This document shows, piece after piece, positions 1-64,000 of a stretch of DNA of 64,000 bases (its first letter is position 1; each line of letters begins with the position of its first letter). A program made the position numbers and the translations under genes. A model generated the notes under the pieces. That model worked only from the letters and a program-made list of their open reading frames with translations, was not told the DNA's origin and ran no database searches. The stretch spans positions 277,491 through 341,490 of the forward strand of contig CANQHA010000001.1 in assembly GCA_947623585.1 (NCBI GenBank). The letters are read 5' to 3'. This DNA is from an uncultured Clostridia bacterium. GTDB lineage: Bacteria; Bacillota; Clostridia; Oscillospirales; Ruminococcaceae.

Positions 1-777
1 TACAACGGCGAGCCGCCCTCAGAAAAGTGCGAAGCGCTTATATATTATTCTTCAAACGACGTTTTCGAGCCGGAGGAGTTCGAGATAATCGGGCTTTATC
101 AAAACACCTCGGCGTTTAATCAGTCGGGCAGCGTGAGCTTCGGCGCCGACGCTGTTTTCGTTCCCAAAAAGGCATTGGACGGCATTGACGCGGCCGCCGA
201 ATATTTATCCAGCTTTACGGTAAACTATGTTATGGAAAACGGTTCGTCCGAGGCGCTTAACTCCGAGATCGCGTCTTCCGGCATGAGCCGTTACGCACGC
301 GTTTATGACAGCGGATTTTCCGCCGTCGAACAGGTGATAAAAAGCCTCAAGCAAAGCGCTTTCGAGCTTTTTGCAGCGGCCTGCGCGGCGTTTTTGGCAG
401 TGCTTTTTGTATATATGGCGCTGTTTGTCAGAAAGCAAAGATTCAACGCGGGGCTTCAGCTTGCGCTCGGAGCGGGAAAAAAGCGCGCTTCGGGCTTTGT
501 GACGGCGATCTCGATGATACCCGCCGCGGCGGCTTCGCTTTTGGGCGGAGCGATTGGCGCGGTATTTCTCAACAAAACTGTCACGGCGGCGTTCTCCGGC
601 GTTTATGAATCCGAGGGCATCGGCGAGGCGGCCGATCTCGGCTCAAAAATAACCGTGACCCCGGCGGCTTCTCTTCTTGCGGGGCTCGCTACGGCTGCCG
701 TATGCTTCGCGGCGATATTTATTTTTGCAAAGCTCATGGCGAAAAAGAATCCGCTTTATTTGATGAAAAACAGGTAA
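1..777 (+). CDS. ABC transporter permease (FtsX/MacB-like), 5' truncated by window edge
   Basis: Frame open from base 1 to stop at 777; hydrophobic C-terminal TM segments; followed by permease and ATPase genes. Confidence 0.75.
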   Translation, partial: YNGEPPSEKCEALIYYSSNDVFEPEEFEIIGLYQNTSAFNQSGSVSFGADAVFVPKKALDGIDAAAEYLSSFTVNYVMENGSSEALNSEIASSGMSRYARVYDSGFSAVEQVIKSLKQSAFELFAAACAAFLAVLFVYMALFVRKQRFNAGLQLALGAGKKRASGFVTAISMIPAAAASLLGGAIGAVFLNKTVTAAFSGVYESEGIGEAADLGSKITVTPAASLLAGLATAAVCFAAIFIFAKLMAKKNPLYLMKNR

Positions 778-781
778 AATT

Positions 782-1999
782 ATGCAGCTTACATATTTGA
801 AGTCCCGCTTTTTGAGAACATATATCTGGGCGGCGCTTTTGTGTCTTATTGCCGCGCTCGGCTGGTTTCAGTGCTTTTTTGCGGGCGTTGCCGCTCAAAA
901 AGAACTCGAGCGAGAAAAGGCTTACGACATTCCGGTAGAGCTCGTTATAACCGACTTGGGCGGGACCTCGTCCGACCGACTCGGCATTTCGGGGGTAGAG
1001 CTGTGGGCATTCATAAAGGACAAGGAAAACGTGACCGACCTTTGGATAATCCCACGCGACCTGAGACCCTATTTCGGCGAGCTGCGCGTGAAGACCTCTC
1101 TTTATTACAAAAGCGGGGAAATGAGCGGGCGGCTTATAGGGCTCACCGACCTTAACGCCGAGGAAGCCCTGCGCGGAGCCGAGATAGTCTTTTCGGACGG
1201 CGAAGACGCCGACTTTGAAAGCTCGAAAAGCCCTCAAATCATAGTTTCGGAACGCTTTTTTGAGAAGCTGCGCGATGAAAGCGGCGGGATATCCGAGGCA
1301 AGCGTCGCCGTCGGAACCGACAGCGGGCTGCAAAATGCTTTTGAGCTTGCCGTTAAGCCGACGGGATATTATACCGGACTTTCGACCGACGATATATACT
1401 GCTCATGGAATTTGGCGGCGGATATTATCAGAAGCCTCGGCGAGGAGCCATATGCCGACAGTATTTCGGCGACGGTAAAAGACAACGGCGAGCTTGACGC
1501 TTTAAAAGAGGATCTGAGCTATTACTTCACCGAAGCCGATCCGACCGAGACGCCTAAGCGAAATCCTAACGCCGTCGCGCTGTATTATTATAAAAACGCC
1601 GCGGTGATACATGACGAGCTGATGCGAAACACTCTTATGACGCTTGAGCGAAACATCGCCGTTCTGAACGGGCTTTTCCCGATAACGGCTGCGCTTGAAT
1701 GTCTTGTTTCGGCAGCGGCGGCATATTTTTACATTGCGCTTCGCAGGCGCGACGTTGCGATAATGCGAAGCCTCGGAACAAAAAGCGCCTTTGTGATAGC
1801 GATTACGGCGGCAGAAATGTTTGTTATATGCGCGGCGGCGTTTGCGCTTTCTCTTGCGGCCGCTGCGGCAATACCCATATGCGAGATAAAAATATCCTCT
1901 ATACTTTTGGTCGAGCTGTCCGCCCTGCTTGGCGGCGTTGTTTCGGCTGGCGTTCTGACCCGCAGGGGCGGCATTGAAATACTGAAGGAGAATGACTGA
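782..1999 (+). CDS. ABC transporter permease, FtsX-like
   Basis: 405 aa, N-terminal TM, large extracytoplasmic part, C-terminal TMs; overlaps ATPase start. Confidence 0.75.
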   Translation: MQLTYLKSRFLRTYIWAALLCLIAALGWFQCFFAGVAAQKELEREKAYDIPVELVITDLGGTSSDRLGISGVELWAFIKDKENVTDLWIIPRDLRPYFGELRVKTSLYYKSGEMSGRLIGLTDLNAEEALRGAEIVFSDGEDADFESSKSPQIIVSERFFEKLRDESGGISEASVAVGTDSGLQNAFELAVKPTGYYTGLSTDDIYCSWNLAADIIRSLGEEPYADSISATVKDNGELDALKEDLSYYFTEADPTETPKRNPNAVALYYYKNAAVIHDELMRNTLMTLERNIAVLNGLFPITAALECLVSAAAAYFYIALRRRDVAIMRSLGTKSAFVIAITAAEMFVICAAAFALSLAAAAAIPICEIKISSILLVELSALLGGVVSAGVLTRRGGIEILKEND

Positions 2000-2676
2000 T
2001 GCTTCTTTCGCTTAACGATGTTTCTTTTTCATACCGGACAAAATATCAAACGGTGAACGCCGTAAAAAATGTTTCCTGCGAATTTGAGGCGGGCAGGCTT
2101 TATGCTGTCGTCGGAAAAAGCGGGAGCGGCAAAACCACGCTTTTAAGCCTTATGGCGGGGCTTGCCCGACCCGACGGCGGGGCGATAAGCGTTGACGGAA
2201 AGGATCTTTTAAGCCTTGACCCGGACGCTTACAGGCGCGATACAGTCAGTATAATTTATCAGAACTTTAACCTGTTCCCGCTGCTGACGGTCCTTGAAAA
2301 CGTGATGTATCCGCTCGGGCTCAACAAAACGCCGAAGCAGGAAGCGCTCAAAATCGCCGTGGAGGTCATCAAAAAGGTCGGGCTCGACGAAAGCTACTGC
2401 AAGCGTCTGCCTTCAATGCTTTCGGGCGGAGAACAGCAGCGCGTGGCGATCGCAAGGGCCTTGGCGACGGGCGCTCAGACTATCCTCGCCGACGAGCCGA
2501 CGGGAAACCTCGACTCGGAAAACACCGAGAATATCATCGGCCTATTGACGTCGCTCGCGCACGGCGAAAACCGCTGCGTGATTGTCGTGACTCACGACCA
2601 AAACGTCGCCGACGCCGCCGACACCGTTTACCGAATGGACAGCGGAAGGCTGACAGAGGAAGCTCGCGAAATCTGA
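1999..2676 (+). CDS. ABC transporter ATP-binding protein (MacB/LolD-like)
   Basis: Walker A GKSGSGKTT, signature LSGGEQQRVAIARAL, Walker B ILADEPTGNLD. Confidence 0.92.
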   Translation: MLLSLNDVSFSYRTKYQTVNAVKNVSCEFEAGRLYAVVGKSGSGKTTLLSLMAGLARPDGGAISVDGKDLLSLDPDAYRRDTVSIIYQNFNLFPLLTVLENVMYPLGLNKTPKQEALKIAVEVIKKVGLDESYCKRLPSMLSGGEQQRVAIARALATGAQTILADEPTGNLDSENTENIIGLLTSLAHGENRCVIVVTHDQNVADAADTVYRMDSGRLTEEAREI

Positions 2677-2701
2677 GAATCGGCCGAAATAAATCGCCTA
2701 A

Positions 2702-2945
2702 ACATTGCAACCCCCTTTGCCTTGAGCGCAACAAAGCGCCGATGCAGCAGAGGGGGGTTCTGCGTCCCGAGGGCAACATGGGTTTTGGGTTTCTTTTTAA
2801 GTATGATTTGTGAATAGAAAAGAGCAAGATTCTACCGCGGGGCCAAATTTGGCTGCGCGGAATCTTGTTGAGGAGTGCCTTCCCCAAACCCAGCTTAATA
2901 TAAAAATATACCAACGTGCCAAATTGATACGTTGGTATTTTTATG
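2702..2945 (+). ncRNA. Candidate structured RNA or structured 3' UTR ending in a terminator
   Basis: Nested stems: TGGGTTTTGGG(779-789)/CCCAAACCCA(883-892), CAAGATTC(2825-2832)/GAATCTTG(2860-2867), inner CGCG/CGCG and GCCA/TGGC, then a terminator. Confidence 0.35.
2902..2945 (+). terminator. Rho-independent terminator
   Basis: ATACCAACGT(2908-2917)/ACGTTGGTAT(2929-2938) followed by TTTTTAT. Confidence 0.75.
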
Positions 2946-3122
2946 CTCAAATTATTTTCGTCACCGTTGGTTTTCTCAATTTTATGTGTTGCTGAGGCGG
3001 CAACAGCCGCTAAAAATTGCACAATAAAGCAATCATAAACTTCTTGTGATTTGTACCAAACGGAGAAATTTTGGCGTTTAGGCAAACTTTTTTTAGAAAG
3101 TACCCTGATTTTTGCGAAAAAA

Positions 3123-3362
3123 TGTACGTTGTACTGTGGGAGGGGCGCACGACTCTGTTAATAAAAATTTTACAATCTGGAAAGATCCATTCGCTGAAAA
3201 AGTCCGTTTAGTGTGAACTGAAAAAATATTTGATCGGATACCTGCTTTTCGTTTGAAAATTGTACGTTATAAGATGGGGAGGATAAATCATGTTCATATA
3301 AAATTCAAATTTAGGGTGTCACCATTTACGCAAAAAATGTACGTTGTAAAGTGAAAGGATGA
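3123..3362 (+). repeat. Three spaced copies of TGTACGTTRTA..RTG..GG motif
   Basis: TGTACGTTGTACTGTGGGAGG (3123), TGTACGTTATAAGATGGGGAGG (3261), TGTACGTTGTAAAGTGAAAGGATGA (3338), each preceded by an A-rich stretch. Confidence 0.6.
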
Positions 3363-3417
3363 CAAATACTCATAAAGCATGACAACATTCAGCGCATCCA
3401 ATCAGGAATCCAAAACG

Positions 3418-3455
3418 GCCTATCCCCGCAATTCGCAGGAATAGGCAGTTTTATT
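3418..3455 (+). terminator. Terminator-like hairpin
   Basis: GCCTATCCC..GGAATAGGC (one mismatch) followed by AGTTTTATT. Confidence 0.35.
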
Positions 3456-3524
3456 ATATGTTTTATTATTCCACCGAGCGGCAGATAACATGCTTTAGCA
3501 AAAACTTTTTATATTATAAATCCC

Positions 3525-4727
3525 CTACCTTCCCCCAACATTCCATCTCCTATACCTCGCAAAGCCCATCAGTACAACTGCCGCACTTAACACCGCATAA
3601 ATCCCATGCACGGCCTGCCAAGCCGCGAAATGCTTCCCAAAAACCTGCAAAGTATAACTCCCGAAAATATTACGCGGCGAAACAAATCCGAATGGCAGCC
3701 AGTTCCAGATTTGCGCAGCGATTCGGTACTGCTCTGGGACGGAAAACATCATCGGTATAATCAAAAGCGCAATCATTACGGCGATTACCGCTATCCCACT
3801 TCCGAACGCCTCGGACAGCACCGCGCACAGGATTCCCGTCACGACCGCTGCCGCAAGAAGGCTGACAAACAGTATCCCGACCGCCTTGGCGCAGGTGATG
3901 TGCGCGGAGGTTTGTGGGTATATCAGCTGTAGTGCTGCGCTTGGGTCATCGGAACCGTAGACGATAAGGGTAGTCAGCAGCGTGGCGGCAAAAAGCAGTG
4001 TTGCGACGGCGGCAGAGAAAATCATCGCGGCGGCGATCTTCGCAAAATAAAGCCGCGATTTTCCGTTTTTGGTGCAAAGCATTATGCTGTCCGTGCCCCT
4101 CTGGCGCTCGCTCGAAAATATCCCCGAAAGGCATAGCGCGATTATCATCAAAGTCATCAGCCCGACTGTCTGAATGCCGGACAGAATTTCATTATAAAAA
4201 TGCGTTTTGTGATATGTAATCGGCTTTGCGATCTCATCCTCCTGCGCCCGCCAAAACTCCTTTTCGCCCTCGCCGAGGCGAAGATTTTCCCAATACTTTT
4301 CGAGCATTTCAAGGTGCATTTCATACGCCTCCGACTCATTCGGTTCCCAGGAATACAGCTCCGAAAGCGGAATGCCGGAATAGCTGCGGATAAAATTAAA
4401 TATCTCGCTGTAAGGCCGCGCGTATGTCAGATATTCCTCGGTCGCTACTCTGTCCTGCGGAACTTTTCGGTATGCCTCCACCGTTTCTTCTATAAGCTCT
4501 TGATTGATAATTCTCCCGTTGAGTACCTCGGCGTACTCCTTATCTTTAAGGTACATATTTTTATTTGAATCAATCTTCACGCCGCCGTCCCCGTAATAAT
4601 CCCCCTGAAGCGGCACGGTCAGCGTGAGAACGATCGCTATAATGCAAAGCAGCAAGGAGATCACAAAGATTTTCTTGGTGAATATTTTCTTGCATTCATA
4701 CCTAAAAATCGTCCCGAAATTATTCAT
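3525..4727 (-). CDS. ABC-2 type transporter permease
   Basis: Start chosen at MNNFGTIFRYECKKIF; multiple TM segments; start overlaps stop of upstream ATPase gene. Confidence 0.8.
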   Translation of the reverse strand: MNNFGTIFRYECKKIFTKKIFVISLLLCIIAIVLTLTVPLQGDYYGDGGVKIDSNKNMYLKDKEYAEVLNGRIINQELIEETVEAYRKVPQDRVATEEYLTYARPYSEIFNFIRSYSGIPLSELYSWEPNESEAYEMHLEMLEKYWENLRLGEGEKEFWRAQEDEIAKPITYHKTHFYNEILSGIQTVGLMTLMIIALCLSGIFSSERQRGTDSIMLCTKNGKSRLYFAKIAAAMIFSAAVATLLFAATLLTTLIVYGSDDPSAALQLIYPQTSAHITCAKAVGILFVSLLAAAVVTGILCAVLSEAFGSGIAVIAVMIALLIIPMMFSVPEQYRIAAQIWNWLPFGFVSPRNIFGSYTLQVFGKHFAAWQAVHGIYAVLSAAVVLMGFARYRRWNVGGR

Positions 4728-5425
4728 ATTTTTCCCTCCGACATCTTTTTGAGATAAAATTCCTCCAGATCTCCGTCCTCTGCGCCCCAATTCCCCTGAT
4801 ATACAAGCTGTCCTGCCCTCATTATCAGCACATTGTCGGCGATATGCTCGATGTCCGAAACAATATGCGTCGAAAGAAGGACAACGCTTTCCTCGCCGAG
4901 CTGTTTAATTATATCGCGGAATTTAACGCGTTCTTTAGGGTCAAGCCCAACCGTCGGCTCATCTAAAACAAGCAGCTTCGGGTCGTTTAAAAGAGCCTGA
5001 GCGATGCCTAAACGCTGCTTCATTCCTCCCGAATATGTCCTTATTTTTTTATTCGCGACCTCCTGAAGCGATACAAGCTCCAAAAGCTCGTCGGTTTTTT
5101 TCCTTGCCTTCGGCTTTGATATTCCCTTCAACGCCGCCAGATACATCAAAAAATCCCGCCCCGAAAACTCGGGATAATAGCCGAAATCCTGCGGCAGATA
5201 CCCCAAGATTGCGCGGTATCCCTCCTCGCTCACGTCCATATTGTCAAACGCGACCGTTCCGCCCGTCGGCCTTAAAATCCCGCAAATCATTCTCATCAGC
5301 GTGGTTTTTCCCGCGCCGTTCGCCCCCAAAAGCCCGTGAACGCCCTTGTCAAGCTGCAAAGAGATTCTGTCCACCGCGATTTTGTTTTTGTACTGCTTGG
5401 TAAGTCTGTCGATTATAAGCTCCAT
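4724..5425 (-). CDS. ABC transporter ATP-binding protein
   Basis: GANGAGKTTLMRM, YSGGMKQRLGIAQAL, LLVLDEPTVGLDP. Confidence 0.93.
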   Translation of the reverse strand: MELIIDRLTKQYKNKIAVDRISLQLDKGVHGLLGANGAGKTTLMRMICGILRPTGGTVAFDNMDVSEEGYRAILGYLPQDFGYYPEFSGRDFLMYLAALKGISKPKARKKTDELLELVSLQEVANKKIRTYSGGMKQRLGIAQALLNDPKLLVLDEPTVGLDPKERVKFRDIIKQLGEESVVLLSTHIVSDIEHIADNVLIMRAGQLVYQGNWGAEDGDLEEFYLKKMSEGKI

Positions 5426-6114
5426 GTCAAATCCCCCGTTTGCTTTATCATTTTATAGCACTGAACCGCCGTTCCGATTCCCAGAACCGCCAAAGCCGCG
5501 CCCCACCAAATAAAATTTTTGAAAATATAGAGCGCGGCCAGCTCGGTTGAAAAAATAATGTTCAGAACGCTCACCACCGCCGCGATTCCAACGCAGACGT
5601 ACATACTCTCTCTGCCGTGAATTTTGCGGACAGCCAAAAAGCCGAGGTACGCGGTTAGAAGGTAGGGACAGAGAATGTAAACGCCGGTTCTGAAAATATC
5701 GGAGCCGATTATAGGCGTTACCGCGCAAACCAGTATCAGCGAAACCCCGCCGATAATCCCGAGCCGAGCAAGCACCGCGCTTTTTATCGAGAACCGCGTT
5801 GACATTTCAAGCTCGGCCATTTTGTAGGCCTCCGCGCGACCGCATTCGGTGATTATCCCGAGTGCCAAAAGCGGCATGAAAGCCGAAACGCACCAGATAA
5901 TATCCCGCCCGACCCACTCGGAGCCGATAACCGCGAGCGCGAAAATCAGCACTGCCGCAGCCCAGACCCATTTTCGGATATAGCCGAGCTGGGTGATGAT
6001 AAATTCAAAATTCCCGATTGGCGGCTCGGATAAGCCGCGCAAAAACTCCTTTTTCCCTACGGGCGCAGGAGCTGCAAAGCCGTCCCTAATCGCCCGCTTT
6101 AATTTTTTGTTCAT
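5413..6114 (-). CDS. Membrane protein of unknown function, coupled to ECF sigma factor (possible anti-sigma)
   Basis: 233 aa, several TM helices; overlaps sigma gene stop and ATPase start. Confidence 0.6.
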   Translation of the reverse strand: MNKKLKRAIRDGFAAPAPVGKKEFLRGLSEPPIGNFEFIITQLGYIRKWVWAAAVLIFALAVIGSEWVGRDIIWCVSAFMPLLALGIITECGRAEAYKMAELEMSTRFSIKSAVLARLGIIGGVSLILVCAVTPIIGSDIFRTGVYILCPYLLTAYLGFLAVRKIHGRESMYVCVGIAAVVSVLNIIFSTELAALYIFKNFIWWGAALAVLGIGTAVQCYKMIKQTGDLTWSL

Positions 6115-6560
6115 AAAAAATCCTCCCCGCCTAACTTTTCTTTAAGTTTTTTAACAGCCTGCGCGACGCGCCGATAGACTGCAAACCGCGAAATTCCGTA
6201 TATTTTCCCGATGACCGCGGCCGGGACTTCGTTCACATACCTAAGTAAAAGCAGCTCGCGGTCCGCTTCATCAAGCTGCAAAAGAGCCGCCCGGACTGCG
6301 ATGTTTTCAAGCATTTCCTCCTCCGCAAACCCGTCCGGAATTTCATCGTCAAGAGGCTCCGCCTTACGCCGCCGAAACTCGTCGATGCAGAGGTTTCGGG
6401 CGATGGTGTAGAGGTAGTGCAGATTTTTCCCGACATTCACGCAGCCGCTCTCAAAAAACCGCAGAAACGCCTCCTGCGTGACGTCCTCGGCCAGCTCCCG
6501 CCGCCGCAAGCGAAAATAGCAGTAGCGGTAAATTTTGTCATATACTTCCTCTAAGTCCAT
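6111..6560 (-). CDS. ECF-type RNA polymerase sigma factor
   Basis: MDLEEVYDKIYRYCYFRLRRRELAEDVTQEAFLRFF (region 2) and a C-terminal HTH region 4. Confidence 0.85.
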   Translation of the reverse strand: MDLEEVYDKIYRYCYFRLRRRELAEDVTQEAFLRFFESGCVNVGKNLHYLYTIARNLCIDEFRRRKAEPLDDEIPDGFAEEEMLENIAVRAALLQLDEADRELLLLRYVNEVPAAVIGKIYGISRFAVYRRVAQAVKKLKEKLGGEDFL

Positions 6561-6702
6561 CAAAAAACCTCTTTTCAATGTGTATAACGGATTGGGCAGG
6601 CGGTTTGTGCGGGGGTGGGGAGATTATTATAGCATAAAATGTAGATGATCTCAAAAATGCACTGATTTTGCGGACGGTTTTGCAGGGCGGCAAGAGAAAA
6701 TA

Positions 6703-6732
6703 TGCAAAAAGAAACAGCAGATTAGGCTGCTG
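6703..6732 (-). terminator. Rho-independent terminator of candidate ncRNA
   Basis: CAGCAG-CCTAAT-CTGCTG followed by TTTCTTTTT on minus strand. Confidence 0.7.
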
Positions 6733-6995
6733 TCGGGGAAATGATGTGGCGGGGTGGATTTAGCCGCTGCCGTATCACATATGGTTTTAGGCTTTTGTAA
6801 GCCACACGTTCCACGGAATTTTATTAGGGAAGAATCCAAAGAAACCGTCGGTTTCGTGGCACACGACCTTGCAGGCAAGGTCTAGTGTGTTATACCTTTT
6901 GCATTTGACTGCCCTGTGAAAAGGCTTTTATGTATATACAGTCCCAGAAAAATAGGGGCAGCCAAAAAGCAAAAGATACTGTGTTTTTATACACT
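6703..6995 (-). ncRNA. Candidate independent structured ncRNA
   Basis: Minus strand: -10-like TATAAT at 7002-7007; nested helices GTATCTTTTGC/GCAAAAGGTAT and GGCTGCCC/GGGCAGTC (wobbles preserved), CACACTAGACCTTGC/GCAAGGTCGTGTG, GGCTT/AAGCC; ends in terminator. Confidence 0.6.
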
Positions 6996-7022
6996 ACAAA
7001 CATTATATAGAAGTCCGGCCTA

Positions 7023-7047
7023 ATAAAAAGGCAGGGATTCTCCCTGC
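7023..7047 (-). terminator. Terminator downstream of alpha/beta hydrolase gene
   Basis: GCAGGGAGAATCCCTGC followed by CTTTTTATT on minus strand. Confidence 0.75.
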
Positions 7048-7054
7048 CCATATA

Positions 7055-7948
7055 TTATTTATCAGCGGCGAACATTTTTATAGTATCGGTATATTTCTCG
7101 GGCTGTTCAAACCAAGTCAGGTGTGCGCAGTCTGGAAGTATCACGGTTCTGCCGTTTGGCGCGCTGTTTGCAAACCGGTCCTGCTCAAATTTTCCGCAGG
7201 TCATATCATACTCGCCGACTATCAGAAGCTGAGGCTTTGAAATATCTTTAAGATAGGGCAGGTAGTCTGCATAAAAATCCTCCGAATCAAAAATCTTTTT
7301 CCTGAAACCGACAAATTTGCCCCAACAGTCCTCCGTTACCATCGGATCGCTGATATGAGCGTTGATATAGTCGTTATATCTGCTGTTCTCAATGACATGA
7401 CAATACCGCTGCACAGCTTCGTTCATATCTATTGACATTGCTTTTTCAAAGGCTTCTCTTGAAGAAAGTGCGCCGTCAAGTATTTCTTTGCAAAGGGCTG
7501 CCTGATCGGAAATACCGTCGCGCTCAAAGCACGGCAGAGTCGCTTCGGCCATGGCTCTTGCCGTATGTAAAGCGCTCCACATCGGGCAGTCGTATATAAC
7601 GGCGTCAATGCTGTCGGGGTAGGCGTGAGCATAGACAAGCGCAAGCATTCCGCCGAAAGAATGTCCAAGAGGTATCCATCTGTCTATTCCGAGGGCCTTT
7701 CTCATTTGCTCGGTCATGTGAACAAGATCGTTCACACCAAGCGGCTCGTCGCCGACCGCGTCGGAACGGAATACGCCGTACTGATCGAAGCTGATGACAT
7801 GAAAAGTCTCGCCAAACTTTTTAGCCTGATAAGAATATGTAAGGCAGCTCTCTCCCGGCCCGCCGTGTAAATAAACAAGGGTAGGCGCATTATCGACGCC
7901 GTATTCTTCGTAATAGATTTTCTTGCCTGAAAGTATTAAATAAGGCAT
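7055..7948 (-). CDS. Alpha/beta fold hydrolase, proline iminopeptidase-like
   Basis: YLHGGPGES, GHSFGGMLALVYA nucleophile elbow, C-terminal DCAHLTWFEQPE. Confidence 0.85.
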   Translation of the reverse strand: MPYLILSGKKIYYEEYGVDNAPTLVYLHGGPGESCLTYSYQAKKFGETFHVISFDQYGVFRSDAVGDEPLGVNDLVHMTEQMRKALGIDRWIPLGHSFGGMLALVYAHAYPDSIDAVIYDCPMWSALHTARAMAEATLPCFERDGISDQAALCKEILDGALSSREAFEKAMSIDMNEAVQRYCHVIENSRYNDYINAHISDPMVTEDCWGKFVGFRKKIFDSEDFYADYLPYLKDISKPQLLIVGEYDMTCGKFEQDRFANSAPNGRTVILPDCAHLTWFEQPEKYTDTIKMFAADK

Positions 7949-8202
7949 ATTGTCCCTCCCGATTAGATGTCATTTGATGTTATTTGATGTCGGAGCAAAA
8001 TCATCGTTTAATTATTTTTATAAACTCTGACTATTTGCTTTAATTTATTATATATCATCACCGACTGTAAGTCAAGATACGATTGAAAAAAGAAAAATAT
8101 ACTTATATTTATATTTATTCGCAAAACAGGTTACGTGACTTAGCTTAAAAAGTCCGGAAATGCGTTACAACGCAGGAAATTATAAAAATTAGGAGGAATT
8201 TA

Positions 8203-8450
8203 ATGAACGAAAACAATTTAGAACACGAAAAGATGTTACCTATCATTGAACACGACGGAAGACGGTTTATGTGCTTGCCGAATCGAACCGAAATGACGTT
8301 CCCCGACGGCACGGTTTATCGGTCAGCAGCACTTTTGTTGGCAAAACAGAAATGGGAGATATGCTCGACGCAATCAAAGTTGAAAAACTCTCAAAGCCTT
8401 GTAATATACCCCTTAATATGCTATAATTTCAATAGCCAAAATTCAAAACA
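8203..8450 (+). pseudogene. Frameshifted remnant of unknown gene
   Basis: RBS-preceded MNENNLEHEKMLPIIEHDGRRFMCLPNRTEMTFPDGTVYRS; a credible continuation SSTFVGKTEMGDMLDAIKVEKLSKPCNIPLNML lies in another frame. Confidence 0.4.
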
Positions 8451-8482
8451 CAACATAGGAAACTGTTTATGGAGGGCACATT

Positions 8483-8848
8483 ATGATAAATCATTTTTGG
8501 CTGGCGGTTTTAAATCAGGACAGGGATAGCATCAAGCAATTTTTTCAGGATGACGCATATGTGAACTGGCACTGCACAAACGAGCGTTTCACCGTTGACG
8601 AGTTCATACGCGCAAATTGTGAATATCCCGGCAAATGGAATGGTGAGATCGAACGCGTTGAAACCGTTGGCGACGTCACAATTACGGTAGTGCGTGTATA
8701 CTCAAAGGACGGTTCGGCCTCTTTTCATGCTATTTCTTTTATTCGCATACAAGATGATAAAATCGCATCTGTAGATGAGTATTGGGCTGACGATGGCGCT
8801 CCTCCGCAGTGGCGACAGAAAATGAAAATAGGCAGACCTATTAAGTAA
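8483..8848 (+). CDS. Nuclear transport factor 2 / SnoaL-like family protein
   Basis: 121 aa, SnoaL-like pattern (AVLNQDRDSIKQFFQDDAYVNWHC..ISFIRIQDDKIASVDEYWADDG). Confidence 0.75.
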   Translation: MINHFWLAVLNQDRDSIKQFFQDDAYVNWHCTNERFTVDEFIRANCEYPGKWNGEIERVETVGDVTITVVRVYSKDGSASFHAISFIRIQDDKIASVDEYWADDGAPPQWRQKMKIGRPIK

Positions 8849-8868
8849 TTTGTCAAACCGAGAAATAG

Positions 8869-9774
8869 GCTATCAAGTCGATTCTCCGTAACGAAGTGTA
8901 CCTCGGTCACATGGTGCAAAACAAGACCGGTACGGTGTCCTACAAGAACCATAAGCAAATCACCAAACCTCAAAGCGAGTGGATTAAGGTTGAGAACACC
9001 CATGAGCCGCTGATTTCACAAGACGTCTGGGACGCGGTTCAACGAATGGACAACCACCCCGGGCGAGGAAGAGCCGGCAAAAGCGGGATGATTGCCTTGT
9101 TTGGCGGGGTCTTGAGGTGTATGGACTGCGGCTCGTCGCTGCGATATATGCGCGATTACCGCAAAACGACATCGGGAAAAGAGCCGGAGTTTAAGTCGTA
9201 TGTATGTAACCGCTACGCTATCGGCGGGAAAGATGCTTGTTCGACGCACTACATAAATCAAAAGTCACTAATCGCTGTTGTGCTTACTGACATTCGCAGT
9301 AAAGCAATCCTCGCGCAGAGAAATCGTGAAGCATTAAAAGAGCGGATTCTCGCCATGAAAAAGACCTCGAACGAGGAAAAGACGAGCTTGCTTAAAACCG
9401 AGTTGACAGCGATTGAAAAGCGTCTTGTTGAACTTGAAAAGCTGATTCAAGCAGCTTATGAGGATAAGGTCATGGGGCGCATACCCGAAAGCGTTTGCAT
9501 TAACTTGCTTAACAAGTATGAAGCCGAACGTGCAGAAAAGTTGGAGCATAAAAAGGAATTTTCTGCAAAATTGGCGGCAAGTGAGGAAAGCGAGAAATCT
9601 GTCGATAACTGGCTCAATATGATTCAAGACTATGCCCAGCTCGAAGAGCTCGACCGCGCGACCATTGTTCGGCTTATCCAGAAAATTGAGATTGGCGAGA
9701 AGCGTGAAGTCGATGGACACATCGAGCGCGACATCAATATCTACTACAATTTCGTGGGTTTCGTCGAATTATAG
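8869..9774 (+). pseudogene. Large serine recombinase, N-terminal catalytic domain missing
   Basis: Opens at AIKSILRNEVYLGHMVQNKTGTVSYKNHKQ (recombinase domain), zinc ribbon CMDCG.., coiled coil; no resolvase domain. Confidence 0.8.
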
Positions 9775-9776
9775 GC

Positions 9777-11025
9777 GGTCATTCTTTATGAAAGGTTGAC
9801 TAACGAGTTTTTTGCTAAGGACACCAGTCGCAAGGTAAAGGTAGCATTGCACGCGAAATTCGCAGCAGGCGAAAGAACCTTTACAACCGCGCCTTTGGGT
9901 TATATGCGTCACCCAGAGAACAAGAACAAGCTCGCTATCGACCCCGACACCGCTTGGATAATCGAGAAGATTTTCAATCTTGCGGTACATGGTTCAGGCG
10001 CAGGGAAAATTACGAAGATTTTGATTCAAGAGACAATACCAACTGTGGGTTAAATCAACTACAAAAAGTACGGTCAATTTGCCAAAATCTATGAGAACGC
10101 TCCTGCCGAAAAAGCCTATGCATGGAATATCAGAGCCGTCAGCGACATTCTGAAAGATGAAACGTACATAGGCAATTCCGTTCACGGAAAGCAGACAAAT
10201 GTTTCTTATAAGAATAAGAAGTCGATTCACCGTCCAGAAAGTGAGTGGTTCCGTGTTGAGAATACGCATGAACCGATCATTTCAAAAGACATTTTCAATC
10301 AGGTTCAAAAGCAGATTGCGAGCCGCAGGAGACCCATGAAATCTGGCAAAACACAGGTATTTGCAGGACTCGTAAAGTGTGCTGATTGTGGTTGGTCGTT
10401 AAGTTATGCTGAACGAGCATACAAGACCTGCACGACGGGATTTTTCAATTGCTGTCAATTTCGGAAACTTGGCAAAGTCGGGGGAAGATGTTCGGCTCAT
10501 TATATCAGATATGATACGCTTTACACTTACGTTTTAGCAAGGCTGCAGGACTGGATTTATCAGGCACATACAGATGAGAAAGAGTTACTCTATAAGTTGC
10601 TCAACTCAAGCGATAAAGAGGTAGCAAAAGCTCATAAGAAACAGTCCGCCGAACTCGCCAAGTCGGAGAAACGCAAGGCAGAAGTGGACAGAATGTTCAC
10701 GAAAATGTATGAGGACTGGACATCTGGGCGTATTACTGAGTACAACTTTAAAATGCTGTCACAGAAGTATCAGGCAGAACAGCAAGAATTGGTTGAAAAG
10801 ATTGATAAACTCAAAACGGAGCTTGCATCTGAAAAGCAAACAACCGCCGACGCTGAGAAGTGGATTGCCCTAATCAAGCAGTATTCCAACCCCACGGAAC
10901 TGACTGCCGAAATGCTCAACACGCTGATTGAAAAGATAGTCGTACACGAAGCTGTCAAAGATTCTGACGGCACCAGAACCCAAGAAATTGAAATATTTTA
11001 CCGATTCGTAGGCAAAATTGATTAA
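9777..11025 (+). pseudogene. Second large serine recombinase, catalytic domain missing, one internal stop
   Basis: AVILYERL joined directly to TNEFFAKDTSRK; in-frame TAA at 10051-10053; same frame continues to 11025 with zinc ribbon CADCG and coiled coil. Confidence 0.8.
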
Positions 11026-11067
11026 AACACATGCGCACGTCTTTAAGTTTGTTAAACGGGGGATTCT

Positions 11068-11103
11068 AAACCTTTTGAAAAGGGTTTGCCAGAAAACTTA
11101 CCG
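11068..11103. repeat. Partial family-A end hairpin
   Basis: AAACCTTTTGAAAAGGGTTTGCCAGAAAACTT resembles AAGCCTTTTGAAAAAGGCTTGAGCGAAAACTT with changed stem pairs. Confidence 0.45.
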
Positions 11104-11234
11104 CTCGGCTTGAAAGCAACGCGATGTGCGATACTGCTTGCATTTTTTCGAGCGGTATGCTATAATTATAATGTATTATTTTGCGCGCGGGCAATTTTTT
11201 AGGCCCCTGACGCGTATTATCTTCAGGAGAGTAT

Positions 11235-12374
11235 ATGATATATCTTGACAATGCCGCGACTACCCCGCCCTGCCGCGAGGCGATCGACGCCTCGGTTTTT
11301 GCGATGAACGAGGCTTTCGGAAATCCGTCGAGCCTGCACGGATTGGGGATACAAGCGGAAAAGCTGATCGATTTTTCAAAAGAAGCCCTCGCACGGGCGC
11401 TGGGCGGGGTCTCAAAGGAGATCGTCTTTACTTCGGGAGCGACCGAATCCAATAACCTCGCGATTTTCGGACTTGCGGAAAACTACGGCAGGAGAAAAAA
11501 GCGCGTCGTTACAACGGCGGTCGAGCACCCATCGGTCGCAGAGGCTTTTAAAAAGCTCTCGGCGCTCGGTTATGAGGTCGTCGCCGTTAAGCCCGACCAA
11601 AACGGCGAAATAACCGCAGACGCGCTCGTTTCGGCGGTGGATAAAAATACCTGCCTTGTGAGCGCCATGTACGTCAACAACGAAACAGGTTATATTCTGC
11701 CGGTCGAAAGCGCTTTTTCACGCATAAAAAAGCAGTACCCCGACTGCATGACCCACTGCGACTTCGTTCAGGGGTTCCTTAAACTGCCGGTAAAGGTCAA
11801 AAGCCTCTGTGCGGACGCGGTTTCGGTGAGCGGGCATAAGGTCCATGCTCCGAAAGGAGTGGGCGCTCTTTGGATTAAATCCGGCGTGAGGGTCGCGCCT
11901 GCTACTTTCGGGGGCGGGCAGCAAAACGGTCTGCGCTCGGGCACTGAGGCCGTGCCCGCTATCTATGCCTTCGGAAAGGCGGTCGAAGCATTTTCGGGAA
12001 ACATCGCGCAGCGCCTTGAGCGTGCCGCTCTCGTTAAAAAATATGCCGTCGAAAGGCTCTCTGAGGCGGGGCTCGTCATAAATTCAAAGGAGAACGCAAG
12101 CCCTTACATCATCAGCGCCGCCCTCGTCGGCATAAAAAGCGAGACGCTGCTGCATTTTCTTGAAGCCGAAAAAATCTATGTTTCAAGCGGCTCGGCCTGC
12201 TCGAAGGGCAAAAAAAGCGCCGTGCTTACGGCTTTCGGGCTTGCGGACGCCGTCGCCGACTCGACGGTAAGGATAAGCCTCGGATTCGATACCGAAAAAA
12301 ACGATATAGATTCTCTTGCCGAAGCGCTTGAACGCGCCTCGAAAAGCCTTGTGAAATCTGACAGAGGAAGATAA
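11235..12374 (+). CDS. Cysteine desulfurase family protein (NifS-like)
   Basis: MIYLDNAATTPP, SGATESNN, SVSGHKVHAPKGVGAL (PLP Lys), SSGSACSKGK. Confidence 0.95.
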   Translation: MIYLDNAATTPPCREAIDASVFAMNEAFGNPSSLHGLGIQAEKLIDFSKEALARALGGVSKEIVFTSGATESNNLAIFGLAENYGRRKKRVVTTAVEHPSVAEAFKKLSALGYEVVAVKPDQNGEITADALVSAVDKNTCLVSAMYVNNETGYILPVESAFSRIKKQYPDCMTHCDFVQGFLKLPVKVKSLCADAVSVSGHKVHAPKGVGALWIKSGVRVAPATFGGGQQNGLRSGTEAVPAIYAFGKAVEAFSGNIAQRLERAALVKKYAVERLSEAGLVINSKENASPYIISAALVGIKSETLLHFLEAEKIYVSSGSACSKGKKSAVLTAFGLADAVADSTVRISLGFDTEKNDIDSLAEALERASKSLVKSDRGR

Positions 12375-12376
12375 AA

Positions 12377-13552
12377 ATGAAAGAACTTATACTTTGCAAA
12401 TACGGCGAGATAGTCCTTAAAGGGCTGAACCGCGGCGGCTTTGAAAACGAGCTGATGAAAAACGTCCGCAGAAGAATAAAGCCGCTCGGAAAATTTAACC
12501 TGCGCTCGGGGCAGTCAACGCTTTATATCGAACCACTCGAGGACGGGATCGACATGGACGAAGTCTTTGAGCGCGCCTCAAAGGTCTACGGCATAACAAA
12601 GCTGTGCCGCGCCATCGGCACGGAAAAAAATCTCGACGCTATCTTTGAAGTCGTCTGCGAAAGGTTCGGCGAAGCGCTTGAAAACGCTCGCAGCTTCAAG
12701 GTCGCGGCAAAGCGCTCGGACAAAAACTTTTATCTCACCTCGCCCGAGCTCTCGGCTCAGCTTGGCGGAATGATACTCTCGAAATTTCATCATCTTAAGG
12801 TCGATCTCTTCGAGCCTGAGGTCACCGTCGTCTGCGAGATTCGCGACGAGGGCGCTTTTGTTCACGATATCGCCGTTGACGGCGCGGGGGGTATCCCCGT
12901 CGGGACTTCGGGGAACGGACTTCTGCTTTTGTCGGGAGGAATAGATTCGCCGGTCGCGGGGTGCATGATGGCAAAGCGCGGAGTCATCGTCTCGGCGGTG
13001 CATTTCGAGGCTCCGCCTTACACCTCCGAGCGGGCGCTTATGAAGGTCGAGAGGCTCGCGGAAAAAATGTCGGAATTCTGCGGCAGGATAACCTTTTACA
13101 CCGTTCCGTTCACGAAAATCCAAGAGGAAATAAGAAACAACTGCCCCGAGGAATACTTCACCCTTATAATGAGGCGGCAGATGATGAGAATTGCGCAGCG
13201 CCTTGCCGAGAAAAACGGACTTCAGGCGCTTATCACCGGCGAAAGCCTCGGGCAGGTGGCCTCGCAGACCATGGCCGCTATGGTCACCACCGACGCCGTC
13301 TGCGAGATACCGGTCTTTCGCCCCTGCATAGGGCTTGACAAAAAAGAGATAATCGACATTTCATATAAGCTCGGGACCTTCGACATCTCGATAGAACCCT
13401 ATGAGGACTGCTGCACGGTGTTCACGCCGCGTCACCCGAAGACAAAGCCTCAGCTTAAAGACGTTGAGGAAGCGGAAGCGATGTTTGACTTTGAGCCGCT
13501 TATTTCGGAGGCGGTCGAGAACACAAGGGTCAAAAACATAAAGTCTTATTGA
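12377..13552 (+). CDS. thiI: tRNA 4-thiouridine synthase ThiI
   Basis: MKELILCKYGEIVLKGLNRGGFE, THUMP region, LLLSGGIDSPVAGCMMAKRG PP-loop; adjacent to cysteine desulfurase. Confidence 0.95.
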   Translation: MKELILCKYGEIVLKGLNRGGFENELMKNVRRRIKPLGKFNLRSGQSTLYIEPLEDGIDMDEVFERASKVYGITKLCRAIGTEKNLDAIFEVVCERFGEALENARSFKVAAKRSDKNFYLTSPELSAQLGGMILSKFHHLKVDLFEPEVTVVCEIRDEGAFVHDIAVDGAGGIPVGTSGNGLLLLSGGIDSPVAGCMMAKRGVIVSAVHFEAPPYTSERALMKVERLAEKMSEFCGRITFYTVPFTKIQEEIRNNCPEEYFTLIMRRQMMRIAQRLAEKNGLQALITGESLGQVASQTMAAMVTTDAVCEIPVFRPCIGLDKKEIIDISYKLGTFDISIEPYEDCCTVFTPRHPKTKPQLKDVEEAEAMFDFEPLISEAVENTRVKNIKSY

Positions 13553-13567
13553 ACGGAGCTGATTTTT

Positions 13568-14116
13568 TTGAGCGCGTTAAGAGACGGCGCGATTTCCCTC
13601 GAAATCAACAATATACGCGAATATATTGACAGAACGGCACGAAATGTGGTACAATATATGATTGACGAGCGTTTAACCGTTTCTACTGCCGAAAGCTGCA
13701 CCGGCGGCATAATCGGCGCCGCTCTGACTTCGGTTCCGGGCGCGTCAAAAATCTACGGCTGCGGCGTTATATCTTATTCAGAAAAAATCAAGGAAAAGCT
13801 CCTTGAAGTGCCGCATAAGACCATCGAGGTCAAGGGAGTTGTGAGCGCCGAGACAGCGATAAGCATGGCCGAGGGCGTTATGAAGCTCTCGGGGAGCGAC
13901 GTTTCTGTCGCCGTGACAGGACTTGCCGGCCCCGCCTCGGACGAAGACGGACTTCCGGTCGGCACGGTGTATATCGCAGTGATATATAAAGACATTAAAT
14001 TTGCAGAAAATCTCAGACTTTACGAGCTTGGAAACTTTGACCGCGAAACAAACCGGCTTCTTTCGGCGGCGTTTGCTCTTGAAAAAACATTCGAGATAAT
14101 CAAACGGCGCCGATGA
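13568..14116 (+). CDS. CinA family protein (nicotinamide-nucleotide amidase domain)
   Basis: LTVSTAESCTGGIIGAALTSVPGASKIYGCGVISYS, VAVTGLAGP. Confidence 0.88.
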   Translation: MSALRDGAISLEINNIREYIDRTARNVVQYMIDERLTVSTAESCTGGIIGAALTSVPGASKIYGCGVISYSEKIKEKLLEVPHKTIEVKGVVSAETAISMAEGVMKLSGSDVSVAVTGLAGPASDEDGLPVGTVYIAVIYKDIKFAENLRLYELGNFDRETNRLLSAAFALEKTFEIIKRRR

Positions 14117-14133
14117 TATGAAAGGAAGATCGT

Positions 14134-15267
14134 ATGTCAATGCTTAACGAGGCCCAAAGAGGCTCTCTTTCGGACGGAAGAGACCGCTCGCTTAAGGGCA
14201 GGATCAAGGAGCTTATTCCTTGGAAGGGCGACGAGCCGAAAGAGATAATAAGAAAAATCGTCTTTCTGGCCGCCACCGCCGCTTTGATATATTGGTGCTA
14301 TACCGCATATATCTATTTCTTCGGCTCGAAAACGATGATAAAGGATCAGCAGCACCTTTCCGACCTCTTTGAAACGCCCCCCGCCGTGACCGATTCGACC
14401 GGCGTTACCGAGCCGAACCCCACCGTTACCGAGCCTGTCGGCGAGCAGGGCGGCGAGCAGACCGCTCCCCCGTCGAAATACCCCGCGGGAATGCTCTCAA
14501 GGTTTGAAAGCCTTTACGATATCAACCCTGATATCGTCGGCTGGATAAAAATAGACGGACTTTACGTTGATGACAAAGCGCCGGAAGACGAGCTGACCCT
14601 TGCGGTCAATTACCCGGTTCTTCAAAGCGACGATAACGACTATTACCTCGCCCACGATTTCTATGGCAGCACAAAGGATTACGGCTCGATCTATGCCGAC
14701 TATCGCGCTGACCTCAGCGCCGATTCTCGCTCGGACAACGTGACCCTCTACGGTCACGATATGGCGACCGGATATTACTTTGCAAGGCTTCACAAATATA
14801 ACGACAGAAGCGACGCCGAATTCGTCTCGGAGCACAGAGTTATCGACTTCTACTCGCTTTTCAGCGAGGACAGATATATCATCTTCGCCTGCTTCCTCAC
14901 CGGAATTTATGAGGACGACGACAATCAGCCGCTGTTCAGATATCACTCGACGGTTGACTTTGACGACATCGCCGATTTCGATTATTGGTATAAAAACGTG
15001 ATGTACCGGAACTACTATATCACCGACATCGACTGCAATATGGACGACGAATATCTCACCCTCTCGACCTGCTCGTATGAAATAAGCGATTCGAGGTTCG
15101 TCGTCGTTGCGAGAAAGCTGCGCGAGGGCGAGGATCCGAGCGTTTATACTTACAGCTCGAACCCGAAAAAACATCTGCCGAAAAAATTCCTCGAAGTCTT
15201 TAACCCGGGCGCCATCACCGACGACGGCGGCCCCGATTACGAATACTATATCCCCGAAGAATCATAA
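14134..15267 (+). CDS. Class B sortase, membrane anchored
   Basis: N-terminal TM, VGWIKIDG, YGHDM (His), LSTCSYE (Cys), RFVVVARK (Arg). Confidence 0.88.
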   Translation: MSMLNEAQRGSLSDGRDRSLKGRIKELIPWKGDEPKEIIRKIVFLAATAALIYWCYTAYIYFFGSKTMIKDQQHLSDLFETPPAVTDSTGVTEPNPTVTEPVGEQGGEQTAPPSKYPAGMLSRFESLYDINPDIVGWIKIDGLYVDDKAPEDELTLAVNYPVLQSDDNDYYLAHDFYGSTKDYGSIYADYRADLSADSRSDNVTLYGHDMATGYYFARLHKYNDRSDAEFVSEHRVIDFYSLFSEDRYIIFACFLTGIYEDDDNQPLFRYHSTVDFDDIADFDYWYKNVMYRNYYITDIDCNMDDEYLTLSTCSYEISDSRFVVVARKLREGEDPSVYTYSSNPKKHLPKKFLEVFNPGAITDDGGPDYEYYIPEES

Positions 15268-15293
15268 ACATATATAAAGAAAGGACCGTATAA

Positions 15294-16190
15294 ATGGAAA
15301 CACTCAGGAATAATCTGTTAAAAACGGCCGCGCTTATCGCGGCGGCGGTCATGGCGGCGGCATCGCTTTCGGGCTGCGGAAAAAATATCGACCAAAAGCC
15401 CGACGCGACCGAGCCGACCGAGCCCACCTCCTCGCCGATAACCACCCTCACCGAGCCCACCACCGAGGCGACGACTACTACCGAGCCCCCGCCGGTCGAG
15501 CCCGACCCGCTTGACAAATATCTTGAGTATTACGAGCAAAACGACGATTTCGTCGGCTGGCTCTCTATTCCCGGCATCACCCATTCAAACGGCGAGCTTT
15601 ATATCGACTACCCCGTTGTTCAGTGCGACGACAACAGCTTCTATATCGACCACGACTTCGACAAAGACAAGTCGTCGGCCGGCTGGATCTATGCCGACTA
15701 TAAAATTCCGATAACCGGTCTCGACATGGCCGATAACGTCACGCTATACGGTCACAGCATGGCAAACGGCACCTTCTTCCGCAGGCTTCTTGACTATAAA
15801 GACCTCTCGACCGTCAAGGACGCCTACATAATCAACTTCGATACGCGCTGGGAGGAGGCTCAGTACGTCATCGTATCATGCTTCCTCATCGGAATTTATG
15901 ATTGGCAGGACGATCTGCCGCTGTTTGAATACTTCAAGTGCCGCAGATTCGACACCGAGGAAGACTATAACTATTTCTATGACAACATCATGCTGAGAAA
16001 CTATTACACCAGCGACATTGAGTGCGAATACGGCGACCAGTTTTTAACGCTCTCGACCTGCGCATACGACTTTGACGACTCGAGATTCGTTATCGTCGCA
16101 AGAAAGCTCCGCGAGGGCGAAGACCCCTCGGTATATAAGGACAGCTACGCCAAAAATCCCGACAGGCATAAGCCCTCGATAGTCGGCTGA
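15294..16190 (+). CDS. Class B sortase with lipoprotein signal
   Basis: Lipobox ASLSGCGKN, Thr/Pro/Glu-rich linker, YGHSM, LSTCAYD, RFVIVARKLREGEDPS. Confidence 0.85.
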   Translation: METLRNNLLKTAALIAAAVMAAASLSGCGKNIDQKPDATEPTEPTSSPITTLTEPTTEATTTTEPPPVEPDPLDKYLEYYEQNDDFVGWLSIPGITHSNGELYIDYPVVQCDDNSFYIDHDFDKDKSSAGWIYADYKIPITGLDMADNVTLYGHSMANGTFFRRLLDYKDLSTVKDAYIINFDTRWEEAQYVIVSCFLIGIYDWQDDLPLFEYFKCRRFDTEEDYNYFYDNIMLRNYYTSDIECEYGDQFLTLSTCAYDFDDSRFVIVARKLREGEDPSVYKDSYAKNPDRHKPSIVG

Positions 16191-16239
16191 TTAAATTGGA
16201 AATATCAGGCAATAATTCTGACAGAAAGGACGTGACACA

Positions 16240-17715
16240 GTGAAGAAGATTTTTACCCTAAAGCGGGTCGCCCTGCTTATGAGCCTTATCCTCGTATACA
16301 CCTGCGCGTTTTTGTTTGTCAAGATATATGCCGATAAATCCATTCTCTCGGCGTCGGCCATGCCCTCGGACGACTCTCTTTACGTTCCGAACGAGCCCGA
16401 GACCGTCGAGGAAGCCTTTGAAGAGGCAAAGGCTCAGGTGCCGGCTTTCACCGGACCGGTAGAAAACATTGTGAACAAGGTTGCGGGAAACCGCGGAATA
16501 ATGGGCATAGCCTCGGCGACGAGCGTGCCGGATTCCATCGAAACGCCGGAAACTACCAAGGAAACCGAAAAGACCGAGGCTACGACCCCGAAAACCGAGG
16601 CTCCGACCACTAAGCACTCGGAGACGACCACCGAAAAGACCACCGCGCCGACTACCGCTCCCCCGCCGACGACCACCTCGGAGCAGCCCGTCGAGGACTC
16701 TGCTCCCGAAGAGGACGAGGAGGAATATATCGACGAGCAGCCGGAATTTGACGACGATGACGCGGTTCTTGACGATCCCGAAGAGGAGACGGGCGAGATT
16801 TTGCCGCCCGGAATGACCGACGAACAGCTTCGCGAGCTGCTTGAAAGGCTTGGGGTCGAGGGCGCGCAGCTTCCTCAGACAAACCCATCGGACGCGCTTA
16901 TTTCGGCGGGAAGCTATAAAAATCAGTTCTTGACGATATATGACACCAAGCAGAAAAGGCTTCGCACCGAAAACGCATTCGACCTTGTTTGCGAGATAAC
17001 GAGCAGCGAGGTCGGCAGCAGCATGGAGCCCGAAGCCATTAAAGCTCAGGCGGTCGCGGCTTATACCTATTGCAAATATTATGAGCAAAAGGGCGAATAC
17101 GCCGAAATTGCGACAAAATCGGACGTGCCGGATATCGTCAGACAGTGCGTTGAAGCCGTTGACGGTCTCGCGATATACTATGACGGAAAATACATTATGT
17201 CGGCGTTCTCGGCCTCGACAGGCGGATATACCGCCGCGAGCAAAAACGTCTGGGGCGGAGACCTGCCCTATTTGCAGTCTGTCATGAACGAATACGACTA
17301 TCTCGACTCGAAATATTACGGCTGCGTGACGACCTATACCGTCGATGAGGTCAGAAGCAAAATTGAATCGAAAACAAATATCCGCCTCTCGGAGAATTAC
17401 AGCGAGTGGATCAGAGTTCTGAGCCACAACGACAATATCTATGTCGGTCAGCTCTCAATAGACGGCCACACAAGCGCATATATCAGCGGCAAGGAACGCA
17501 CTATCACCGGCCATGTATTCAGAACCTATATCCTCGGAATACGCTCTACCGCTTTCACCGTCAGCTATTCAAACGGAGTTTTCACCTTTACGACCTACGG
17601 CTACGGCCACGGCGTTGGGCTTTCGCAGATAGGCGCAAACCTCTATGCAAAATACGGCGGATATACCTTTGACCAGATACTTCACCACTACTATACCGGA
17701 GTCACGATAAGATGA
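16240..17715 (+). CDS. SpoIID/LytB-domain protein with Thr/Pro-rich and acidic linker
   Basis: EVGSSMEPEAIKAQAVAAYTY, SASTGGYT, GYGHGVGLSQIGANLYAKYG. Confidence 0.88.
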   Translation: MKKIFTLKRVALLMSLILVYTCAFLFVKIYADKSILSASAMPSDDSLYVPNEPETVEEAFEEAKAQVPAFTGPVENIVNKVAGNRGIMGIASATSVPDSIETPETTKETEKTEATTPKTEAPTTKHSETTTEKTTAPTTAPPPTTTSEQPVEDSAPEEDEEEYIDEQPEFDDDDAVLDDPEEETGEILPPGMTDEQLRELLERLGVEGAQLPQTNPSDALISAGSYKNQFLTIYDTKQKRLRTENAFDLVCEITSSEVGSSMEPEAIKAQAVAAYTYCKYYEQKGEYAEIATKSDVPDIVRQCVEAVDGLAIYYDGKYIMSAFSASTGGYTAASKNVWGGDLPYLQSVMNEYDYLDSKYYGCVTTYTVDEVRSKIESKTNIRLSENYSEWIRVLSHNDNIYVGQLSIDGHTSAYISGKERTITGHVFRTYILGIRSTAFTVSYSNGVFTFTTYGYGHGVGLSQIGANLYAKYGGYTFDQILHHYYTGVTIR

Positions 17716-18617
17716 TAAAAAGATTTTTTGCCGCGGCGATGCTCATGGCGGCGCTGCTGAATCTAAGCTCGTGCGCGGAAAAACCTCGCAAGGATTATTC
17801 CGAGATCGTTACCGAAAGCACGACCGTCAGCGCCCCGCCCGAGGAGACCTCGCCCGAGCCGAAAACGCCGGTCTATGATTTCACCGAGATAATAAAAGCT
17901 CACGAAAGCGGCGACGCTTCTCGGCTTAACGAAAAGGATTCGGTGATATATTCCTCGGCGCTCGAGGTCGCAAACAGCATCTTCAACGATGAGATGAGCG
18001 GCGAGGAAAAGGTAGTCGCGGCACACGACTGGCTCGTTTATAACATCACTTACGATTCGGCGGGGCTTTTGCCGATTCCGACCGTTACGCCCGACGCCGA
18101 GAACCCTTACGGAGTTTTCACCCGCGGAATGGGAACCTGCATGGGATATACCACGACCTTCCAGCTTTTGATGATTTTGGGCGGGGTCGAATCGCAGGTG
18201 GTTCAGGGCGTAGCCGGAGAGGACAGCGAGGAGCACGCCTGGAACATGGTCAAGCTGGACGGAAATTGGTACCATGTCGATACCACTTGGGACGATTTTG
18301 TGCCTGATTACGAGGGGCGTATGCCATTTCACATCTATACCCTTGTGACCGACAGCTTCATGGAGGCCGAGCACGTTTGGGACAAGTCTAAGACCCCCGA
18401 GGCCGACGACGACAGCAAAATGTACTATAAAACGCACGGGCTTTTCGCCGAAACCTGCGAGGAAAACACGGCGATACTCGAAAAGGCCCACGAGGCGGGT
18501 CAGACCATGGCGGAGATAATGACAAAAGACCTTTCGACGATAACTTATGAGCACGTCGCGGAGTATTGGCCGAACGAATTCGGCGACTGCGTTATCACGA
18601 TCTATTGGTTGATCTGA
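17712..18617 (+). CDS. Transglutaminase-like domain lipoprotein
   Basis: LNLSSCAEK lipobox; MGTCMGYTTTFQLLM (Cys), EEHAWNMVKLDGNWYHVDTTWDD. Confidence 0.88.
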   Translation: MIKRFFAAAMLMAALLNLSSCAEKPRKDYSEIVTESTTVSAPPEETSPEPKTPVYDFTEIIKAHESGDASRLNEKDSVIYSSALEVANSIFNDEMSGEEKVVAAHDWLVYNITYDSAGLLPIPTVTPDAENPYGVFTRGMGTCMGYTTTFQLLMILGGVESQVVQGVAGEDSEEHAWNMVKLDGNWYHVDTTWDDFVPDYEGRMPFHIYTLVTDSFMEAEHVWDKSKTPEADDDSKMYYKTHGLFAETCEENTAILEKAHEAGQTMAEIMTKDLSTITYEHVAEYWPNEFGDCVITIYWLI

Positions 18618-18639
18618 GCGCTTTTTGAGGAGTGATAAT

Positions 18640-19371
18640 ATGCGTACAGCCATCGTCACCGGCGCTTCAAGAGGTATCGGCGCGGCGGCTTCTTTGGAGC
18701 TTTCCGCTCTCGGATATGCAGTTGCGGTGAACTTTAAGGACAACGCCGAAAAGGCTTTCGAGACCGTTTCAAAAATACGCGCGCTCGGCGGCGTTGCCGA
18801 GGCTTTTAAAGCCGACGTTTCCGAGCCAGACGAGGTTAGACGGCTTTTTCAAAGCTCCGAGGAAGCGCTCGGACGCACCGAAATTTTGGTGAACAACGCC
18901 GGAATAAGCAAAATCGTCCTGCTTCAGGACATGGGCGACGACGAGATATCCGAGCTTTTGCGGGTAGATCTTCTCGGGACGATTTTATGCTCACGCGAGG
19001 CCGCAAAGCTGATGATACCGCGAAAAAGCGGGCTTATAATCAACATCGCTTCGATGTGGGGCGAGGTCGGCGCCTCATGCGAGACCGTTTATTCGGCCTG
19101 CAAAGCCGGAGTTATCGGCTTCACGAAAGCCCTCGCCAAAGAGCTCGGACCGAGCGGAATAAGGGTGAACTGCGTTTCGCCCGGGGTCATCAGAACCGAC
19201 ATGAACAGCGCTCTTGACGCCGAGACCCTCGGCTCGCTCGAAAGCGACACTCCCCTTTTGCGCCTCGGAACGCCGAAGGACGTAGCGAAAGCGATAGCGT
19301 TTTTCGCCCGCGAGGATTCCTCGTTCATAACGGGTCAAGTGCTGCCGGTAAACGGCGGAATTATTGTCTGA
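18640..19371 (+). CDS. SDR family oxidoreductase (FabG-like)
   Basis: VTGASRGIGAAAS, NNAGIS, YSACKAGVIGFTKALAKELG, C-terminal FITGQVLPVNGG; RBS GAGGAG before ATG 18640. Confidence 0.9.
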   Translation: MRTAIVTGASRGIGAAASLELSALGYAVAVNFKDNAEKAFETVSKIRALGGVAEAFKADVSEPDEVRRLFQSSEEALGRTEILVNNAGISKIVLLQDMGDDEISELLRVDLLGTILCSREAAKLMIPRKSGLIINIASMWGEVGASCETVYSACKAGVIGFTKALAKELGPSGIRVNCVSPGVIRTDMNSALDAETLGSLESDTPLLRLGTPKDVAKAIAFFAREDSSFITGQVLPVNGGIIV

Positions 19372-19386
19372 AAGGAAGTCTCAAAA

Positions 19387-19881
19387 ATGGAAGGCATAAG
19401 AGAACAGCTCGTTAAAAAGCCGAAAACGCCGGCCGACGCGCTCAAAAAGGCGCTCGTAAGGCTCGGCTCGATCGTCGTCGCGGCGGCAGCATATGTCGTT
19501 CTCGGAAATTTTGTCAAGAGTTTTTTGATTTTAGAGGTCTGCCTGCTTCTGCTTATCGCCTTTGTCTGGGGCTGCTGGGTGCTCGCGGGATATTTTAACG
19601 TCGAGTATGAATATACCGTAGTCGGCGACGAGCTTCAGATAGACAAAATCTACAATAAAAAAAGCCGCAAGCCGCTCTGCTCGCTGTCGCTTAGAAAGGC
19701 TGACAGCTTTTATGCCTCGGAAAAACGCCTCGACGGCGTTACGGTCATAGACGCCTCGGGCGAAAGCGACAAAAAAACGATAGTCTATGAGGACCAAAAA
19801 TACGGCAAAACCGCGCTTATCATCTCTCCCGACGAGAAAACGCTCGAGATGATATCGCGTTATCTTCCGAGGGCGATATGA
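19387..19881 (+). CDS. Conserved membrane protein of unknown function
   Basis: 164 aa, two TM helices, ABC-free PH-like C-terminal part. Confidence 0.6.
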   Translation: MEGIREQLVKKPKTPADALKKALVRLGSIVVAAAAYVVLGNFVKSFLILEVCLLLLIAFVWGCWVLAGYFNVEYEYTVVGDELQIDKIYNKKSRKPLCSLSLRKADSFYASEKRLDGVTVIDASGESDKKTIVYEDQKYGKTALIISPDEKTLEMISRYLPRAI

Positions 19882-20246
19882 GAACGGGCATAGACGCGGT
19901 GGAGACCGCAAGGATAGAAAAAAGCCTGATGATACCCGGCTTTCGCGAAAGGGTCTACTCCCCTCGCGAAATTGAGTTCATCGAGGCCAAGGGCAGCGGC
20001 TCGGTGCAGTCATACGCCGCTAATTTCGCCGCGAAAGAGGCTTTTTCAAAGTCGATCGGCACCGGCATCAGAGGCTTTTCGCTCACCGAGGTGGAGATTT
20101 TGCGCAACGCCCTCGGAGCGCCTTACATAGTTCTTTCGGGAAAAGCCGCCGAGCTTGCAAAGGGGCTCGACTTTACAGTCAGCCTTACTCACACGAGGCG
20201 AGACGCGACCGCGATAGTTATCGCATTTGAAGAAAATGAGCGTTAA
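19878..20246 (+). CDS. acpS: Holo-[acyl-carrier-protein] synthase
   Basis: MRTGIDAVETARIEKSL, AANFAAKEAFSKSIGTGI, SLTHTR. Confidence 0.93.
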   Translation: MRTGIDAVETARIEKSLMIPGFRERVYSPREIEFIEAKGSGSVQSYAANFAAKEAFSKSIGTGIRGFSLTEVEILRNALGAPYIVLSGKAAELAKGLDFTVSLTHTRRDATAIVIAFEENER

Positions 20247-21228
20247 AATCAGCAGCGAAAATTTCATAAAGGCCGAAAAACGCGCTTCACGGCTTGATTT
20301 ACACATTTCGGAGGCCCTAAAGCCCTTTACCTCGGAAAACGGCGATATCGAGCTTTTGAACGCGCGTAAAGTGTTGCAGCTTGTCAAGCCTCGCCCCGAG
20401 AATTCTCACAAGGGCAGCTTCGGCAGGCTTGTTTTGATATCCGGATCGGACAGATTCCCGGGCGCGGCGCAGATCGCCGCGCTGAGCGCGCTTCGTTCGG
20501 GCGTGGGACTCGTAACCGTTATCTCAACAAAAGCCGCCTGCGCCGCGTTATCGGTAAACGCAAAAGAAGCGACGCTTATGCCGGTGGGTTCTGACAGCCG
20601 CGGATTTATCTCGGCGTCTTCGGAGGAAAAAGAGGATATCGCGGAAACGGTCTCAAAAGCGAGCGCTTTGCTAATCGGCCCCGGGCTGGGAACCGCGCCC
20701 GGCTGCCTTGACGTTTTGAAAATAGCAATAAAAAAATCGCGCTGCCCGATAATATTGGACGCGGACGGAATAAACCTTGTCTCAAATCGCATAGAATTTC
20801 TCAGAAGAGCCGAGGCAGGCTTGATCCTTACGCCGCACCCCGCCGAGCTTTCAAGGCTTTGCGGAGCGGCGCTTGAAGACGTTTTGAAAGACCGCCCGCG
20901 CTATGCAAGGCTTGCCGCCCAAAAGACCGGCGGCGTTGTGGTCTCAAAATCGGCCGCAACGCTTATTGCCGCAAAGAGCCGACTGCTCTTGTCTGCAAGG
21001 GGCAATAACGCGCTTGCAAAGGGCGGAAGCGGCGACTTCCTTGCGGGGCTTATCGCTTCGTTTGCGGCTCAGGGGTATTCCCCCGCCGCCGCGGCAGCGA
21101 TCGGAGTTACCGTCCAAGGGCTTTGCTGCGAGGAAGTTTCAAAACGCCTCTCCAAAAGAAGCGTTATCGCCCAAGACCTTATCGACTGCCTGCCTGAGCT
21201 TTTCAAGAAAATTGAAAGGCTGATTTGA
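20227..21228 (+). CDS. nnrD: ADP-dependent NAD(P)H-hydrate dehydratase (carbohydrate kinase-like)
   Basis: HKGSFGRLVLISGSDRFPGAAQIAALSALRSGVGLVTV, LIGPGLG, LILTPHPAELSRL, GNNALAKGGSGDFLAGLI. Confidence 0.92.
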   Translation: MKKMSVKISSENFIKAEKRASRLDLHISEALKPFTSENGDIELLNARKVLQLVKPRPENSHKGSFGRLVLISGSDRFPGAAQIAALSALRSGVGLVTVISTKAACAALSVNAKEATLMPVGSDSRGFISASSEEKEDIAETVSKASALLIGPGLGTAPGCLDVLKIAIKKSRCPIILDADGINLVSNRIEFLRRAEAGLILTPHPAELSRLCGAALEDVLKDRPRYARLAAQKTGGVVVSKSAATLIAAKSRLLLSARGNNALAKGGSGDFLAGLIASFAAQGYSPAAAAAIGVTVQGLCCEEVSKRLSKRSVIAQDLIDCLPELFKKIERLI

Positions 21229-21741
21229 TTGAAAAGAATACTTATTTTCATCGTCTGCGCAATGTCGCTTCTTTGCGGCTGCGCAAAAGCCCCCACCGAC
21301 TCGGTGACGCTTCCGCCCTGCTTTTCGACCGAAACGGAGATAACCGTTGAGGACACCGCCTATGGCGCGATTCTCTCGCGGTATGCCGACGGATTCTGGA
21401 AGGTCGAGCTTCTGTCGCCCGCAGCCGTCAAGGGGCTTATTTTCACCGTGAACGGCGAGGAGACCGAGGTGGCGTTTCAGGGGCTGCGCTTTACCTTTGA
21501 CACCGCGAGATTTCCCGTCGGCTCGGTGGTTTCGGCGGCGATAAGCAAGCTGGACCGCCTTATCGCCTCGCCTATCGAGGTCATGAACGGCGAGGAGCAG
21601 TGCCTTGCGACCGGCACCGTCGGCGGCGAGGGATATACTCTCACGCTGAGCCTCACGCACGTTCCGACAAAGCTCGAGCTTGCCGACAGCGGAATGACCG
21701 TCGTTTTCAAAACGTTCGACGTCGTTGAGTTTGAGGAGTGA
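21229..21741 (+). CDS. Putative lipoprotein of unknown function
   Basis: MKRILIFIVCAMSLLCGCAKAP lipobox, TTG start. Confidence 0.6.
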   Translation: MKRILIFIVCAMSLLCGCAKAPTDSVTLPPCFSTETEITVEDTAYGAILSRYADGFWKVELLSPAAVKGLIFTVNGEETEVAFQGLRFTFDTARFPVGSVVSAAISKLDRLIASPIEVMNGEEQCLATGTVGGEGYTLTLSLTHVPTKLELADSGMTVVFKTFDVVEFEE

Positions 21742-21766
21742 GGAAGCGCCGCTCCGGGCGCAAGAA

Positions 21767-21947
21767 TTAAAAGTTTTCGCTCAAGCCTTTTTCAAAAGGC
21801 TTGTGGGGGTTGAGGGGTGAAACCCCTCGCCGCTGCCCTTGGCAGCGGAAAAATTTACGGAGTGCGCTCCGCAAGGGGTGAATTAAAAAAACAATCCGGT
21901 GGATTGTTTTTTAAGAGGGGACGCCCTGCAAGAGAGGGCGTCCCCTA
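21767..21947. repeat. Family A serial-hairpin element, copy A1
   Basis: Six consecutive hairpins: AAGCCTTTTTCAAAAGGCTT, GAGGGGTGAAACCCCTC, CCGCTGCCCTTGGCAGCGG, CGGAGTGCGCTCCG, AACAATCCGGTGGATTGTT, GGGGACGCCCTGCAAGAGAGGGCGTCCCC; inverted copy at 60.7 kb. Confidence 0.85.
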
Positions 21948-22420
21948 TTTGCCGAGCGACGAGCGAGGCAAACAAAAAGCACTCCGCCCGGTGGACAGTT
22001 TGTCATCTCCATTTCGTGCGAAGGCGTAAGCCTTCGCAAAACGATGCCGCCAAAAACAATCTGTCCGCAGAAAGTACGCGCATCGTTGAGCCTTCGCAAA
22101 ACGATGCCGCCAAAACCCACCTGCCCGCAGAAAGTGCGGGCATCGTTGAGACCTCGCCGGGGGTTCCCCTTTGCCGAGCGATGAGCGAGGTAAACAAAAA
22201 GCACTCCGCCCGGTGGACAGTTTGTCATCTCCATTTCGGGCGAAGGCGTAAGCCTTCGCAAAACGATGCCGGCAAAAACAATCTGCCCGCAGAAAGCGCG
22301 GGCATCGTTGAACCCTCGCCGGGGGTTCCCCATTTGCCGAGCGACGAGCGAGGCAAACAAAAACAACCCTCCTCAAAAAGTAGCGTGCATCGTTGAATCT
22401 GCAAGAGAGGGCATCCCCTA
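21926..22420. repeat. Tandem repeat array inserted in family A element, flanked by 22-bp direct repeats
   Basis: Units begin TTTGCCGAGCGA at 21948, 22170, 22333; flanks CTGCAAGAGAGGGCGTCCCCTA (21926-21947) and CTGCAAGAGAGGGCATCCCCTA (22399-22420). Confidence 0.8.
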
Positions 22421-22481
22421 AGCGTATTCCCAAAACATTCTCACTTGATCGCTCACGGAACGCTCCCGAGCGCCGATTCTC

Positions 22482-22525
22482 CAAAAAAACAAAAACTCCC
22501 TGCCTTTGAAAAAGCAGGGAGCGTT
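22482..22525 (-). terminator. pnp terminator
   Basis: Minus strand GCTCCCTGC-TTTTTCAAAG-GCAGGGAG-TTTTTGTTTTTTT. Confidence 0.85.
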
Positions 22526-22533
22526 TTTTAATA

Positions 22534-24672
22534 TCAGTTGTTTGCGTTCTTTCTTGCCTGAAGGTCGATGAGCGCGTCCTTGCGGGAGAGGTTGATCCTT
22601 CCCTGATCGTCGATCTCGACGACCTTGACGACGATCTCGTCGCCTATCGAAACAACGTCCTCGACCTTTTCAACGCGGTGCATATCGAGCTTGGAGATGT
22701 GGACCATGCCGTCCATTCCGGGGACAATCTCGACAAATGCGCCGAAGTTCATAAGCCTTACAACCTTGCCGCGATAGATAGAACCGATCTCGGGGCCGTT
22801 CGCAATGGTGTTGACTATGCCGATGACGGCCTTTGCATTATCGGCGTTGAGACCGCTGACATATACCGCGCCGTCGTCCTCGACGTCGATCTTGACGTCA
22901 AAGTCGGCTTGCAGCTTCTGAATGACCTTGCCGCTCTTGCCGATAACGTCGCCGATCTTATCGACGGGAACGCGGGTGTTGAACATCTTGGGCGCCCATT
23001 TCGAGACCTCGGCGCGAGGCTCGGCGATGGCTTTCGCCATTATCTCGTCAAGAATATAGTCGCGGGCCTTGTGGGTCTTTGCAAAGGCCTCCTCGATTAT
23101 CTCATAGGTGAGGCCGTCAACCTTGATATCGACCTGAATGGCGGTGATGCCCTTGTGAGTGCCGCCGACCTTGAAGTCCATGTCTCCGAAGAAATCTTCA
23201 AGACCCTGAATATCTACCATTGTCTGGAAAGAACCGTCGTCGCGGGTGATAAGTCCGCAGGAGATCCCGGCGACGGGGGCTTTTATCGGAACGCCGGCGT
23301 CCATCAGCGCAAGGGTGGAGCCGCAAATCGAGCCCTGAGAGGTCGAACCGTTGGAGGAAAGGACCTCGGAAACGACCCTTATGGCATAGGGGAACTCGTC
23401 GGTAGAGGGAAGAACAGGAACGAGGGCTTTTTCGGCGAGGGCTCCGTGGCCTATCTCACGTCTGCCGGGGCCGCGTGAGGGCTTGGTCTCTCCGACGGAG
23501 TAGGACGGGAAGTTGTAGTGATGCATATATCTCTTTTCGGTCTCGTCGTCGATCCCGTCCAGCTTCTGAGCGTCGCTTACGGGGCCGAGGGTGACTATCG
23601 AAAGCACCTGAGTCTGACCTCTGGTGAAAAGTCCCGAGCCGTGAACTCTCGGCAAAACGCCGACCTCGGCGCTAAGCGGGCGAATCTGGTCGAGCTTTCT
23701 GCCGTCAACGCGCTTGCCCTCATAAAGCCAGTTGCGAACTATCTTCTTCTGGAGCTTATAGAGGCACTCGTCGATCATGGCGATCTTCTCGGGATACTGC
23801 TCGTCGAACCTTTCATGAACGGCCTCGACGATGGGCGCAAGCCTTGCGTCGCGAACGTTTTTGTCATCGACGTCGAGGGCTTCCTTGACGTTCTCGGCGA
23901 CCATTTCCTCAATGGCGTCGAAGAGATCGTGATCGACCTCCATCGACTCGAAATCAAACTTGGGCTTGCCGATCTCGGCGGTGATGTCGTTGATAAAGGC
24001 GATCATCTTCTTGATCTCGGCGTGGCCCTTCTTTATCGCTTCGAGCATCAGATCGTCCGGCACCTCGTCGGCTCCGGCCTCGATCATTACTATCTTGTCC
24101 ATGGTTCCGGCGACGGTGAGGTTGAGGTGATTCTCGGCTCTCTGAGCCTGAGTCGGGTTTAAGACTATCTCGCCGTCAACAAGTCCGACGCTTATGCCGG
24201 CGATAGGGCCCGCCCACGGGATATCCGAGATCGAGATCGCGACTGAGGTTCCGAGCATACCCGCTATCTCGGGCGAGCAGTCGGGGTCTACCGACAAAAC
24301 GGTCATGACGACGGAAACGTCGTTTCTCATGTCCTTCGGGAAGAGAGGACGGATAGGACGGTCTACCATTCTCGAGGTGAGTATAGCCTTGTCCGAAGGC
24401 TTGCCCTCGCGCTTGGTGAACGAGCCGGGAATCTTTCCGACCGAGTAGAGCTTCTCCTCATAATCGACGGAAAGCGGGAAGAAATCGACTCCCTCCCTCG
24501 GCTTTGTGGAAGCGGTGACGTTGCACATAACGGTGGTCTCGCCGTAGCGGACCCAGCACGAGCCGTTTGAAAGCTCGCAGGTCTTGCCCGTTTCAACGAT
24601 CAAAGGTCTTCCCGCAAAGGTGGTTTCAAATTTTCTGTACCTGTCAAACTGCTTGATTTCTGACATTGCCAT
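22534..24672 (-). CDS. pnp: Polyribonucleotide nucleotidyltransferase
   Basis: RNase PH domains, FLDMDFKVGGT-like FFGDMDFKVGGTHKGITA, KH domain (GKSGKVI) and S1 domain (GAFVEIVPGMDGMVHISKL); RBS AAGGAGG before ATG 24672. Confidence 0.97.
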   Translation of the reverse strand: MAMSEIKQFDRYRKFETTFAGRPLIVETGKTCELSNGSCWVRYGETTVMCNVTASTKPREGVDFFPLSVDYEEKLYSVGKIPGSFTKREGKPSDKAILTSRMVDRPIRPLFPKDMRNDVSVVMTVLSVDPDCSPEIAGMLGTSVAISISDIPWAGPIAGISVGLVDGEIVLNPTQAQRAENHLNLTVAGTMDKIVMIEAGADEVPDDLMLEAIKKGHAEIKKMIAFINDITAEIGKPKFDFESMEVDHDLFDAIEEMVAENVKEALDVDDKNVRDARLAPIVEAVHERFDEQYPEKIAMIDECLYKLQKKIVRNWLYEGKRVDGRKLDQIRPLSAEVGVLPRVHGSGLFTRGQTQVLSIVTLGPVSDAQKLDGIDDETEKRYMHHYNFPSYSVGETKPSRGPGRREIGHGALAEKALVPVLPSTDEFPYAIRVVSEVLSSNGSTSQGSICGSTLALMDAGVPIKAPVAGISCGLITRDDGSFQTMVDIQGLEDFFGDMDFKVGGTHKGITAIQVDIKVDGLTYEIIEEAFAKTHKARDYILDEIMAKAIAEPRAEVSKWAPKMFNTRVPVDKIGDVIGKSGKVIQKLQADFDVKIDVEDDGAVYVSGLNADNAKAVIGIVNTIANGPEIGSIYRGKVVRLMNFGAFVEIVPGMDGMVHISKLDMHRVEKVEDVVSIGDEIVVKVVEIDDQGRINLSRKDALIDLQARKNANN

Positions 24673-24804
24673 AGTTTTTTCCTCCTTAGATTTAAAACGT
24701 TTCGTACTTTCAAGCAGCGTTTTAGCAATAAATTCGGCTGCCGAACCTCGGCGGCTCAACTTATTACTAAAAAACGGTGCCCGAAAATACTTCGCGAAGC
24801 TATA

Positions 24805-24840
24805 TCAAAAGGCAGACGCCGACGCCTCTGCCTTTTTGAT
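24805..24840 (-). terminator. rpsO terminator
   Basis: AAAAGGCAGA-CGCCGACGCC-TCTGCCTTTTT. Confidence 0.75.
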
Positions 24841-24846
24841 GCAGTC

Positions 24847-25113
24847 TTACTTTCTGAGGCCGAGCTTTTCAACAATAGCTCTGTAACGCTCGATATCGGT
24901 GCGCATGAGATAGTTGAGAAGGTTACGCCTGCGTCCGACCATTTTCAGAAGTCCTCTTCTTGAATGGTGGTCGTTCTTGTGGATCTTGAGGTGCTCGGTG
25001 AGATCGGCTATTCTCTTTGAGAGAATTGCGATCTGGACTTCGGGAGAACCGGTGTCGTTCTCGGTAAGTCTGTTGGCCTCAATGATAGCGGTCTTTTCTT
25101 CTTTGAGAAGCAT
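24847..25113 (-). CDS. rpsO: 30S ribosomal protein S15
   Basis: [43 protein letters not shown]. Confidence 0.98.
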
Positions 25114-25226
25114 TTTCTGTACCCCTTTCCGATAAATTTATTCCGTCAAACATAGGCCGCGGAGGGTAAAATTCCGCTTTGCGGCATGACCCGCGGTCAG
25201 CGTATGCGGTAAGGCTCAATCGAGCC
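25114..25226 (-). promoter_or_regulatory. Candidate structured rpsO leader (possible S15 autoregulatory site)
   Basis: Minus strand: GAGGCTCGATTGAGCCTT hairpin; CCGCGGGT/ACCCTCCGCGG around CCGCAAAGCGG. Confidence 0.45.
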
Positions 25227-25232
25227 TCGACT

Positions 25233-25261
25233 ATTCTATCACAGATTTTCTGATTTGTAAA
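25233..25261 (-). promoter_or_regulatory. Sigma-A type promoter for rpsO-pnp
   Basis: Minus strand TTTACA-17 nt-TAGAAT. Confidence 0.65.
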
Positions 25262-25268
25262 GCCCTTT

Positions 25269-26123
25269 TTAATAATTTTTTGCCAATTTCGCCGCGGTAA
25301 GGGTGTTTTTCATGAGCATTGCGATCGTCATCGGCCCGACGCCGCCCGGAACGGGGGTTATGAAGCCCGCTTTTTCGGATACCGCAGAAAAATCAACGTC
25401 GCCGCACAGCTTGCCGTTTTCGTCGCGGTTCATGCCGACGTCGATCACCACTGCGCCCTCTTTCACCATGTCGGCGGTTATCAGCTTGGGCTTTCCGACC
25501 GCCGCGACAAGTATATCGGCCTCACGGCACTCGGCGGCGAGGTCTTTGGTTTTTGAATGGCAGATCGTGACGGTTCCGTTCTCGTGCAAAAGAAGCATTG
25601 CCATGGGCTTGCCGACTATGTTTGAACGCCCGACGACCACGCACTTTTTGCCGGCGACGGATATCCCCGCCGACCGGATAAGCTCCATGACGCCCGCGGG
25701 GGTGCAGGGCAAAAAGTCATAGTCGCCTATCATTATTTTTCCGACGTTTGCGGGGTGAAACGCGTCAACGTCCTTTTTCGGAGATATCGCGCCGATCACC
25801 GCGCGCTCGTCGATGTGCTTCGGCAGAGGAAGCTGGCACAAAATTCCGTGCACCGAGGGGTCGGCGTTCAGCTTTTCGATAAGCCCGATGAGATCGGCCT
25901 GAGAGGTCTCGGCGGGAAGGATATGCTCAAACGAATTGAAGCCGACCTCAAGGCAGGCCTTTTTCTTGTTGCCGACATAGATCTTTGAAGCCGGATCGTC
26001 TCCGACCAAAATCACCGCAAGCCCCGGCACCGTGCCGGTTTTTTGAATGAAATCGGCGGTCTCGGCCTTTACCTCGCCGCGAACCCGCAGCGATATCTCT
26101 TTTCCGTTAATCAGATTCGCCAT
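25269..26123 (-). CDS. folD: Bifunctional methylenetetrahydrofolate dehydrogenase/cyclohydrolase
   Basis: [82 protein letters not shown]. Confidence 0.96.
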
Positions 26124-27300
26124 TTTCAGCCTCCGCGTTGTCGTCGCCCGCTTCTTCAAGGGGCGTATCCTCCGATGTTTCGTCCGAATTCTCCTCGGGA
26201 GCAGCTTCGGTACCGTCGGTCGTCTCGTCCTCGTCGGCGTCCTCGGCAAGAATGTGAACGTTAAGCTCGCCGTCGGCGTTTTCACGGCGGTTGCGCTTTG
26301 CCTGAATCTCGTCTTCGTTCAGCTTGAGGAGCCGCATTGATTCCTCGGTCTCATAATAGAACGTATAGCCGTGCTTTCGCACCGAGATGTAGTTGAACGT
26401 CCAGATGACTATTGAGAAGATGACGCAGGTGCCCGCGACAACCTGTGAGACCTTGAGCGGGGTGCCGGGAATGTAAAGGCTGTCGGTCCTGAGCGCTTCT
26501 ATCCAGAATCTTCCGGCGCCGTACCAGCCGATGTATAAAAGGAATATCTCGCCGTCGAACTTGCGGAAATAAAGCGAATATATGTGAAGGACTATGAACC
26601 CGACAATGCACCACAGCGACTCGTAGAAGAAGCAGGGGTGAGCGACCATTTCTCGTGCCTGATTCGTTATAACGCTGACGTTATCGGGGTTGTAGAAGAA
26701 GTAGAGATCGTCGATAATCGAGCTGCTCGTCATTCCCCAAGGAAGCGTGGTCTTTGCTCCGAAGCACTCCTGATTGAAGAAGTTGCCCCATCTGCCGAGG
26801 CACTGACCGATTAGAAGCCCTAAGCCCATCAGGTCGAGCATCGGAGGGATCTTGACCTTTCTTATCATCGCAACGACGCCGCCGAAAATCAGCGCTCCGA
26901 TGACGCCGCCATAGATCGCAAGCCCGCCGTCTCGTATGCTTAAAACCGAGCGTATGCTCAAACCGCCCTCGTCGGTTAAATAGCGCGGCATATTGAATAC
27001 GACGTAATATGCCCTCGCACCGATTATTCCTCCGACAAGGCCGCACAAAACAACGTCCATGACCCGGTTTGAGTCGAGCCCGAAGCTCTTGGTGCGGGAG
27101 TTTGCATAAATCACCGCAAGAAGCATTCCGAAAGCGATGAGAAAACCGTACCAGTAGATCTCGAGCCGCTCGCCGTTGAACCACGGTATCGTGAAGAAAA
27201 CATTGTCGATTTTGATTCCGTTGGGGAACAGCCAGTCGCAGAACGGGAAATATATAACGTTCGGCGTGTCCATTACCTGACGCACAAATTCAATAGTCAT
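26107..27300 (-). CDS. lgt: Prolipoprotein diacylglyceryl transferase with acidic C-terminal tail
   Basis: [42 protein letters not shown]; ~60-aa Glu/Asp-rich tail. Confidence 0.93.
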
Positions 27301-27301
27301 T

Positions 27302-28600
27302 TTAACTCTCCTTTTGTCTGTCGTTCGGCATTATTATCGAAATTGCGCTGCGCGAGGGATCTAACAGCCGATCGAGCCGCGACGCAACGTCATCAAATTC
27401 AAGCCCCGCAAGCACATCGACGGGGTCGAATGCTCCGAAGCCCGCCATGTGCGAGCGTATCATCTGCTCGGCGACCTCGGAAACGTCGTTGAAAATCCGT
27501 ATCTGCGCGCCGTAGCTGCTGCGCTTGAACTCCTCGAATTCCTCGCGGGAAAGCCCCTCGCGGCGGGCGCGCTCGATCTCAAGATTCATCAGCCTGTAAA
27601 CCTCGTCGGGGTCGGGCGATTCGCCTGTCGCCGAGTTCATGAAATAGCCCTCGCCGTCGTCGGTCTCGGTCTCAAAGCTCTGATTTATCAGACCCGATGC
27701 GGAGTTTTTCTTGAAAAATTCCGAGGTCTGGCCGAAAAGCGTGCTCATCAAAAACGCCGAGGCGTATTCGTTTTTGAGCATCTCTTTTCCCGAGCAGGGC
27801 TCGCACTTATAACCTATCGCGAAAAGCGGCACGCCGACGGTCATTTTAACTTCGATGCGCTTTTTTGCGGGCTCGGGCGGCTCGTCGGGCAAAACCGAGA
27901 TAAGTCCGTTGTCTTTTGACGGCGCGAGCATTTCGTCTGCTATTCGCAAAACATCGTCAACGCGGCAGTTTCCGGCAACGCTCAGAACCATGTTGTTTAA
28001 GTTATAAAACGTATTGTAGCAGCGATATAAAAGCTCGGCGTCGATCCTTTTTATCGACTCGACCGTGCCGGGAATGTCAATTCTCACCGGGTGATTTTTG
28101 TATACGGCTTTCAGAAGCTCAAAGAACACCCTGCGGTAAGGGTTTTCCTCGCACATCTTTATCTCCTGCCCGATGATCCCCTGCTCGCTGTCAACGCTCT
28201 CTTGGGTGAAATAAGGCTTTTGAACGAAATCGAGGAGGATCCTTAAAGATTCCTCGAAATTGTCGGTGCAGTCAAAATAATATTCGGTGCGGTTGAAGGT
28301 GGTATAAGCGTTTGCCGAGGCGCCGGTCTTTGCAAAAAGATCGTATGCCTGACAGTCCTCGTTTTCAAACAGCTTGTGCTCCAAAAAGTGCGCGATACCG
28401 TCGGGCACGGTGATAAAATCGCTGTCCTCCGAGGTTTTGAAAACGGCGTCCATCGAGCCGTATTTTGTGCCGAACATCGCGCTGGTTCCGCAAAAGCCCG
28501 GAAGCTCCATTACATATACCGTCAGCCCCGACGGGTGCTTTATGCGGTAATAGCTTTCGCCGGCGCGCTCGTTTTTTATCAGAATTTTTTCGTGGTTCAC
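27302..28600 (-). CDS. M16 family peptidase-like protein (YfmH type)
   Basis: DGIAHFLEHKLFE (HxxEH), NAYTTFNRTEYYFDC; tandem with second M16-like gene. Confidence 0.9.
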   Translation of the reverse strand: MNHEKILIKNERAGESYYRIKHPSGLTVYVMELPGFCGTSAMFGTKYGSMDAVFKTSEDSDFITVPDGIAHFLEHKLFENEDCQAYDLFAKTGASANAYTTFNRTEYYFDCTDNFEESLRILLDFVQKPYFTQESVDSEQGIIGQEIKMCEENPYRRVFFELLKAVYKNHPVRIDIPGTVESIKRIDAELLYRCYNTFYNLNNMVLSVAGNCRVDDVLRIADEMLAPSKDNGLISVLPDEPPEPAKKRIEVKMTVGVPLFAIGYKCEPCSGKEMLKNEYASAFLMSTLFGQTSEFFKKNSASGLINQSFETETDDGEGYFMNSATGESPDPDEVYRLMNLEIERARREGLSREEFEEFKRSSYGAQIRIFNDVSEVAEQMIRSHMAGFGAFDPVDVLAGLEFDDVASRLDRLLDPSRSAISIIMPNDRQKES

Positions 28601-29892
28601 TTGGCATCTCCGTTTCCGCCGACGGCGTTTTTAAGAACAAAAACCGTGTCCTCTCTTAAAGAAGCCGCCGCTGCGATCACCTCGTCGCGGGTGACATTTT
28701 CTATATCCTCGATACGCTCCTCGGGCCTCAGATTTGTACCCTTTATCGCCTGAAGATAATACCAGTCGCCGATTTTTCCGGCCTTGTCATAAACAGAGCG
28801 GAAATCGTTTATTATCCCGCGCTTGATATCGGAAAGCTCTTCGTCGCTAAACTCTCCCCGAGAAACGGCGCCGAGCTGAGAAAGTATCTCCTCCCTTGCG
28901 CGATCGACGTTTTCGGAATCTACCCCGCAGATGACCGTTACCGCGCCTTTTGCCTCGGAATAAACGGCATAGCAGTAATAGCAGAGGCTCAGCTTCTGGC
29001 GGACGTTCAGAAACAGCTTTGATATCGGCGAATCGGCATAAAGCGAGTTGAAAACGGTCATGGCGGCGCTTTTGTCAAAATCGGTCTTGAACACCATGAC
29101 GAGGTTTGCCTGCAAAACGTCGAGGCAAAGCTGTTTATATTCGGGCGAGGGCTTGAGCGGGCTTTTTGCAAAGTATTCGGGCGAGCCGGAATAGCTTCGA
29201 TTCTCCGAAAATCTTTTTGCAAAGGCCGAGGCGATTTTTTCGTGGTCTTCGCCTCCCCCGCTGAGGGTCATCTCTATCCTTGCGGTTTTAAGAAGCTCTT
29301 TATAGACCTCGTAAGCCCGAACGGGGTTCGCCTTTTCAACGTCGTCCCTCGAGCCGTAATATCTTCCCGCAGAGGTCTCTCCGCGATAAGCCGTTTCGGC
29401 GGCAAGGCTTACGGCGTATGAAGCCTTGTCGTTTATCTCGGAATCTATCGCGCTGAGAAGATTTAATCTGCAAATGTCAAACTCTGCGCTCTCAAAGCCG
29501 CCGTCCTTCAAAGAGGGACTGAAAATGCAGTCGGAGAGGATCTTTACCGCCTCGTCGGAGATTTTTTCGCCGTTAAGAGAAAAGCGGTCGCAAAGATACA
29601 GAACCGACACCGAAAGCTCGAAAATGCCTCCGCGGTGGCGGCAGTAAGCGCCGGTCCACGAGCCGTAAAGCGAGTTGAGCTTTCGGGCCAAAGATGCGCT
29701 GTCGGGATAATTTGAGTTGGTCGAGGCCAACATCTGAGGTATCAGCGCGTAGTAGGCCGCAAGGTCTTTTCGGTATTCGGTCAGAAATCTGACGGTTATA
29801 ATGTCGCTTTTGAACTTGGGGTCAAAAACGCAGGTCGCATAAATTCCGGCTCCGAGATCGAGCCGCTTGCCGTTTAATTCCAAAATCATCAC
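28597..29892 (-). CDS. M16 family peptidase-like protein (YfmF type)
   Basis: M16 fold-like, lacks an obvious HxxEH, coupled to YfmH-like gene. Confidence 0.85.
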   Translation of the reverse strand: MMILELNGKRLDLGAGIYATCVFDPKFKSDIITVRFLTEYRKDLAAYYALIPQMLASTNSNYPDSASLARKLNSLYGSWTGAYCRHRGGIFELSVSVLYLCDRFSLNGEKISDEAVKILSDCIFSPSLKDGGFESAEFDICRLNLLSAIDSEINDKASYAVSLAAETAYRGETSAGRYYGSRDDVEKANPVRAYEVYKELLKTARIEMTLSGGGEDHEKIASAFAKRFSENRSYSGSPEYFAKSPLKPSPEYKQLCLDVLQANLVMVFKTDFDKSAAMTVFNSLYADSPISKLFLNVRQKLSLCYYCYAVYSEAKGAVTVICGVDSENVDRAREEILSQLGAVSRGEFSDEELSDIKRGIINDFRSVYDKAGKIGDWYYLQAIKGTNLRPEERIEDIENVTRDEVIAAAASLREDTVFVLKNAVGGNGDAK

Positions 29893-30054
29893 CCTTTAAA
29901 ATTCCAGCAAATACAGCTTTCATTATTTTACCACAACGGCGAGATTTATGCAAGCGGTTTTGCAAAAGAAATCCGCCCCCGATGAAAAAGGGCGGAAGAT
30001 TTTATGAATATGTAAATTCGGCCGGGCATATCTTTTAATGTCCGAAGCCGGTCC

Positions 30055-30297
30055 TCAAAGCTGCTTCAGCTTGTCGAGGCAATTTCTGCAAACAATTTTT
30101 GCGTCAAAGCGAACGACGTTCTCACTGTCTCCGCAGAAAACGCAGGAGTCAGTGTATTTTTTGAGAATAATGCTGTCGCCCTCGGTGAAAATCTCTATCG
30201 GATCCTTCTCCTTGATATCCATGATTTTCCTCAACTCCATGGGGACTACTATCCGTCCCAGTTCATCTACTTTTCTTACAATACCGGTAGATTTCAT
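30055..30297 (-). CDS. AbrB/MazE/SpoVT-type regulator with C-terminal zinc ribbon
   Basis: MKSTGIVRKVDELGRIVVPMELRKIMDIKEKDPIEIF; CVFC..CRNC. Confidence 0.93.
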   Translation of the reverse strand: MKSTGIVRKVDELGRIVVPMELRKIMDIKEKDPIEIFTEGDSIILKKYTDSCVFCGDSENVVRFDAKIVCRNCLDKLKQL

Positions 30298-30467
30298 GAT
30301 GTCCTCCTTTGATAAATCGTGATGTGTTCTTTTCTCGGCTTCCTAAAGCCGTGCCGGAAATTTTCCTCTTAATTCTCTTTCCGGAATTGCCGCGGGTGGA
30401 AAACTAAAATAGTCGCTTCTCCTACTTTGTAATTCCACGCCTTCACCTCACTTGTTTATTTTTCGAC

Positions 30468-30496
30468 ATATTACCATACTTTCCTTGTTTTGTCAA
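30468..30496 (-). promoter_or_regulatory. Sigma-A promoter for AbrB-family gene
   Basis: Minus strand TTGACA-17 nt-TAATAT. Confidence 0.65.
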
Positions 30497-30534
30497 TCGT
30501 AATTTTTACTAAAAATCGCCGAAAAGGTATCAAA

Positions 30535-31119
30535 ATGATAGGTATTTTGCTTTTTTCGATTATTTTCGCATCAGTTATTTACTCCGCGGCGGCAGGGACT
30601 GCCCCCGAAGTTTCGACCGCGGCGCTTTCGGCGGGCGAAGAAGCCGTCAGCCTCACCCTCACCCTCGCGGGGGCGATGGCGGTTTGGGGAGGGGTCATGA
30701 AGATCGCCGAGAGGTCGGGGCTCACCGAGCATCTGACAAATATTCTCAAACCTATCCTAAGATTGATATTTCGCGGACTTAAAAAGGACTCCCCCGCGCT
30801 TAGGGCGATCGCTATGAACATGAGCGCGAATATCCTCGGGCTCGGAAACGCCGCTACTCCTCTCGGCATTGAAGCGATGAAGCGCCTTGAACAGGAGGAA
30901 AGCCCCGGCGAGGCCGCCTCGCAGAACATGATCAGGCTTGCGGTGATGAACGCCTGCTCGCTTGAGATATTTCCCGCAACGGTCGCGGTGATGCGCTCTC
31001 GGGCGGGCAGCCGTGCTCCGACGGAAATAATACCCTGCGTGATATTCGTTTCGTTTGCTTCTTTGGCGGCAGCGCTCGCCGTCGCCGAGATCTTTAACGC
31101 TTCGGGAGGCAAAAAATGA
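30535..31119 (+). CDS. spmA: Spore maturation protein A
   Basis: Nucleoside-recognition domain, MNMSANILGLGNAATPLGIEAMKRL. Confidence 0.9.
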   Translation: MIGILLFSIIFASVIYSAAAGTAPEVSTAALSAGEEAVSLTLTLAGAMAVWGGVMKIAERSGLTEHLTNILKPILRLIFRGLKKDSPALRAIAMNMSANILGLGNAATPLGIEAMKRLEQEESPGEAASQNMIRLAVMNACSLEIFPATVAVMRSRAGSRAPTEIIPCVIFVSFASLAAALAVAEIFNASGGKK

Positions 31120-31634
31120 ACTTCAGCTCGCTTATCCTGCCGGTTCTGATACTCGGGGTCTTTATGCACGGGGTGTTCAAAAAGGTGGATATCCTTGACG
31201 CTTTCGCCGAGGGCGCGCGCGAAAACCTTGTCACCTCGGCGCAGCTTCTTCCGACCCTTGCGCTTTTGATGCTTGCGGTAGGAATGTTTCGGGCCTCGGG
31301 CGCTCTCGGGGCTTTCACCTCGCTGATAGCCCCGCTCTTTGAGTTTTTGGGCTTTCCGCCCGAATGCCTGCCGCTGGCGCTTTTAAGGCCCGTCTCGGGG
31401 AGCGGCGCGCTCTCGGTGCTCGAAAATATTCTTTCCGAGCAGGGACCCGACAGCTTCGCCGGAAAGGTCGCGAGCGTGCTTATGGGCTCGACCGAGACGA
31501 CCTTTTATACCGTCGCGGTGTATTTCGGGGCGACGAAAATCAAAAAGACCCGCCATGCGCTCGCTTCTGCGCTGGCGGGAGATATGACCGCGTTTTTGCT
31601 CTCGGCCGCGGCGGTCAGGCTGTTTTTGGGATAG
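31116..31634 (+). CDS. spmB: Spore maturation protein B
   Basis: Nucleoside-recognition domain; LLRPVSGSGALSVL, GSTETTFYTVAVYFG. Confidence 0.9.
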   Translation: MNFSSLILPVLILGVFMHGVFKKVDILDAFAEGARENLVTSAQLLPTLALLMLAVGMFRASGALGAFTSLIAPLFEFLGFPPECLPLALLRPVSGSGALSVLENILSEQGPDSFAGKVASVLMGSTETTFYTVAVYFGATKIKKTRHALASALAGDMTAFLLSAAAVRLFLG

Positions 31635-32057
31635 CTATTTCACCCTTGTGAAGGTGACCTTTTCGCCCTGTTCGTAAGATTCAGAATAATCTAACTTCGC
31701 CGTGCGGTTTATCCTCACGGTGAATTTTTCTTTGCTGCATTTCGTTCTGAGCCAACTGTCGGCGGCGTCAGGGTGGGCGTAAACGCTTAAGGTGCCGTTT
31801 GCCGCGTCGGCGACTTCATAGCTTGCTTCTCCGCCGTCAAAGGTATAAATGATCTCGGCGCGGCACTGATAGACCGACTCGTCGTACTCTTTCACCAAAA
31901 GCCGAAAAGCTCCGTCCTCGGATATCCACTCGGAGTTTTCAAATTCGGTCGGCAGCGGAGAAAATCTCGTTATAAGCGAACCCGCAAGAAGATATATCCC
32001 CGCGAGCGCAAAAAACGCCGCTAATGCCGCCAAAACGATAACGACTGCTTTTTTCAT
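31635..32057 (-). CDS. Hypothetical membrane-anchored protein
   Basis: 140 aa, N-terminal TM. Confidence 0.6.
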   Translation of the reverse strand: MKKAVVIVLAALAAFFALAGIYLLAGSLITRFSPLPTEFENSEWISEDGAFRLLVKEYDESVYQCRAEIIYTFDGGEASYEVADAANGTLSVYAHPDAADSWLRTKCSKEKFTVRINRTAKLDYSESYEQGEKVTFTRVK

Positions 32058-32821
32058 CTTTCGGTCACCCTTTCAATGCTTTTCGCCCTGCCGGTTTTTT
32101 CGTCAAAATCCACCGCGACGCCGTTTATAAAGCAGGGCGTCTGCGCCTCGGTGAAACGAACGGGTATTTTGAGCCTCAGCTTTGTTATCGCGGCGCTTTT
32201 CTCTACCCCGAGAACGGATTCCTCGGGTCCGGTCATACCCGCGTCGGTGATATAGGCCGTGCCGCCCGAAAGAACGGTCTCGTCGGCGGTCTGAACATGA
32301 GTGTGAGTGCCGATGACCGCCGTCGCCCTGCCGTCGAGATAATATCCCATCGCTTTTTTCTCGGCGGTTGCCTCGGCGTGAAAATCCAAAAATATGTTCG
32401 GCGTGTCGAGCTCGGAAAGAATCGAATCTATCTTCTCAAAGGGGTTTCCGAGCGGCTCCATGAAAGCCGTGCCCATTAAATTCACAACGGCGACCCGCGC
32501 TCTGCCCATATCTAAGATATGGTATCCCCTGCCGTAGACGCCCTCGGGGAAATTTGCGGGGCGAATGAGATGAGGGATATCGTCGAAGATGGTCTGAGCC
32601 TCGTGGCGCTTGAAAGCGTGGTTTCCGGTGGTGATAACGTCGGCCCCGAGCTGAGTGAGCATTTTTGCCGAGACGGCGGTGATACCGTTTCCGGTCGCGG
32701 AGTTTTCGCCGTTCACAACAAGTATGTCGGCTTCATATCTCTGGCGCAGCTCTTTTATTTTAGAAGCCAAAAACCGGCAGCCCGCCGCTCCGACAACGTC
32801 GCCTATAAACAAAAGTTTCAT
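32054..32821 (-). CDS. ymdB: TIGR00282-type metallophosphoesterase (YmdB)
   Basis: MKLLFIGDVVGAAGCRFL, VNGENSATGNGIT, TGNHAF, DFHAEATAEK, GTHTHVQTADE. Confidence 0.93.
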   Translation of the reverse strand: MKLLFIGDVVGAAGCRFLASKIKELRQRYEADILVVNGENSATGNGITAVSAKMLTQLGADVITTGNHAFKRHEAQTIFDDIPHLIRPANFPEGVYGRGYHILDMGRARVAVVNLMGTAFMEPLGNPFEKIDSILSELDTPNIFLDFHAEATAEKKAMGYYLDGRATAVIGTHTHVQTADETVLSGGTAYITDAGMTGPEESVLGVEKSAAITKLRLKIPVRFTEAQTPCFINGVAVDFDEKTGRAKSIERVTER

Positions 32822-33561
32822 TCGCTTTTTTCACCCTCCGTTTCTTTATAGCCCCAGCCGTCGATTCCCGCTCGGCGCATAGCCCCGAAAATTCGGTCGG
32901 AAAAGCCGTGATCCAAACGCTCTCGCTCCGAAATAAAGCGCTTTGTCTCCTCGCGCATGGTGTGACCGTCGGCCGGACATTTTGATTTTACGACCTCAAG
33001 CCCCTCGCGCTTCGCGGCCCTTATTATCTCCCTCTCGGGGGCGAAAACGAGCGGGCGTATCACGGTTATTTCGCGGCGGTCAAGAAAGCTCTTGGGTGAA
33101 AAGCAGCCGATTCTTCCCTCGACGAAAAGATTCATCAAAAAGGTCTCGACGGCGTCGTTATAATGGTGGCCGAGCGCGACCTTGTTGCAGCCCGCCTGCT
33201 TTGCCGCGTTGTGAAGCGCTCCTCGGCGAAGCCTTGAACAAAGCGAGCATGGGTGCTCTTCGTGCCGAACGTCAAAAACTATCTCGCCGATTCGCGAACG
33301 CTCAAGAATATAAGGCACGCCGTTTTGCTCGCAGAGTTTTTCGACCGAGGAATAGTCCCCGAACTCTCCCCCGAAGCAAGGGTCCATCGTTACGGCGACG
33401 AGCTGATAATCTATTCCGATGAAGCTGCGGAGCTTTATCAGCCCCGAAAGCAGAACAAGGCTGTCCTTTCCTCCCGAAACGCCGACGGCAATTTTGTCGC
33501 CGTCCGAAATAAGGTCGAACTCGGTTATCGCTTTTCTCATATATCCAAGGATCTTCTGCAT
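32818..33561 (-). CDS. PP-loop ATPase, TtcA-like tRNA thiolase
   Basis: AVGVSGGKDSLVLL, CSLCSRLRRGAL, VALGHHYNDAVETFLMNL. Confidence 0.85.
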   Translation of the reverse strand: MQKILGYMRKAITEFDLISDGDKIAVGVSGGKDSLVLLSGLIKLRSFIGIDYQLVAVTMDPCFGGEFGDYSSVEKLCEQNGVPYILERSRIGEIVFDVRHEEHPCSLCSRLRRGALHNAAKQAGCNKVALGHHYNDAVETFLMNLFVEGRIGCFSPKSFLDRREITVIRPLVFAPEREIIRAAKREGLEVVKSKCPADGHTMREETKRFISERERLDHGFSDRIFGAMRRAGIDGWGYKETEGEKSE

Positions 33562-33831
33562 AAATACCTCCGCAAAAACGCTCTGACTGTATTATACTAT
33601 ATTCGCCCGGATTTGAAAAGCCCCCGCGGCGGAAAATTTCTCAAAAAAGCGAAATAAGCGAACGAAGAACGCTCACTTATTTCGCCATTTACTTGGAACA
33701 TTATATTATGAAGATGTCGTTTTAAACCCTCTCGGGCTCTTTGCATGATTATTATAACCGATATGCTTTGATTTGTAAATGGTAAAAATACAAGAAAATA
33801 AGTCAATATTTTCTCTCTTAAAAGCAAGATT

Positions 33832-33861
33832 GCACAAAAATCCCGCCACGCGGGCGGGATT
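33832..33861 (-). terminator. pckG terminator
   Basis: Minus strand ATCCCGCCCGCGTGGCGGGATTTTTG. Confidence 0.8.
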
Positions 33862-33884
33862 TAAAATGCATGAGCCGAGTAAAA

Positions 33885-35672
33885 TCAGCCGAGTCTTGCC
33901 TCGAGCGCTTTGAGCTCGTCGGACATCTCTTTCGGCAGCTTGTCGCCGAATTTCTTGTAAAACTCCTCGATGCCCTTGGCTTCTTCCTTCCAGAGGTCCT
34001 TGTCAACGCTGAGAAGGTCGGCGACAGTCTCGGTGGTGATACCGTCAAGCCCCTCGACGTTGATATCCTCGGGCTTGGGCTCATAGCCGATGGGAGTTTC
34101 AACGGCTTCGACCTTGCCCTCGCAGCGGTCGATGATCCAGTCGAGAACGCGCATATTGTCGCCGTATCCGGGCCAGATGAAATCGCCGTTATCGTCGGTT
34201 CTGAACCAGTTGACGTTGAATATCTTAGGAGCCTTGTCGCCCAAAACCTTGCCCATTTCAAGCCAGTGCGCCCAGTAATCGCCCATGTGATATCCGCAGA
34301 ACGGAAGCATAGCCATCGGGTCGCGGCGAACAACGCCGACAGCGCCAGTCGCGGCGGCGGTGGTCTCGGAGGCCATTATCGAGCCGACAAAGGTGCCGTG
34401 CTGCCAGTTGAAGGACTGATATACCAGCGGAGCGGTCTTGGCGCGTCTTCCGCCGAAGATTATAGCCGAGATCGGAACGCCCTTGGGGTTGTTAAACTCT
34501 GGAGAGATGCAGGGGCAGTTCTCGGCAGGGGCGGTGAAGCGGGAGTTCGGGTGAGCCAGCTTGTTTCCGGCGGCGACATACTCGGGGCCGTTGACCTTTT
34601 CGCCCTTCCACTCGGTTGCGTTGACGGGAGGATTCTTGTCGAGCTTCTCCCACCAAACGGTCATATCGTCGTTGTTGATGGCGACGTTGGTGAAAATGGT
34701 GTTCTTTCTTGTAGAAGCGAGCGCGTTAAAGTTTGAATGAGCGTTGGTTCCGGGAGCGACGCCGAAGAAGCCGTTCTCGGGGTTGATGGCGTAAAGTCTG
34801 CCGTCCTCGCCAGGCTTGAGCCACGCGATATCGTCGCCGACGGTCCAGACCTTATATCCGCGCTTGGTGTAACCCTCGGGCGGAATGAGCATAGCAAGGT
34901 TGGTTTTTCCGCAGGCCGACGGGAACGCCGCGGTGACATATTTGATCTCGCCGTTCGGCTTCTCTATGCCCAAAATGAGCATATGCTCGGCCATCCAGCC
35001 CTCGTTTTTTCCCTGATAGGAAGCAATTCTCAAAGCGAAGCACTTTTTGCCGAGAAGAACGTTTCCGCCGTAAGCGGAGTTTATCGACCAAATGGTGTTG
35101 TCCTCGGGGAACTGAACGATATAGCGCTTCTCGGGATCGACGTCGGCCTTGGAGTGAAGACCTCTGACAAAGTCGTCGGAAACGTCGCCAAGATTCTTGA
35201 AAGCGTCGGCGCCCATGCGGGTCATTATAGCCATGTTGAGAACGACATAGATCGAGTCGGTGACTTCAACGCCGACCTTTGCGAGCGGCGAGCCTATGGG
35301 ACCCATCGAATAAGGAATAATGTACATCGTGCGGTCTTTCATGACTCCGTCGTACATCGGGGTCAGCTTCGCATACATCTCCTTGGGGTCGCACCAGTTG
35401 TTGGTCGGTCCGGCGTCCTCTTTCTTGCGCGAGCAGATGAAGGTTCTGTCCTCAACTCTTGCGACGTCGTTCGGAAGCGTCCTGTGATAAAGGCAGCCGG
35501 GCAGTTTCTCCTCGTTCAGCTTGATCATCTCGCCGGTCGAGACAGCCTCAGCCCTCAGCTCGTCGAGCTGCGCCTTTGAGCCGTCGATCCAGACGACCTT
35601 TTTCGGCTTGCAGAGTGCAATCATTTCATCGACCCATTTGTTGACATTTGGGTTTTTCGTCAATGTTGCCAT
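33885..35672 (-). CDS. pckG: Phosphoenolpyruvate carboxykinase (GTP)
   Basis: FPSACGKTNLAMLIPP, VGDDIAWL, FGVAPGTNAHSN, FGGRRAKTAPLVYQSFNWQHG. Confidence 0.97.
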   Translation of the reverse strand: MATLTKNPNVNKWVDEMIALCKPKKVVWIDGSKAQLDELRAEAVSTGEMIKLNEEKLPGCLYHRTLPNDVARVEDRTFICSRKKEDAGPTNNWCDPKEMYAKLTPMYDGVMKDRTMYIIPYSMGPIGSPLAKVGVEVTDSIYVVLNMAIMTRMGADAFKNLGDVSDDFVRGLHSKADVDPEKRYIVQFPEDNTIWSINSAYGGNVLLGKKCFALRIASYQGKNEGWMAEHMLILGIEKPNGEIKYVTAAFPSACGKTNLAMLIPPEGYTKRGYKVWTVGDDIAWLKPGEDGRLYAINPENGFFGVAPGTNAHSNFNALASTRKNTIFTNVAINNDDMTVWWEKLDKNPPVNATEWKGEKVNGPEYVAAGNKLAHPNSRFTAPAENCPCISPEFNNPKGVPISAIIFGGRRAKTAPLVYQSFNWQHGTFVGSIMASETTAAATGAVGVVRRDPMAMLPFCGYHMGDYWAHWLEMGKVLGDKAPKIFNVNWFRTDDNGDFIWPGYGDNMRVLDWIIDRCEGKVEAVETPIGYEPKPEDINVEGLDGITTETVADLLSVDKDLWKEEAKGIEEFYKKFGDKLPKEMSDELKALEARLG

Positions 35673-35920
35673 AAAATTACTCTCCTTTTTATATAATATG
35701 ATCTGTTAAACAGCTATCAGGAACGCCGGATAATCTTAAAACCGAAAATCCAACTTTTCCTCGTTTACAATTTTATTATCATTTTGTCAATATGTCAAGA
35801 GAGGTTTTTCAATTTTCACAGAATTTTCAGGATAAATGAAGAAATACTAACACTGTCGGATTTTAATATTGAATAAAGCAACGGAAACAGGCAAAAATTG
35901 TAAATCAAGGAGGAATTTTT

Positions 35921-36130
35921 ATGAAATATCTGATAAAGGACACCACACGCGAGGAGCGCGAGTGGATAGTCAAAAACGGCCTCGGCTGCGACGCGAACGA
36001 ATGTGAAAGCTGCTCGGCGTGCGGGCTTTACGGCGCGGGAAATATGCTCGAGCTCTATGGGCCGTATATCGAGGGGCTGAAGGAGCTGAGCGAGATAAAC
36101 GCGGAGTTCAGAGGCGGGACGGTGAAGTAG
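35921..36130 (+). CDS. Small Cys-containing conserved-looking protein
   Basis: RBS AGGAGG; 69 aa with C-x4-C-x2-C-x2-C cluster (CDANECESCSAC). Confidence 0.65.
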   Translation: MKYLIKDTTREEREWIVKNGLGCDANECESCSACGLYGAGNMLELYGPYIEGLKELSEINAEFRGGTVK

Positions 36131-36150
36131 AGAAGAACAGGGTCGCGCCA

Positions 36151-36282
36151 AACGTACCCGCCCCCTCCCCTTGAGGGGAGGGGGCGGATTCGTGTTTCCG
36201 TTCCATAGGAAGTTTTGCGGGGGTGGGGTGATGAGCGATAGCATCCATATTTTCCGGCAGAGGAAAATATGGATACCTTTTT
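36151..36282. repeat. Family B element, half copy B1
   Basis: CCGCCCCCTCCCC-TTGA-GGGGAGGGGGCGG core, GGGGGTGGGGTGATGAGCGATAGCAT, hairpin CCATATTTTCC/GGAAAATATGG, ATACCTTTTT. Confidence 0.8.
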
Positions 36283-36406
36283 ATCTGGCGGTTCGGCTTG
36301 CGACGAAGGTAGGATAAAGGTGCAAGACACGAGGTTGCGTTTGCGCCGACGGCGGCAAAACCCGATTGGCTGCAAAACCCGCTTATGTTCCCCGCCTCTC
36401 CCCTCT

Positions 36407-37099
36407 TTACAGGAAAAACCGCTTGTCGAGCGACTTTCGCAGCGGCTTGCATATCGCGATGACGATAAGAAGCAGCCCGATCATCAAAAACGAAACGAAC
36501 GGATATATCGACCAAAAAACAAAGCGCGTGCCGAAGGTTATGCAGATAAACATCTCGATCAGAATACTGAACCCGCCGAGGGCGATAAACGCGCCCCCGA
36601 AGACATAAAGCCTGCCCTTTTTGAGATATTTCACCAACGCGACCACCGCCGTCAGAATAAGCGTCGCTATGCCCGAGATCGGGAACGCAAGCGACAAAAA
36701 CCACCCGCCGCCGTTTGCAAGGCAGATGTAAAGCAGAAAGAGCGTCGCCGCTGCTCCGAAACAGGGAATGAAAATAACCGGATTCGGGTTTCTGAACCAG
36801 AACGGAAGCACAAATGCGATATATCCGAGGGCGAGCCCGCCGACGACATAGCCCGACCACCTCACCGCGCCGCTTATTTTAAGGTCGATGAGAAAGGTTA
36901 TCACCGCCGGTATGAGAAACATGAAGGTCAGCACAAAAAGCGTGCCGAAGCGGTTGAAGCGCCTTGCCGGCGGAACATACTCGGGGTATGCCTTTTCGCC
37001 GCTTTGCGGGGGAATATCGGGGTGAAAAACCATAGTTTTGCAAAGGGGGCAAAACTTTTCTCCGTCTTTGAGCTCAACGCCGCATTTAACGCAATACAT
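36407..37099 (-). CDS. Zinc-ribbon membrane protein
   Basis: MYCVKCGVELKDGEKFCPLC then six or so TM helices. Confidence 0.7.
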   Translation of the reverse strand: MYCVKCGVELKDGEKFCPLCKTMVFHPDIPPQSGEKAYPEYVPPARRFNRFGTLFVLTFMFLIPAVITFLIDLKISGAVRWSGYVVGGLALGYIAFVLPFWFRNPNPVIFIPCFGAAATLFLLYICLANGGGWFLSLAFPISGIATLILTAVVALVKYLKKGRLYVFGGAFIALGGFSILIEMFICITFGTRFVFWSIYPFVSFLMIGLLLIVIAICKPLRKSLDKRFFL

Positions 37100-37103
37100 T
37101 ATC

Positions 37104-39278
37104 TCATATCCTTTCCTGCAAAATGTCCTTAGAATTGCTTTCAACGACGACATGGTGGCCGAGCCGCACGAGGTTTCGGAAGAATTCGCGTTCAAGCTCG
37201 GGGCTTTCCGAGCGGCGGATAAAGTTTATCCGCATTTCGTCGCCGAATGTGCAGACCGCGCAGTTATGCGGCGATCTCGCCTGCGGGCCGATTATAAAGT
37301 CAAAAGCCTTTACATAGCTTTTCATCTCGTCGGGAACGGTTATTTTTCCGAGGTTCGATACCGTTATGCAGCCCTGAGCTTCGCCGACGCTGTCAAAAAC
37401 CGCTTTCATCACGATGTTCTTTATGAAAAGCGGCATAAGCCTTACGATAAAAAGCCGCTCGGAATTGACGTTAGTCGTAAACGCCGCCTGCATATTTTTC
37501 TGGGTGACGTAAAGCTCGAGCTGGCGCTTTATTATTCCGAGGATCTCCTCAAAAGTGAAGTCGCCCATTCTCGGATCGACGCCGACGTTCACCACCATGA
37601 CGAAGTTTCGCATGGTGCTGCTCGGGAAAAGCCGCCTTAAATTCACCGGTATCTGCACCCTGACCGGCTTTCGCTTGGCAAGGCTGTTTACTTTACGTCT
37701 CTGAATGTTTATCAGCGACATCGTCATCACTGCGGCAATATATGCCGTGACCGTTACGTCAAGCTCACGGCAGCGCGATAAAAGGTCGTTTGCGCTGAGG
37801 ATTCCGCAGGTGAGATTTAAAAAGCCGTCCTTTTCACGAACGCCTGTCAAGTGGAATACCTTGTCAGAGCTTCTCTTTGAGCCGACCGCCCCGGCGTTCT
37901 CGGCGAAGCTGTCTTCAAGCTCGTCCGCCGTCGGTTGGGCGAGCCTGTCCGCCACGCCGTCGGTGCTCGGAACAAAAACGCCGTATTTTTGCGAAAGATA
38001 CTCCGCTATTAGGGTTTTGAGGAATATCGCGCCGCCGGCGCCGTCGGTAACGGCGTGGAAAAACTCGACCGCGACGCGGTTTTTATAATAGAGGACCCTT
38101 ATCGCGCACTTTCTTACCTCGCCGAAACGCCGCTTCATTATCGGGTAAGGCCCGTCGCTTATTATCTCGGGCGCGGCGGTCTGCTCGAGATAATACCAGA
38201 AGAACCCCGCCCGAAGCCTTGACGATATAAGCGGAAAGCGCTTGACGGTGACCTCGAGCGCAGACTGCATCGCTTCGCGGTCAATCGGCTCGAAAAGGTC
38301 GGCGGAAAGCCTGAATATGTTGTGCCAGCCCCTTCTCTTTGAAGCGGGAAAGATAAGACCCGCGTTGTCGAGCCGGCTCCAGCGCTGAGCGTCGGACTTT
38401 AAGCGTCGGTCAAGAAAGCGGCCGATCCTGTCGTAGTCGCTGCGATACTCGCGAAGATTATATAAAACATAGGCGTGCCAGAGGTTCGGGCGAATGATGA
38501 TCTCGGACTTGAAGCCGCCCGCCAAAAGCCGCTCGTGCATCATTTTTGAATCGTCGAGCAGCACCTCGTCGCCCCCGGCAAAAATCAAGGACGGCGGGAA
38601 GTCGGCTTTGTCGGCCTCGAAGAAAACCGGCGATACAAAAGGATTTTCACGGTCGTCGGAATAACACTCGGCAAAAAATCTGACGCGCTCGGTGGTCATC
38701 GAGGGGTCTATTTCGTCGTTTTCATTGTGAGACCGTCCGGAAAGCGTCAGGTCGGTCCAAGGCGAGATAGCTACGACGCCCGCAGGCTGCGCAATGAACT
38801 GCTCCGCCAATTTTAGACTTAAAGCATAGCAAAGCCCGCCGCCCGCGCTCTCTCCGCAAAGAATTATTTTGTCGTGAGAAAATCCGCTCTGCATGAGATA
38901 TTCATACGCCGAAAGCGCGTCTTCAAGCGCCGCGGGGAAAGGATTTTCCGGCGCGAGGCGGTATGCGCAGCAGAAAACGCGAATGCCGAACTCGTTCGCC
39001 AAAACCGTCCCGAAGCCCTTGGCATAGTCGATGTTGCCGCAGGTGTATCCACCGCCGTGAAGATATAAAATGACGCCGCCGCGCTTTTCCTCCTCGGGGA
39101 TTATCCACTCGCCCTCGAAGCTGCCGAAGCTCCTGCGCTCGTGAATTGTGCCCGAGCGATGCGACACCGCCATGAAATCTCCGAGCAGAACATGAGTTTT
39201 GCGCGCCGCCGAAAGCGAGCTTTCGGTCATGAAGCCCTTGAGATATTTCAGATTTGTCCTGATGAATTTTTCGGTCAT
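37104..39278 (-). CDS. HSL-type alpha/beta hydrolase fused to condensation/alcohol-acyltransferase-like domain
   Basis: N-term LYLHGGGYTCGNIDYAKGF, CGESAGGGLC; C-term FFHAVTDGAGGAIFLKTL (HxxxDG) and IPVNLRRLFPSSTMRNFV. Confidence 0.82.
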   Translation of the reverse strand: MTEKFIRTNLKYLKGFMTESSLSAARKTHVLLGDFMAVSHRSGTIHERRSFGSFEGEWIIPEEEKRGGVILYLHGGGYTCGNIDYAKGFGTVLANEFGIRVFCCAYRLAPENPFPAALEDALSAYEYLMQSGFSHDKIILCGESAGGGLCYALSLKLAEQFIAQPAGVVAISPWTDLTLSGRSHNENDEIDPSMTTERVRFFAECYSDDRENPFVSPVFFEADKADFPPSLIFAGGDEVLLDDSKMMHERLLAGGFKSEIIIRPNLWHAYVLYNLREYRSDYDRIGRFLDRRLKSDAQRWSRLDNAGLIFPASKRRGWHNIFRLSADLFEPIDREAMQSALEVTVKRFPLISSRLRAGFFWYYLEQTAAPEIISDGPYPIMKRRFGEVRKCAIRVLYYKNRVAVEFFHAVTDGAGGAIFLKTLIAEYLSQKYGVFVPSTDGVADRLAQPTADELEDSFAENAGAVGSKRSSDKVFHLTGVREKDGFLNLTCGILSANDLLSRCRELDVTVTAYIAAVMTMSLINIQRRKVNSLAKRKPVRVQIPVNLRRLFPSSTMRNFVMVVNVGVDPRMGDFTFEEILGIIKRQLELYVTQKNMQAAFTTNVNSERLFIVRLMPLFIKNIVMKAVFDSVGEAQGCITVSNLGKITVPDEMKSYVKAFDFIIGPQARSPHNCAVCTFGDEMRINFIRRSESPELEREFFRNLVRLGHHVVVESNSKDILQERI

Positions 39279-39430
39279 CTCATGTCCTCTTCCGCGTGAA
39301 AAAAGTCGAACGGCAAAAGCCGCATCGCGGTATATTATATATGATTATTGAGGGTTTGTCAATGAGATAGGTGGTAACAGAAGCGGGGGAGGAGGTAAGA
39401 GTGTTTTTGAAACAAGGCGAGCCGCCGATT

Positions 39431-39648
39431 AAAAGGTATTCCCATTCCCCTCTCGGGAAATGGGAATGCTATTTTAAGACACCCCACCCCCATCTTACTT
39501 TTGGCAAGAAGATAACATAGCAACGCCCCCGCCCCTCAAGGGGCGGGGGCAGATTCATGTTTCCATTCCGCAGGAAGTTTTGCGGGGGTGGGGTGATAAG
39601 CGATAGCATTCTTCTTACCCGCGTGAGCGGGGAAGATGAATACCTTTT
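39431..39648. repeat. Family B element, complete copy B2
   Basis: 218 bp; perfect 11-bp terminal inverted repeats AAAAGGTATTC/GAATACCTTTT; central GCCCCCGCCCCTCAAGGGGCGGGGGC. Confidence 0.85.
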
Positions 39649-39836
39649 ACCCGCTCGGCGCGGCTTGCGGCAAACGCAGGTATAAAGCTGCAAACTGCCA
39701 ATCCACATTTGCGGCAAAAGCAGGTAAGATAGATCCTTTTAATCACCCGGCTCCGCCTCACTGAAACATAGTTATCCCGCATTTCATTTGCCTCATCTTG
39801 CTCTCGAGTATAAAAAACTCAACCTCCGCATTTCGG

Positions 39837-39865
39837 TTGACATATACTTTTGCATATGCTAAAAT
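39837..39865 (+). promoter_or_regulatory. Sigma-A promoter
   Basis: TTGACA-17 nt-TAAAAT upstream of SDR gene. Confidence 0.7.
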
Positions 39866-39894
39866 CAGAATAAATCAAAAAGGAGGTACTTTTT

Positions 39895-40641
39895 ATGGTT
39901 GACGTAAAAGGAAGATGGGCGCTTATAACCGGCGCGGCAAGAGGAATAGGATATCTCAGCGCAAAATTCATGGCCGAGCGCGGCTGCAACCTGATTTTGC
40001 ACTCGCGGAAAATCGAGCATACCGAAAAAGTGCTTGCCGAAGTGAAAGCCCTCGGCGTTGAGGCTTATGCCGTCGAGGCCGAGCTTTCGGATCTTGAACA
40101 GGTCGAAAAAATGCTCTTGGAAATAGATAAGCTCGGGGTCAGGGTCGATCTCATAATGAACAACGCCGGTATGCAGATCGCCTATCGCAACGAGTACTTC
40201 TCAACGCCGGTGAGCGACTATACCGAGAGCTTCAAGATAAACACCATCGCGCCGGCGATGATAATGTATCATTTTATGCCGAAGATGATAAGCGCTGGCT
40301 TCGGCAGGATCCTCAACACGACGAGCGGGATAAGGCTCGAGCCCCAGCAGGCGGGATATTCCGCGAGCAAGGCCGCGCTCGACAAGATAACGATAGACCT
40401 CGGCTCGACGGTCGAGGGCACCGACGTTATGATAAATCTGACCGACCCCGGCTGGTGCCGAACCGACCTCGGCGGGCCTTGGGCGCCTAACGCCCCCGAA
40501 AGCGCTGTTCCCGGCATCGTCGTCGGCGTGTTTTTGGATGATAAAAAGTCGGGCAGATATCTCGGAGCACAGAGCTTTGCGGGAATGACCCTCGAGGAAG
40601 CCGTCAAAAAGGCCGAAAGCGAATTCAACAGCCCGTATTGA
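39895..40641 (+). CDS. SDR family oxidoreductase
   Basis: ALITGAARGIGYLSA, NNAGM, YSASKAALDKITIDL. Confidence 0.88.
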   Translation: MVDVKGRWALITGAARGIGYLSAKFMAERGCNLILHSRKIEHTEKVLAEVKALGVEAYAVEAELSDLEQVEKMLLEIDKLGVRVDLIMNNAGMQIAYRNEYFSTPVSDYTESFKINTIAPAMIMYHFMPKMISAGFGRILNTTSGIRLEPQQAGYSASKAALDKITIDLGSTVEGTDVMINLTDPGWCRTDLGGPWAPNAPESAVPGIVVGVFLDDKKSGRYLGAQSFAGMTLEEAVKKAESEFNSPY

Positions 40642-40733
40642 AAATAAAATCAAAAAGCGGCATGAGAACGGCGCCTATCAATAGACGGCAAATGCAACAA
40701 AGCGGGATTTAAAAAACGGAAGCGTGAACTTTT

Positions 40734-41282
40734 ATGAAGCATTGCGGAACACAACGGTTAGAAACCGAAAGATTGATTTTAAGAAGATTTGTTATTGAAG
40801 ACGCCGCGGCAATGTATAAAAATTGGGCGTCGGACGCTGATGTAACAAAATATCTGTCATGGCCCGCCCATACAAGCCCGGAGATAAGCGAAAACTTAAT
40901 GGCAGAGTGGGTGAAAAAATACGGCGATGAAAAATTTTATCAGTGGGCGATCGTCTTAAAAACAGCGGGCGAACCGATCGGAAGCATCACTGTTGTGAGC
41001 ATGAAAGAGGATATTTCCATGGTACATATCGGCTATTGTATCGGGAAAAAATGGTGGCACAAAGGTATAACATCGGAAGCGCTGAAGGCTGTCATAGATT
41101 TTCTTTTTGACGAAGTGGGCGCAAACCGCATAGAATCATATCACGATCCGAACAACCCGAATTCGGGCGGAGTGATGAAAAAATGCGGCATGAAGTATGA
41201 GGGAACGCTGCGAAGCTGTAAAAAAACCAATCAAGGCATAACCGACGCCTGCGTTTATTCCATATTAAAATCCGATAGATAA
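40734..41282 (+). CDS. GNAT N-acetyltransferase (RimJ/RimL type)
   Basis: LETERLILRRFVIEDAAAMYKNWASD, IGYCIGKKWWHKGITSEAL. Confidence 0.9.
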   Translation: MKHCGTQRLETERLILRRFVIEDAAAMYKNWASDADVTKYLSWPAHTSPEISENLMAEWVKKYGDEKFYQWAIVLKTAGEPIGSITVVSMKEDISMVHIGYCIGKKWWHKGITSEALKAVIDFLFDEVGANRIESYHDPNNPNSGGVMKKCGMKYEGTLRSCKKTNQGITDACVYSILKSDR

Positions 41283-41328
41283 CTCCCCTTTTATCCGTCG
41301 GCGGATTTTTATAAGCCCCATTCTATGC

Positions 41329-41359
41329 AAAAAAGCAGACCTTAAAAAGTCTGCTTTTT
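41329..41359 (-). terminator. Terminator of GH5 gene, possibly bidirectional
   Basis: AAAAAAGCAGAC..GTCTGCTTTTT. Confidence 0.7.
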
Positions 41360-41397
41360 CCGTTTTATGCAATACTTCATGATCATGCCGCTTCATT

Positions 41398-42501
41398 TCA
41401 CTTTTTGAGAGAAATAAGCTCGTCGATGAAATCGGGTCGCCTGAACGTGGCGGCTTCGCGGTCGTATTCGTCTCCCGGGGTGTCCCAGAGTACCGGGCAG
41501 AGGCCCCTTTCGAGCGCGGCTTCTGCGACCGAAAGAGTCCAGCGCTCGACGACCTCGCGGGGCTTGTTGCCGCCGAAGCAGCCGTATTCTCCGATGACGA
41601 CCGGTATGCCCTTGTCGGCAAAATTCGTTTTCATCATGTCCATATATCTGTCGAGCTCGGCGTAGTCGGAGTCGCTCCCCCACTCGGTCTGAGCCTTGCC
41701 CCAGTCGGCGTCCTCCGAGAGAATGCAAAGCGTCGAGGGCGTATAGTAATGCACCGAGACCGCGCACTTTCCGGCGGGATCGTCCGGCATTTCAAAAAGG
41801 TTGTCGCAGGCGTGGTCGATGTTCGTCCAATAGCTTGCAATGAGAAGGTGGCGCTCGGCGTTGTTTCCGCCCGAATCTCTGACTGTATCGACAAAAGCCT
41901 GATTTATCGAATTGAACATCTCAAAAGCCTCGGCCTTGCCCTCGACCCCGCCGTACTGATTCCACATTCCGTCGAAGCCGACCTCGTTCATCGACTCGAA
42001 CATAAGCTGCTCGCCGTATTTTTTGAAGCGCTTGCAGATCTGCTCCCACATTCCGGTATAGGTCTTCATCGCGCCGTCAGGGTCTTGGGGGAATTTCTCC
42101 GACCAGCCGTCGTGGTGTGAGTTCAAAATGCAGATCATGCCGCTGTCAAGTATCCAGCCGACGACCTCGTCTACCCTGTCCATAAACTCCGCGTCGATGT
42201 TTCCGTTTTCGTCCATGAGCACCGTCCACGAAACAGGCAGCCTCATGACACCGAAGCCGGCTTCCGCATAGCCTTCTATCATCTTTTCGGTGATGATCGG
42301 GCTGCCCCACGCAGTCTCCTGAGCCTCGACGGTGCGGGCAAACCAATCGCCCGAGCAGTCAAAGGTGTTCCCGAGATTTATGCCGAGACCCATGTCTGAG
42401 ACAAACTCGGCGGTGGTGCGAGCGCTTTCTTCTCCCCCGCAGCCCGAAAGCGTCGACGCCGCGACGGCTATGATCATCAAAAGCGAAAGAAATCTTTTCA
42501 T
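41398..42501 (-). CDS. Glycoside hydrolase family 5 lipoprotein
   Basis: ASTLSGCGGEE lipobox, GLGINLGNTFDC, LMFESMNEVGFDG, VVIGEYGCFGG. Confidence 0.88.
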   Translation of the reverse strand: MKRFLSLLMIIAVAASTLSGCGGEESARTTAEFVSDMGLGINLGNTFDCSGDWFARTVEAQETAWGSPIITEKMIEGYAEAGFGVMRLPVSWTVLMDENGNIDAEFMDRVDEVVGWILDSGMICILNSHHDGWSEKFPQDPDGAMKTYTGMWEQICKRFKKYGEQLMFESMNEVGFDGMWNQYGGVEGKAEAFEMFNSINQAFVDTVRDSGGNNAERHLLIASYWTNIDHACDNLFEMPDDPAGKCAVSVHYYTPSTLCILSEDADWGKAQTEWGSDSDYAELDRYMDMMKTNFADKGIPVVIGEYGCFGGNKPREVVERWTLSVAEAALERGLCPVLWDTPGDEYDREAATFRRPDFIDELISLKK

Positions 42502-42632
42502 TTCGGCTCCCCTTTTCATAAAAATATCTGTTTTTAATTTAGCATAAGCGGGAGAAGATGTCAACTGCGGGGGCAGAAGACAGAAGACAGATTGTCAGAG
42601 TTCGAGATTGAGGATAAACGACATGAGCGGGG

Positions 42633-42849
42633 AAAAGGTATTCCCATTTTCCGAGAGGGAATGGGAATGATATTTGGAGACATCCTACCCCCGCCACACT
42701 TCCTACTGAGCGGAAAAATTGAGCCGCCCCCTCCCCTTTAAAGGGGAGGGGGCCTCGATATCTTTCCAGCCCGCAGGCAGCATAGCGGGGATGGGGTGAT
42801 GAGCGATAGCATCCATATTTTCCGGCAAAGGAAAATATGGATACCTTTT
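42633..42849. repeat. Family B element, complete copy B3
   Basis: 217 bp; AAAAGGTATTC/GGATACCTTTT ends, core GCCCCCTCCCCTTTAAAGGGGAGGGGGC, GGGGATGGGGTGATGAGCGATAGCAT. Confidence 0.82.
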
Positions 42850-42985
42850 AGCCCGCAAACGTCGTTCGCTTCGCTCCGACCCGACTTTCATGCCCCCTCG
42901 ACCCTGACAAGCCGAAATATGCGTTATTTCTCCGCAAGCTCCCCGAGCCAAGCCGTATCGGCGAGGGAAAGCGAGCGGCAAGAAA

Positions 42986-43031
42986 TAATGCTTATTTTTT
43001 GAAATAAGGCTTGAGCGAAAACTTTTAATAT
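42986..43031. repeat. Partial family-A end hairpin
   Basis: GCTTATTTTTTGAAATAAGGCTTGAGCGAAAACTTTTAATAT. Confidence 0.5.
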
Positions 43032-43080
43032 ATTTGCACGAGCAAGCGCTCCCGCGACGCTCCTCACCCAAAAAATCAGG

Positions 43081-43113
43081 AAAAAAAACAACGCCGATAT
43101 TTACTATCGGCGC
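43081..43113 (-). terminator. Rho-independent terminator
   Basis: Minus strand CGCCGATAGTAAATATCGGCGTTGTTTTTTTT. Confidence 0.8.
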
Positions 43114-43130
43114 GGTTTTTTCGGTTTGGA

Positions 43131-43481
43131 TCAAAGCGCTACCTTGTCGGAGAAGTCGGAGTTGATCACATAGTAAACAGCCTTGTCCTCAGGCTTGATG
43201 TAAATCTCGACCTTCTTGACCTTGCCCTTGAATTTGCTCTTGTAGTCGGCCTCGACGGCTTTCTTGATAGCGGCGAAATCATATTCGTCGCCGCCAAACT
43301 GGACCTTTACGGTCTCCTTCGGGGCGGCCGCCTTTGCGGGGGCTTTCTTCTCGGCAGGAGCTTTCTTCTCTGCGACAACCTTTGCGGGCTTCTCGGCAGC
43401 GGCTTCTGCGACGGGCTTCTTCACGGTCTCAACTGCGGCCTCGGGCTTGACCTCGGCTGCGACTTTCTTCTTTGCGGGCAT
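43131..43481 (-). CDS. Ala/Lys-rich protein with small conserved C-terminal domain
   Basis: Lys/Ala/Pro-rich N-terminus (PAKKKVAAEVKPEAAVETVKKP), then VKVQFGGDEYDFAAIKKAVEADYKSKF. Confidence 0.7.
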   Translation of the reverse strand: MPAKKKVAAEVKPEAAVETVKKPVAEAAAEKPAKVVAEKKAPAEKKAPAKAAAPKETVKVQFGGDEYDFAAIKKAVEADYKSKFKGKVKKVEIYIKPEDKAVYYVINSDFSDKVAL

Positions 43482-43633
43482 AATAATTACCTCCAAAATA
43501 ATATTTTGATATTTATATTATACTACGACTTTTTCGATATGTCAATCTGCTAAGCTAAAAAAGCGAAAAAGATTGAAACCCGCCGCTTTTAATATGTAAA
43601 GCCGAAGCAAACGCTCCGGCTCATAAAAAGGTC

Positions 43634-43822
43634 TTAGCGAACGCTGCCCGACTTGTAGGCGTCGATCATTTTCTTGACCATCTGTCCGCCGACAGAACCT
43701 GCCTCGCGGGAGGTGAGATCGCCGTTGTAACCGTTCTTGAGGTTTACTCCGACTTCGTTTGCAGCTTCGATCTTGAACTTCTCAAGAGTCTGTCTGCCCT
43801 GATCGCTGGTAATACCCTTCAT
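43634..43822 (-). CDS. Alpha/beta-type small acid-soluble spore protein
   Basis: LEKFKIEAANEVGVNLKNGYNGDLTSREAGSVGGQMVKKMI. Confidence 0.93.
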   Translation of the reverse strand: MKGITSDQGRQTLEKFKIEAANEVGVNLKNGYNGDLTSREAGSVGGQMVKKMIDAYKSGSVR

Positions 43823-44175
43823 CTGTATAACACTCCTTTATAAAAAATGCTTTGCATTTTCTTTGTAGGTTTATGTCTTTTTCTTAAAAAGTCGATAGGC
43901 GCAAAAAACGCTTTAACATGAAAATGCGTTTTCTTGCCTGCAACATTATTATTGCCGGCGCGGTCGGCTTTATTTGAGGAAATTTTTGATTGTTTTTCCT
44001 TTGCCGCTCCGAGAAAACTATTAAAAATTCAAAATATTTTAAAAAGCCCTTTATTTTTTTGAAAAGATGTGTTATAGTGTATATATGCAACTTTTTGGGT
44101 GTATCGTGATGTTAAAATACTAAAGGCTGAAACGTCCGCGGATTTTGCGGAAACAGCGGAAAGGAATGGTTAGAC

Positions 44176-45327
44176 ATGGCACAAAACGGTTACGTTCGGA
44201 AAAGACGCTACAAGATCAAATATAAAAATCTCGCGATACTGCTTGCGATACTTCTTATTTTGATCCTTCTCATCGCAAGGGGCTGCTCCGCGCTTTTCGG
44301 CAAAAACAAGGATAAAAACAAAGACCTTGATAACGAACCTCTTGTTACCGGGGATTCGCAGCAGCAAAACATTCCGCTTGAAAACGTCCCCGCTCTCGAC
44401 CCGGCGACTCAGTATTACTATTCCTTTACTTATGAGGACAAAACAAGCGCCGACCTCGGAGAGGGCGACCTCGTTTTGGTGAACAACAACATCCAGTATC
44501 TCGGCTCGGTGAACGAGGACGAGCTTTCGGTCGTTCGCGAGCTTAAAAACAACGCCTACTCGGTCAAGGACTATACCGTTAAGGTAAGACCCGAAGCGAT
44601 GAACGCCCTGAACGAAATGCTCCTTGCGTTTTATACCGCTACCGGCAAGGATACCATTATGGTCAACGCGGGATATCGCACCCTTGAATATCAGCAGGAG
44701 CTTTATGACGACGACCTCGCCTCGAGCGGGCAGAACTCATCGACGCTCGTCGCAAAGCCCGGTTACAGCGAGCATCACACCGGCCTTGCGGTAGACTTCA
44801 CCGTTTATGAAAACGGAAAATACGATCAGTCGAAGCTCGGAAACGGCGAATATACATGGATAGACGAAAACGCCCACAAATTCGGCTTCGTCAACAGATA
44901 TCCCAAGGGCAAGGAGACCCTCACCATGATAGACAACGAGCCGTGGCATTATCGCTATGTCGGAGTGCCGCACGCGACAGTCATGAAAAATTACGGCTAC
45001 TGCCTCGAGGAGTATATAGACTTCATCAAGAACTATACTATTAAAAACGGATTCCTTTCGGTCAACACCGACGACGGCTCGCAGTATATGATCTATTATG
45101 TTCCGATGAGCGGCGGCGATTCGACGAGCGTTTATGTACCCGCGACCGATAAGGAGACCGGGACCAAGACATACCCTTATGAGATATCGGGCAACAACGT
45201 TGACGGCTGGATAGTCACCTTCCTCTATAAAGAGGGCGACGGCACCGCCGTGCCGCCCGTTGCCGACGAGCCTGACGTCACCGAGCCCGCGGAAGATTCT
45301 CAGACAGACGGAACCGAGACGGAATAA
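44176..45327 (+). CDS. D-alanyl-D-alanine carboxypeptidase family protein (M15/VanY type)
   Basis: AGYRTLEYQQELYDD, GYSEHHTGLAVDFT, EPWHYRYVG. Confidence 0.9.
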   Translation: MAQNGYVRKRRYKIKYKNLAILLAILLILILLIARGCSALFGKNKDKNKDLDNEPLVTGDSQQQNIPLENVPALDPATQYYYSFTYEDKTSADLGEGDLVLVNNNIQYLGSVNEDELSVVRELKNNAYSVKDYTVKVRPEAMNALNEMLLAFYTATGKDTIMVNAGYRTLEYQQELYDDDLASSGQNSSTLVAKPGYSEHHTGLAVDFTVYENGKYDQSKLGNGEYTWIDENAHKFGFVNRYPKGKETLTMIDNEPWHYRYVGVPHATVMKNYGYCLEEYIDFIKNYTIKNGFLSVNTDDGSQYMIYYVPMSGGDSTSVYVPATDKETGTKTYPYEISGNNVDGWIVTFLYKEGDGTAVPPVADEPDVTEPAEDSQTDGTETE

Positions 45328-45351
45328 AATTTTTGAAAAGGAAGTAATGAA

Positions 45352-46176
45352 ATGTCAGAATGTACTCACGACTGCTCGACTTGCGGGCAGAACTGCTCTT
45401 CAAGAACTCAGCCGCAGGATTTTCATACCGACCCTCACCCGATGAGCCATATCAAAAAGGTCATCGGCGTTGTGAGCGGAAAGGGCGGCGTCGGAAAATC
45501 CCTCGTGACCTCGATGCTCGCCGTCGAGGCGCAGCGCAGAAACCTCAAAGCAGCGATACTTGACGCCGATATCACCGGGCCGTCAATCCCGAAAGCGTTC
45601 GGAATCAAGCAAAAAGCCTCGGCGGTCGAGGAATCTTTGCTGCCGGTAGTTTCAAAATCGGGAATAAAGATAATGTCGGTAAACCTGCTGCTCGAAGACG
45701 AAACACAACCGGTCGTCTGGCGCGGACCGGTTATCGCCGGGGTCGTCAAGCAGTTTTGGGAGGAGGTAATTTGGGACGACGTTGATTTCATGTTCGTCGA
45801 TATGCCTCCGGGAACCGGCGACGTTCCTCTGACGGTATTTCAGTCGATAAGGCTCGACGGCATAATCGTCGTCACCTCTCCTCAGCAGCTTGTCGGAATG
45901 ATAGTCGAAAAGGCGGTCAACATGGCAAAGCTGATGAACATTCCGATCCTCGGGATCGTTGAGAATATGAGCTGGTTTGAATGCCCCGACTGCGGCTCAA
46001 AGCACGAAATTTTCGGCCCGAGCAGGGCTGACGAGGCCGCCGCAAAGATCGGAACGCAGGTGCTCGCAAAGCTGCCCTTTGACAGAGAACTCGCAAAGCT
46101 CTGCGATTCGGGGCTCATCGAGCTTTATGAGACCCGCGGGATGGAACACGCGGCAGACGTTATCTTCGGAAACTGA
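45352..46176 (+). CDS. Mrp/NBP35 family Fe-S carrier ATPase
   Basis: N-terminal Cys cluster CTHDCSTCGQNC, GVVSGKGGVGKSLVTSML, MPPGTGDVPLTVFQS, CPDCGSKHEIFG. Confidence 0.93.
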   Translation: MSECTHDCSTCGQNCSSRTQPQDFHTDPHPMSHIKKVIGVVSGKGGVGKSLVTSMLAVEAQRRNLKAAILDADITGPSIPKAFGIKQKASAVEESLLPVVSKSGIKIMSVNLLLEDETQPVVWRGPVIAGVVKQFWEEVIWDDVDFMFVDMPPGTGDVPLTVFQSIRLDGIIVVTSPQQLVGMIVEKAVNMAKLMNIPILGIVENMSWFECPDCGSKHEIFGPSRADEAAAKIGTQVLAKLPFDRELAKLCDSGLIELYETRGMEHAADVIFGN

Positions 46177-46194
46177 CAGGAAAGGAAAAACGCT

Positions 46195-46452
46195 ATGAAC
46201 GACACTGAATTCAGATATGACACTCAGCTTCTCATCGAGGGCGAAAACCTCGACGAGGACGAAATCAACGACTACTTCACCGAAAACTTTAAGGGCGACT
46301 GCCTTCTGGCCGTCGGCGACGAAGACCTCATCAAGATCCATTTCCACACGAACGAGCCTTGGAAGGTGCTTGAATATTGCAGCACGCTCGGCGAGATTTA
46401 TGATATCGTCATTGAGGATATGGACAGGCAAAGCCGAGGACTTCACGGATAA
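46195..46452 (+). CDS. Free-standing domain resembling C-terminal part of DAK/FakA-type fatty-acid kinase
   Basis: FRYDTQLLIEGENLDEDEINDYFTENFKGDCLLAVGDEDLIKIHFHTNEPWKVLEYCSTLGEIYDIVIEDM. Confidence 0.65.
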   Translation: MNDTEFRYDTQLLIEGENLDEDEINDYFTENFKGDCLLAVGDEDLIKIHFHTNEPWKVLEYCSTLGEIYDIVIEDMDRQSRGLHG

Positions 46453-46460
46453 AAAAACGA

Positions 46461-46493
46461 CGCCCTTTCCGATTTCGGGAAGGGCGCTTTTTT
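46461..46493 (+). terminator. Rho-independent terminator
   Basis: CGCCCTTTCCGATTTCGGGAAGGGCGCTTTTTT. Confidence 0.8.
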
Positions 46494-46548
46494 CGGCGCC
46501 CGGAGCTTGGTGCAAAAACTTGCTCAGAAAAAATTTTAGGAGGAAAAT

Positions 46549-47130
46549 ATGTATAAGACGGAATTTTTGCCGAAGGAAAAGTGGCAGGGCTATCCTTTGG
46601 TGATGGATTACAGCACATCGGAATATTACGATATGTCAATCATTCAAAAGCCGAACGGGTTTGAAATGACGCTTGAAAAACGCATCGCCGACCCGCCAAT
46701 CTCTCACACCTCGGAGGAATACGACTTCCCCGACTCGCTCTATCAGCAGCACTGGCCGAACGCCGAGGCATATGGGATTTTTGAGGGAGAAGCGCTCATC
46801 GGCGCGATAGAGGTCTGCCCCGAGGTGTGGTCTAACCGCCTTGCGGTGACCGAGCTTTGGGTCAGGGAAGACCGCAGAAAACAAGGCGTCGGCAGGGCTC
46901 TGATGGATAAAGCGAAAAGCCTCTGCCGCGAGCGGGATCACCGCGCGATAATCCTTGAAACACAGTCATGCAACACGAACGCGATCGGGTTTTATCTGCA
47001 CGAGGGCTTCGAGCTTATCGGCTTCGACGCCTGCTGCTATACGAACGCGGACATCAAGCGAAGAGAGGTCAGGCTGGACCTCGGGTGGTACCCAGATGAG
47101 TGGAGAGGGGCGGAGAGGAGAAGAAATTAA
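46549..47130 (+). CDS. GNAT family N-acetyltransferase
   Basis: LAVTELWVREDRRKQGVGRALMDKAKSLCRERDHRAIILETQSCNTNAIGFYLHEGFELIGFD. Confidence 0.92.
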   Translation: MYKTEFLPKEKWQGYPLVMDYSTSEYYDMSIIQKPNGFEMTLEKRIADPPISHTSEEYDFPDSLYQQHWPNAEAYGIFEGEALIGAIEVCPEVWSNRLAVTELWVREDRRKQGVGRALMDKAKSLCRERDHRAIILETQSCNTNAIGFYLHEGFELIGFDACCYTNADIKRREVRLDLGWYPDEWRGAERRRN

Positions 47131-47167
47131 AACACCGCAGTATGTTTTAAGATAGTTTGCCAAGGTA

Positions 47168-47196
47168 TTGACAATTTGAGTTAATTTGATTATAAT
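47168..47196 (+). promoter_or_regulatory. Perfect consensus sigma-A promoter
   Basis: TTGACA (47168-47173), 17-nt spacer, TATAAT (47191-47196). Confidence 0.88.
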
Positions 47197-47202
47197 ATTT
47201 AT

Positions 47203-47530
47203 TGTCAGGCGATAATGTGTCCTTAAATTTCTATGATTCGCAGAATGAGAGTGCGAATGAACGGAACGGTAAGGATTTGGGCGCTTGACAAGAAAAAGGG
47301 TAAATCATAGAAACTATTGGCTCCTCTAAAATGCTCATTATGGGTCAAGAAAGCGGTTTGCTGGTTGACTTTAGTTGTCCCCCTGCTGTTTTGTTGCTTT
47401 ACACACACATTACGAACCGATTGCTTGAGTTATCGGTCTTGTTTTGTTGCGTGTAAAGCAGTATAACTGTAATCGTCGTCCACGCACAAGCAAGTACGTG
47501 AACTTTTTCGGTTCAGAAAGGAGGATAAGA
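47203..47530 (+). ncRNA. Candidate structured leader RNA or ncRNA upstream of two small ORFs
   Basis: Paired segments TTTCTATGATT(47228-47238)/AATCATAGAAA(47303-47313); TGCTTTACAC(47395-47404)/GTGTAAAGCA(47451-47460); ACCGAT/ATCGGT (47416/47432); TGAAC/GTTCA (47499/47511) next to the SD. Confidence 0.6.
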
Positions 47531-47532
47531 AA

Positions 47533-47763
47533 ATGAGTAACAAAAAAGTATCCGGAAAGACCCACACAAAAGAGCAACTGGATAATTGGGCAAATCAGAA
47601 TAATCCGAACAACAAGGCATATCGTTCAAATGCAAACAACCATGCCAACCAATTAAACAGAAAGCACCATAATCATCAGCAAAGACATAATTGCTCCCGT
47701 AGACACAAGGAAGCTGTGCTTATGTCCCTGTGGGCTCCTGATTATCCGGAATATGACGACTGA
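47533..47763 (+). CDS. Small Asn/His/Lys-rich protein, unknown function
   Basis: RBS GAAAGGAGG; 76 aa; after long leader with consensus promoter. Confidence 0.65.
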   Translation: MSNKKVSGKTHTKEQLDNWANQNNPNNKAYRSNANNHANQLNRKHHNHQQRHNCSRRHKEAVLMSLWAPDYPEYDD

Positions 47764-47774
47764 AAGGAGATAAA

Positions 47775-47966
47775 ATGGGAAAGTATTTCTTTGATTATGA
47801 CGACGGCGATTTCGCACATTCGATTTCAGATAATATGGCTATTGATTCCGACGGAAATATGCTGATGCGAATGGGCGATAACATGGCGCTGGATTTGGAC
47901 ACGGGAGATATACATTTTATATCCTCATGGCCTGATGACTTATGGTCAGATGACGACGAAGAGTGA
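47775..47966 (+). CDS. Small acidic protein, unknown function
   Basis: RBS AAAGGAG; 63 aa, internal repeat NMAIDSDGNMLMRMGDNMALDLDTGDI. Confidence 0.65.
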   Translation: MGKYFFDYDDGDFAHSISDNMAIDSDGNMLMRMGDNMALDLDTGDIHFISSWPDDLWSDDDEE

Positions 47967-47974
47967 AAAGACCA

Positions 47975-48007
47975 CCCCTGCCGGTTTTCGGCAGGGGGAA
48001 TTTTTAT
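47975..48007 (+). terminator. Terminator of small-ORF operon
   Basis: CCCCTGCCG-GTTTT-CGGCAGGGG-GAATTTTTATT. Confidence 0.8.
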
Positions 48008-48083
48008 TATCTTTGAATCAAAAAATACCGCCTCGCTCCGGTCTTTGAGGAGTATAGTCTTTGCGCCTCCTCCCCTGCTCCCA

Positions 48084-48124
48084 CAAAAAAACAGGCAGAA
48101 GGTTTTGCGCCTTCCGCCTGCTTT
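48084..48124 (-). terminator. ppdK terminator
   Basis: Minus strand AGGCGGAAGGCGCAAAACCTTCTGCCTGTTTTTTT. Confidence 0.8.
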
Positions 48125-48135
48125 TTGATTAAGAA

Positions 48136-50769
48136 TTACTTCTTGTCCTTGATGGCTGCCTGAGCCGCGGCGAGTCTTGCGATCGGGACGCGGAACGGCG
48201 AGCAGGAAACGTAGTCGAGGCCGATCTCGTGGCAGAACTCGATTGAGGACGGGTCGCCGCCGTGCTCACCGCAGATGCCGCAGTGAAGCGACGGTCTTAC
48301 CTTTTTGCCGAGAGTTACGGCCATATCCATCAGCTTGCCGACGCCGGTGGTGTCGAGCCTTGCGAACGGATCGGACTCGTAGATCTTGTTTGCATAGTAT
48401 GCGGGCAGGAACTTGCCTGCGTCGTCACGAGAGAAACCGAAGGTCATCTGAGTGAGGTCGTTGGTGCCGAAGCAGAAGAACTCGGCCTCTTTGGCGATAT
48501 CGTCGGCGGTGAGGGCTGCGCGCGGGATCTCGATCATGGTGCCTACTTCATAGTGAAGATCGGCGCCCGCTTCCTTGATGACAGCGTCGGCAGTCTTTAC
48601 AACGACATCCTTTACAAATTTAAGCTCCTTGACCTCGCCGACGAGCGGAATCATGATCTCGGGAACGATGTTCCAATCGGCGTGGCGGCTCTTGACGGCG
48701 ATAGCGGCCTTGATGACGGCCTTGGTCTGCATAACCGCGATCTCGGGATAGGTTACGGTCAGACGGCAGCCGCGGTGACCCATCATCGGGTTGAACTCGT
48801 GGAGGTCGTTGATGACCTGATGGATATATGCGACGGATTTGCCCTGAGCCTTTGCGAGCGCCTCAATGTCGGCCTCATCGGTAGGAACAAATTCGTGGAG
48901 CGGCGGATCGAGGAAGCGGATAGTTACGGGATATCCTCCGAGCGCCTCGAACAGACCCTCGAAGTCGGCCTGCTGCATGGGCTCGATCTTTGCAAGCGCA
49001 GCCTCGCGCTCTTCAACCGTCTCCGAGCAGATCATCTCGCGGAAAGCGCCGATCCTTGCGGGGTCGAAGAACATATGCTCAGTGCGGCAAAGTCCGATTC
49101 CCTGTGCTCCGAAAGCGGCAGCCTGCTTGGCGTCGGCCGGAGTATCGGCATTGGTTCTTACGCCGAGCTTCTTATACTTGTCGGCAAGCTCCATGATCCT
49201 TCCGAAGTAGCCGCTGTTCGGGTCTGCGGGAACGGTCGGGATGATCTCGCCGTAGATGTTGCCGGTGGAACCGTCAAGAGAAATAGCGTCGCCCTCATGA
49301 TAAACCTTGCCGGCAAGGGTGAAGCACTTGTTCTCCTCGTCCATCTTGATGTCGCCGCAGCCGGAAACACAGCAGGTTCCCATGCCTCTTGCGACAACGG
49401 CGGCGTGCGAGGTCTGTCCTCCGCGAACGGTGAGGATACCCTGAGAATACTTCATTCCCTCGATGTCCTCGGGAGAAGTCTCAAGACGGACAAGAACAAC
49501 CTTTTCCTTGTTCTTTCCGTGTGCGACAGCGTCTTCAGCGGTAAATACAATGGTGCCGGCGGCTGCTCCCGGAGAAGCGGCGATGCCCTTTCCGATCGGA
49601 ACGGCCTTTTTGAGGGCGGCGGCGTCAAAGGTCGGGTGCAGAAGCATATCGAGCGACTTGGCGTCGATCTGCATGAGGGCTTCCTTCTCGGTGATCATGC
49701 CCTCGTCGATGAGGTCGCAGGCGATCTTTATAGCGGCGGCGGCGGTGCGCTTGCCGTTACGGGTCTGGAGCATATAGAGCTTCTCGTTCTCGACGGTGAA
49801 CTCCATATCCTGCATATCGTGATAGTGGTTCTCGAGGATCTCGCAGACCTTCTGGAACTGCTCGTAGACCTTCGGGAAGACCTCGGCCATCTTTGCGATA
49901 GGCATAGGAGTGCGGACGCCCGCAACAACGTCTTCCCCCTGAGCGTTAGTCAAGAATTCGCCCATGAGGCCCTTTTCGCCGGTAGCGGGGTTACGGGTGA
50001 ACGCAACGCCGGTTCCGCAGTTGTCGCCCATATTGCCGAACGCCATCATCTGAACGTTGACGGCGGTTCCCCAAGAATAAGGAATGTCGTGGTCCATGCG
50101 GTAGACGTTTGCACGCGGGTTGTCCCAAGAACGGAAGACGGCCTTGATAGCCTCAAAGAGCTGCTCCTTCGGGTCGTCGGGGAAGTCCTTGCCGAGCTGA
50201 GCCTTGTATTCGGCCTTGAACTGGTTCGCAAGGGTCTTGAGGTCGTCGGCGTTGAGCTCAACGTCCTGAGTTACGCCCTTGGCTTCCTTCATCTGGTCGA
50301 TCAGCTTCTCAAAATACTTCTTGCCGACTTCCATAACGACGTCGGAGAACATCTGAATGAATCTGCGGTAGCAGTCCCATGCCCAACGCGGGTTATTGGA
50401 CTTTGCGGCGATGACGTTTACGACGTCCTCGTTAAGTCCGAGGTTGAGAATGGTGTCCATCATGCCGGGCATCGAAGCGCGTGCTCCGGAACGGACGGAA
50501 ACGAGAAGAGGATTCTCCTTGTCGCCGAACTTCTTGCCGGTGATGTTTTCCATCTTTTCGATGTACTCCATGATCTCCGCCATGATTTCGGGATTGATCT
50601 GACGTCCGTCCTCATAATACTGAGTGCAGGCTTCGGTAGAGATGGTGAAGCCCTGAGGGACGGGAAGTCCGATATTGGTCATTTCTGCGAGGTTGGCGCC
50701 TTTTCCTCCCAAAAGCTCACGCATCTGCGCGTTGCCTTCGGTGAAAAGGTAACAATACTTTTTGCTCAT
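48136..50769 (-). CDS. ppdK: Pyruvate, phosphate dikinase
   Basis: KGANLAEMTNIGLPVPQGFTI, GGQTSHAAVVARGMG, CSPFRVPIARLAAAQAA. Confidence 0.97.
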   Translation of the reverse strand: MSKKYCYLFTEGNAQMRELLGGKGANLAEMTNIGLPVPQGFTISTEACTQYYEDGRQINPEIMAEIMEYIEKMENITGKKFGDKENPLLVSVRSGARASMPGMMDTILNLGLNEDVVNVIAAKSNNPRWAWDCYRRFIQMFSDVVMEVGKKYFEKLIDQMKEAKGVTQDVELNADDLKTLANQFKAEYKAQLGKDFPDDPKEQLFEAIKAVFRSWDNPRANVYRMDHDIPYSWGTAVNVQMMAFGNMGDNCGTGVAFTRNPATGEKGLMGEFLTNAQGEDVVAGVRTPMPIAKMAEVFPKVYEQFQKVCEILENHYHDMQDMEFTVENEKLYMLQTRNGKRTAAAAIKIACDLIDEGMITEKEALMQIDAKSLDMLLHPTFDAAALKKAVPIGKGIAASPGAAAGTIVFTAEDAVAHGKNKEKVVLVRLETSPEDIEGMKYSQGILTVRGGQTSHAAVVARGMGTCCVSGCGDIKMDEENKCFTLAGKVYHEGDAISLDGSTGNIYGEIIPTVPADPNSGYFGRIMELADKYKKLGVRTNADTPADAKQAAAFGAQGIGLCRTEHMFFDPARIGAFREMICSETVEEREAALAKIEPMQQADFEGLFEALGGYPVTIRFLDPPLHEFVPTDEADIEALAKAQGKSVAYIHQVINDLHEFNPMMGHRGCRLTVTYPEIAVMQTKAVIKAAIAVKSRHADWNIVPEIMIPLVGEVKELKFVKDVVVKTADAVIKEAGADLHYEVGTMIEIPRAALTADDIAKEAEFFCFGTNDLTQMTFGFSRDDAGKFLPAYYANKIYESDPFARLDTTGVGKLMDMAVTLGKKVRPSLHCGICGEHGGDPSSIEFCHEIGLDYVSCSPFRVPIARLAAAQAAIKDKK

Positions 50770-50962
50770 TTGTTTTTTACCTCCATTGCTTTTTTCCGAC
50801 GCTGACCATGAGCATTTTTTCGGACAGAATCGGAGTTGATAACATTATAGCAGAAAACAAGAATCTTTTCCATAGTCTTTTGATAATTTTTCAAGAAAAA
50901 ATCTCACAAATTACCATGGACAAAATTGTGCAATTTTATGCAAACCGTTTGCAAAATTCCGC

Positions 50963-50991
50963 TTGAATCTGCCTCGAAGTTGCGGTATAAT
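50963..50991 (+). promoter_or_regulatory. Sigma-A promoter upstream of glmU
   Basis: TTGAAT-17 nt-TATAAT. Confidence 0.6.
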
Positions 50992-51030
50992 ACTTATTGA
51001 CAGCGCTTTGTGCGCCTTTTCGGCCTTGAG

Positions 51031-51130
51031 GCGGAGCCGCAAGGGGGGGCGGGCCGAAGGCCCGTCCCCCGCCCCGTGCCCGCCGCCGCGGGCGCGGGGG
51101 TTCGCCCGAAGGGCGAACCGGCGGCTCCGC
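51031..51130 (+). repeat. Family C three-armed cloverleaf element C1 in apparent glmU leader
   Basis: Closing stem GCGGAGCCGC/GCGGCTCCGC; arms GGGGGCGGGCC-GAA-GGCCCGTCCCCC, CCCCGTGCCCG-CCGCCG-CGGGCGCGGGG, GGTTCGCCC-GAA-GGGCGAACC. Confidence 0.85.
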
Positions 51131-51168
51131 CGCACCGAAGCGCGAACTTTCGGAAGCGAGGTAATTTG

Positions 51169-52569
51169 ATGACAAACGCAGTGATTTTAGCGGGCGGGCA
51201 GGGAAAGCGCCTGCGCTCGGATAAGCCCAAAACTCTCACCGAGATCCTCGGAAAGCCCATTCTCGGCTGGATAACCGACGCCTTTGAGGCCGCCGGCATC
51301 GACAATGTTTGCGTGGTGACCGGCTATGCGCACGAGTACATCGACGAGTATCTCGCCGGAAAATATGAGACCGCTTTTCAGGCGGAACGCCTCGGCACAG
51401 GCCACGCGGTGATGATCGCCTCGGATTTTTTAAAGCGCTCTCCTGACGGCGAGACACTCATCTTCAACGGCGACGCGCCCTTTGTTGACGCAAAAACGCT
51501 GAAAGAATCGCTTGAATATCACAAAAGCCGAGGCAACGCGGTCACCGTCATCACGGCGGAGGTCGATGACCCGAGCGGCTACGGCAGAATAATCCGCTCG
51601 GCCGACGGCTCGTCCTTGCTTGCTATCCGCGAGCAGAAGGACTGCGCCCCCGAAGAAGCCGAAATCTGCGAGATAAACTCGGGGTGCTTCTGGTTTGACA
51701 CCAAAGCCCTGCTCGAGACTCTGCCGAAGCTGAAATGCGAAAACTCTCAGCACGAATACTATATTACCGATACCGTCGAGATACTTCTTTCCGAGGGCAA
51801 GCGCGCAGGCGCTTTTGCGGCGGAAAATCAGGATATCGTTCTCTCGGCAAACGACAGAAAGGGTATGCTCGCGCTGAACGAGACAGCAAGGCGCCGCGTC
51901 ATAGATAAGCTGCTCGAAGACGGAGTTGAGATCGTCTGCGCCGACGGAATTATCATCTCGCCCGATTCCGAGATCGCTCCCGGGGCGAAGATCCTCCCCG
52001 GAACTATTATCACCGGCAGATGCCGGATCGGCAAAAACTCGGTCGTCGGCCCGAACAGCCAGCTTAAAAACACCTCGGTCGGCGAGCGCTCGAGCCTTAA
52101 CTGCGTGGTCGCAAACGAGGCCGTTATAGGCTCGGACTGCACGGTGGGGCCTTTCGTTCAGCTCAGACCCGGCACCGTTTTAAAGGATTTCGTTCACGTC
52201 GGCGATTTCGTCGAGATCAAAAACACCGCCGTCGGCGAGGGCTCGGCGGTCGCGCACTTCAACTATCTCGGCGATTCCGACGTCGGCAGAAACGTAAACT
52301 TCGGCTGCGGCTCTCTGACCGCAAATTACGACGGCACAAACAAATCGCGCTGCGAAATAGGCGACGACGCTTTCATCGGCTGCAACACAAACCTCATCGC
52401 CCCGGTAAAGGTCGGAAAAGCCGCTTATACCGCCGCAGGCTCGACGATAACAAAGGATATCCCCGACGGAGCTCTCGGAATTGCGAGAAACCGTCAGGAA
52501 AACAAAGAGGGCTTTGCCGAGAAAAAACTTCAGCGCCACCTTGAAAAGGGCAAAAAGTTCAAGGAATGA
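51169..52569 (+). CDS. glmU: Bifunctional UDP-GlcNAc pyrophosphorylase / GlcN-1-P acetyltransferase
   Basis: MTNAVILAGGQGKRLRSDKPKTLTEILGKPI; left-handed beta-helix hexapeptides; HFNYLGDSDVGRNVNFGCGSLTANYDGTNK. Confidence 0.95.
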   Translation: MTNAVILAGGQGKRLRSDKPKTLTEILGKPILGWITDAFEAAGIDNVCVVTGYAHEYIDEYLAGKYETAFQAERLGTGHAVMIASDFLKRSPDGETLIFNGDAPFVDAKTLKESLEYHKSRGNAVTVITAEVDDPSGYGRIIRSADGSSLLAIREQKDCAPEEAEICEINSGCFWFDTKALLETLPKLKCENSQHEYYITDTVEILLSEGKRAGAFAAENQDIVLSANDRKGMLALNETARRRVIDKLLEDGVEIVCADGIIISPDSEIAPGAKILPGTIITGRCRIGKNSVVGPNSQLKNTSVGERSSLNCVVANEAVIGSDCTVGPFVQLRPGTVLKDFVHVGDFVEIKNTAVGEGSAVAHFNYLGDSDVGRNVNFGCGSLTANYDGTNKSRCEIGDDAFIGCNTNLIAPVKVGKAAYTAAGSTITKDIPDGALGIARNRQENKEGFAEKKLQRHLEKGKKFKE

Positions 52570-52661
52570 GCGCTTGACGTCTCGGAAAAATTTTAACAAA
52601 ATACCGCTTACCCCCCTGCCGTTGAGGCGCGGGGGCGAAAGCGCGTGTAAAGGAGATAAAT

Positions 52662-53267
52662 ATGGGTCTGTTCTCAAAATTCAAATCAAAGGATTCGGGC
52701 GCGGTTGAATGGCTGATAGTCGGGCTCGGGAATCCGGGGCCGAAATATGCGAGGACCCGCCACAACTGCGGCTGGCTGACTATCGACAACCTTGCGGCAA
52801 AGCTGAACGCGGCGGTAACTCGGGCAAAATTCAAGTCGATGACGGCCGTTGCGGAGATTTCGGGCAAAAAATGCCTGCTGATGAAGCCGACCACGATGAT
52901 GAACGCTTCGGGCGAGGCCGTCGTTGAGGCGATGAATTTCTATAAGGTGCCGATCGAACGCGTTTTGGTCATCTCGGACGACGTTTCGCTCGACGTCGGA
53001 AAGCTGCGCATAAAAAGAAAAGGCTCGGACGGCGGGCAAAAGGGTCTGCGCTCGATTATTACCCTCACCGGCTCGGAGGATTTTCCGAGGATAAAAATAG
53101 GGGTCGGCGCAAAGCCTCACCCCGATTACGACATGGCGGCTTGGGTGCTCTCGGAATTTTCGGACAAGGAAAAGCCGGCCGTGTTCGAGGCTTTCGGAAA
53201 GGCCGCCGAAGCCGTTTCCGTCATTGTTGACGGCAGGATTGACGAAGCCATGAACAAATTCAACTGA
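52662..53267 (+). CDS. pth: Peptidyl-tRNA hydrolase
   Basis: LIVGLGNPGPKYARTRHNCGW, KPTTMMNASGEAV, RIKIGVGAKPHPDYDMAAWVLSEF. Confidence 0.95.
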   Translation: MGLFSKFKSKDSGAVEWLIVGLGNPGPKYARTRHNCGWLTIDNLAAKLNAAVTRAKFKSMTAVAEISGKKCLLMKPTTMMNASGEAVVEAMNFYKVPIERVLVISDDVSLDVGKLRIKRKGSDGGQKGLRSIITLTGSEDFPRIKIGVGAKPHPDYDMAAWVLSEFSDKEKPAVFEAFGKAAEAVSVIVDGRIDEAMNKFN

Positions 53268-53277
53268 GCGGTGAAAT

Positions 53278-56200
53278 ATGAACATTTTTCTTTCAGTTTC
53301 CGAGCGCCTCGGATTTATTAACGAGCTGCGCGAAGCCATCAAAAGATCTCAGACCCCCGCCTCGGTGACGGGGCTTTCGGCGGTGCATAAGGCCCATGCG
53401 TCGTTCGCGCTTTCTTCGGAGCAGCGCATTTTGATGATTTGCCCCGATGAGGCAGCCGCCACAAAGACCGTCGCCGACATCAACGAAATGGCGGGCGCGG
53501 ATATCGCGGTATTATACCCTGTAAAGGACTTTTCCTTTGCAAACATTGAGACCGCTTCGCCCGAATATGAGCACCGAAGAATAAGCGCGCTGCACCGCAT
53601 TTTAAGCGATAAAGCGCGGGTTTTGGTATGCTCGGTCGAGGCTGCGATGCAGTCAGCAATGCCGTCTGACAAGCTGATTGACTTTACGCTTGAATTCTCC
53701 GCCGGAGAGGCAATAGACCTCAAAGAAGCCGCCGAGCTGCTCACCGAGATAGGCTACGTCCGCTCGTCTCAGACCGAGGGGCGCGGGCAGTTTTCGATAC
53801 GCGGGGCTATTCTCGATGTCTTTCCTGTTAGCGCCGAGCTCCCCTATCGAATCGAGCTTTGGGGCGACGAGATCGACACCGTTTCTATCTTCGACCCCGA
53901 AACTCAGCGCCGGACCGATACCGTTAAAAGCATCTCGGTCACGCCAGCAAGGGAGCTTTTGATAAGACCCGAGGAGCTTTCGGAAAAAATCTCCGAGATG
54001 ATAAAAAACGTCTCGGGCAGGCACGCGGAGGCAATTAAAAAGAACCTCTATTCCGACCTTGACGCGCTTAAAAGCGGCGTCGGGCTTGCAAGCTATGACA
54101 AATATTACTCCCAGATCTGCGGAAAGCCCGCAACGCTCTTCGATTATTTCTCGGGCGAGGTCTGCCTCGTCTCTGAGTACCCCTCCTGCCTTGAACGCGC
54201 AAAGGCGTTTTCGGCGCAGCTCCAAGAGGACATAAAAATTCTCTATGAGGACGGCATTTTATATCGCGAGACAAGCGGCTTTTACATGGAGTTCTCGGAC
54301 GTTATGATAAACGCCTCGAAGATGAAGCTGATATATACCGATACTTTTCTTCGCGGCTCGGACGTCAGGCTCAAACGCCTCATCGCCGCCGAGGCTTACC
54401 AGTCGTCGGGTTGGGGCGGAGAGACCTCGCAGCTTTTCGAGGAGCTTAGATCTCTTTCGGAAAGAGGCGTTTGCACGGCGGTTTTGGCCGGAAGCGAAAA
54501 GGCGGCGGAGATTCTCTGCGAGGACATTAAAGCGGAGGGATTCAAATGTCAGCGCCTCGGGGAAAGCTCGGAATTTTCGCCCGGAATGGTTTATGTCGGA
54601 GCGGGCAGTCTCAGCGGAGGGCTTGAATACCCCGCGGCGAAGTTTGCCGTCATAACAAGAACGAAAGCGGCGGCCGCAAAAAGACGCGCCGCGAAAAAGC
54701 CTCAGAATTCAAAGAAAATAAGCTCTCTGAGCGACATCTCGCCCGGAGACCTCGTTGTGCATACGCTTCACGGCATCGGCAGGTTCAGCGGGATATCAAA
54801 CATCGAAACGAACGGCGTTACAAAGGATTATATCACCATTCAGTATGCCGGCTCGGACGTTTTGTACGTTCCGGTCACTCAGCTTGACACCGTTTCAAAA
54901 TATATCGCCCCGGGCGACGACGAAGCGGTAAAGCTGAATAAGCTCGGCACTCAGGAATGGACGAGGACCCGCGCAAGGATCAAAAAAGCCTGCAAGGATA
55001 TGGCCGACGAGCTTATCGCGCTTTATGCAAAAAGGCAGCTTGCAAAGGGCTATCGTTTCTCGCCCGACAACGACTGGCAGGCCGAATTCGAGGAGCGCTT
55101 TGAATATGAGGAGACCGCAGATCAGCTTCGCTCGGCCGACGAAATTAAGGGCGACATGATGAAGCCGACCCCGATGGACAGACTTCTTTGCGGCGACGTC
55201 GGCTTCGGAAAGACCGAGGTTGCCCTGCGCGCAGCCATGAAGTGCGTTCTCGACTCGAAGCAGTGCGCGATAATGGTGCCAACGACGGTGCTCGCGTGGC
55301 AGCACTATCAGACCGCCGTAAGAAGATTCTCGCACTTTCCTGTGAACATCGAGCTGCTGTCGCGCTTCAGAACTCAAAAGCAGCAGAAGGACATCGTTAA
55401 AAAGCTGGCGCAGGGCGAGGTAGATATCGTTATCGGCACGCACAGGCTCGTTCAGAACGACGTTAAGTTCAAAGACCTCGGGCTTTTGATAATCGACGAG
55501 GAGCAGCGCTTCGGAGTTGCTCACAAGGAAAAGCTGAAGGAGCAGTACCCCTCGGTGGATATCCTCACGCTGTCGGCGACGCCTATCCCCCGCACGCTTA
55601 ATATGGCGATGTCGGGCATTCGCGATATGTCGGTCATCGAGGAGCCCCCGCAGGACCGCTATCCGGTTCAGACGTATGTTTTAGAGCATCAGCAGGGGGT
55701 CATAATTCAGGCTATACAAAAGGAGCTTCGGCGCGGCGGGCAGGTCTATTATATCCACAACCGAATAGAATCGCTTGAAATGTGCGCATACAGGCTCCAA
55801 CAGCAGCTGCCGGACGCTCGAATCGGCATAGCTCACGGGCAGATGGAGGAGGAAAAGCTGTCAGACATCTGGCGGCAGCTTCTTGAGGACGAGATAGACA
55901 TTTTGGTCTGCACGACGATAATCGAGACCGGCGTTGACGTGCCGAACGTGAACACCCTCATCATTGAGGATTCCGACCGCTTCGGACTTTCGCAGCTCTA
56001 TCAGCTTCGGGGCAGGGTCGGGCGCTCGAACCGCCGCGCTTACGCCTATTTCACTTTCAGGCGGGGCAGAGTGCTCACCGAGGTCGCAGCAAAGCGCCTT
56101 GAAGCTATCCGCGAGCTCACGCAGTTCGGCTCGGGCTTTAAAATCGCCATGCGCGACCTTGAAATAAGAGGCGTCGGCTCTATTCTCTCGGCAAAACAGC

Positions 56201-56745
56201 ACGGACATATGGAAGCAGTCGGATACGATATGTATCTTCGGCTTCTTACAGAGGCTATCGCCGAGCAAAAGGGCGAAGCGCCTCCGAAAGCCCCCGAGGA
56301 CTGCCTTGTTGACGTCTCGATAAACGCATTTATCCCCGAGGACTATATCGAGGATCTCTCGCTGAGGATCGACGCTTACCGAAGGATTGCTCAAATCGTT
56401 TCTGTCGAGGACTCGGAGGACGTCATTGACGAGCTTATCGACCGCTTCGGAGACCCGCCGAAATCGGTGACGGGGCTTATCGACGTGGCGCTTTTGAGAA
56501 ACATGGCTTCTGCGAACGGAATAAAAGAGATCTCGCAAAAAGGCGATTTTATTTACTTTTACATCAGAGAGGCAAACATTCCGGGCATAATGGCGGTCAC
56601 AAAGCAATTCAAGGGCAGGGTCAGAGTTGACGGCACCGAAAACGGCTTCATATGCGTTAAGCTGGCAAAGGGCGAAGAACCCATCAGACTGATGAAATCG
56701 GTGCTGAAAATTATGGACGGCAAGACCGAAAAGGAGGAACAGTGA
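53278..56745 (+). CDS. mfd: Transcription-repair coupling factor
   Basis: 1155 aa; CarD-like region, GDVGFGKTEVALRAAMK, DEEQRFGV, LRGRVGRSNRRAYAYF, TRCF domain. Confidence 0.96.
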   Translation: MNIFLSVSERLGFINELREAIKRSQTPASVTGLSAVHKAHASFALSSEQRILMICPDEAAATKTVADINEMAGADIAVLYPVKDFSFANIETASPEYEHRRISALHRILSDKARVLVCSVEAAMQSAMPSDKLIDFTLEFSAGEAIDLKEAAELLTEIGYVRSSQTEGRGQFSIRGAILDVFPVSAELPYRIELWGDEIDTVSIFDPETQRRTDTVKSISVTPARELLIRPEELSEKISEMIKNVSGRHAEAIKKNLYSDLDALKSGVGLASYDKYYSQICGKPATLFDYFSGEVCLVSEYPSCLERAKAFSAQLQEDIKILYEDGILYRETSGFYMEFSDVMINASKMKLIYTDTFLRGSDVRLKRLIAAEAYQSSGWGGETSQLFEELRSLSERGVCTAVLAGSEKAAEILCEDIKAEGFKCQRLGESSEFSPGMVYVGAGSLSGGLEYPAAKFAVITRTKAAAAKRRAAKKPQNSKKISSLSDISPGDLVVHTLHGIGRFSGISNIETNGVTKDYITIQYAGSDVLYVPVTQLDTVSKYIAPGDDEAVKLNKLGTQEWTRTRARIKKACKDMADELIALYAKRQLAKGYRFSPDNDWQAEFEERFEYEETADQLRSADEIKGDMMKPTPMDRLLCGDVGFGKTEVALRAAMKCVLDSKQCAIMVPTTVLAWQHYQTAVRRFSHFPVNIELLSRFRTQKQQKDIVKKLAQGEVDIVIGTHRLVQNDVKFKDLGLLIIDEEQRFGVAHKEKLKEQYPSVDILTLSATPIPRTLNMAMSGIRDMSVIEEPPQDRYPVQTYVLEHQQGVIIQAIQKELRRGGQVYYIHNRIESLEMCAYRLQQQLPDARIGIAHGQMEEEKLSDIWRQLLEDEIDILVCTTIIETGVDVPNVNTLIIEDSDRFGLSQLYQLRGRVGRSNRRAYAYFTFRRGRVLTEVAAKRLEAIRELTQFGSGFKIAMRDLEIRGVGSILSAKQHGHMEAVGYDMYLRLLTEAIAEQKGEAPPKAPEDCLVDVSINAFIPEDYIEDLSLRIDAYRRIAQIVSVEDSEDVIDELIDRFGDPPKSVTGLIDVALLRNMASANGIKEISQKGDFIYFYIREANIPGIMAVTKQFKGRVRVDGTENGFICVKLAKGEEPIRLMKSVLKIMDGKTEKEEQ

Positions 56746-56789
56746 GCGAGGAGAGGACGGCTCACTGCACGGCAGCTGTAAATAAAAGC

Positions 56790-56820
56790 AAAGCAGACGG
56801 AAAACGTCTGCTTTTTCGTT
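56790..56820 (+). terminator. mfd terminator
   Basis: AAGCAGACGGAAAACGTCTGCTTTTT. Confidence 0.8.
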
Positions 56821-56848
56821 TTAAATAGTTAAATGAGAATTTATCATT

Positions 56849-56992
56849 CTATTTTACTATTAATCTATATATAGCATAAGCCACCCATATCAACCAAGAA
56901 TATGCCCAAGCATTAAATAATATACTTACTATTAAATATATAACTGCAACGATAATTGCTATTATCCAAGTTCTCATTTTCTTTTTATCCAT
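56849..56992 (-). CDS. Small single-pass/two-pass membrane protein, 47 aa
   Basis: Not in ORF track: MDKKKMRTWIIAIIVAVIYLIVSILFNAWAYSWLIWVAYAIYRLIVK; GGAGA RBS 8 nt upstream. Confidence 0.6.
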   Translation of the reverse strand: MDKKKMRTWIIAIIVAVIYLIVSILFNAWAYSWLIWVAYAIYRLIVK

Positions 56993-57105
56993 ATTTTACA
57001 TCTCCTAATACATAAATTACTTATATAAATAGTAATTTAGCGATTTGTTGCTTCTGATATAAATCCCGATTTATCTTCACTGATTTGCCGAGAGTGAACG
57101 GGAAT

Positions 57106-57813
57106 TTATATATCAAACCAAAACACATTCGGCACTGATTTATCGCCAAAAGTCTTTACAGCCATTCGATACATAGACTTTGCATGGATTCTGTCATGCC
57201 ATACAAAACGTCTCAACATCTTCCTCAGAGACCATTCTTCGTCATAGCTGCCGACAAAAACCGCATTTTTCAAAAAATCCGACCGGCTTTCGAGAGCCGC
57301 AAATCCACGCTCCCTGCATTCCAAAATATTGCCCGCATTATCCGCAGAAACTTCTATTTCACCAAAATAATAATCATTTACGTTTTTCGTATGTTCATAC
57401 ATCTCATGCGCCGTCCGCGGAACCTGCCCATAGAATGTTTGCCTGACCGGCAAGCAGCTTTTGTTTTTATCGGGAATTGCTTGATAAAGCGTCCAAAAAT
57501 CCTGTGCCGATTTAAGGGCAAGAGCCTTCAAATCTGCATACTCAGTCACACTTAATTCTTTCCTTTCCGAATCAAATATGACATCAGAATCAGCGTCTGA
57601 AACGGTCAGTTCAGACCGTTTTTCCTGAATTATTTCGCATTCAAAATAATCAGGGATAACACCGCCTTTCCATCTGATATAAGACCTAATCTCAGCGGGC
57701 ATTTTCTGAAGCGCCGAATCCTTGGAAGAGCCGCGTGTAAAGGCACCGACATATTTGTCTGCAAATAAAATACTGTCGCCGCCGTTGTGTTCCCATATGC
57801 AACTGATTTTCAC
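57106..57813 (-). CDS. Hypothetical protein, DinB-like C-terminal pattern
   Basis: 235 aa; RTAHEMYEHTKNVNDYYFGEIEV, RRFVWHDRIHAKSMYRM. Confidence 0.7.
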   Translation of the reverse strand: MKISCIWEHNGGDSILFADKYVGAFTRGSSKDSALQKMPAEIRSYIRWKGGVIPDYFECEIIQEKRSELTVSDADSDVIFDSERKELSVTEYADLKALALKSAQDFWTLYQAIPDKNKSCLPVRQTFYGQVPRTAHEMYEHTKNVNDYYFGEIEVSADNAGNILECRERGFAALESRSDFLKNAVFVGSYDEEWSLRKMLRRFVWHDRIHAKSMYRMAVKTFGDKSVPNVFWFDI

Positions 57814-57854
57814 AAGTCTCTTTCCTTTCCAACTCCAGCTTTATCTCCCACGCC

Positions 57855-58292
57855 TTATTTATTCTCCAGCGCGGTGATTTTGTCAACCCTTCTTTGGTGC
57901 CTTCCGCCCTCGAATTCGGTGTCTAAAAAGACGTCAACAAGCTCGCAGGCAAGCCCTGCGCCGACAACTCTTCCGCCGAGGCAGAGAGCGTTGGCGTCGT
58001 TGTGGAGACGGGTATACTTAGCCGAAAAAGCGTCGGAGCAGGCGCAGGCGCGAATGCCCTTGATCTTATTCGCGGCAATAGATATCCCGATACCCGTTCC
58101 GCAAAGAAGTATCGCCTTTTCGAGCTTTCCCGAAACAACGTCGCGGCAGACCATCTCGGCGGCGTCGGGATAGTCAATCTTCTCGCCCGGGCCTATGCCG
58201 TAGTCGATAAACTCAATTCCCCTCTCCTTTAAATGCTCGCATATCGCCTGTTTAAGCTCGACCGCTGCGTGGTCGTTTCCGATTCCTATCAT
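57855..58292 (-). CDS. rpiB: Ribose-5-phosphate isomerase B
   Basis: MIGIGNDHAAVELKQAICEHL, DYPDAAEMVCRDVVSGKLEKAILLCGTGIGISIAANK. Confidence 0.96.
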   Translation of the reverse strand: MIGIGNDHAAVELKQAICEHLKERGIEFIDYGIGPGEKIDYPDAAEMVCRDVVSGKLEKAILLCGTGIGISIAANKIKGIRACACSDAFSAKYTRLHNDANALCLGGRVVGAGLACELVDVFLDTEFEGGRHQRRVDKITALENK

Positions 58293-58293
58293 T

Positions 58294-58890
58294 TTAAAAG
58301 TCCCCTTTCGCTTTTTGATATTTTGTTTTCATCGGCGTTATTTCGCCGCTTTTTACCTTTTCGCATACCGTTTTATAAATCTCGTCGAGCGCAGAAACGC
58401 TTCTCGGAATGTCTCGGCACATCTCGTCGAAAATATTTTCGCACTCTTTGAGCGCAGCGTCATACTGACGTTTTGTTATATCTCCCGATTTCAGGGCGTC
58501 GTCAAGCTCGTCACGGTCAAGAATACCCGCGTCGCCCTCGGGCGTGAACACAACGTCGAGATATTTATCGACATAGGCCGCAACGCCGTCGGGGTCGAAT
58601 TCAAGCCTCTCGATGACGTCGATATAACAAACCGACAGCGCGCCGTCGGGCTTATACATGGCGGTGATAAGCCTGCTCTTTCCGTCGGGAACGAGCTGGA
58701 GCCACTTCATTCCTCCGCCAGAGACGGCTGCTTTTCCGGCCTTTTCAAAGTCCCAGCAGTGCTGCTCGCCCGAAAGTATGTCTATAAGGCTTGCAAAGCC
58801 TTTAAAACCGCGCTCGTCAAGCCTTGTCTGATAATAGGGAAAGCCCTGAAAGCCCCAGCCGATATCCCTGTCAAGCCTTTTTCGCTTCAT
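58294..58890 (-). CDS. DUF402 family protein
   Basis: YKPDGALSVCYIDVIERLEFDPDGVAAYVDKYLDVVFTPEGDAGILDRDEL. Confidence 0.78.
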   Translation of the reverse strand: MKRKRLDRDIGWGFQGFPYYQTRLDERGFKGFASLIDILSGEQHCWDFEKAGKAAVSGGGMKWLQLVPDGKSRLITAMYKPDGALSVCYIDVIERLEFDPDGVAAYVDKYLDVVFTPEGDAGILDRDELDDALKSGDITKRQYDAALKECENIFDEMCRDIPRSVSALDEIYKTVCEKVKSGEITPMKTKYQKAKGDF

Positions 58891-59603
58891 GGGGCCTCTC
58901 CCCTGTCCTTGAGCTTTTCGGCCATGGTGTTCTGAAGATATCTCGCTTTAAGTCCGGCGGCGTCGGTGACCTCGTCAAGATGAGAAAGCGCCGCCATGCA
59001 GACCCCCGAAGCGCTCTGGAGACGATGATTCAAAGGCGACACCCGCACCCTTTCGTCATCAGCGAAAAATTCATGTTTAAGGCGCTCGGCGCAGTCGCCG
59101 GTAAGGATAACGTCGCCGTCAAAGCCCTCAGCGAGCGATTTTATGCCGAGCTCTTCTCCGACCGAATCCTCGCGGTATTTTTTCAGAGAAGCGCCGTCCG
59201 AAAGATATGCCCCGAAATAAGAAACGCCCTGCCTTGCCGAAAGCGCGGGGATTATCAGACCCTTTGCCGCCAAAGCTCCGAAAGCCAGCGCTTCAAGAGT
59301 CGAAACGCCGATACAGGGCTTTCCGCTCTCGCAAATGCCCTTTATCGCAGCTATGCCTATTCGCAGTCCGGTATAGCTTCCGGGACCCGCCGCCACCGCG
59401 AAAAGGTCGATATCCCGAATGTCGGTCTCGCAGTCTTCAAGGGTGCGCTTTAAGGTCGGAAGGATCACCTGAGAATGCGTGAGCCTTGTCAGAAAGGTGT
59501 TTTCCGAAACGACGGCGCCGTTTTTAAACACCGCGCATGAGGCTGTCTTTCCCGAGGTCTCTATTCCGAGAACGGTCGGATCATCAAAGTTCAAATCTCT
59601 CAT
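58887..59603 (-). CDS. tsaB: tRNA threonylcarbamoyladenosine biosynthesis protein TsaB
   Basis: VLGIETSGKTASCAVF, THSQVILPTL, AAGPGSYTGLRIGIAAIKGI. Confidence 0.94.
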   Translation of the reverse strand: MRDLNFDDPTVLGIETSGKTASCAVFKNGAVVSENTFLTRLTHSQVILPTLKRTLEDCETDIRDIDLFAVAAGPGSYTGLRIGIAAIKGICESGKPCIGVSTLEALAFGALAAKGLIIPALSARQGVSYFGAYLSDGASLKKYREDSVGEELGIKSLAEGFDGDVILTGDCAERLKHEFFADDERVRVSPLNHRLQSASGVCMAALSHLDEVTDAAGLKARYLQNTMAEKLKDRGEAP

Positions 59604-60018
59604 CTCCGGTAATTTTAATAAGTCTCTCATCCTGAGAAAGCGGTATCAGCTCGACGGTCACGGCGCCCTTCGGAAGCTCGTTTTCGATATTTTCGCTCCA
59701 CTCGACCGCTATAACGCAGTCGTCGGAAAGATAGTCGAAAAAGCCGGTCGATTCAAGGTCTAACCCTCCGCCGACGCGATACATATCGAAGTGGTAAAGC
59801 GGCAGCCCTCCGCGATATTCGTTGACAAGCGCGAAGGTCGGCGACGAAACGTCGTCTTTAAGCCCCATGCCGAGGGCTATGCCGCGGGTCATAGTCGTTT
59901 TTCCCGCGCCCAAGCCTCCGCGAAAAGCTATCACGTCTCCCCCGCGAAGCCGGCTTCCGAGGCGTTTTCCGAGCTGCAATGTCTCCTCGGGCGAGGAGGA
60001 TCTGTACTCAAAAGTCAT
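59584..60018 (-). CDS. tsaE: tRNA threonylcarbamoyladenosine biosynthesis ATPase TsaE
   Basis: GDVIAFRGGLGAGKTTMTRGIALGMG, DDVSSPTFALVNEY, YHFDMYRV. Confidence 0.94.
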   Translation of the reverse strand: MTFEYRSSSPEETLQLGKRLGSRLRGGDVIAFRGGLGAGKTTMTRGIALGMGLKDDVSSPTFALVNEYRGGLPLYHFDMYRVGGGLDLESTGFFDYLSDDCVIAVEWSENIENELPKGAVTVELIPLSQDERLIKITGDERFEL

Positions 60019-60506
60019 CAATATCCCCTTGTGCCGTCGATAGATTCGTCGTTCATTATCCAGTCCATGACCTCGATGACCCTGTAATCCTCGTCGGTGT
60101 CGCGGATAATTACTCGCTCTATGCCGCTGTTGATAACGACCCTCTTGCAAAGAGAACAGCAGATCGAATTTTTTATATACTCCCCCGTCGATACCTCACG
60201 GCCGACGAGATATAAGGTCGCGCCTATCATTTCCTCGCGGGAGGCGGAAATTATCGCGTTCATCTCGGCATGGACCGAGCGGCAAAGCTCATAGCGCTCG
60301 CCCCGGGGCACCTGAAGCTGCTCGCGAATGCAGGTGCCGATGTCGCAGCAGTTATGCCTTCCCCTCGGCGCCCCGACATAGCCGGTCGAGATTATCTGGT
60401 CGTGATTCACGATCACCGCCCCATATCTGCGGCGCAGGCAGGTCGAGCGCGCCGAAACGGTATCGGCGATGTCGAGGTAATAGTTGATTTTGTCGCGTCT
60501 GTCCAT
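60018..60506 (-). CDS. Deoxycytidylate deaminase family protein (ComEB-like)
   Basis: RRYGAVIVNHDQIISTGYVGAPRG, CRSVHAEMNAI (HAE), SICCSLCKRVVINSG. Confidence 0.9.
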   Translation of the reverse strand: MDRRDKINYYLDIADTVSARSTCLRRRYGAVIVNHDQIISTGYVGAPRGRHNCCDIGTCIREQLQVPRGERYELCRSVHAEMNAIISASREEMIGATLYLVGREVSTGEYIKNSICCSLCKRVVINSGIERVIIRDTDEDYRVIEVMDWIMNDESIDGTRGY

Positions 60507-60699
60507 TTTTGTGTCCTCCTCAAAATCGTTTCGTGATTTTTCCGCAGCGGCGCTTCTCAAAAAGCGCCCGCCCTATGTGATTATATATTATACTACATTT
60601 GATTGGTGATTGCAAGGGTATCGGCAGCTTGAAGCATCTAAATTAAAAACATTTTACCGAGGAGGGAATAAAAGTGCGGGGCAACGATGAAGTGCAGCA

Positions 60700-60893
60700 G
60701 CTATGCTTAGGGGACGCACTCTCTTTCAGGGCGTCCCCTCTCAAAAAAACAATCCACCGGATTGTTTTTTTAATTCACCCCTTGCGGAGCGCACTCCGTA
60801 ATTTTTCCGCTGCCCAAGGGCAGCGGCGGGGGCTCCGCCCCTCGTCCCTGCAAGCCTTTTGAAAAAGGCTTGAGCGAAAACTTTTAATTATAT
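60700..60893. repeat. Family A serial-hairpin element, copy A2 (inverted relative to A1)
   Basis: Reverse complement aligns with 21767-21947 over the same ordered hairpins. Confidence 0.85.
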
Positions 60894-60918
60894 GCGATTT
60901 GAACGTCCGAGCAGCTTA

Positions 60919-60948
60919 TTGACACGGCGGCTTTGAATGTGCTAAAAT
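60919..60948 (+). promoter_or_regulatory. Sigma-A promoter for rsmE
   Basis: TTGACA-18 nt-TAAAAT. Confidence 0.65.
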
Positions 60949-60971
60949 CATTGCGAAAGGGGGGCGGAGCT

Positions 60972-61691
60972 ATGCCGAGATTTTTTTCGGGCGACGAGCC
61001 GCAAAACGGCGTTTTCACTATAACCGGCGAGGATTCAAGACATATCGGCCGAAGCCTCAGAATGGCGGTCGGAGAAGAGATAACCGTCTGCCGCTCGGGG
61101 ATCGATTATCGCTGCCGGCTTGATAAAATAAGCGACGGCGCGGTCTCGGCGTCGATCATTTCCTCGGAAAAATCAAAGGAGCCGAGCATTGAACTGACGC
61201 TCTTTCAGGCCATGCCGAAGCTCGATAAGCTCGAATTCATCGTTCAAAAATCGGTTGAGCTCGGCGCGAAAAGAATTGTCCCCGTGATGACGAAGCGATG
61301 CATCTCAAGGCCCGAAAAAGAACAGTTTGAAAAAAAGCGCGAAAGGCTTCAAAAAATCTCGCTCGAGGCCGCAAAACAGTCGGGGCGCGGTATTATTCCC
61401 GAGGTTTCGGGTATGATATCATTTGAAAAATGCCTCGAAGAAATAAAAAGCCTCGACGTCGGGCTGATGTGCTATGAAAACAGCGGAGAAAGGCTTAAAG
61501 CGGACATTCTCCCCAAAAACGGAACGGTCGGGCTTCTCATCGGCTCGGAGGGCGGTTTTGAACCCTTTGAAGCCGAAGCCGCTAAAAACGCCGGCGTAAG
61601 GCTTATCTGGCTCGGAGACAGAATTTTGCGCTGCGAAACGGCTCCGATAGCCGCCGAGGCAATAATAATGAATTTAACGGATAATATTTGA
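60972..61691 (+). CDS. rsmE: 16S rRNA (uracil(1498)-N(3))-methyltransferase
   Basis: MPRFFSGDEPQNGVFTITGEDSRHIGRSLRM, LLIGSEGGFEPFEAEAAKNAG, LGDRILRCETAPIAA. Confidence 0.94.
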   Translation: MPRFFSGDEPQNGVFTITGEDSRHIGRSLRMAVGEEITVCRSGIDYRCRLDKISDGAVSASIISSEKSKEPSIELTLFQAMPKLDKLEFIVQKSVELGAKRIVPVMTKRCISRPEKEQFEKKRERLQKISLEAAKQSGRGIIPEVSGMISFEKCLEEIKSLDVGLMCYENSGERLKADILPKNGTVGLLIGSEGGFEPFEAEAAKNAGVRLIWLGDRILRCETAPIAAEAIIMNLTDNI

Positions 61692-61699
61692 CAAAAGCC

Positions 61700-61728
61700 T
61701 TGCAAATTCTGAAACAATGTGCTATAAT
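61700..61728 (+). promoter_or_regulatory. Sigma-A promoter
   Basis: TTGCAA-17 nt-TATAAT. Confidence 0.65.
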
Positions 61729-61758
61729 GATAAAAATTAAGCGAAAGGATCTGACATT

Positions 61759-62304
61759 ATGGGTAATTTTCTTAAAATAGCTTTGGGTCTCGGTGCAGCC
61801 GCAGCCGCAGCAGCTTTGGCGGTAACTCTCGCCAAAAAGAGCAGCGAGGAAGACGAGGAGTGCACCTGCGACGAGTGCCTTGACGATGTCGCCGAGGACG
61901 TTTCTGACGCCGTCGAAGATATCAAAGAGGATATTTCGGACGCCGTCGAGGACCTTACCGACGATGACGATTCGGAAGACGAGGACGAGGAAGACGCCGG
62001 CACGGTGCATATAAACCTCAATGAATCGGTCAACAACATCATCAACGGCGTTATGGGCGGAGTTGTTGTCGCCTCAGACAAGGTTTCCGAGCTCGCCGGA
62101 AGATTTGCCGACTTCATCGCCGACAAGCTGGCTGAAAGAAACGCCGACAATGTCGATTTCGGAGACCTCGACGAGGACGTTGATATTGACTTCGGCGATT
62201 TCGTTGAAGACGCCGCCGAGGCAGCCGAGGACGCCGTCGAAAACGCCGCGGAGGCCGTTGAGGACACCGTCGAGGATATCAAAGAGGACGCGGAGGGCTT
62301 GTGA
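61759..62304 (+). CDS. Highly acidic, Ala-rich protein with N-terminal hydrophobic segment
   Basis: MGNFLKIALGLGAAAAAAALAVTLAKK.., CTCDEC, repeated EDAxEAxEDAVE. Confidence 0.75.
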   Translation: MGNFLKIALGLGAAAAAAALAVTLAKKSSEEDEECTCDECLDDVAEDVSDAVEDIKEDISDAVEDLTDDDDSEDEDEEDAGTVHINLNESVNNIINGVMGGVVVASDKVSELAGRFADFIADKLAERNADNVDFGDLDEDVDIDFGDFVEDAAEAAEDAVENAAEAVEDTVEDIKEDAEGL

Positions 62305-62342
62305 TCAAAGTCCGATAAGCGACGGAGATAACGTAGATAAAA

Positions 62343-62375
62343 GGAAAAGCAGACCGCAGGGGTCTGCTTTTTTGT
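62343..62375 (+). terminator. Rho-independent terminator
   Basis: AAGCAGACCGCAGGGGTCTGCTTTTTT. Confidence 0.75.
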
Positions 62376-62405
62376 GCGGAATAATATTTAGCGTGGGCGG
62401 AAGCG

Positions 62406-62500
62406 TTTGCGGGGGCGAAGCCCGCGTCCCGCAGGGACGCCGCCGGCCCCGAAGGGGTCCGGCGCCGGCGCGAAGCGCCGGAGGCTTCGCCGCGAGCAAA
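62406..62500. repeat. Family C three-armed cloverleaf element C2
   Basis: Closing stems TTTGC/GCAAA and GGCGAAGCC/GGCTTCGCC; arms GCGTCCC-GCA-GGGACGC, GCCGGCCCC-GAA-GGGGTCCGGC, CCGGCGC-GAA-GCGCCGG. Confidence 0.82.
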
Positions 62501-62580
62501 GTGTAGGGAACCGCACCTTTAGGGGCAACACAAGCGGGGGTGCAGGCAGGCGGGCGGAACCGCGAGATAGCCGACCGATT

Positions 62581-62694
62581 TAAAGGTATTCAATCACTCC
62601 CTCTGTCGAGGGAGTGATTTCATGCTATTTTAAGCCACCCCACCCCCGCAGTACGTTTGTATAAAAGGTAACAATGCGAACGCCCCCGCCCCTA
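62581..62694. repeat. Family B element, left half B4, interrupted at central hairpin
   Basis: AAAGGTATTC, hairpin AATCACTCCCTC/GAGGGAGTGATT, ATGCTATTTTAAGCCACCCCACCCCC, ends at CGCCCCCGCCCCT. Confidence 0.75.
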
Positions 62695-62750
62695 TTAGTT
62701 TGGGCGTCATAAGGAAGATAAAACTTTTTTCTGAAACGGCATAATTTCGG

Positions 62751-64000
62751 TTATGCCGTTTCTCTTTGCTTTTCCGCTTGCAAAAGCTCGTTTATGGGTA
62801 TGAAGTCCACGAGATCATACTGAATCCTTATTTTCTGTTTTCTCTTGCCGCTTGACTTGTCAGGCTTTTCAACGTATATTGCCTTTACAAGCTCGCGCAA
62901 GGCATAAGGAGTAAGTTCGTCAAGTCCCTCATATTTCCGAGCCTTCTTAATGAACAGTTCAAGATTTTCAGACTGTCGTTCCTGTTTTTCAATTTCGGCT
63001 TGCAACTCGGAAATATCCTTGCGAAGTTGTGCTTGCTCGTCCTCATATTGCTCGCTCATCATTGCAAACCGCTCGTCACTTAACTTTGCCGCCACATTGT
63101 CCTCATAAATCTTGATGAACAGGCGGTCAAGCTCTGCAAGCTGCTTTTCCTTTTGCGCGAGTTTTCTCTTAGCCGATTTAATTATTTCCGAGCTTTTGAG
63201 GGACATTTTCTCGGTCATAACTTGCCGAAAATAATTTTCATGAGCCGTAACATACGAAATCGCAAACTGCATATTCGTCAGCACAAGCTGCTCAAGGACG
63301 ACCGCTCGGATGAAGTGGGCAGTGCAATTTCCTGTATTGCTGCGATAGCTGCCGCAGACAAAATGATCCTGCCTTTTCTCAAAATATTTTGTGGTGCAGT
63401 ATCTCATCTTCGCTCCACAATCCTCGCAATACACTAATCCTGAGAACATACTGCTCTTTCCCGTTCGTGTTCTGCGGTGGCGTTCTTTTCGGATTTCCTG
63501 CACTTTCATGAACTCTTCTGGATTTATAATCTCGGGGTGAGTATTCTCGAAAATCGCCCAATTTTCCTTGGGATTGTCGCGCTGCTTTTTGTCCCAGATT
63601 GAATTTGTGTAGGTTTTAAAGTTGACAGTGCAGCCTGTATATTCCCTGCGTTCCAAAATGTGAACAACAGTGTTCGCGTTCCAATGGTATGGATCAGAAT
63701 CGAAACGGCGAGTAGTTAATCCACGAGAATTTTTATATGCCGTGGGATTTAAGATTTTTGCAGCAGTCAGTGCTTTTGCAATCTGCATCGGGCCACGCCC
63801 CTCCATACACATCTGGAAAATCTGCTTAACGACTTCCGCAGATTCCTCGTCAACTTCCCATGCTCCATTTTTGCCCTTTTTGTAACCGTATGGAATGTTC
63901 GTCGTCAATGGTATACCACGCCCGCCCTTAGCTTTATTAACGGCTCGGATTTTGCGACTGGTATCTTTTGCCATGAACTCGTTAGTCAACCTTTCATAAA
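62751..64000 (-). CDS. Large serine recombinase, catalytic domain not visible in window
   Basis: NEFMAKDTSRKIRAVNKAKGGRGIPLTTNIPYGYKK, zinc ribbon CEDCGAKMRY, coiled coil; possible TTG start at 63989 or extends past window end. Confidence 0.85.
   Translation of the reverse strand, partial: YERLTNEFMAKDTSRKIRAVNKAKGGRGIPLTTNIPYGYKKGKNGAWEVDEESAEVVKQIFQMCMEGRGPMQIAKALTAAKILNPTAYKNSRGLTTRRFDSDPYHWNANTVVHILERREYTGCTVNFKTYTNSIWDKKQRDNPKENWAIFENTHPEIINPEEFMKVQEIRKERHRRTRTGKSSMFSGLVYCEDCGAKMRYCTTKYFEKRQDHFVCGSYRSNTGNCTAHFIRAVVLEQLVLTNMQFAISYVTAHENYFRQVMTEKMSLKSSEIIKSAKRKLAQKEKQLAELDRLFIKIYEDNVAAKLSDERFAMMSEQYEDEQAQLRKDISELQAEIEKQERQSENLELFIKKARKYEGLDELTPYALRELVKAIYVEKPDKSSGKRKQKIRIQYDLVDFIPINELLQAEKQRETA

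Follow-up and report, generated by a model that had tools for sequence, protein, structure and literature searches.

A conserved structured RNA leader with a kissing loop and alternative pairings on a mobile small-protein module in Clostridia

What is a long RNA leader doing in front of two very small genes? In the window, by which we mean the whole 64,000-nt stretch of DNA analysed here, from an uncultured Clostridia bacterium, a perfect promoter (47168-47196; TTGACA at 47168-47173, TATAAT at 47191-47196, spacing 17) is followed by a leader of about 320 nt, genes for a basic 76-aa and an acidic 63-aa protein, and an end terminator, all on the + strand. A first reading of these letters (the sequence-only reading) had listed exactly these parts, and all of them are present. 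The leader occupies 47203-47514, its 5′ end being placed from the position of the promoter. It is followed by the Shine-Dalgarno sequence AGAAAGGAGG (47515-47524) of ORF1 (47533-47763), which encodes the N/H/K-rich 76-aa protein, KVSGKTHTKEQLDNWANQNNPNNKAY...WAPDYPEYDD. The acidic gene lies at 47775-47966 and the operon terminator, identified by eye from CCCCTGCCGG and TTCGGCAGGGG with a T run, at approximately 47972-48006. Judged by its promoter, the module might be strongly expressed. Its GC content is 0.41, compared with 0.52 for the window, and it occurs once in its genome, flanked by a GNAT acetyltransferase gene on one side and ppdK (named from sequence) on the other. In the genome of a sibling species (L108), these two genes are adjacent and the module is absent, which represents an empty site. 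The module of the window is therefore a lone insert. A search for target-site repeats or inverted ends at its insertion point revealed none that was convincing.

Homologues were sought in the order with both the 76-aa protein and the leader DNA, and the two turned up together in other families. The leader DNA was 85, 73 and 68% identical in three other families of the order, and scans of viral and genome contigs gave 38 loci. In total, 28 leader homologues were recovered, mostly from Clostridia and four of them on viral contigs. One cultured carrier is Pseudoflavonifractor sp. An44 (locus L034). With the window included, the RNA lies directly 5′ of a gene of the 76-aa family in 29 of 29 cases, and an AAAGGAG or AAGGAGG Shine-Dalgarno sequence is found in all 29. 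A TTGA-N16..18-TATAAT-like promoter stands at an equal distance from the leader in nearly all of the 28 homologues. Full-length relatives of the 76-aa protein with WAPDYPEYDD-like tails were, in turn, nearly all preceded directly by the leader. Among close relatives of the window species, the proteins were mostly missing. When a covariance model of the leader core was run on 388 genomes of the class and 396 of the order, strong matches occurred only at the known loci and at divergent leaders in three genomes (G380, G296 and G351). Weak matches in G740 and G635 did not resemble the leader and were dropped. Two core patterns searched on viral contigs matched only where the 76-aa protein occurs.

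The 29 leaders gave comparative support to helices P1, P2, P3, P4, P6 and P7, to a kissing loop and to an alternative pairing, A1. Strands paired better with their own partners than with re-paired ones (P ≤ 0.0015), and three control pairings were not significant. Over all scored pairs, 96.4% of the cells were paired, and two-sided changes were seen in 17 of the 35 pairs. Shuffles reached the observed value in 0 of 500 trials on four of five measures and in 10 of 500 on the fifth, figures whose significance is inflated as the shuffles ignore relatedness. RNAalifold, given the alignment of the 29 leaders, found P2, P3, P6a and P6b unaided. The sequence-only reading had staked its structured leader on covariation among homologues; this covariation is strong and bears the structure out.

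P1 (47202-47291) joins TTGTCAGGCG (47202-47211) to CGCTTGACAA (47282-47291) and encloses P2. Its strands scored 15.5 when paired with their own partners and 10.3 when combined across sequences (P = 0.0005), and the 28 sequences contained 25 distinct strand pairs, nearly all fully complementary. The P2 hairpin (47236-47258, loop AATGAGA at 47244-47250) had five of seven pairs changed on both sides, and the P3 hairpin (47317-47348; 47317-47323 with 47342-47348) three of five scored pairs. The P2 loop pairs with the P3 loop (47333-47339), giving a kissing-loop pseudoknot (47244-47339) in which AAYGAGC/GCTCRTT and AAYGAGA/TCTCRTT covary and 96% of the cells are paired. P4 (47310-47392), formed by GAAAC (47310-47314) and GTTTT (47388-47392), also covaries; it is weak in the window and 7-9 bp long in relatives.

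Among the helices that had been drawn from the window's letters, a 10-bp stem (47395/47460) is conserved as drawn, but the others are not. The 11-bp helix (47228/47303) is perfect in the window only, partial in the closest relatives and 4-5 bp long elsewhere, and it competes with the conserved P2 and P4. CCTTA and TAAGG, thought to cross this helix as a pseudoknot, do pair in part, but they extend P1 inwards around P2 and are therefore nested. Real crossing pairs occur at other places, in the kissing loop and between 47414-47420 and 47508-47514.

Could all this have arisen by chance, in a 5′ untranslated region of the ordinary kind? Chance pairing does occur in AT-rich intergenic DNA, and the helix that first drew attention is not kept across the family. 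However, most helices show two-sided changes, and pairing falls from 96% to 30-43% when the partners are slid by 1-3 columns. The DNA identity of 68-85% in three families and the structure kept in 29 sequences also make the leader more than chance. We regard chance folding as hardly credible, and the comparison shows the leader to be a real conserved RNA that folds.

The region nearest to ORF1 has the appearance of an expression platform. P6 (47396-47459) consists of P6a (47396-47404 with 47451-47459), which is the conserved 10-bp stem and has 99.6% of its cells paired, and the apical P6b (47416-47421 with 47432-47437), with 95% of cells paired and two-sided changes in four of five pairs. Between the RNA and ORF1 lies an intrinsic terminator, P7 (47481-47508), a part that the sequence-only reading had missed. 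A filter for a hairpin plus U-run was passed by 27 of the 29 leaders; the window, whose P7 is imperfect, is just below the threshold, and L048 has no terminator. The 5′ strand of P6b is also used by A1 (47414-47514), in which GAACCGA (47414-47420) pairs with TCGGTTC (47508-47514), the latter ending next to the Shine-Dalgarno sequence; across the leaders, this segment lies 2 nt before it. In A1, 97% of the cells are paired and five of seven pairs have changed on both sides. The two pairings share a strand and are mutually exclusive, and both covary. Some changes suit A1 only or suit A1 better: AAACCG/CGGTTT (L041), GAACT/AGTTC (L049), GAGCTAA/TTAGCTC (L042) and GAGT/ACTC (L054). A further pairing of the P6 3′ strand with the 5′ arm of the terminator (A2) was weakly supported (P = 0.0015). 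No conserved upstream ORF hidden in the leader was found among the 29 sequences.

In the isolated segment from P6 to the Shine-Dalgarno sequence, A1 plus A2 was less stable than P6 plus the terminator, by a mean of 12 kcal/mol, so the A1 plus A2 conformation would need a partner. Alternatively, P6a may stay paired, with A1 forming a pseudoknot. A free equilibrium switch was considered and is not what the energy comparison shows. A1 could form only once the terminator has been passed, and thus A1 itself cannot be the antiterminator.

Three features argue for regulation of the cargo in cis: the leader has a fixed place before an ORF, a terminator follows the RNA, and an alternative pairing reaches the Shine-Dalgarno sequence. 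It seems rather probable to us that the leader acts in cis as an attenuator, combined with a switch at the level of translation, and controls a mobile cargo operon of the phage moron type. RNA polymerase would start at about 47203, and the compact RNA (P1, the P2 and P3 kissing loops, and P4) would form, followed by P6 and the terminator. The default state would be OFF, with a terminated RNA of about 300 nt and little message. Where the terminator is bypassed, the 5′ strand of P6b could leave its hairpin and pair before the Shine-Dalgarno sequence in A1, and this would decide on the translation of ORF1. What triggers the switch is probably the binding of a protein to the upstream domain, plausibly of the protein that the first gene encodes, as in prophage AbiF. 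The direction of the switch, its trigger and the function of the protein are what we infer beyond the comparison. The imperfect terminator and P4 of the window's own copy speak against a switch.

Bacillota attenuators and translational riboswitches combine a structured domain with a terminator and, near the Shine-Dalgarno sequence, with pairings that exclude one another. The leader has all three in common with them, the alternation being read from covariation, but unlike them it has no known aptamer or metabolic target and it accompanies mobile-element cargo. A metabolite riboswitch, in which the kissing-loop domain would bind a small molecule and set termination, might be suggested by the compact, aptamer-like domain beside an expression platform. 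We consider it improbable, because no metabolic gene lies downstream, the gene context suggests no ligand, the association is narrow and with mobile cargo, and the core alters when the downstream gene alters.

The mobility of the module is evident from its phage copies. Phage morons have their own promoter and terminator, are inserted between structural genes on the opposite strand, and are absent in relatives. At three loci (L023, L025 and L032), a tail assembly gene and the tape measure gene flank the module, which is encoded on the opposite strand. In phages with 85-91% identical flanks (L154-L157), the empty site, where GGAATATAA runs directly into CAAGGAGG, is uninterrupted; among the relatives listed, only L169, which is the L023 contig, carries the module. 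At L048, the module lies inside another, PBSX-like tail cluster (gene names assigned by eye). Integrase-like neighbours were seen at L036, L038 and L051, a tRNA on the locus at L051 and L047, and a tmRNA at L043. The phage copies are autonomous units between phage genes, missing in close relatives, and have the anatomy of a moron (the term is that of PMC6469090) or small cargo unit. They resemble morons in promoter, terminator, insertion between structural genes, strand and absence in relatives. They differ in their large conserved RNA, which accounts for about half of the unit, and in that the module is also found as lone chromosomal inserts. Separately, three genomes (the window, 47939-48150, L040 and L045) have the module beside the 3′ end of ppdK, and the opposite flank differs among them; this may reflect either a common insertion site or a shared transfer.

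The proteins offer few clues from databases. The 76-aa family, aligned from 28 sequences, has 11 invariant residues, and no match was found in Pfam, NCBIfam, PADLOC or the PDB. An AlphaFold model of three helices (pLDDT 69.5, pTM 0.34) was too weak for use. The 63-aa acidic protein had homologues in six other genomes in the first search and matched no database family. AlphaFold2 predicts it to be all-beta (pLDDT 86); a fold search returned nothing at E ≤ 0.001, the best viral match (E 0.005) being a 49-residue uncharacterised Citrobacter phage protein. Neither window protein matched a plasmid collection. The basic and acidic pair behind the leader, put forward as a unit by the sequence-only reading, exists in the window, but the acidic ORF is present in some relatives only. 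The constant part is the RNA with the 76-aa protein or, in a divergent branch, with an HNH protein. At L016 (1282-1680), the acidic protein is followed by a 76-aa-type relative, and no leader RNA is present.

The arrangement recalls a known prophage system. In Clostridioides difficile, the prophage RCd22-AbiF locus comprises a SigA promoter, an RNA, a terminator, an RBS and an ORF; RCd22 lowers abiF expression and neutralises the AbiF protein via direct binding, and the authors suggested a riboswitch-like read-through mechanism (PMC12373285). The abiF RNA (RF03085) and our leader have the order of promoter, non-coding RNA, intrinsic terminator, RBS and gene in common. Unlike the abiF RNA, the leader is two to three times longer and has a kissing loop and an alternative pairing at the Shine-Dalgarno sequence. 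It did not match RF03085, no Abi_2/AbiD/F protein was found downstream by Pfam or PADLOC, and the 76-aa protein is unrelated to Abi_2. It is possible, though we think it unlikely, that the terminated RNA is the main product and acts as an RNA antitoxin, of the type III toxin-antitoxin or AbiF-like kind, neutralising a protein, either the 76-aa protein or the HNH nuclease, made from a rare read-through message. The shared part order, the basic protein, the strict co-occurrence of RNA and protein and the variation of the RNA core with the downstream protein would all fit. A terminator between RNA and gene, as in type III systems, was found in 27 of 29 cases; however, a search of the leader for tandem repeats, the form of their antitoxin RNA, found none, and Pfam and PADLOC placed the 76-aa protein neither in Abi_2 nor in any other toxin family.

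The divergent branch bears on the attenuator reading. The divergent leaders of G380, G296 and G351 precede a 113-116-aa HNH protein in which the HNH motif is present and Pfam matches are below the cut-off. The next gene encodes the acidic protein in G380 and G351 and a relative of the 76-aa protein in G296. On three viral contigs (L080, L082 and L083), a divergent leader RNA again lies 5′ of an HNH gene. As the HNH, acidic and 76-aa genes occur in varied combinations, the three small protein families travel together. HNH-branch leaders retain P6 together with the terminator, and L075 and L082 also retain the kissing loop; the core between P3 and P4 is altered, and L080 has yet another core. 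An altered core with these elements kept fits recognition of the downstream product, and the difference between the branches, seen at few HNH loci and with L080 deviating, suggests that the RNA may recognise that product. More speculatively, and with clear reservations on our part, the RNA and the small proteins (76-aa N-rich, ~113-aa HNH and acidic) might form a new ribonucleoprotein or RNA-antitoxin system carried by phages, in which effectors are interchangeable on one kissing-loop scaffold, probably for phage-phage competition. In L093 and L094, the acidic protein comes after a ~104-aa HNH protein; the RNA is lacking there, and by eye an HTH-regulator-like reading frame lies upstream.

HNH proteins also raise the idea that the RNA acts in trans or like a guide for an HNH nuclease element; the copy in the window would then be a remnant that has lost its nuclease. 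Besides the divergent leaders, Staphylococcus-1 RNA (RF03112) is followed by an HNH domain related to theirs. In genomes of the same order, this RNA was found at L088 (1309-1433), L090 (1825-1952, - strand) and L092 (1298-1427), just 5′ of longer HNH proteins, which have ~310 aa (in L092, 215 aa were read), and the HNH domain of L088 is weakly like that of Cas9 (PADLOC, E 4e-4). The association with a related HNH, seen here and not a published criterion of RF03112, applies to the HNH branch only; the window copy has no HNH gene. By eye, a CCTTTGAGG-like stretch is common to Staphylococcus-1 RNA and most HNH-branch leaders, but Staphylococcus-1 RNA has a different overall fold and is linked to longer HNH proteins. 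Its covariance model matched neither the window leader nor the divergent ones, and leader model R1 found nothing at the Staphylococcus-1 RNA loci (L088-L092). We consider a trans-acting or guide role very improbable, as the leader runs from its own promoter to its own terminator with no variable guide-like end, and selection maintains the fold in 28 homologues that lack HNH. No HEARO or omega RNA match was found in Rfam, and the downstream ORFs had no IscB or IsrB match in Pfam.

The sequence-only reading had recognised no regulatory RNA class in the leader, and the Rfam check agreed: no family of Rfam 15 matched at gathering score, and weaker scans (E up to 5 for the window leader, up to 2 or 1 for the divergent leaders) gave chance-level matches only. 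As a kind, the module is already known (structured leader, attenuator, moron); among open-licence papers, the RNA family, its design of kissing loop plus dual pairing and its protein partners appear to be new. It adds a large, well-supported structure outside Rfam that contains a pseudoknot as well as an alternative pairing documented by evolution, and that belongs to mobile DNA moving between gut bacterial families. It also gives a concrete handle on the silencing of phage morons and the timing of their release, and links three unnamed, jointly recurring small protein families: the 76-aa N-rich, the acidic and the short HNH proteins. One clear exception to the association is L047, where a 76-aa-type gene lies behind a different leader. 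This leader (~178-545; AGYRAATAGCGACTTGAGC...) is shared with L095, where it lies 5′ of a short HNH gene, at 73% identity over 64 nt, and the two perhaps represent a second unnamed leader family.
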